Origin: Tubiluchus corallicola
Lineage: Eukaryota; Priapulida; Priapulimorpha; Priapulimorphida; Tubiluchidae
Direction: 5' to 3'
NCBI GenBank assembly: GCA_030141605.1
Contig: JAQGDQ010000145.1
Span: 186,001-250,000 of the forward strand
Length of the DNA stretch: 64,000 bases
Translations under genes and position numbers: made by a program
Shown here: positions 1 through 64,000 of the stretch, piece by piece
How positions within the stretch are numbered: the first letter of the stretch is position 1
Layout: every line of letters starts with the position of its first letter
Notes under the pieces: model-generated
Databases searched by the model: none
What the model saw: only the letters and a program-made list of their open reading frames with translations
Told to the model about the DNA's origin: nothing

Positions 1-3000
1 AAAGTGTGTCTAATCTGCATCCTGGTGAAGAAATTTGATTGTCCTCATTCTCGGTCACATTTTCGCTTTCTTCCTCATCATCAAGTGGGCTACCAAGCTT
101 GAACACTGGCTGTGCAAATGTGCTCATCTCCCGTTCATTTTCTTCGTTGATAACAGGTGGCGTATTAACACTGAGTGATGGTTTTGACTTCTTGTAATCA
201 TCCGGAACTAGTATGACCTAAATAATAAACATTTGCAAATGATAATTTTATTTTGAAAGTATACAGTCATTTACGGTAGTAATGTCAGCCATGTAAGTCA
301 GTGAAATGGGCTTCTGTGGCATTAAAAACTAGTTATATCTATCAAAATTTGCAGTACATTTATGATGCTATAATTACATAAAATATCACTATCTTTTGCA
401 GAATAAATGCCCACTTTCTTAGTATTAAGAGAAATTTTCTTGTAGTAGACAGAGTATCTATAAAATACACACTGTACATTGTGTCTATACACAGTTTCTG
501 TGTGATTATGCTAAGAATCTACACTTGTACACACAGTACCTTTGAAATATAAAATATGTTTTAAATTAAATAATTATATCTGATCATTTTTACCTGTGTA
601 GAATGAGAAGTGATCATAGCAGCAGAACGTATATAAGCATGTTCAGTATTTTTATTGTCAAGCTGCCTGCAGTATTTCAACAGGTAGATAGGAAGACAAT
701 AGTTGAGCAAAGAAATTCCTAGTAATCCAACATTTACCTGTAAATGCATTCAAAGTGCAGTTACATTCAGAAAGTGAATTAAGTATATCACTTTATTGGA
801 CATTTATTATTAATTGTTTGTCATTGAGATTTGTCTGCATTTAGTCATCTGTATTAAATTCTTAGTTGATGTGTCTCTTTCTTTTTGAATTTTCTAAATC
901 CAGGTAAAGTGAAAAGAATGATGCATATGAAGTGCTGGAATTAAAGTGTTGTGCAGATTACCTATATTGTTAAGTTAATATTATGAGATGTTTGTCACTT
1001 TAAGTTGCTTTGTTAGAAAGTAAACTAATTTACTTATTTTAATTTATTTTATATTATTTTAAACTAATAAGAATCAGGGATCTTCTTTAATAATATCTGG
1101 TAATACTAATAAGATCTTTGATAATGTGAATCTTACAGCTACTCTTCCATGCTGAAATTTCAGGTCCAATCAAATCAGTGTGTAAAGCATTGAGTTAGAA
1201 AATTAAACACTCGTCCGTTAATGTGAGAACAAATAACACAAACATCCCTGGCACCTTAAAAAACTCAAATAAACAAACTCTAATTTTCTGAATTAAAATA
1301 GAACAAAAGGTCAATTAACATCTGCTGTATAGCCATTTCATTCTTTAACCTGTATCTGGTATAATCTTGTTTAATAAGTGGCAGTTGGCTGTCATTAATG
1401 GGATAATGAGCATTCATTGATTTCACTTTAATAATCATATACTTGGTTATTGGTCTCACCAAGGTCTTCTCTATATCAGCTTGCAGTTTTATGTGTAAAT
1501 CCTCAACTCACCCAGTGTGGTTCCTGTCTTAAAGGACCTTCAATGAGCACAAACAATGGATATTGTAGTAGAGCAAATATTGCCGTAGCGAATGACTCCA
1601 AACCAACCAGGCTGCCGAAACTTTTGAAGTGATATGCAACAGCATACAGACCTCCCACAGCCGCGTGCACAAACCCTCGGACAATAGTGTGACAAACAAA
1701 CGTAAGAATCTGAAAAGTAAAAAATGTTTTTTTACAAATTTGATAGAGTTCGCTTGTGTGAAATTAAGGAGTTTGAAAATCCTGTGTTTTCAAAAGTAAC
1801 AAAATAAATATAACCCTAAACTTTACAATTCTCCACACGCGAGAAATTAGATCATGAAACAGATTAGGGTAAGAGTTAGGGTTGGGTTAGGGTTAGGATT
1901 AGGGTTAGAGATAGGATTAGAGTTAGTGGATTTAAATTCTGCGGGGAATTGTAAACTCCTTGCATATATTATAATTGAATTTCTAGATATTCAACTGTAG
2001 TAATCAAAAAGTAATGAACGTAACAGTTTATGTATAAACGACAATTAACTTAATTGCTATTTGGGTGAATGAAGAAGAGCTTGAAAAATTATGAATGAAC
2101 CAAGATTGAAGCTCAGGACCTTGCTGTGTCCTTGGGCTGCACGGTCATTTATTTTTAAGTTGTGAAAGAGAATATATAGATATGTTAAGCTGTGAACTCA
2201 CATAGTCAAGCAGGCCTAAGTTCTTGTACTAGTTTCACACAGCCAAACAGAGCCATCTATCCACAGTAATGTGAAATCTGCTAACTAATGTAATCAAATT
2301 AGCTGGCCTTTAACTCATTGGTAGAAATTCAGATTTTGAACTGTCATAAGCCAGAATTAATAAACCCAACAGTTTGTGTATAAGCAACAATTAACCTACC
2401 AGCTAATTAATTAAAGGAGAAAGACCTGAAAAATTGTGAACCAATCAGGATGAAGAATCAGAACCTTGTGATTAGGGATTACATGCTCTCTGCCTTTTCC
2501 ATATCAATCAATGAAATAACAATAGTAACAGTAGTATACAATTAGTCAAATTCATCTATCCACAGTATGGTGTAACTAACTAATCAATGTAATCCAATTA
2601 ATTGGACTGCAAATCTGACCTGTACTGGAAGGTTTGGCACCAGCACTAGCACACCAAACAACACTGTTAACGAATTTGTAATGAAAAATGCATTCATGGC
2701 GTTCTTTAGCTGGCGAATTTTCATGTCCACTTTTACTGAACGTGCTGACTCAGTAGAACGAGTTGAACTGAAGGAGCTTCTCTCTGTATCACCTTGAAAT
2801 AAAAACACTTTTAGCTACTCTGTTGCTCCTCATTGTAGTGTACACTGTCTTATTTTTTAACATATTACGCAGTCTCTTTTGGGTTTAATTCCAGGGGAGT
2901 GGATGTCGTAGGGTCATCCATTCTTTGAACCAGGGACTAGGGCTTCCAATTTTTTTAACTAAAGAAATAGAAACGTGTTTAAATTTTAATTTTTGAATTT

Positions 3001-6000
3001 GTTAGACCTCTGCACCATTTCTATTCTGGCCGCTGTTTATTTTCTGTGTTTCTGTGTAGTTGATTTCAGATATGCGGACACTTTGTTCGGCTTCGTACTC
3101 AGTTTACTAATGCTTTATAGAAAAAATTGATGTTTTAGATGAAATATTTTGTAAAACCTTCAGAAATGCTCCTAGTACACTATGCTCCTAGGCTGCTTTA
3201 TAGTCACTTTCTGATCACACACAACTGACAATCGTCTGACTCAGCAAACAGAAATTACATTATATAGGTACCTTCTTTTTCAGTGACACTGTCTAGAGGC
3301 TTTTCCTTTGTTCTCCAATCCATTACGATACCAATCAAAGGAGCGGCAAAGAAGCAACCAAGCTGCAGCATTCCAAATATGTATGTGTAGAGGTCAACTA
3401 AAAACATGTCATATTTATCACTGAAACCAGATGTAGTTCTACCACAATGATACCTGTAAATCTTGACATTATTGAACACATATTGAACTATTTACATACA
3501 AGCCAGAAATTTAGCAGTTTGATTACGTTGGTACATAATTAGTTTGGCATGCCATAGTAGTCTAAAGAATCAGTTTCGGAGTGCACTTATTAATTACCCA
3601 TCAGTTATGCTCGCAGCACGATTTACGGAATCACCTAAAAATAATCATGTATTTCATCACAGTAATAATTAGTACTTTATTATGTTGTATTTTTAGTAGT
3701 TTATTACAAAATACTTAAAACTCAGGTTACGAAATACTGTAGCATTAAGTTGCATGTGGCATTTATCAGTATTATGCTATCACTGTTGTTGCCAACGTTT
3801 TGGGATTTTTTTTTTGCTTATAGTAGCTGGTTGATCAACTTCAGCTATTCATATTTAAATAATATGTAATGAATAATAAATGTGATAATACCTGAGGTTT
3901 CTAGACCGCCTAGTAGTTATTTTAAGAGAATTATTTGAATTAGACTTCATTTTAAACTAAGGAAAATGACTTTAAATACAACTATTTGTTCATTAAATTT
4001 GACTTCTGCTATAAAACTGCAATTTGCTAGTTCCTATAGCCATTAAAATTCAATAAATTTTTCAATTTGTGATTGTTCATGTGCATATTTGTTATTATAC
4101 ATATCTATAAATACTTTAATCATAACTTGAATTACTCGATAAAATTATTTTATAACACAGAACTATTTAACAACGAAAATGTTGTTGTTATTATTTAGGC
4201 TAATTCAACAAATTTACTTGCAAGTGAGTACCTGATTGTTACTTGAGTTAGCATTTGTGATTTAACACCATGTCTTAAGTTCTGTGCTTTGAAACTGCCT
4301 ACCTTGGCTTCTGTTTCCTCCCGATATTTGCATGAGCATCTGCTCTAATGCACCAATGTAAAAGATGAGTCTTAATTGGGTGATGCACAGTGTGATCAAA
4401 CTCAGTATAAAGATTGGACTGCATATGGCTGCCTTCAACGATTGTTGTTTTCTTTGCTTTTCTTCTTTTTCTTCAAGTTCGTTAGTTTTGATAACAAGAT
4501 CAAAGCTGAAAGAACAGTAATATCATGTTCACATTAATTATTCATAGTCTTAATATCAAGATTAATTAATATTAATTGTGGTACTAAATCCACAATCTAT
4601 TGTATTGAAACCAAGTCTGAAAAACAGGAAATGTGAAAAGTTGAATCACAGCCTGCTATTGAACCAGGGACTTTCTGCTTCCAATGTTTGTACCGCTAGA
4701 ACCATATTTACCAGTGATCAAAGTAATCCATAGTTCATCACGTGTAGCTGGCCAGCCGGTTCAGCATTTTCAATGTTAGCAGACGTCTTGTAAGCAGTAG
4801 TTAGAATTACTCTACCATAATCTGCTTTATAATCAGAAAGCTCCTAGTTCGAATCCAGATAGTTTTACAACTTTTCACATTCAAGTTTTGTTTCAAAGTT
4901 TAATTGCCTAATTAATTGTCTCATTAATCGGATAATTATGGTTTGTCGAAAAAAACTGAATTAATGCACATGTAGGCCCTACTTCTTTACTGATTCAGTT
5001 CAATTCAATTCAAGTCACTACGTTTATTTGCCTCAATGATCATGTTACATTACAGCACATGCAATTTTAATACAATATACGCACAGAAACGTGGTGGCAA
5101 AAAACCAAAACCAGAGCAACTGAAATATAAACTGAACATACTGACATTTCACTTATTGAATTGCTGCTGACAGCTGTCTTATACCTCCAGAAGAACTTTT
5201 ATAATACAGAAGGAACGTACTTTGATGTGTATAGATCCTTATCTTTGTCCTGGTAGCGCAGTATGTCAGAAGACGACATGCGAGAGCCCACTTGTGACAC
5301 CATGGAATAGAACTTCTTGCCAGTCAACTTGTGGTCCAGACTGAATTGACGTGTGAAAGGACTGATTTTCTGTTCTGATGGTTCTGGTATGGCTTCCACT
5401 GTTTAAAAGTAAATGAGAACAGGCATGATTTTCATCAAGCAAAGTTTTGCCCAGCAAACCTTATTACGTACATTTACTGGTGTAATCTAGAGCTAAAATA
5501 ACTACAATAGGGAACTTTAGGATCTCGCAGAATACATTTTTATCTGCGAGCATTGCAGTTCTAAGAGAACTCATACGCTGATTTATTATCATCATTGTTG
5601 TTTTGTAAGGCACCCAGCTTTAGTCATCGACTCACAACATTGAATACCTCGAAAACATTGAATAACGCCTAGAATCCCCAAACTTGGTAAAGCTCAGACC
5701 ATGGTATGGTTAGAAAGCTGTGATTATTCAAGGACAATACGTAGGAACCAAAATGTGAAAATTAGGGGAAACTGCTCGGCGCTACAACACGTAATCAACA
5801 TGTGATCAAATCGCACTCAAATGATGAACAGGTCATACTCGGATAATGTGTCAGTACTCCAACAGGCATACTCAAATGATAAACTGTTTATGCACATGAA
5901 TTTACACCTGAATTCATCCAGTCTATCAAATGATAAACATGGTCATGCTCGCGGATTTGGATCCAAATTCATTCAGTCTTGTTCTTATAGATTCGAGATT

Positions 6001-9000
6001 GTTTATTTCACATCAACACAATTGCGATGCATACATAAAAAATACAAGAATTTCAATAATTCAATAGCTAAGAAGAAGTTGAAATACTCAGTAAGAGGCA
6101 AATTTGAAAAGATATTTAATTAGAGAGATACATATTATGATTAAATGATTTATGCTGCAGTGAAATAGGCATGGAAAAGCATTGGCACGTTTTCATGTGT
6201 ATACTTACATGGGACGTTCACATAGCAATTGATAATAACTAGTATACTGCCTCCAAACCACGTCAAGAAGAGGTACTGAGAGGGAACGCCCAAGTCATAC
6301 AACGCCTGGAAACAAGGAAACACCACAGCTGATGCAGCATAACTGCCCACCAGTATACTCAGCATCGTAGACCTCAGATGACCAAACATATTTGCTACCT
6401 GGAGTTTGAAACAGTTCATGTACTAAAGTTCCAAACTGAATTTGCTTTGTAAGTTAGTTAATGGTATGTATTAGCTGGCTTTTTAAAATGACTTGTTCTT
6501 CATCATGTAAAGTTGACGCTTAAGTGGCGTTTATGTAGAATCCGGATTTGAATGCGTTTTGGGGGGTGCATCCATTTATGCAACCTGCGTAATTTTCTTT
6601 TTCTGCAATAATTTCTATTGATTTTTTCCGCAGGCAATTTAACAAAGAAAACAGAATGCTTCACATTGCGGAGTAGATTAACTTTACAAAGCACGTCTTT
6701 TAGAACACGTCAAGTTAAACTTCATTTTGTGTGATGTGTGTCAGATTAAAGGCGTGGAGGTTAAATTCCTCTGAACTGGGAAAACATCCTACATTATCAA
6801 AGCATACATTTTCCAGTACTTGTATTATTACGTAAAGTGTCTGTCTAGTTTTCATTTTGCCAACGAATCTTCTTACTTCTGTGATAAATGAGAAAATGCC
6901 ACTTTTCCAACTTCATTTTGGGATGGAATTTGTTAATTTTTGGGTTAACTGTTAATTTTTGATCGTAATCTAAAATTCGTTTCATACAAAATTAATGTAA
7001 AGCATGAAAACTTTTAAAGAACAAAAGCGGTAAAGGACAATAAATATGAGTAGGCAGCAATTACTCTAGGAAGAGGAAGCGGATCATTAAATTGGAAGAC
7101 GGACTACCAGTAGACTGTTTACTTGTTTAGTCATTGGTAGGCTTTTAGGCCTATTTATAACTTGAATGACGCATTCTTACCTGAACGGAAGTAAATGTTA
7201 ACATAATTCCGCCCACGCCATTCAAGCTCACCATAACAAACAGGATAGCTGAGTATTCCTTCTTGGCAAATGTCATCATTAGACACGAAGCCCCAAATAA
7301 GAATCTAAAGGAAGAAAAAGCTATTATAACGTCTTTCTCAACTTCAGTATGCTTTAATTTGTTTTCATTTTTATTATGTCTATATGCTTTTACATACGTT
7401 TGTGTGTATGATAATGTAAAGAAGTCAAAGTCCCATTAAGTTGCAAAAAAAAAAATTTTCACAGAAGCTTTCAGTTCGCGGAAATCTACTTGTATAGCCT
7501 AGATCTTCACAGACCTTATATGACCTAGGCATTTCAAGATCTAGGCTACACAAGCAGATTTCACTGATGAAGTCCGTGAAGGACGAAAGCTTCTGTGAAA
7601 AATAAGAAATTGAGACTTTGTGCACTTTGTCTTTTTACGATTATTGACCACGGCAAGTCTCAAAAGAGCACCATCTTATTTTCAAGTGCAAGGTCATGTT
7701 TTTGTTTATGATTTTATTTCTGCTTGCACTTATAGTAATCTATTGGTTACGTAGATAATTTCAACAGCAGTTGTATGGTTTTTTAAGTTTTTCTCGCTCG
7801 ATGTCAAAACTTAAACACAGCAAAGTTTGTATTCTTGAAATTTCTAAATGTAGAACTTACGCTGCCACAAAGCGCAGCCTTCTTGAACCAAATTTGTCCA
7901 TAGCTAGACCAATGGGAAAGGTTAGTGCACTAAGCAAGAACGATCCTACCTGTAAACAAATACATAATCCATGTAAACCTTACAAGGTACAATATATTTT
8001 TTCTAATGGTGCGTTCAGAAGTAGAGACTTCTCTCGCAACTTGTTGCACAATTTCTCTCTGAGAGCAAAGTTGCACGTGTGAACGGCTTGACAACTTCTC
8101 TCACTACTTATTGTAAACTCAGCGAGAGTTGCTGAGAATTAACTTACGCAATAAGTCGCGAGAGAAGTTGCCATACCGTTCACACGTGCAACTTTGATCT
8201 GGGAGAGAAATTGTTCAACAAGTTGCGTGAGAAGTCTCTACGTCTGAACGCGCCATAAAATTTTTGACATTCTAATAACCATAACAAAGCTGCCCTGCTT
8301 TTTTCGTCCGAGAAAATTACTGCTTAGTTTGTTTTTATTTAGATGTTTGTATCGGGTTTCAGAAAACGAAATTATTATAAAAACTTGTGTCATTTTCATA
8401 TATTTAGGGCACTTACGTGATGCAATTTAAAATCAAAGTTCTTGTAGTGTAATTGCACAAACATTTAAAAGCGTTTTTATCTTTCAGGATAGGAGTCATT
8501 GACCTATACACAAGCCATGAATGCAAGCTAAGCTTATGAATTTCTTACTGTAAATACAAGATTCAGTCTCGTGTCCCGTACTGCACAACCCACGGTGTCA
8601 TCGGTCGTTACGTTACTAATATTTCCTCCATTGGTGTTATTGAGAAAAACTTCTTCACCTGTGAATGCGAATAAAGAACAGTTAACCAGTTTGGTTATTT
8701 TATTTATTTGTTTATTTGTTCATTTATCTATTTTATCTACTTAATTAATTGCTTATTTATTTATTGATCAATTTAGTTAATTTTTCAAGCATCTGTATTC
8801 CTTAGATGCACAACAACCAACAGGACAAGTTAAAATAGATGCCGGAGAGACATAAAGAATGCAATTACTACTTAAGTGTGTCTGCAAAAACACAAATGTG
8901 TTAAAAAATGAATTTTTATTAATTTTTAGCTAAATAATTTATTGAAGGCAGCATCATCCAGTGGAGACTCATTTGCATGTCCAGGAAGTGAATTCCACCA

Positions 9001-12000
9001 CTTCAGCTACCCTATTGTCGGAGCAGCAGGCCATTCAAATCAATTTCCTTAAAATATGTGAAAATAGCAAATTTGAAGTTAGGATCAACTTTTGATATCG
9101 AACTGCTCTCCCAGTTTCAAGTGCAGCAGTCCGCAAAGAAAAATAACCAGCTAACTTTCAGCATGTGAGGTTGCCTACTATGTGAGGTAGGTCTCCTATA
9201 CCCTCGATCAGGGTTAATGAACCACTTTCAGTTACTCGGCGTAATCATTGGTTTACACGTAAGTCATACAAAATCAACAAAACTTCACTTGTAGTCAACA
9301 AGAATGACCCAGCTTCTAAAGTACGTCATCCTACTTTCACATTTGAAGCGGGGTTTGAAGTCAACTGGGCACGAAATGTAGGAAGCCACTTATGAAGAGT
9401 TAGCCATATTTGCAACGTAGAAAAGCATTATCTGAGTTTCTGTGGTATTTCCACTAACTTTGCTTTGAAAGTATGTGTCTTTGCCGGTGTTGCCTTGAGC
9501 AGCCTTAATATTGAGGCAGACTCCAGACACCACAATCAATGTGATATTTTTGCAGTGAGTAGACCCTGACGCTGAACCTCAGCTGCAATACCCCGAGCAG
9601 TAAAAAACATTCATCTTAAATAAGCAATTAATCAGACAATAAAATATACTTAAGTATGACCACGTAATATCTTGCATAAGTGCCTTTATTTTGTGGTTTT
9701 AATTAAATCTTTTAATCGATGCAAACATTAGTCCTTTTATCATTTAGTTGATCGTACTTTCGCTGAATCAGCCTTTGTGAGTTTTGCTGATAAACGCCAA
9801 AACGTGTAATTCATGTTTTACTAATAGTTTTTTGTGTATAAAATTGTTCATTTACTGCAAAGCGTAGTGGTTTTAATGAAATTACTACGTGATTTCCAGA
9901 AATTATGCTGATTGCGTGTTTTAACCACCCCCCACCCCCGTTGACTTCATGGAATATTGTTTGAAACATATAATAAGATGTTAGTTATACGTTTAAAATT
10001 AACTGAACTATAAAACAGTACAAGAAGACGTGAGCGTTCAAAAGTTACTAGTTATAAATAGCTTTGGCTTCCTGGAGACGCGGAGACGCGCAGGAGGAGT
10101 AGGTGGCCTATTTACTGAAGCCAGCGAGGTAATAAGGTTTGACTGCACCATTCGCATTTTGCGAGGCTTATTTAATAATTTTCCTAATGTAAAAAAAGCA
10201 ATTATATTATACTCTTTGAAAACAATTCTAAAATTTTTAGAAACTTCAGGGTTATTAACTCATCTTAAAATTGTGTTACGTAGGACACTGGGCTCAGTAA
10301 TAATCAAAGGCCCATCCTCGTATTACTAGGCTGCAAACAGGCCTCAAAATTCCACATTTGTGTAGCGTTAGCTTTACCAGACACTCGAATGCAAAATAGA
10401 TAAAATCGGTTTACATTGTTTTCAATGCACCCGTTTATCAGACCTGCGTTATGCGTCATTTTTTCTGCAACTATTACTTATTCATTTTATACGCAGCTAT
10501 TCCGCAAGTCCGGACGTCTGGTAAACGCGACTTTAGTTACATTTATTTGCTGTTGTTTCTCCTGATTCTCATAAGAAATTTGTGCAAATAAAAATGACGT
10601 AAATGTACATTGTACACTTTTTATGAGCAAACGCACGCTTATAATGCGTTATTATGTTGTAACGACGTCAGCTTCTAATTCCGCCCAGCTGTTGTAATCT
10701 ACAAAAGAAGTGGACCAAGGATGTGGTAATAAGTCGTAGCTTCTTCTGGAAAACAGAGTAACCTAGATAGAAGGCCACTGAAATGTTTGCCTCAATTCCT
10801 AAGTTGCACTGATACTTTGTTTATAGTAAGGGCTGCTAAGTCTTTCTTCATATTTCAGTGACGTCTGCTGAACTCACTGGACACAATTACGCAATTACGC
10901 TGATTTTTTTATGCACTTCGGCACACTGCAAGCCGGAATTTAGCACCCAATCCAGGGCCTATATGAAATATTTGTGCGATGACCAAGCCTGGCTCATTAT
11001 CAAATATATAAGATGAGTATACCCCTCGAATGCACAGCGAAAGCATGCCACTTACATAATGTGTGTCCAGCTATCTACTCAGTCGTCAACCCGCCGCAAC
11101 CGTAGTTTGTTAGGCCTGACAATGACACTCATCATAGATCATCCGTTTAACGAGCTCAAAGGTCAAATTTGCTGACAAACAAGGTATGCCTTGTAATAAA
11201 GCATATAAAAGTCTGCAAGGTAAGAGTCCTGCTACTTACTTAATTACCAATGTTTTTAGTAGCTTATAGAGACATTCTTGTGAATAGCTGAGCGATTTTT
11301 CAATTTGGAATCCACTACGAAGCCAAGAGCACGTGAACAGATCTATAAGTTATTACAGGAAGCCAGGAGTTCAGCTAACTTGGCTTTATGTGGCTTGTTG
11401 CCCTCTAATTGAACTTCAACAGCTGTGTTATGATCACGTGACGACACTGACCAAAACAACAGAACTCTTAATGAATTTTACCAACAGAATGCATTACACT
11501 CTCTACTTTTTGTGCAGTTCGTTTTTTCTTAGTAAACAATATTTACGTATTGTGTGTCCTGTTCAGGTCATTTAAGGTTTAAACCTTGAACTGCTTAAGT
11601 TTATGCAAAGTTGTTATTTTCGTATCTCTAAGCAACAGGTTAAATTTTACTTTTATAAATATATCGCAGAGTCAATTAGTCACTAATGCTTATACCATGT
11701 AACGAATTATAACATTAAAACTAATATCTAAACAGAAATACTTTTATAAGTACATTAATTGAGTAGTATTACCTCTGGCAGGGTCATTTGGTTCAGTTTA
11801 AAGTTAATATTCTTTCTGGTTCTTGCAACGCTAAACTAATTGCGCAACAAATGGAAACTGCTAAATGATTATGTGTATAGGCTATCGTATATTTAAAATA
11901 TGTGAACATTGGTAAAAAAAGAATTCTGTTTTGTCCACAGAAAGTCTAATTTGTCAAAAAGTGACAGACAAAACCTGACAGGGGACGACTCCTGAGGACT

Positions 12001-12303
12001 CGGTAGGGAAGTTCTTCTTTTTCGTGACTACTTCAATAACCAATGATGGATGATTATAGTGAGTAGGACAAAGAAGGGTCAAGTTGTGCAGCTGGCCTTT
12101 ATTTGAAAACAAAGATTGTTAAAGACAAACACAGAGAACTAACCTTGGTGGTAACATAAGTGAGAATAAAAACCTTCTTTTTTTAAAATGGGAAGCAACG
12201 ACGACCAGCCAAGAAGAATAGCAGAAAAGAGGACGTTTTCCACGACGCTGGTTGCCATCAGCCATTTTCTTCTTTGATACGCTGTGAACAATGTTGGCGC
12301 CAT
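1..12303 (-). CDS. SLC43A2: SLC43-family large neutral amino acid transporter (LAT3/LAT4-like), 3' partial
   Basis: Plasma-membrane facilitator of the SLC43 branch of the major facilitator superfamily, which in vertebrates carries large neutral amino acids without sodium. Exons (minus strand, 5' to 3'): 12144-12303, 8549-8658, 7861-7949, 7181-7304, 6209-6398, 5221-5398, 4303-4505, 3598-3634, 3272-3453, 2620-2792, 1512-1709, 594-737, and 217 to the window edge. All junctions are GT-AG and keep phase; 668 codons are visible. The start ATG opens with MAPTL, followed by a [16 protein letters not shown] segment typical of LAT3/LAT4. Later matches include [49 protein letters not shown] and [14 protein letters not shown], spread over about 12 hydrophobic segments. 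A glycosylatable NNTN lies in the first outer loop. The tail is acidic and runs off the window without a stop. It is longer than human LAT4 (about 570 aa). Whether it is closer to SLC43A1 or SLC43A2 cannot be settled here. Confidence 0.96.
1822..1955. mobile_element. Short inverted-repeat element with internal telomere-like array
   Basis: Ends TTTACAATTC and GAATTGTAAA are exact inverted repeats. Between them, 1861-1926 is a degenerate run of TTAGGG / GATTAG-type units. It lies in SLC43 intron 10 and resembles the sequence at 58362-58440. Confidence 0.6.
2013..2608. repeat. Diverged tandem duplication, about 340-bp period
   Basis: Segment 2013-2306 and segment 2353-2607 share blocks in the same order: AACAGTTTRTGTATAARCRAC, GAAAAATTRTGAA and CATCTATCCACAGTA, then AACTAATNNATGTAATC. 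The second copy ends within about 10 bases of the donor of SLC43 exon 10 (exon end 2620). Confidence 0.6.
4628..4882. repeat. Pair of inverted SINE-like sequences
   Basis: Left end GAAATGTGAAAAGTTG and right end CAACTTTTCACATTC are inverted copies. Inside, each arm has a B-box-like motif (GGTTCAATAGC on the minus strand; TAGTTCGAATCC on the plus strand). Located in SLC43 intron 6. A related single copy is near 15465-15530. Confidence 0.5.
7456..7601 (+). mobile_element. Palindromic element with hammerhead-ribozyme-like core
   Basis: The outer 13 bp (7456-7468, 7589-7601) and an inner 27-bp arm (7481-7507 with 7536-7562, 25 of 27 paired) are inverted repeats. The right arm contains CTGATGA (7564-7570), a 4-bp hairpin GTCC-GTGAA-GGAC (7572-7584) and GAAA (7585-7588), in the order of a hammerhead core. 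It lies in SLC43 intron 3, on the strand opposite to the gene. Confidence 0.6.
8007..8255. mobile_element. Foldback MITE with TAA target-site duplication
   Basis: About 249 bp, nearly all of it two inverted arms of roughly 110 bp. The ends are TGGTGCGTTCAGA and its near inverse (TCTGAACGCGCCA). Flanking TAA is present on both sides (8004-8006 and 8256-8258), the size and sequence expected for PIF/Harbinger-type elements. No coding capacity. In SLC43 intron 2. Confidence 0.8.
8659..12143 (-). other. SLC43 intron 1
   Basis: 3.5-kb first intron. Apart from the possible retrotransposon tail (8926-9003) and a short inverted-repeat element (about 10363-10535) I see nothing structured. A 99-codon plus-strand frame at 10030-10329 shows no recognisable protein. 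Confidence 0.7.
8926..9003 (-). pseudogene. Possible 3' end of a non-LTR retrotransposon reverse transcriptase
   Basis: A 26-codon open tail reading [17 protein letters not shown], ending in TAA. WNSLP close to a stop is typical of the C-terminus of CR1/Jockey-like reverse transcriptases. No upstream domain could be followed. In SLC43 intron 1. Confidence 0.35.
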
Positions 12304-15300
12304 GATATCACAAAAATCTCAGTCTGAAATAAAATATTTGATAAAATGTGCGTAATTAAGCTGATTTTCTGCCTCTCATACGTTAGTTTTGTTATTTGAA
12401 TTAACTAATGATTTTACCATCTGTGCATATTTAGCTTACTATCAAATAGTTATTATTATTGTGACAAAATAGTTAAAACTAGACACAATTTAAATAGGTT
12501 CATTTAGAGTATTAAAAAATGAAAAATTATGTTTAAATAAGTGACAAAATGTACCTTTCGTCTTAACTTTAACTCTTAATTTTATATGACAAAAGACTAA
12601 AGCATTTGTGAACTTTTAGACTAATCAAAAATATAATTATTAATTACCTTGATATTTATGATAAAACTATCATTAAGTATTCATCATCATAAGCACTAGA
12701 GTACTACACAACCATTTCAAATTATTACTATTATTATTCTCTTTGTTCTTTGTTAATGAATAACGGGAAGTCTATTGGAGTTCAAACATTGACGAGTTCT
12801 TGGTTTTATTGAAGTTTTCTGGGTCAGGGTGGAGTTTAATCTGACGCTCTGCTGTCATTGGTGTAGTGAAATGACGTCAGGGTGTAGCGTAAATTTCATC
12901 CAATAAAAACCATGTTCTTGTGGAGGCGAACAGCTGTTTAGCTATCTAGTATGTGATTGCGACTACTGCTACCAGGTTCATGTTATAGATTAAGAAAACA
13001 TCGTTCATGTTTAATGCTGTTAAAGATTAAACCGAAGAGAAAAATACATTACCCAATGTTAAGTATTTTAGTACTTATTTGATTTTCTTATTTGACAAGA
13101 GAAAGTTAATGGTCTTTTCCAATGGTTATCAATTTTTCTTAATTGAATGCTGATAAGAGGGGCCATGCGCTAAACTATATAAATCAACAAATAAGTTACT
13201 GAGAGTAAAGTTTATCTGTTGCTCTTGTTTGTGCACAGGTACACATGTATTGCCACAACACAGAACTACAGATGCAGCTGCACAGGTGCTGCCATAACAC
13301 AGTACAACACAAGTACACATGTATTGCTGCTACTGCCGCAATACAGGACAGCACAGATGTATATGTGCAGCCATTACACAGGATAGCACAGGTGTATATG
13401 TGCAGCCATTACACAGGACAGCACAGGTGCATATGTGCAGCCATTACACAGGACAGCACAGGTGCATATGTGCAGCCATTACACAGGACAGCACAGGTGC
13501 ATATGTGCAGCCATTACACAGGACAGCACAGGTGCATATATACTGCTACAATGCAAGATAGCACAGATGCATAGCTACTGCCACAACACAGGACAGTGCA
13601 TGTGCCCATGTGCTGCCACAACAGAGGACAGTACAGGTTACTGCCACGACACCGGTGCACCTGTGCTGCCACAACACAGGCGAACTCCACCGCGGAAATT
13701 CCCTCCTCTCAGCATTTAAAAAATGTGACAACAGTATTAACACGTACTAAATGACCGTGTTATTACAATCATCGAAAAGCATAATGCTGGAATGCTTTCA
13801 TGTACAATTGTATAACATCAAAGGTTCCCCTCAGTCTTGTTGGACTCAGCTCAGTTTTGCATTTATAATGCCTATTTGCGATAAAAACCTCCGAAGTGTA
13901 AGGTATATTGTTTACTTAGATTAAAAAACAGTTTTAACTGAAGGTTTTGGTCAGAAATTTTTTATCAAAATTTCAGCTTTTGGCAAAAAATTATGTTTGA
14001 AACACGAACACGTTGTAAATCAATTTCTGTCTCAAATCTCAAATTTTATGTTCCAGAAAGCTGAACTTCACAGAAAATATAGCCGGAATATATATGATCT
14101 CTGATGTAGTAAGTTTACAATTACCCATTTTAAAGAAAATTGCAGCTAGTTTCAATTAATTAAAAAAGCAGAGGATTTCCACATACAAACGATTATTTTT
14201 GCAGTAACCGTTCTCATAACAAGAAAGAACAAAAAATTCCAAATCCCAACAAATAATTAGACAATAACGAGCTGTTATGCAAAATAAACTACAACTGTTT
14301 ATACACTAACAGTCTAGCAACACACAATAAGTTTCTACTTTCTACTGTTCACACACGTTTCTGTTGTAATAATTGCTCCTAAGACCTGATATACAGAGCC
14401 TTCGTGCTGAACAGCTGTTGGAGAATAAGTGTTCGTTTGAAACAAAAGTTATTGCAGATTCAGACCACAGGGTTAATAAAGCTGGGACAATACAAAATAG
14501 TTAACGTGTGATTGTCTCAGCTCAGCCAAAGCTTGAGGTTAAGTCAAATAACTCCAGTCGCCTAAATTAATATTTTTCTTTTATTAAAGCTCTTTTGCTA
14601 GTTAAAGTAACTGACTGCAATGAGGTCATACAATTTTGCAGCATTCATAGGCTTCCTACAGGCCTACACACAAACAACACAGATAAACAATGCTTGAAGA
14701 CTGTTGCTAAAAAAACAATATTACAAGTGAAACCTCTGACAAAACGTTAAAATATACCGGTCGGTAGGCAGGCAGACTGTAGGGTGTCCCACCACACGAT
14801 CACACTTTTGTAGATTACAATTCATACATAGTAGTTTTGCTCAAAGCCAGACTCAGACTTATGCAGAATTACAATGACAAAAACTATACCCGCTACCACC
14901 AATTATGCGCAAACATTCCACACAGGTCTTGCTTGTGCAGAAATAATGTTCCTGGTTTGTCCCAACAACAATGTAGGGCTAAAAGTCCCATGTACGCATT
15001 CTGCATGCTTTGTCATCCAAAAGGTGGCGAAGTGAGGTATTATCAGCAAATAGCAGTACCTCAGTTACTGTTTTACGTTAAATTACAAGTAACTGACTGA
15101 AAATAAAAGTTTATTTGTACCAGGCCACACACATATAAAAACAAAGTGTTTTATCAGAATTGAAACAAGACATTGGAAACGAAACACTGATATTTTGCTT
15201 AGCACTTCGTCTTGTGCAAAGATATCTTAAAAATTGCAACGTTTCGATGTTTGTTACAAATTACAGTACTATTCTTTGTAAATAAATAACCAAACAATCT

Positions 15301-17116
15301 AAATGTTGCATTTCCAGCCATAATTTTTAATTTTTATTTTCAATTCAGGAAACACTGATGGACTGCAGTTTCAGCAACATGTCTGTAAATGAACCAGGAA
15401 AGTGCGTAATAATAGAGCTAACAACAAATGTCATTAAACGTTGTGAAGCCAAATATGACCAAAAATAAGGAAATGTGAAAAATGGAGTCTAAATCTCGAT
15501 TTGAACCAGAAATCTCTGGATTTGAAAGCTTAATATGCTTTTTTGCATTTTCATTCTGTTTAGTGGAACGTGAAAAAACTAACAGATACAGGCTCATTTC
15601 ATCATTAATGACAATTTTGAGATTAAAATTATAGATAATTAAAAAACCTGTACAAACCTGTGCCTTGTTGTGACATAAAATATGCAATTTCTAAACAGAA
15701 TCAGGCCAAATTTGAACAAGTGAGATAGAAACTTCATAACAATCAGATGGCTCAAGAGAAGTCTTCCGCACTATATTTGTATTATAATATCAACCAAGTC
15801 AAAAGCCACAAGGCTTTTTCACACGGAAGCCTTAAATACATACCATAAAATAAGTACTCTATCACACAGATTTAACTAATATATTAACCACTTGCTTTAT
15901 ATTGTCCAGCAATACATTAAACGATTTAATAAACTCAAAAACGATCACAAACTTCAATCAAAAAATTTACTAGTAGTTATAATATTTACCGCATAAATAT
16001 CACATAGCTAAAAATAATAATTGCAAAGTTAAATTAATACAATTTACTGTAAGACTACATAAACACACTAGACTGTTGATTAAAGCTGCACTTAACAAGC
16101 ATGTAGGTACTTCATAGGCCAGTTTACAGCACAGCTGATTACATAGCAAGTAAACAAACTAAACAAATATACATACGAGTTTAAGTGAGGAATTGAGGAG
16201 TGCTTAGCATCATTATTAATATAACTTCAGCCAAATATTCTTTCATGGAATGATTCTAAACAAGTATCTAAAGTCTTATCACAAACAATAACGGTTTAGT
16301 TAGAAATAACATACACCTGAATTCAAAATTTCAACAATTGAAAACCCATTTCTGCACATCATACATGTACTTGTTGTCTAGTTATCACTGAACTAGATAA
16401 ATCGAATAGACTATATGGGGAAACACTGTTAAGCTACATTCAGACAGTAGGAAAATAAGAGTGCAAATTTCAACAATGTACTGCTAATCTCAGCCTACTT
16501 CAAAACACATTTGCTGTATATTTTCAATAGGTACAACATCAGAATGTACTCTGGCAAGTTCTTCTGTCCTACATTTGAGCCAAAAATGTCTTTTTTGAAC
16601 AAGGTTCTTGACATCTGAACTTGGCTTTACATAAGTCACTTAGCAATGTTGTCAGTAAGGTTAAACATTGTCAAGGGCTTGTAAAATATAGGCAAAATGT
16701 GGCGGTATAATTCAATTAACATGTCTTAAAAACCAAGTAGTGAAATCGACGTTGGCTGAACAGAAAATAAAATTTTTAAATTATGCTTTCTAACACATCC
16801 TGAGCAAAGTACAGTCATTACAGCATAAATGAATCAAGATGAGTAATGAGAAAATATTACAATATTAAAAAATTAAAAATCAGATGCACTGGGTAAAGAA
16901 ATTCTTGTGTTTCCGTAGGCATTAAAATATTCTTATCTTTTCATAACTTTGTATCGAAATCTTTTTCTATGTGATAGTTATTCTTAAATATGTAGTAATC
17001 CAACAAGATAATAATGTATATTCATTACACCTCTTAATAGTTTTTCAAACAATTTCCATTTCCACTGAATCCAGCGAATCTACATGGTGCCCCGTTTTAA
17101 TCGCAAAAGTCAATGT
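12304..17116. other. Intergenic region between OSBP 3' end and SLC43 5' end
   Basis: 4.8 kb with no supportable gene. It should hold the OSBP 3' UTR on the right and the SLC43 promoter and 5' UTR on the left. Contains the 13.2-13.7 kb minisatellite and a SINE-like fragment near 15465-15530 (AATGTGAAAA ... TTGAACCAG). The short open frames here are not conserved-looking. Confidence 0.7.
13231..13682. repeat. 35-bp minisatellite with degenerate edges
   Basis: Core 13342-13545 holds about six head-to-tail units of 35 bp built on ACACAGGACAGCACAGGTGC plus ATATGTGCAGCCATT; the last several are nearly identical. The flanks to 13231 and 13682 are older, diverged units (CACAACACAGGAC...). About 1 kb upstream of the SLC43 start codon. 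Confidence 0.9.
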
Positions 17117-20100
17117 TCATAGATAAATATCTGGACACTCTTTCCAGTCTTGCTTCTCCTTTGATTCCCAGTAATTTCCTTTGTACATGTGGATCAAGTT
17201 ACCAGTGTACTGATCACATTCCTTTTTAAACCAAACGGGTTCGTATGGTTGGAAAAGACGACCTAAAAGAAAAGACATTAGCAGCTTCCCTTAGCTACAA
17301 AATTTTTTACTTAATCTTCTGCATCACCGCAAAACATTTCACTAAAAACACAAATTATTCCCATTCTCAATAAACACCTATTATGATCCAGTTTTAGTGA
17401 AAATTAAATGCTTACAAAAAACAAAATCAACACAGTTGTGCTTAAAATGATGTATGTCCAAATTTCACAGATTATGAAATACTTTATTTATCTCTAATAT
17501 TCAGTGATTTAATTTAATATCAAACCAGAAAAATTCATCTAACAATTATTACTTTATTGTGTTGCAATTCAGTTACTGATTTGGTACATTAGTGAGTTAG
17601 TGGTTTAGCCAGTGATGGTTGCTAAATTACATAATGTTATGAAGCAGATAAAAGAAAACGAAGACTTCGCATACATACTTTCTGCTGCTGCTGCTTCGGC
17701 TTCGGCTTCTCTTTCCCTCCGCTTTGCCCTTTGCTTCTCCTCTAATCTTAACTTCACCTACAAATGGATTGCTTACTGGTTTAGTAAAACAGCATGGGTA
17801 AACAGCAGAGCCCAAAGACAACAGAAAACATTTAGCTACAAAGAGAAGCATTTACCAAGTATAAATCTAATATAGCTTTAACATTGGACAATTTAGCCTA
17901 TTTTACATAAATTGGATTACCGTACTGCCAGGGATGTTACTGAAATGAAAATTTTGTTTCTTCTTACCGATAACTGTATTTTCGCAGCCTAAACTTTCCA
18001 TAATTTTCGGTATCATTTTTCCGAGGCTTTAGTAGTATTTATCCACCTTACCTTTTTTATACTAGATGTTAAAAGTTGTTGAGTCCACAAAGTGTAAATA
18101 TCGCTTATTTAACTTTTGTAGCATTTGTAGCATGCTTTAAACTGCAATGCAGCATACGTTCAGTACTGACGACTGTCAAGCTTTAAGGTTTCCAGGCACA
18201 ACCAACCGAAATAAAAAAGTGTAATTTGAATAAAACCAAGTTTAATTTTATAATTTATGAAATATAGGCAACAAAATATGATTTGTGAATTTTATGAAGC
18301 ATCGTGATCTCTAACCATAAACATTGTTCTATTTTTTTGGTTAGGATTCTTTGCTTAGCTACTTTATCAAGCTTGTATCAGAGCAAATAAAAGCAAGCAA
18401 GCAAAACAAAGTATTTTATTCATTTCAGAATTTTTTTCAGTTTTGACAGTAACTGGTTTTGCAAAAATTATTTCAGTTCGGTTTCATTTCGGTATCGGTT
18501 TCCTATGTTTCATAAATTTCGGTTTTGGTTTACAATTTCAGCTTCGGTAACATTCCTGTGTACTACATGAAAGTCTGTACTACATGTACTACACAAATAC
18601 GCTCCAAGTTAATAAAGTCTTGATTTCATAAACAACGTAACATGAGATGCATACATCATTAGCATCGTCAAATTTGCCCTCCTCCATGAGCCGTTGATCT
18701 GGACGTAATCGCGAATCTGTCGGGCAAACTCCTTCTTCCGGTTCATTCAGCTGGCAAGCTAACTTCGTGAAGTGATATCGTCTTGCTGCTTCAGACCTAA
18801 AATAAATTATTAACTTTTCACAAATTATGTATTTGACCGGTGCACAAATTTAAGACCAATGCAACATGAACATTCACATTCCAGTCTTTCTTAACAATGA
18901 TGGCTACATTAGAAAATTGGAGTAACACTTAATACAACAGATAAATCAAGACCAATGGCCTCTCCGGTCACAAAATTGCTCACAGGTATAACAAAATTTT
19001 CCTTACATTTTTTACAATTTGATCAGAAACTCCATAATGTCATTTTAACTTACAGTTTTAACTGCTTGAAATAGGAGATCATCAACATTCCTGCTGAATG
19101 CGCGATTATGATGAAGTTGATATAAGTTTGTATCATTGAGAATTTTCTAGTCCAAACACAGAAAGTGAACATGACAGGGAAAAGGCAGGCTACCCTTCAA
19201 ACTTTAGTCAACACACCCAAGAAGCCTCACTATAATTTCTAAAGTAAAATGTCAAATACAACAATCCAGGATAAGCTATTGCATTAGCGATAGGAATTTT
19301 AATAAGAAATAAGATGAATTTGGTGGACAAAATAACACTCTGATTTTTTAAAATTATCTTTGATTCTTAGTTATTCGAGTTATTGACTGAAGCATATTAT
19401 TCACAAAAATACACAATCGAATGAAAATAATTGCCAACATGAGGTAATATAAACATTAAAAACAACATATAAATGAAGTTAAGAGGGATAAATCCAGTGA
19501 GCTGCTTCAGTGGGCATAGCAACTGAGCTATTTTAGTCATCACTTAAAATTATTAAATTATTTAAAACATAATTACGGAGGATAACGTCTCTTCCAAAGC
19601 AGAACAGATGGCCCCGTCTCCAAGAATGGTTGCCCATCTTTCGTAGATCCAATCGTATCCAACACCTTGGCACCTTCTATTCTATCATCCCAGTGTCCGG
19701 ATAATACCCAGTGGACTTTGCCTTCTGCATCTGTCACAACACCAGTGACCTAATAATAACCGATAACCAAAATATTAAAATAAATCTACAAAATGTTTAT
19801 ATTTGCAAATTCAGACATGACCAGTTCCATATTAGCATTAAGACACAGTTTGCCCTAACCAAATTTTTAGTTTTCATATTGAACCACTATGAAAGAATAA
19901 TAGTAATAGTAGTATTTTATTGACAATAATAATATTATAGTTCATCAATAACATTACAAAAACTGACACCCAGGAGTTAGAAAAAAAATGTCAAGAACAA
20001 ACACCAACACAACAAATTTTCAAACTTGCTGACAAGAATTTACCACACATTTTACTAATTGGCTCAGATATTCTACAATGTACAATAGCATGCGACTGGT

Positions 20101-23100
20101 CTTGAATAGAGACATTATCGCACCTGCTTACCCCATTATCAGGAAAAATGAGTGACCTGGCCCATCTACCAGTCTCAATCCTCAGATGATGAGAGGATAG
20201 CATAAACTTACTAAAACTGATTTGTAAAAGAATAAAGAATTGGGGAGATCAGACGACGAAATTGCATGTTGTACTAATGCAGGGTTCAGGGCTATATATC
20301 AAAATTGTTTACACTTTTAGCCCAAATATTATCTAAAATGTTGTCGGGAACGTAATCATAACACTTACGAAAGGACTTAACTGCATGAGAGTGACGACGT
20401 GAATTAGTAATTATCTGCCTGACAAACATTAGGGATTCATTATAAACTGAAGATTACCAAGCTTTTTATCCAAAAACTGTTTTATGTTTTTTTCAAAATT
20501 ACGTCTCTGACATTAGCCATGTTTGCTTCTATGAGATACAGACCAGCAAGACTATGCGACTGCTAACATACCTTTCTTGGGGGCTCGCGAGAGAAATAAC
20601 TATATGGATAGTACTTTAAATGGCAATTGTCCTTTGTTTTGTGATTAACGATATCCATTTCGCCTGACTGGTCAATCCAGAGTTTGCCTACGATGATATT
20701 ATGTACTGTAGTCATAACCTGTCAATAAAAACAAAGTAAAATATAGATAAAAACTGTTTAAACCACAAAAAAGTACACAATGTTGTGCTTTGCTCATTTT
20801 TGAGCAAACATTTGACAAACATTTACACCCCTTACAAGTTAATATGACTGAATCTCAGAGAGAATTATCACATTTTTTAATTTGAGGATCATTACGACTG
20901 TTGACATTCCATGACACAACTACGTAGTACACAAAATTTACAAAACAGTCGAAATGAGCAACCTATGTATAAGATAAAATACCCTCTAAGCATAATATTT
21001 ATGAGAAAAGTCAGGCTCAAAAAATCCAAACTCTGACATGATTCTTCAACTGCTCTAGTATTATTACTTTACTTAATAATTTTTTTGAAATACTAGCCCG
21101 ATATATTTCCACTGTTTCAACGATGAAATACATAAATCTAAATGTTGTAGGACATCCCATTTTCAAAATCTCCAAAAGTGCAGTGTTTGAGTCTGCGTTA
21201 TCAGATATCAGATTATCAGAAATGCAACATAAGGTTCTAGATACCTAACTAATTTTTAGTTATCAGTAAGTAACAGCATACTGTATTAAGTAAATACTCT
21301 TGAAAAAGTATGAAAGAGTATAGCAAAACAAGGGCAAAGAAGCGAATTAAAAGCTTTAGCCCATGTCAGTAACAGCTGCACTGTGAGTAAGCGCAGATAA
21401 CAGCTTGAACTGAACTTACCTTTTTCCACGAATAACAATTACCATCAGCAAAGTGCAAAAAGTTCAAGCCTTTTGGTTCAATGTTAATATGTTTACCACG
21501 AAAAAAACTGGTGACGCAGAACTCCTTCTGCAGTTTCCAACCCCTTCCCTCTGCGTAACTGGCTGCTACAGGAGGATGGTGACTAACCTACATACATAAA
21601 ACACACATGCACCATTCTTTACCTTCCGCCACGTGTAATGGTTGCCTGTCTTAGGGAATTCTAGATGCGCTATCCCTAAAGGGATAATATTCAGGTACTT
21701 TCCGCGAAATTTGCTTGACATGGTGAATTCTTGGTACATTTTCCAATGTCGGCCCTCAGTATATTGTGCAACTGCTGGCGGATGATGGCTGACCTAAAAT
21801 GGACAAAAACCTACAGTTGGTTGGAACACACTGGAGCTCCCACAAGTGAGCCACACTATTGGACACAATAACTCGAAAACATTGTGTGCTTCAAACACTG
21901 TATGCTGTAGTCTTATAAACATTAACCCTAGCAAGAATTAAGCAGACACAACAGAACTCATGCTATTTTGCCATGGATAAATAGGCAGTGTAAGAATTTG
22001 CCTTGGTGTAAAGTATATTCAGTTAGAAAGAGTGGTACAGACACATTTGACATTGTTGCAAACAAATTAAGTGCAGTTGCCATCTTATAAATATTATCTT
22101 TAATGTGCAATGTGATTCTGGAAAGATATCCTTCTATAAATTAGAAATTTTTTCTTTCAAGCCTTCTGGTCCATTCTAGATAACAATATTTTTGATCTCT
22201 TTTTTCAGTTTTTTGCAGGTTCCTCTGGTTTTAGTAAGAAAAAACAAATGCATTTCCAACTTATGTCTCTAGTCTTATTGTGAACTGTGAATGAATCAGC
22301 TCATCATTAATGCTGAGTCAGTGTTTCTAACAAATTGGTGCTATGAGGTAATACGTATCATATATATATATATACATATATATATATACACACACACGCA
22401 CACGCACACGCACACACACAATAGTGCAAATCACTAAAGCAAGATGAGGCTGGATACTGACAAATATGAGAAAAAGGGTACATGTGACAGACAGGTCACC
22501 TTAGTTTTCAAAAGCTGGGTTTGAACAAAATTCTGTAACACTCTCATGACACACACTTGCTCTAGTATCAAACAACTAGATGTGATGAAGTTCTCATAAA
22601 CATGGTGTTTATCATTTGGTAAAAACAGGCAGAACCATCACAATTTCTTTAACATGTTCACACATTAGATTCCTTCATCAAGCAGGAGTAATGTTTTACA
22701 CACGCAATCAAAACCGCAGAAAAACACTGAAATGAGTTGAACAAGTCTTTGGCTTATATTTACATTGTCATTAAGCACTGAAAGTGTAAAACCAGGCTTA
22801 CACGGGGTTCACGATTTCAGTGATTAAGTCCAACAGTCGCCAAACATTTGCCGAAAGTTCACCAAACATTTGCAAGTGTTCGTCGTTATCGCAAAAAGCC
22901 CGCCAGCTTCAGAAAATTTTTTAAAAATGTTTAAATGTCGCCAGAGTCGCAAAACTGTCTCAAAGATGTTATAACATTCGCCAAGCATTCGCAAACTTTT
23001 CGCTATGTTCGTCAACATTTTCAAAATTCACGAAAACTTGGCAAACATTTTGGGACTGTGTGCGACAGGTTTGCAACTATTTTTCGAACCATTTTGCAAC

Positions 23101-26100
23101 AGTTTGGCGAACCACGGTAAAAAATCCGTAAAATGATCACAAAATACTCGCACAAAACATTCACCATGTCCCAGAAGTCACCAAATATGTGAAACATGTT
23201 GTGCGAAGTTCGTGCATCATTTTCACGATTTTTGCTTGAGAAAAAAGCCCCAAATTTGCAAAAATGTGGCAAAAGTTGCGTGAATGATTTGCAACAAAAC
23301 ATAGTCACGGGAATCATTTGGCGACTGTTGGACTTCTCGCAAAAAAGTCGCTTCCTTGTGAAACTCTGGCTTAAGTGCTGAATTGAAAATTGCTACTGAA
23401 AAATTGAATTATGCTTCTATGTTTTACAAAAGGTAAAATAATACAAATTACCTTTTATAGCTAATAATGCAGAATGTGTATAACCATGTCAAAAAATATT
23501 TAATTCGATGTAGTATGTAGAGTTAGCATTACGTCAAATTAAGTTAGTCATCACTACCAGAAATGAATAGATTTGCCATGCAAGAAAACAGTAGAAGAAA
23601 AAATTCAAAATAATAGAAAAAACAAGCAATCATGTCTCAGGAGGATCATAAGCGTTTTCACAGTTCCAGCAATTGACGATGATCATGAAAAGGTCAAAGG
23701 TTAAGTGAACGAGACAATGCATTTGTGTACACTTGAGAACGCCTCGCAGCCCATGCTTTGTAATAGTAACAATTTTAACACCTAGCTAGAACATTACCTA
23801 GTTAATTTTTTTCTTGTTCCCATGCAAGATTCTGCTAGTAAATCACTCTACGCACAGACTAATGTATAATTAAGTAAAGTCCATGTAAAAAACAACTGAA
23901 GTTAATGAACAGACGCGGGAGACGCCTTGCCTTACATACATGTCACCTGGTGATTTATGGATTTTACATGAAGATGGGTTTTGGTAAAACCGCAGCCAAG
24001 CCCTATTGTTCAGTATTGTGCAAAAATATGTAATACCTACTTAACAATGATCACGGCTAGTCGACTTCATAATAGGCTTGGTCCATTGTGGGCAGGTGTT
24101 AACGAGGTTAGCCTCATGTTGCGTTTAGGCAACCAAAATATTCAATCGGATTTTGCTCCAATGTTATTTTACTTTAATTTAATTTAATACTGCTCTAATT
24201 CTACTTCAGTGTGATTTTAATTACTGTGGCTTTAATTTACATTCTATCTCAAGGTGATTTTAACTAAGCATTGTGGTTTTTAACTGCATTCTATTTTTTA
24301 ACTAGATCGTTTTGTAACTAGTGCGGTACAAATCATGCTACTCATACTGGAATTAAAAAATGATGAATGTTTCTGATGTGACATGGATCATGGTTTAATT
24401 TAACTTAAATTAATTTAAACTTAGTTAGTAACGTGAAAATATTCTGTGTTATTGTCTAATGTACGCTTGATTGTCATCCTTGATAAGTAATGCCACAGCT
24501 CAGCAGTGTTTTCAGCTGCCGCAAGAGCTACCTAGAGGTGAACGAATGTGGGTTTTGTTATCAGCTAATCGTTTAGTGGCCGGTTTTGCCATGTGCGGTT
24601 AAAGACGCATTGCTGGGGTTCACTTAACTTTTGACCTACAGCAACTGTGATTGTACATAGCAAAACTGCAAAAAGGCTTACTGCAAAAGAAAACTGCTGT
24701 TTATATAAATGCTAAAGTAATGAGAAATTGTAAAAAATCAGTAATAACTAAAAGTGCTTATGCTTAAACTACACTTTGTCAGCCCACCACATGACTGTTG
24801 TTCACCAGTTAGCATATCTATAAAAATTAACAGGAAAATTTTCTGGAGAAGATGTGAGGGCAAAGAACCGAACCTGGGAACCCCAGACAGGCAAACCATC
24901 ACAATGTAGATACTGATAATTACAAATTTAGGCCGTTTATATGTAAAAAAAATTATCTACAGTGGAACTAAAACTTTTATTAGTTACATGTTAGTTACTA
25001 TGTTACGTATGTATGTAGTATAATTACAAACATATTATAATGAGCACTGTTCAATGCCACATTTTATCAAGTCATTAAAACTGTAGTACTTCTTGTATCA
25101 TAACAAAATTAAAAACATACCACCTACCTACTAAAATTAATAACAGACTCACTATACAGAAAAAACACTAATATCATGTTAAGACAGTGTTAATGAACTA
25201 TGTGAAAACTGTCTACCTTTACTCTAAAAACTAAAGAAAAAAATGCAGTGCTAGTTATGACAAATAAATAAAAATGCTGCAAATGAATAAACAAAATAAA
25301 ATATTGCACACCACAGTCTCTAACAAAAAAGTAGACAGTGCATTCTGCTTTTTATTTCCAAATGTACATCAACATTCAAAAATCTAAAAAGATAATTTTG
25401 CTACATTTGCAAGTACACAATTATCTCAAAACAAATGTAGCATTAATTGTAGGTACAAAACACTAGTGTGTCATCATGAATACTTTATAGCAAAATAGCA
25501 TTTTGTCTTTCAGCCAAGAGAGTTGCAAGTACTGACCAATTTGTATATATTTCTGCTGAAATTTTACACTGCAGTTCTCAATGTACTTGACAATATTTTA
25601 AGTGAGTATGATTGTAAAAAAAACATACCTGTTCAGAAAGAGCACGCCATCCCAAGTCGTCTCTTCTGTCACACTCGAAGGTTTCCCCGAGTAAAGGATT
25701 AAAAGGTTTAGATGTGCGTGTGGTAGTGGTCGAATACGAAGAGACAGTGAATGCTGCCACGTATGCAAGCTGTTCTTTGGGATCAGTACATTTAGCTGCT
25801 TTATCCAAGATTGAGGAATACTCGAAATCCTCTGTCAATCGTTGCAGCATAGAAAGTGGCTCATTAAAATTCACCTGGAGATAAGGCAAAAATCCAAATA
25901 CATTTAATACCAATACCTTTAAAGATACAAACATCAAAATTCATAGGCCTTTAAATTAAAGTGAAAGTTTAAGATAGTTCAGGAAACCATCAAACGGAGC
26001 TTGATTTTTCTAAGACCAGACGCAAATGTTGCAAATGGTTAATCAATTGATTACTATGCATTAGTGAAGTAGTGGCAGGACAGATTCGCTGATTTAATCA

Positions 26101-29100
26101 ATTATAATCAACCCGGGGTTTTATTTTTGATCATCGATTGTATTACAGATAGCTCAATTGTATTACAGATACCATTTTCAATTTAGTGTTTGGAAAATCC
26201 ACAAAAATCACTCAACAAATATAACTGTCATTACGCTAGAATCAAGTAATGTGGCATTGTTTTGTCTCAATAACTTACTGTGCCTCAGTCGTTGCTTAGA
26301 TGCAAACGTTCCTCAGAAGCATGAAAACATGATTTTTGTGTGCACTTGCCTATTTGTAACTTGATTCAACTATGAAATCAGTTTGATTAGTCAATCCTCA
26401 AAATACAATCAAGTTGGTGTCCCAACACTAAACTGAAAAAACACAGAAGACAGTGACTTACAGGCATGGGGATTTTCGTCAGCTCCTTGCCAATGCAGTT
26501 CTTCATAATACTCCACAAACTGATGCTGTAATTAGGCTTATCAGGAATAATTGTCCTTCGCTTACGTTTCATGACTTTTTGCCCGGAACTAGGTACATCA
26601 CCTGCATGAAAATGGCAAAATAAAATTATCTAGGGTTAAAAAGAAAATCATTTGTTGTGGTTACCTGAACTGCTAAGTCGCTATTGAATCACTTAAATTT
26701 CAGTAATTGTTCATAACGTAAACTGGAGAAAAAGTCCGAGGTAAATTTTTACAAATAGTACTTTAAAACCTTCATTGTAAAACGTTTTCATGCTTTTATG
26801 ATGCAGCTTTACGTACAAAAGGAAAAAGTTTGTTAATAACTAATGACGACTTTGACGTTTGATACCGCAGCACTATTCGATAAACAATGCACAAATTCAA
26901 TATTCAATGAACAAACATTGAACAGATGTGCCATCTTTCATTAGAAATGCATTAATAAGTGTACTGTCACAGCTAACTGCTAGCTTCATCTAGTTTTATG
27001 GGTTTATAAAGTGAATGTCTACCAATAATGTGCACTTGAAAATTTTTGCTTCTGTCTTCTCACGAAATTTGCAAGCATTTCCACCAAACATTATTTTATA
27101 ACTCACAGTCGTCAGTGCAAGTGTCATATATTGTCTATGAACTTTTGCTTTGGTCTCTGCTGAGTTAAGCATAATTGAATTCAATCAAGAGAATTGCTAA
27201 ATTTAAACATGAAGGAATGTGTGCTTTATAGTTTACAATCTTGAATCAACCACAGATTTTTAGCAGTGGCATGCAGTATCAAAGCAGCTTTAGTTACATA
27301 TTTATTTTTACAAAATATATATATTTACCTATCTCTTCTTCTACTTTAACTTCATCCACAGCATCTGGGCATCCTTTCATGGAGACAATGATGGCACGCA
27401 CATTCTTCCTGCCCACTTCCAACTCTGAACCTGAATCATTCTCGTTCTCCACTTCAGATCCACTTGAGCGTGCATTTGATCGTCTACTAATATAAAATAC
27501 GCAGATAACAATATGGCTACTGTAATAGCTCAGTTCAGTTCAGTTCATTTTAGTTGATAATAGGTCAGTCCGCAAAGAGTTAAAAACAGAAATTTTCAGG
27601 TGTTAGGACTACTTTATCTTTAAAAAATTCTGCAACATTAAGCAAAAAAACGTCCCCACATAGTTAAAGGTTTAGGAGAATATATTTGAACACGTGTTCA
27701 AATGCCAATCAATCGGTAATTGATATGCAATCAAAAAAATTTTCTGATAATGGTCTGCAAACTAATTGCACCACATCTGTACAGTGAATCTACATTATAA
27801 ATTACAAAAGTAATGTACAATATTTGTAGGACAGTGCTTTTTAACAAAGCTTGTAAAGCATTTTAACAAATTTAATGTCTTACACAGACGTAATTCAGTT
27901 GTAACCGCTGTCAAATTGTTAAAAAAACATCAAATTTAATTGCACAAATGCATTGTCTCTAAAACAAAAACAGGAAATTCAAGCAATATTGCATGATTTC
28001 AAAATAAGTTGCAACCAATCTATTAAACTCATTCGAAATAAAAGATGGTAGTTACTTGTAACTAAGCTGGAGATCAGGAATTTCAACTTCGAATTCTTGT
28101 GTATCTTCAACAGCATCGTGAAACTCATCCTCTTCATCCTCTGAAGTAATCGCTCCTTAAATCACAGTAAAAAGGAGTTAAAAAATACAATAAAGAAAAA
28201 AGTGGCTTCTTTTAAGATTAGTTCACCTGATATGTAGTTAGAAATAGTTTCAAGTATATGTATTAGGAATAGCCTCTGCATTCTGCACTTTTATTATCAT
28301 AATTGCTTAAATAACAGTAAAAAAGAGTTAAAAATATAATAAAGCAAAAAGGTGGCTTTTTAAGATTAGTTCCCCTAATATGTTGTTAGAAATAATGTAC
28401 TAGGAATAGACTCTGCACTTTTATTACCATAATAAATATAACTTTTCCACATAAGTTGCAGTAATATTTTTTGCTAGCTGAAACAATAGGATTTGTTATT
28501 AAAACAAAATTGAATGAATTAACACGTCAAGTTTCTCACGGATTATGCATGGTTCAGTGTGGTTGACCGACTGAGCATTTTGCCCTAATTTTCACAGTAT
28601 GGCTCCTATTTCGGGCACTTAAAGAACCCAGCTGTTTTAACCATACTGTTACCTCAGCTTCTATCCCAGATGTCTACCCTGCATGTTTTGTGGCTTTAGG
28701 TACTCAAGTTTTTGGAGTTACGAGTCAACGCTTAGAATTTGATGCCTTACAAAAATGAAATGATGAATCCAGCATAAGAGTGATTCTAGAATCCTCTGCT
28801 CGCACATTAGCAACAAAGCTACAAGTTTTTACTATAACAGCATTGTCATGTGCAAGCACATCTATGATTTTTACGAAACTAACTGCTTTTCATCTGTCTG
28901 TCAGTTTTACCTAGGCCGTGAGGAGGTTTTGTTATTTCTTTAGCAGCAGCTGCCTCTTTTCGTGCAACTGCTTCTAGATGACTGTGCTGTTTGGCTAGTT
29001 GTTCCACCATTTCCTCTAATCTTAACCGCTGCTCATGTTCGTACTGAAGAGCTTTTTGCCATCTCTTACCACCAGACTGTGCTAGGTCCAAATAATCTGA

Positions 29101-32100
29101 ACATGCCTACAGACGAAAAAAAAACAAAAGGTATGTATTTAAGTTTAGGTTTAATTTTATTTTCTATAATGGGCTATCCATATCTAGATGCTCTAGCAAT
29201 ACGTACAATTCTAATATCACATACCACTAAGATAATAAATTTACATAAAATTATAAAATATATAAAGTGGGTTGAAAATACATCAAGAAAATAAAAACGT
29301 TAAAACTAGTGAGTTTTCAATTTAGATTAAGATATCAAAAAAAAAACTTGCATTATGAAGCTAAAAAATCTCTAAGCAGCATGCCAACATTTCGAACAAG
29401 TAAGTCTTTAAAAGCAGGCTGTCATTAAATCTTAACCTACAGATAGTATGACGTAAAGTCACAAGATCAGATGTACAGCTTTTTTTTACTACGCTTTGCC
29501 ATTTTGCAATCAAAAAGCAGTGTGGACTCAATGCTGCATTTATCAGAACATTAACTGCCAAGTTCAAGCAAAAGACTATTATTACAAAACCTAGGAAAAT
29601 TAATTAAACTAACAGATTGATTTTAATGGACTTCACTACAACACGAATATAAGAAATCCTGTCCCGTAACCATCTGATTCAGGTAGATAGGCCTGACAAG
29701 GAAAAATTGAGTCTCATTTGCCAAACCACTGACAAGTTTGCATATTCTTTCTTGTCTAGCAAGTGTAATTTGGTGCATACTTTAATATGTCATAATAGAA
29801 CATGTTAAACAACATTGTCTAGTCATACCAGAGCCTAGTAATTACTTAACCCAGTGCTGCTGTGACTTATTTTATTGATACACACATTTTGGGTTATGAG
29901 ATAAATAGCAATAAAAAATGGCAATAATTTCTTAAATCAGTGGACACAAGTATGTGACACTGACTTTTATCTTAAGCTGAATGGCTCCAAATTTCCATTT
30001 TTACATGAAATCTTTCCAGGAAGATCAAGCTGTTGTCCAATGAGTTCTACTCATATGCAAGAATGTGTTTAGATACTTAAAATCAGGAGTACCTACTGTC
30101 TACAGAAAAACATTGCAAGTAAAAAAGATATCAATAACAACTTTGGCATGCATAATAACAACCGTACGAGTGATTTAATGTCCTATAATTGGTTATATAA
30201 CAATATTTATATATTCTTAAATAATTGCACTCAAGCTTTGTCAAAAATAACATATTTACTATCAGTGCTACTACATGGTGTCCCAAAACAAGCAATGCAG
30301 GTGAAATGCACTGATCAATAAATCGAGTATGAAGTTATGTAGTAAAAGGTTATAATACAATAACCTGGCTTTTGTGCATTCCAATGTTAAGTATTACTGC
30401 ACACTCATCGGACATTGTATATTGTAAAAGTGGCATACTTATAACGTACCATGTGCACTGTTTCTTTTGGAACACCACTGTATTTGAAATAAAGCAAACA
30501 TCTATGCACTCACATTAATCATTGCATTAGCTGTTATTCGAAACAATGTAGCCCTCTCATGCACAGACTTGACTTTCTGAGGAAGATCAGGACTACCGTG
30601 TAAAGACATGTGCTCTAGTTCGCTCAGTGACCGCTGGAGGGCAGCACCGTGTTTTACTATCAAATCATTGCATGTACTGAGGTCTTCCAGTTTTGAGTTT
30701 AGTGATCGGAATGTGGACTGCAGCTCGTTTCGCTCAGGCTGACTTGGTGCTTCTTCTTCTTCGTCTTCTACAGTAAAAATGTCGGACAAAAAATTCTAAA
30801 CAGGAGGAATCAATTCAGTAAAACATACACTGATGCATACATGAAAAATGCCCATTGTTAAAAGTTCATAAAAATGTTCAAATGGTTCCACTTTAATATT
30901 AAGCTTTGGGCAGTTTAGACTAACTAAATGCACAAGTACAATCAATATTGTGCACTAATTCTTAAAGGAAAACTTAATCCACACACAATCTTAAACCACA
31001 GCTCAAAACAATCTACCCTACAAAATGTTGAAAGGAAACGCTATTTATTTCAAAAATTACTTACATGAAAGAATTATTACCACACAAATGCAATTTCGTG
31101 CTCGATTTACCAGTTCGCTGTTAGATGAGCACTAGCGCCTGCATCTCGGAAACACGTCACAACAAAAGATAGGTGCTGTGCCTCTCAGCTCGAAGGTGTT
31201 CGTTTGTGACATACTGCACATGTTTGAGAGCTCGTGCATGAGCACAGCGGTAAACTTGAAATTTGAATTTTAAACTTAAAAATTTGCCAAATTTTTGTAT
31301 AGCATACCAAATGTTGTACAGTAGCAATGGATTTCAATTTTTGCTTTTGCAAACACATGCAACACACTCATAGCATGTTTGCTCTGTTGAAAATTATGTT
31401 CATTTGTGATGTCATCACTAGTTGGGCTTAGTCGCCATTAATTAAGGTTTTAATCTATTATTTAATTATCAGAAATGCTTTGGTGTTAGAATGTATGCTT
31501 TCTACCATACACAAACTGGGATAAATGTGAAAAAACATCCTTTAATCTTTTGTAACACTACTATAATGTACAATAAACTGACACAGCAGCTAAGGTGAAA
31601 ATTTAAAATATAACACACCTTCTTCCATCTGACGTATGGCTTTTGCTTTGGCTAATTCAAGTACAGTGACCCATCGTTGTCGTTCCACCTCTGATGTTGC
31701 CCTCAAATGGAAAGTCTGAGTACCACCATTGGTCACTGTAAAGTTACATGTATCCTCTGTGTGTATGAAAGCCCCATGGAGGGAAATTGTACCACGGCAC
31801 GTGTGTGCCATCTCTGCCTGGGTCCTGGATAAAAAAAACTGTCAGATAAATTGCCACCAATTATGACAGATATGTCATGGCAGCACACTGAACCACATTA
31901 CTAAATTCCAAATAATTAGTGCACATAAAATATTATATAGTTAAAGTATAGCACAAAACATTCTGATTATGAATAGCTTAAAAGTAAATGTTAATAATAA
32001 TAATAATAATAAGAAGAAGAATATTATAATAATAATAATTTCATTTAAAGTTACCTTCTGGATGAACAAATAAATTAAGCTTTTTTCCGACTGTAAATAA

Positions 32101-35100
32101 CAATTGTACAACTACATAGCTACTACATTATCCCCTTTACCCTAAATACCATGCACCATTTTTAAAGTCTTTGGTATAACCCGGCCACTGTATCGAACTC
32201 ACAACTTCCTAGACGGAAAGCGGACATGTTACCACTAGGCTAAACTGTCTCGTCTATTGCTTGGAAAAGGTGTACCATACTAATAACACGGATAAGTTGC
32301 CAAACAATAAATTCAACAAAACTGTAGAGTGTTTTGGAAGCAAATTAGTGGCCCTTTCTCTTTTTTAATTTACCCTGTAGGCTTACGAGACTTATCAATT
32401 TCAATGAAAGTTTATGTCAACAATGCATTGCATAATATATTCTTTTGCAAATAAGAATCATCGTTTCAGTTTTAACAGAATATGTATATGGAAAACTAAA
32501 CAAAATAATGCTGATGAAATTTGGCAAAAATAGAGAAATTTATTTGGTTAACTTTTATTGCTTCCGGTACTGAGCAATATGTTGTCCACTAACGTCAATA
32601 ATCTCTTTCAGTTTTAGCTGGATGAAATTATTTCATGGTCAGCATGGGCCTTAGTAATGATTGTGAGTTACTATAGCCTTTGTCTCAATATACTGATTTG
32701 GCTATAATTTTTTTCTGAAACGCAAGGTAATTTATTGCCATTTATTAAATTCCATTAGGGAAACATAAAAGACAACATATTAAACAACAACAATACAATA
32801 CGTCAGTATGCTGACAGCTAACCCTCTTAACTTTTCCATTTGATTTTTGAATTGTGGCTTTTTGTAAGATTTCAGGGATCCACCACTCAATGCAGAACTA
32901 CTACTTAAAGTTAATGAATGCGGCGGGCGCAAAACCTATCTCTCACTATCAAAGTAATCAATCGCTAAATCCAGTACTCTAGCAGTTGCATGTTATTCAT
33001 GTTAGGATGCATAAGATTTCAAAATACTTGTTGGCACTTTGTCTGGTGTGGGTAGCTTTTAATATTTTTTGTTGTTGTTGCACATAATTAGTAGAGTTAG
33101 TATTTTATGTGCATAGCAATTACTTTTATGCTTACTTTTAATACTTAGTGCTATTACAATTTTTAAATGCTAAAACAAAATGTGAATTCAATCGAATTGA
33201 AATAAGCATATGCCATTAACAAGAGAAATTTCAGCAAAGCACACACTCAGCTATTTCATCGTCCAGGACAATATCCATTTCAAAATGAGGGAACAAACTT
33301 TTTTACGAAAGCGTAATAACAGCATTTACATTTTATCACACTAAAACTCATTTCAAATTGTTTCAAAAAGGCTTAAACCTCGGCAGATTTTATCAACTTA
33401 ACACGCAAAAACAACCAGGTTTACAACAACAAAAAGACATTTTAATGGAATCTGACTTACAGTGCCATGTATAAAATGAATTTAACTGATATAATACAAT
33501 ACCATCAACAAAAATAATTACAGATGCAACACTATTAAGACTGCAGAAACGTTTTCGGCAGTTGTGCTTTAAGCAGCAAATAATTTCCTTCCTTATCGGC
33601 AACCATGCTACCATGGGACGTTCATCTGTATATTAATTTACCTCCACGATTATACTGATGAAGCCCAGAGAAGATCAGTTGTTCATAATGCAAGCAGTAA
33701 GACCTACTTGTAGAATAGAGAACGAAAAGCCAGAACAGCCTCATATAATAGCATATAGTGATGGGCGATTTTGAAATTTCGTAATTCCATATCATGATCT
33801 TTGCGACAATTTTTAGTATTGTACTTAGATATTTTCATATTTGCACACTATTTTTATAGACGTGCACCACATTTTCATGTCTAGAAAAAATAAATCTTTT
33901 TCACTAACTACTCTCTGACTATGTCACTACATGCATCACATGTCAAAGAATTTGAAGCCCCCAGTTTGCAACACTGTTACTCGCAATTGTGTGCATTGTT
34001 TAACGAAAGAAAATCAAAGAAAAAATGCAAAGATTCTGTTTTTTTGTGCTAAAACCCTGCTTTTTAGTTAGCGTTAAATTTTGCTCTCGATTATCACGAT
34101 TAATTGAATTCCCGTTCAATTGTCAATTATATTGATTTATACATGGCTGTAATTGTGATTAATTTGATTAATCTATTGATTGTCCATCACTAAAAGCATA
34201 GTGAATTTATTATGGTTTACAAACATTTGGTGTATGCAAGGCCAAGGCAATTATGTACATAAAACGTTTGAAAGACACAATAAATTCACTATGCTGCTTT
34301 GGTTTTTCAATTCCTGAGATTCTCAAAGAATGAATTGCACTAAATCTCTCTCTCTATATATATATATATATATAGTAATCTGTGATTAATAAATTAAAAT
34401 ACGCAGTATCAAAAGAATTTTGGCCAAATTAAATGGTAATAATAAACAAATAATTTTCCCATCTGTGATTTTAAATATATTGCATTAGTTTTTATAGTTT
34501 TAACATCTTTTAAGTATTTGCTGATGTGACATATGATCACAATGAAGTCAATATTATTATATAGTAACTGCATCGACACAATGATACAGTACACCAATAT
34601 ATTGATTAACAATGGAACATTGTTCAGGCATACTAAAAAATTTACTGCAGAAATGGGAAGCACTGAATCTTTGTAAACCTTTGTAAATGCTGCGGTTAAC
34701 ATTTATTTATTTAACCCTTCAATGCCTCTACGTTTACTGGGAAGCCAACATGATGACATCAATTCCACAAAATTCATTTTCAGGCAAAGCAAATTAAACC
34801 TGAACAGGAGATGGATAATAACCTTTACTCACATTGCCGACAAACATATGGTAAAAAGTCTTGCAATTCCTCACGGTTTTTAAGGCTTAAACATGCAATA
34901 GCGATTTACAGAAACTAAAAGGCTCAAAAACACCATTTAGAGCCATTGGGAGGCATCTAGCAAACTAACATCAACGAATAGTAACAGACTTAATATTATA
35001 CTGTCATCATCTGTACATTAATCTGTTTAGGTTCTTGAAGACAATTAACTCTGTAGAAGATTCATTAGTTTTACAGCATGATATTGAACAACTATGTAGG

Positions 35101-38100
35101 TGAAGTAATGAGCGGCAGATGTTATTTAATGTTGATAAATGCGAGGTAATGCATTGCGGTTTTGGGAATCTTAATAAGTGATTGTGTTACGAATGGAATA
35201 ACTCTTCAAAATACAAATACATTGCAGTAGAAATAGTCTTGGTGTGATAATAACATCAGACTTAAAATTTTCCCAGCAGTGTATTAAAAAAGCAAACCAA
35301 ATTTTGCGGATGATAAAAAGACACCTCGTTTCTAGAAATAAAGAAATTATATTGAAATTAGACATTGGTTTGGAATCCCCATTACTGACTAGAAAAGCAA
35401 ACATGTTACCTGAAAATTATTTAATTTGGTTGTTGATTCTAAAACTAAAGGACATCGTTCAAAACTTTTCAAAGAATGTCTTGACATTGTTAAATATTCA
35501 TTTACCATGAAAGTAGTGAATGAATGGAAGAATCTGCCTGCCATGGTGATTGCCGCACTAACAATAGTGAAGTTTAATCTTTAATCGACAATTATTTTGT
35601 GGAAAAATATGGAGTTTCTATGAGTGTACTCGCTTGTAGTGTAACAGTACAAACACAGACTTTAACGATTACTAATAATTCGGTTAATATTTAGTTTCTT
35701 GAGTTAAGTTATTTCATACACATAACACGCCATTCCAGACTGACACTGTATTAATAGTCAATAAGAAATTGTCCTAGTACCAAGGAATGCTTTATATGTT
35801 ATAACTAAAACATCACAAATGTGAAAAAAGCAGCAATGTTTTTGTTACAGTTCTTGCATTTGTTAATAATAATAATAATAATAATAACAACAACAACAAC
35901 AACAATAATAATAATATAATAATAATAATAATAATAATACCAATAATAGTACCAATAATAATTTATGCAAATTGTAAGTTTACCTAACAATATTACTTAT
36001 TGTTGTGCATTATAGTTAACTTCAAAAAGACTGTCTAGGATTTTTCATAATATCTTAGGCAAATAAACCTCAAGTAATTACCAATAACTATTTAACAAAA
36101 CATGTTTTAATAGTGCATTGCTTACAAGACTACAAAAATATATAAATTTTCCACACAATAATGTATTAATAGCATTAAAGTATTTTGTAAGATTTTGCTT
36201 ATTTTGTTGTACTGTTTGGTAATGTATCTTAGATGGCTTTTTTGAGAGACTGCTTTATGTATAAAGGTCAGACAATAAAAATAAAGTTTTTTTTGAAATA
36301 AAGAAGTATCAATATTAGCAATTAGGGCGTGTGGCCTTGTCGAGTCTTTAGTTGCTTTGATTAGTTATTGACACTTTAACAGCATTAGAAAGCACAGGAC
36401 TTCTCTGTAGTCGCACATGAGTACAAAGGTTAGCTACTAAAAAGAAAATTACAAACGTCGATAAAAATGCAAGCACAGCAAAATGGTTCTTTTAGGCACA
36501 TGGCAAAAAATGACAACCACAACCTATGAAATCACAACCAATTTGTCAATTTAATGCGAATTTTAATGACTGCAACTAGCTTAATTATAATAACAAAAAT
36601 ACTGAATTATTGTAAGTGAATTTCATTAAAAACTGTGAATGGTGGTTTTGTGGTGATTATTTTAGGCTCTTAGTTCAACAGTAATTTTAATGGCTAGTGC
36701 CCGTCATAGTGATGAATGCTGTGAAAACTTGAGAGTCTAGCAGTTAGCCAGTTACCTAGCTGTCCAGTTAAGTCATTTTTTTAATTGGATATAAGCAATG
36801 CAATTTGATTGGCCTAATAAAAATTGTATGACCTGATCTGATAGAAACCTCAGTTAAAAATATTGAACTTAACTCGTTGCTTTCCTTACTCTTCTTTCTC
36901 TCTCTATCTGTCTGTCTGCCTCTCTCTCTTTCTCTCTCCCTACCTCCATCTCTCTCTCTCTCTTTCTCCTCATTTCAATGTAGATGTACTCAATACTATA
37001 GCAACTACAGTGCATGGCAAAATATTACATGATGAGAAAACGAAAAAAAAAACATTAGTCAGCTAGTCTCTAGTGCCTTATAAGAAACAGTAACTCAGTA
37101 ATAAGCAACTCAGTGGAAATGCATAACAAGTACCGCATAACAAAGACCAATAGCACTGTCAAATGATAAGAATAAGACAAAAGTGATGAATTTACATCAG
37201 ATGTCATTACGTCAGATGAAGATACCGGCATCTCTGACGTCACGTTTGAAGGTCTAATCGTTCGTATTCTGTATGGGAATCCGGAGAAGAGGATCTCGAC
37301 ATTATCCGATTTCAAGAGATGCGTTCTTCCCCTGTTCTGTGTCCTGCCAGTTTGAAAGGAAGCTGTGGAGACGTCCTGGAAAAGACTACCTTTTGCCCAC
37401 GAAGTAGATTGAGAGGGACTGAATTCTGCTGAATTACTACAACGTGCGTGAGGAAGGACCGGTCCTACCCAAATGCTGGAAGCCTTGGCAAACTAATTTT
37501 GTTATTGTTGTTTGATGGAAACTGTTTTTTTATATAATGTCCTGTACAATGTTCACTCTGTAAATTGAAATAATAATCCTGACACTTATCTATAAAAAGT
37601 AAGAAAATAGTTCACAAACTTGTTTTATTGTCACAGGATGTTACATAAATCAGTCATAAATTAAAATATGGATACTGGTAACTTAAATTATTTAAACAAG
37701 CTGTGAAGCAAAATCACGAAGTCAGTCAAAAATTTGCTAATGTTATTTCAATTTCTGTATTTAGATAGTAGAAATTTTTTGCATGTTTTTATAAATGTAC
37801 GCATGAACCTGTTGCAAGTGACTGGGTGATAAAAATAAACACAAATTCAATTAAAAATTACAAGTATCAATTATGTACAAAAAATAAAATGGCTTCAACC
37901 CCAAAATACATGCGCCATTAGATAATGGTAGTAATTTAAACCTATTAATCTTAATTCAGCAATATAGAATAGCGGTCAGTAAGTGAATAGGGACTATGCT
38001 AAAACGTTCAGTGATATAACGAATAATCCTTGGATGCTAATAACATCCAAGTGGCTTTCCAGATCATGACATCTTCAAATGACATAATCAGCTGCTATCA

Positions 38101-38794
38101 ACGACAGAGTGCGACTGAGCCGCCTTGCACACCTCTAACCACTAGTTTCTTTCCTGCATCTCACGTACCTTTCGTTTGTTTTCATGTTTGCTACAATTTA
38201 TATACCAATCACTGTACTAATGCACCATCCATGTGTATCACAACAGCCAAGATTAACACTTTTTGTGTATCGTTCAAAAGGTCAAGAGCTATAGTTCACA
38301 TTCTCACTCAGTTTCTACAGATTCGAAATAAATTGAAATAGTGTTCATCTAGTAATTGATGGTCTTAAAGAGGAAGGATACCACAGATGTCCAGAAATTA
38401 AATTGGATTAGTGTTGAACTATGAGCATACGTGGTTTAGCAACATTGCCACAGGTCTTTCAATGTTTTATTCATTCATTTTACCTTTTTATAACGATTGA
38501 AACAATATCATCATAGTCAAAGGGCAACAGACAAACGTGCGTTACCTCGTAATTAAACAAAAACCAATTATATGTCGTAATTAACCAGATTAAACTACAG
38601 CGAAAAAAAGCAGCTTGCCTCTACGATTTCGCATAATATAAATTTTCCTGTGGTTACCTGTAATAAGACAGCAAGCCAGCCGACACGACAAACCATCGTT
38701 TTTGATAACCTTTCAAATAATTAGTCCACTTATATAACCAACCCTTAAAGTCAGGCACAGAAGGTATTTCTCTCTGGTCCACCATTGTTGTCAT
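17117..38794 (-). CDS. OSBP: Oxysterol-binding protein (OSBP), complete, with alternative ORD exons
   Basis: Lipid exchanger at ER-Golgi contacts that swaps sterol for PI4P. Exons (5' to 3'): 38658-38794, 31619-31824, 30514-30767, 28911-29106, 28056-28155, 27329-27486, 26462-26601, 25629-25874, then either 21623-21793 or 21420-21587, then 20572-20718, 19577-19749, 18655-18796, 17679-17757, 17117-17262 (stop). About 764 aa (human about 807). Start MTTMVDQ precedes the PH domain (residues ~17-110; [23 protein letters not shown]). A helical segment follows ([20 protein letters not shown], then [19 protein letters not shown]). A FFAT-like VAP-binding motif EFHDAVE is at ~275-281, with His replacing the third-position Phe. 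The lipid-binding domain starts near [24 protein letters not shown] is at ~480. The C-terminus is [10 protein letters not shown]. The acceptor at 30767 fits the phase 1 donor at 31619. Intron 1 is 6.8 kb. The N-terminal Ala/Gly-rich region of vertebrate OSBP is absent. Confidence 0.97.
21420..21587 (-). CDS. OSBP: OSBP mutually exclusive exon, variant A (diverged copy)
   Basis: 168 nt, phase 0 at both ends, 56 residues. It encodes [17 protein letters not shown], then [15 protein letters not shown] and NCYSWKK. The His-His pair that binds the PI4P headgroup in OSBP-related proteins is kept, as are the Trp residues and the FRGK strand, but the sequence between them has changed a lot. The reading frame is open, and the acceptor (ATGTAG) and donor (GTAAGT) are good, so it looks like a used exon and not a dead duplicate. 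Confidence 0.93.
21623..21793 (-). CDS. OSBP: OSBP mutually exclusive exon, variant B (canonical-like)
   Basis: 171 nt, phase 0 at both ends, 57 residues. It encodes [17 protein letters not shown] and continues to [15 protein letters not shown] and NHYTWRK. This is close to vertebrate OSBP over the signature loop and the KFRGKYL strand, so I take it as the ancestral form. Its acceptor is TTTTAG and its donor GTAAAG. It is followed, 35 nt later, by the second copy. Confidence 0.95.
22360..22420. repeat. TA/CA compound microsatellite
   Basis: Alternating TA run followed by CA with interspersed CACG. In the 3.8-kb OSBP intron before the alternative exons. Confidence 0.9.
22792..23369. mobile_element. 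Foldback element, about 578 bp, with unusual internal repetition
   Basis: Ends CCAG-G-TT-CAC are inverted, and a perfect 19-bp inverted repeat lies just inside (22826-22844 with 23317-23335). The interior is a patchwork of short CAAA, TTCGC and CATTTT motifs on both strands. Lies in the OSBP intron between 21794 and 25628. Short open frames across it are by-products. Confidence 0.6.
28156..28439. repeat. Tandem duplication (period 150) at the 3' splice site of OSBP intron 4
   Basis: 28156-28302 and 28306-28434 are diverged direct copies (CTTAAATMACAGTAAAAARGAG at each start; GGAATAGNCTCTGCA further on). The first copy contains the acceptor of OSBP exon 5; the second carries the same TTACTGTTATTTAAG acceptor-like sequence. 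Confidence 0.8.
32180..32254 (-). repeat. tRNA-derived SINE head
   Basis: Minus strand: A-box-like TAGCCTAGTGG (32232-32242) and B-box-like GAGTTCGATAC (32190-32200) are spaced about 31 nt apart, as in tRNA genes. No paired acceptor stem, so a tRNA-derived SINE is more likely than a working tRNA gene. In OSBP intron 1. Confidence 0.6.
34354..34375. repeat. CT/TA dinucleotide microsatellite
   Basis: CTCTCT followed by alternating TA for about 18 bp. In OSBP intron 1. Confidence 0.85.
35060..35600 (+). pseudogene. Relic of a CR1/Jockey-like non-LTR retrotransposon (reverse transcriptase end)
   Basis: Plus-strand translation, with interrupting stops and frame breaks, reads [61 protein letters not shown] and finally EWKNLPAMV. 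This is the usual order of motifs in the thumb region of these reverse transcriptases. No intact frame remains. Lies in OSBP intron 1, antisense to OSBP. Confidence 0.85.
35863..35962. repeat. Trinucleotide (TAA/CAA) microsatellite
   Basis: TAA run interrupted by a CAA block, then TAA again. In OSBP intron 1. Confidence 0.95.
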
Positions 38795-39307
38795 GTTTAG
38801 TTTATACAGTTAAAATCAAACCATTTTCTCAAAAAGTTATCAGAAAGACAGCTATGCGTTTATGAGCTGAATTAGTTTTTTTTAAATTCCACTAGGTGAT
38901 GCCACCACACAGTATTGCAGTGCCATCTATCCTATAGAAAGCCAATGAGATTTATGATCCAGAAAGACCTTAATTATTACAATAGAATATTAAATCTTAT
39001 AGAATAATTATTTCTTACTGTTCCTGTTTCATAATACCATTTCTCTACGTTGTCTGTTGAGAAAATATAAAATGTGTTCTATGAAAATTATTGCAATGCA
39101 CTGCACCAAGAGGCTGGACTTATTATTACTGGAAAAACCTTAAAAAAGCCTTGGCTAAGCTAAAACTTCAAAGATTCATTATTAAAACCTGACTAAATTA
39201 ATTCACGAAGACTGGGAAAAATTGACAGCTTGACACTGTTTCCAATATGGCAGGCCAATCACCCACACAGCAAAAACAGGAGAAAATAGATAAATTCACA
39301 TTTTCAC

Positions 39308-39313
39308 TTTATT
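39308..39313 (-). terminator. MARS1: Candidate polyadenylation signal for MARS1
   Basis: AATAAA on the minus strand about 600 nt beyond the MARS1 stop and about 510 nt before the OSBP start codon. It fits the gap between the two tandem genes. No transcript evidence. Confidence 0.35.
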
Positions 39314-39818
39314 TTTTATAGTAAACATTAAATTTTAGTACCACAACATTCAAAATGCAGAAACTTTCTCAGCATTTATGAAAGAATAGTGCACGTTAAT
39401 TTATTAACATGCAATAAAAATTACTTATAATTAACAATAATTCCAATTTAAAATGTTTTACAATGCTTCCATAATATTACCATAACAATATCTGTTGTTG
39501 GTACAGAAGTATTTTGTAACAAAAATAGTCTTCTTTTTGTGACGATTTTTTAGTAAATTTCATCATAACAAGACACAATTTACGAACTGTTGATTGAAAA
39601 TAAAACAAAAGTTATACAGTGAAGCACATTCTTTCAATGATACACATAGCTTTAATTTTCATATACAATTTTTACATTCTAATTTTTCTGTATCCAAAGT
39701 GAATTTTGCATAACAAAATAGAGCAATAATTTACCCAACTGCAAATAAATATGTACGAATTTCATCTTTAAAACTGTACACCAGAACCTTGGTAAAAATT
39801 GTTTCTCTCAGCACTGAC

Positions 39819-39902
39819 TGAATGAATTTAAATACATAGTTTACTAACAAAAATGACAAATGATCAATGAATGAATTTAAATACATAGTTTACTAACAAA
39901 AA
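39819..39902. repeat. Tandem duplication (period 49) in the MARS1 3' UTR
   Basis: The 35-bp block starting TGAATGAATTTAAATACATA occurs at 39819-39853 and again at 39868-39902, ending six bases from the MARS1 stop codon. Confidence 0.9.
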
Positions 39903-39908
39903 CGTTCA

Positions 39909-61054
<21,146 letters not shown>

Positions 61055-61650
61055 TTTAATTTTTGACCAGGAACAAAATTAGAATCACGTGTTACCAAAG
61101 AGCTGCTGTACAGGCAGATGTCACTGCAAAACGAAAAGAGTTGAGCCAGACATTGAAATATGCAACCAGAATTTGCTGAGTTAAAACTTACACATACGAG
61201 ACCAGTCATGCCCTAGTCACTCACGTCCAGTCATGTCCAGTTCTGAAAAAAACATGTTGTTCATCATACTTTTTTTTGGGGGGGGGGGGGTCACAGTGGT
61301 CAATGCTTTGTTGCATAAAGAGGCATCGATAATTTACTGTTAAACCACTTTAACTAACAGCTGTTTTCCACCTATCAATGTTGAATCCACCCAAGAACTA
61401 AAAAACAAATTTTTTTGAAACTGTGACAAGGTCCATGTGATACGACGCCAACTACATAAGTACAGTAATAGCATTTATTCTATTTATGCTTTCAATAAGT
61501 TTTTTATTACCAAATTGTTTCTGATTTAATATTACAGTGTTCTTCACCCGTTTCAATGTAGTATTATTCATAATTAAATACTGTATATTGTTTTATATTA
61601 TTTCCTATGATTTATTTTTAATTTTTGTCATTTTGTATTGTCACTGGTAT

Positions 61651-61845
61651 CAGTAGTTGTTTGTTACTGTAAAGAGATGTATCTGCAGTTTTGTGTTGTT
61701 TTATCACTAATTAAAATGTTGTGCCACGCTTGTCAATAGACTTCAGTTGTTTGTTACTGCAAACAACTGCATGTGTAGTTCTGTGTTGTTATGATCCTTA
61801 CTAAAGTGTTGTTCTATGCTTATCTATAGACTTCAGTTGTTGTCC
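61651..61845. repeat. 90-bp tandem duplication upstream of the fatty-acid-binding protein gene
   Basis: AGTTGTTTGTTACTG starts at 61655 and again at 61745, and the unit begins a third time (AGTTGT) at 61835. The two full units are clearly similar but diverged. Lies just upstream of the predicted non-coding first exon's donor (61970). Confidence 0.8.
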
Positions 61846-61969
61846 TTCACTGGTGTTTTGACAGGTAACCTTTGTCCAAGTAAATAGCGTTGGTCAGCAA
61901 CTTTTGTGTTAAATGTCCAGTGTAGCCATTATAGGCTCACCAACCTCGTGTTTTCTACCAAGTTACTAG

Positions 61970-62346
61970 GTAAGTTTCTCTTTTTGTTAAAATGTAGTGA
62001 TTTGATAAAATCCCTTTGTTATACAATCAAATATTTTTATAAATTTGATAAATGAAATGTTTTCTTATGGCAACTATGAGTTTTTTCATAGTATAAAATG
62101 AGTAATGTTTCTAATTTTTCCTTGTGGTGAACTATGTAAGATGACACCATTATAAATTTAGTGTTTTTTTATTTTTCTACATGCGCAAGGTTAAACAGTT
62201 TTATATACTACGTGTAGTTTAATAAGTTTATACAATAGTTTTGTATTGTACGGTGATGGGAAACTGAAAGTGCAATGATATACTGTTATATTAGTATGTT
62301 GTGCTGTTATAGTAGTAATATTAACAATCGAACATTTCTTCTGCAG
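61970..62346 (+). other. Predicted 5' UTR intron of the fatty-acid-binding protein gene
   Basis: A consensus donor (CTAG/GTAAGT at 61970) and a pyrimidine-rich acceptor (TTCTTCTGCAG ending at 62346) lie upstream of the start codon at 62462. Splicing would join a non-coding first exon to a 115-nt leader. This is inferred from splice consensus only. Confidence 0.5.
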
Positions 62347-62461
62347 GTCCATCTCAAGACACACAGATTTGCAAAATTGTTCATTGACAATTTTTGCTAA
62401 AACAATCACACCTTACCAAGCAAGAGCTTTCAGACTTAAACTTAACTAGAATTCAAAAAAG

Positions 62462-62866
62462 ATGGAAAAATTTCTGGGAAAATGGACACAGGTAAAGCAC
62501 GAAAAGCTGGATGAATACTTGACCACTCAAGGAATTCCATGGCCAGTTCGTAAAGCAGCCATTGCTGCTGGTCTAACCACAGAAATCACGGAAAAGGATG
62601 GAGTATTCCAGCTTCACCAGTGGAATCTTATTAAGACAGTAATGAATCTGTCATTCAAGATAGATGAAGAGCTTGACTGGACACGACCTGATGGGAAAAA
62701 GTGCAAGACCAAGTTTTACTTGGATGGGGAGAAACTGATACAGGAAATGATGTTCGAAGATGAAAAAGTTGAAAATATTGTTAGAGAGCTTGTTGGGGAA
62801 CAGTTGGTTCAAACAGTAACAAGTGGTGACATAGTTTGTAAGAGATTTTTTAACAAAGCAAAATAG
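62462..62866 (+). CDS. Fatty-acid-binding protein (intracellular lipid-binding protein family)
   Basis: 134 aa, the usual length for this ten-stranded beta-barrel family of cytosolic carriers of fatty acids or retinoids. It starts MEKFLGKWTQVKHEKLDEYL, matching the family's first-strand signature, with the helix-turn-helix lid after it. It ends with VGEQLVQTVTSGDIVCKRFF; the terminal R-x-F stands where many members have R-x-Y contacting the ligand carboxylate. The start context aaaaaagATGg is favourable, and upstream stops in all frames support this start. The coding sequence has no introns, whereas most animal members have three. A 5' UTR intron is likely (see separate entry). The gene is divergent from MARS1, with 1.4 kb between start codons. 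Confidence 0.95.
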   Translation: MEKFLGKWTQVKHEKLDEYLTTQGIPWPVRKAAIAAGLTTEITEKDGVFQLHQWNLIKTVMNLSFKIDEELDWTRPDGKKCKTKFYLDGEKLIQEMMFEDEKVENIVRELVGEQLVQTVTSGDIVCKRFFNKAK

Positions 62867-64000
62867 GCATTTAACCTCAAGGTATTTTCTGCAAGAGAGA
62901 AATTATGAGTAGAATTCAATTTTTGTTGCCATCTGTTGTGCACGCATTTCTTCAAATTCTTTTTTTCCTCGAGCACATTGTTATTTATTCTGTAACAAAG
63001 TGACAGTGACACATTCAGCGACAAAGGATTCATTGATTTTTGTAAAAATCAGTCTAAATATCTATCAGTGCCTTCAACTTTTGTAATTCCTTACTTCAGC
63101 TTGACAGGGTAGCCTTATATTATTACCTGTACATTTCGACTATCCAACTAAATTATGTCAGCTCATAATTTTTAATGTAAAACGTAAGTATGTAAGACAC
63201 TACTAACTCTGGCTATGGTTTACTTTTTAATAATTTAACAGTTCACTGCAATCATATGACTTGATATACTACGTACTGCATTGATTTACGGATTTCAAAA
63301 ATTTTTCGTACTTTCAGCTAGCCATGATTAGGTGAGCCCATGTGATGTACCTGTATGTTAACTATAGCTGGAATCATCATGGCAAAAGCTTTTGTGAATC
63401 AGCATAATCTTTTTGTTCTTACGAATGTGAAAATATGTTTACCTTGAGCAATGTCAAAAATGAAAATTGGTAGTAAACTTTAGATATTATACATTGTTTT
63501 ATTTTTTAATGGTGTTAATATGTCACATAACATATTATCAGTGTCTTTGTGAGATTCCAAATACATTTAAAAAGATAACTTTAATTGAAGCAACACAGTA
63601 ATTTGAAAAAAATATAATGCGTAACTTATTTTTCAGTTGAGAAAGCAAGCAAGACAAACAAAATAGCTAAAAATACACATGCCGCTACACTATGCTACAA
63701 ATTCTCTTTAAGCTATAAAGCTAAAACATCTATAACAAATGATATTCTTTCTGACATAACAGTATTTAATGAATCATATTGAATATTTAATTAATTACAT
63801 GAAAGATATATAATAACTAAAATTTTAGCTACATTGGTCGCCTGGTAACCATATTTCACAAAATAACAATTTTATAACAGAATAAGTCTGTGTGATTACA
63901 AAAGGTCCATTTACAACCAAAACTCAGTAATTTAGCAAAAAATGTTGAACAATGCTTGGGTTACAGACCTGATTAGATGATAAATTACAGAACACATGAC
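62867..64000. other. 3' flank of the fatty-acid-binding protein gene
   Basis: AT-rich DNA that should include the 3' UTR. I see no further coding sequence, structured RNA or repeat family here. Confidence 0.6.

Follow-up and report, generated by a model that had tools for sequence, protein, structure and literature searches.

OSBP shuttles cholesterol and the signalling lipid PI4P between membranes and drives their exchange at contact sites, and the predicted OSBP gene of Tubiluchus corallicola raises the question of why the part of its lipid-binding domain (ORD) that begins with the VSHHPP signature should be encoded by two adjacent exons, and whether both, one of them only, or either one in turn would enter the mRNA. 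The window, i.e., the whole stretch of 64,000 nucleotides that was analysed, holds this gene on the minus strand from about 31.8 kb to about 17.1 kb, running from part of a PH domain through a middle region and the ORD to a C-terminal piece carrying the stop codon. The ORD spliced in its A form (329 residues) matched human OSBP (PDB 7v62) over query residues 5-328 with 472 bits and an E value of 8.3e-141, versus 252 bits for its next-best solved relative, ORP3; in this comparison among ORPs with solved structures OSBP is best by a wide margin and, judged on its sequence, the gene is OSBP and not another ORP. The SHHPP signature is present in the ORD, which is recognised as Pfam PF01237, and the PH profile scored 24.0 bits against a cut-off of 25.1 in the one frame scanned, which holds part of the domain. 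No relatives of the A form (188 residues) were confirmed in viral_contigs or genome_contigs, as expected for an animal gene, and Rfam gave no match at gathering score anywhere in the window. In the order of transcription, the features are:

27329-31824, minus strand: upstream OSBP exons for part of the PH domain and the middle region; several boundaries are approximate and the mapping starts after the first exons
26462-26601, minus strand: OSBP exon, start of the ORD
25629-25874, minus strand: upstream ORD exon (VNFNEPLS...ALSEQ), phase 0-0
21794-25628, minus strand: upstream intron, 3835 nt, the longest of the 12 listed
21623-21793, minus strand: exon A, 171 nt, 57 codons, open, phase 0-0, ending in TWRK, the more canonical copy
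21588-21622, minus strand: gap from the donor of A to the acceptor of B, 35 nt, GTAAAGAATGGTGCATGTGTGTTTTATGTATGTAG, holding TGCATG and TGTGTGTTTT
21606-21611, minus strand: TGCATG (UGCAUG), candidate RBFOX-family site, the sole minus-strand copy between 20400 and 22300
21420-21587, minus strand: exon B, 168 nt, 56 codons, open, phase 0-0, ending in SWKK, the more derived copy
20719-21419, minus strand: downstream intron, 701 nt
20572-20718, minus strand: downstream ORD exon, ending in EPPRK, phase 0-0
18655-19749, minus strand: two further ORD exons (19749 to about 19577, and 18796-18655) and the intron between them
17120-17757, minus strand: last exons, with the KLRLEEKQR helix (17757 to about 17685) and the C-terminal piece (...CPDIYL and stop, within 17290-17120)

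Between the ORD exons 25874-25629 and 20718-20572 there are thus two exons where one is expected. A sequence-only reading of this DNA had described them as adjacent, homologous, open minus-strand exons of 171 and 168 nt, both in phase 0-0 and with good splice sites, and its coordinates proved right to the base; their translations likewise agree with its statement that both encode VSHHPP and FRGK. Exon A is bordered by TTTTAG/GTC...AAG/GTAAAG and exon B by ATGTAG/GTT...AAG/GTAAGT, canonical GT-AG junctions in both cases, and the VSHHPP start, FRGK and a tryptophan near the end are common to the two. As a chance level for the open frame, 20000 random frames of 168 nt were drawn from the minus strand of the window, and about 3.8% of them were open. 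The pair consists of neighbouring, similar internal exons in the same frame, of similar length, with no in-frame stop and with GT-AG borders, which are among the features by which clusters of mutually exclusive exons are recognised in PMC5740500.

Divergence and constraint of the two exons

Compared with each other, A and B were identical at 31 of 57 aligned positions (67.4 bits, E 1e-22, single comparison), and each exon alone matched positions 103-159 of the Pfam Oxysterol_BP profile, with 67.5 bits for A and 50.3 bits for B, both above the cut-off of 28.9 bits. The ORD in which B was swapped for A still aligned to human OSBP over its length (454.5 bits, E 2e-135); relative to the A form, this B form scored slightly higher for ORP1, Osh6 and Kes1, and lower for OSBP, ORP2, ORP3, ORP8, Osh3 and the KLLA0C04147p chain. 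In A, 33 of 57 aligned residues were the same as in human OSBP, and in B 29 of 56. A special resemblance of B to ORP1, prompted by a common EPKG and by a rise from 250.7 to 254.3 bits for 5zm6 when A was replaced by B, was dropped, as the change is small, Osh6 and Kes1 rise too, and B shares fewer residues with ORP1 (23 of 52) than with OSBP. When A, B and the human OSBP segment were searched against the whole window with tblastn, they found these two places (weakest E 1.06e-14), with no third copy and nothing else at E < 0.8.

Adjacent copies of this sort might be an artefact of the assembly or a very recent duplication, but A and B have a nucleotide identity of 55% over 56 aligned codons and their synonymous sites are saturated (pS 1.0, dN 0.40, Nei-Gojobori count). 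An assembly duplication, which the sequence-only reading had itself named as an outcome that would overturn it, is refuted by this divergence, and the probability that we would assign to artefact or very recent origin is negligible. The divergence between A and B (31 of 56 identical) is about equal to that of each copy from human OSBP, which fits a duplication of great age, although unequal rates could mimic it. Exon A is 58% identical to human OSBP, versus 76% and 80% for the neighbouring exons, but the corresponding segment is variable between human ORPs as well (46% between OSBP and ORP3, with 56% and 38% for its neighbours), so that A and B may, but need not, have evolved faster than the exons that flank them.

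It could also be that one of the two exons, more likely B, is no longer used. B is the less typical copy, both in its profile score and in its identity to human OSBP, and its pyrimidine tract is poorer than that of A; it has nonetheless remained open, has kept VSHHPP, FRGK and the tryptophan near its end, possesses a full-consensus donor, and differs from A mostly at third codon positions (identity 55, 77 and 32% at the first, second and third position, respectively, over 56 codons). When A was made to decay neutrally to the same nucleotide identity, the frame stayed open in 3.3% of 5000 runs and the identical residues averaged 13.9 with a maximum of 24, versus the 31 seen, none of the 5000 runs keeping what B keeps. 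The simulation treats B as decaying throughout, and a recent loss of B use would be compatible with it. Overall, in this one sequence of one species both copies look old and constrained; we consider disuse of one of them unlikely and, likewise, B unlikely to be a dead copy.

The 35-nt gap and the choice between A and B

The sequence-only reading had placed an intron of 35 nt at 21588-21622 and had argued that it is too short for A and B to be joined, so that only one of them could be used. The length is as it was given, and the remaining 11 mapped introns, which lie between 31.8 kb and 17.7 kb and have several exon ends approximate by some bases, measure 567-3835 nt. The smallest productive donor-to-branch-point distance in human test genes was 46 nt (PMC11291888), 57 of 629 human clusters of mutually exclusive exons (9%) were reported below a 50-bp donor-to-branch-point limit (PMC5740500), and exclusivity is enforced by branch points 25-41 nt from the donor in OGDH and 41 nt in intron 2 of rat Tpm1 (PMC7969005). 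These published limits, with which the gap was compared, are vertebrate. In the OSBP pair the distance from A's donor to B's branch point would fall under the approximately 50 nt of the steric type: with only 35 nt available in the gap, B would have to use a branch point that overlaps or nearly touches A's donor, or one in exon A. Among the five branch-point-like sites listed for B, one is the GTAAA in A's donor (32 nt) and the rest are in exon A (47-55 nt). All are weak candidates, with best scores of 2.42, 1.63 and 1.0 and each with at least one AG before the acceptor; on the same matrix the best scores at seven other acceptors scanned ranged from 2.49 to 5.82, some also with intervening AGs. 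U1 bound to A's donor and U2 bound to the branch point of B would then be sterically incompatible, the joining of A to B would be blocked, and one exon per mRNA would result.

If the 35-nt intron were nonetheless spliced, A and B would be included in series and the ORD would gain a second SHHPP unit of 56 residues. The two exons joined are in frame without a stop, and A's donor and B's acceptor are both canonical, but the gap is below the published donor-to-branch-point limits, the 11 other mapped introns are all of at least 567 nt, A or B by itself is enough to cover profile positions 103-159, and one such segment is present in the solved ORDs that were aligned; we therefore regard serial inclusion as quite improbable. 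A cassette switch, in which both exons are skipped in some transcripts to give an ORD without the His-His loop that might act as a tether or as a dominant negative, would also keep the frame, as the two flanking exons then read through for 393 nt with no stop. That skipping removes the two PI4P-binding histidines, as had been predicted from the sequence, is borne out, and the strands that follow them would be lost as well; nothing in the sequence favours this product, and we think it very unlikely. Retention of the gap in the mRNA, by contrast with the joined and skipped forms, would shift the frame and lead to a stop. Since A and B join in frame, nonsense-mediated decay is not expected to remove transcripts carrying both, and since the joined and the skipped forms are both in frame, exclusion must come from splicing itself and not from the decay of bad transcripts.

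We prefer to read A and B as exons that arose by tandem duplication in an animal OSBP gene and exclude each other through steric clash, and on the anatomy of the locus we hold this to be probable. That the gene is an animal one agrees with its likeness to human OSBP and with its intron structure. The earlier argument from the length of the gap stands insofar as the gap lies below the published vertebrate limits and the anatomy fits, while exclusivity itself, together with the use of both exons and a difference in lipid between the two forms, is what we infer from them. Exclusive exons whose separating gap is too short to be spliced have been described before, and the OSBP pair has those of their features that can be tested in a sequence. 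It resembles the exclusive exons of alpha-tropomyosin (Tpm1) and exons 4a/4b of OGDH, where the branch point of the second exon is too near the donor of the first (PMC7969005), and differs from them in the gene and protein fold concerned, in a gap of 35 nt that puts even the acceptor inside the limit, and in that a long polypyrimidine tract with a branch point far upstream was not seen.

How one exon might be preferred over the other was considered from the splice sites and from motifs in the gap. The 20 nt before the acceptor contain 14 pyrimidines in A and 11 in B, compared with 9 to 15 in the other seven acceptors, so that B's acceptor, with others at 9 and 10 of 20, ranks above the poorest of the nine. 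The donor of A agrees with the consensus at 7 of 9 positions and that of B at all 9, the latter having the best U1 pairing among the eight donors compared. A better acceptor with a weaker donor in A, and a consensus donor with a weaker acceptor in B, would suit a balanced choice between the two. No RNA structure beyond that of shuffled sequences was found at 21540-21680 (z 0.57).

RBFOX proteins recognise UGCAUG (PMC3585155). When the minus strand was cut into 63966 overlapping stretches of 35 nt, the motif, as TGCATG, was present in 510 (0.8%), and together with TGTGT in 73 (0.11%); it is not enriched in the window (39 found versus 51 expected), and both gap motifs were picked after seeing the sequence. 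For these two reasons control of the pair by RBFOX and/or CELF proteins, which the UGCAUG and the GU-rich run suggest by analogy with other genes, is put forward as a hypothesis. In C. elegans unc-32, with exons 7a/7b, intron 7a between the two contains a UUGUUGUGUUGU stretch through which the CELF protein UNC-75, bound there, represses 7b (PMC3585155), and the GU-rich TGTGTGTTTT in the OSBP gap is similar to this element, the likeness here being one of motif only. By analogy with UNC-75, a factor bound in the gap would hide the acceptor of B, and A would be taken. RBFOX proteins bind UGCAUG in both unc-32 and egl-15; in unc-32, however, the motif lies in intron 7b and promotes splicing of 7a to exon 8, while in egl-15, with exons 5A/5B, RBFOX and SUP-12 repress the upstream exon (PMC3585155). 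The place of UGCAUG in the OSBP gap, where the motifs alone were seen, matches neither case exactly, and because position effects vary between egl-15 and unc-32 the direction of an RBFOX effect here would be a guess. A rule by which RBFOX represses the second exon as in egl-15 was considered and dropped, as it is the upstream exon that is repressed in that gene (PMC3585155).

What an exchange of A for B would change

The known splice forms of human OSBP and ORP1 change domain content. Both proteins (PDB 7v62 and 5zm5-5zm7) have the same ORD as the present gene, with the His-His loop at which exons A and B start. In ORP1, His651 and His652 in the beta2-beta3 loop hold the 4-phosphate of the phosphoinositide, and the beta4-beta5 hairpin near the tunnel mouth forms a basic patch without which membrane association and sterol transfer fail (PMC6381110). 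From the His-His loop each exon extends for about 50 residues and should therefore take in the hairpin. Of the 56 aligned residues, 25 are not shared by A and B; the changes include K to F ahead of FRGK, and IIPLG to IEPKG. A swap would exchange the PI4P-gripping loop and the strands after it, keeping the histidines and altering the neighbouring wall and surface. Since VSHHPP, FRGK and the tryptophan are kept in both exons, both forms should bind PI4P, and the likeliest effect of the swap would be a tuned membrane docking or ligand preference, and not a loss of PI4P binding. That one gene would make two lipid exchangers is a plausible proposal.

ORP splicing under RBFOX control has a precedent in exon 6 of OSBPL9, controlled by RBFOX2 in mouse liver and human hepatocytes (PMC9771820), and OSBPL8 is named among alternatively spliced genes (PMC13264825). 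The OSBPL9 case differs from the present one in that it concerns another gene and a single exon scored by percentage spliced in, and no pair of ORD exons is described in the passages concerned (PMC9771820). The sequence-only reading knew of no description of exon switching at this place in OSBP; nor did we find any among the matches listed from the open-licence literature, where the passages retrieved, supplementary catalogue tables of mutually exclusive exons apart, reported no mutually exclusive ORD exon pair in OSBP or any ORP.

A wider and more tentative proposal, which we think possible but doubtful, is that the pair constitutes an ancient OSBP switch of an invertebrate lineage, run by RBFOX/CELF proteins, that swaps loop and hairpin and thereby yields two exchangers with tissue-specific membrane or lipid preference. 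If this were true, splicing would do here what vertebrates do through gene duplication into several ORPs. Apart from this wider proposal, an exclusive pair would supply two isoforms, equal but for 56-57 residues near the tunnel mouth, as a natural domain-swap experiment long kept by selection. It would also be a very compact case of steric exon exclusion, with a whole gap of 35 nt.

Other features of the window

Outside the OSBP gene, pieces that read like a multi-span membrane transporter are present on the minus strand at 1283-7435, three scanned pieces having no Pfam match. A tandem repeat on the plus strand at 13209-13716 (e.g., HRTAQVHMCSHYTGQ) is partly open in all three plus frames and is probably a minisatellite, not a gene, and a long (GA)n/(CT)n simple repeat at 46290-46560 is open in several frames on both strands. 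On the minus strand, about 50286-51614 carries exons of a methionyl-tRNA synthetase (tRNA-synt_1g, 80.9 and 81.5 bits in two frames), and the plus-strand frame at 55915-56739 has a BTB_2 domain (62.9 bits), which we take to be of the KCTD or potassium-channel type. Finally, a single open frame of 138 codons on the plus strand at 62450-62863 is fatty-acid-binding-protein-like (Lipocalin_7, 24.1 bits against a cut-off of 25.4); genes for fatty-acid-binding proteins usually have introns, and this uninterrupted frame may therefore be a retrocopy or have lost its introns.
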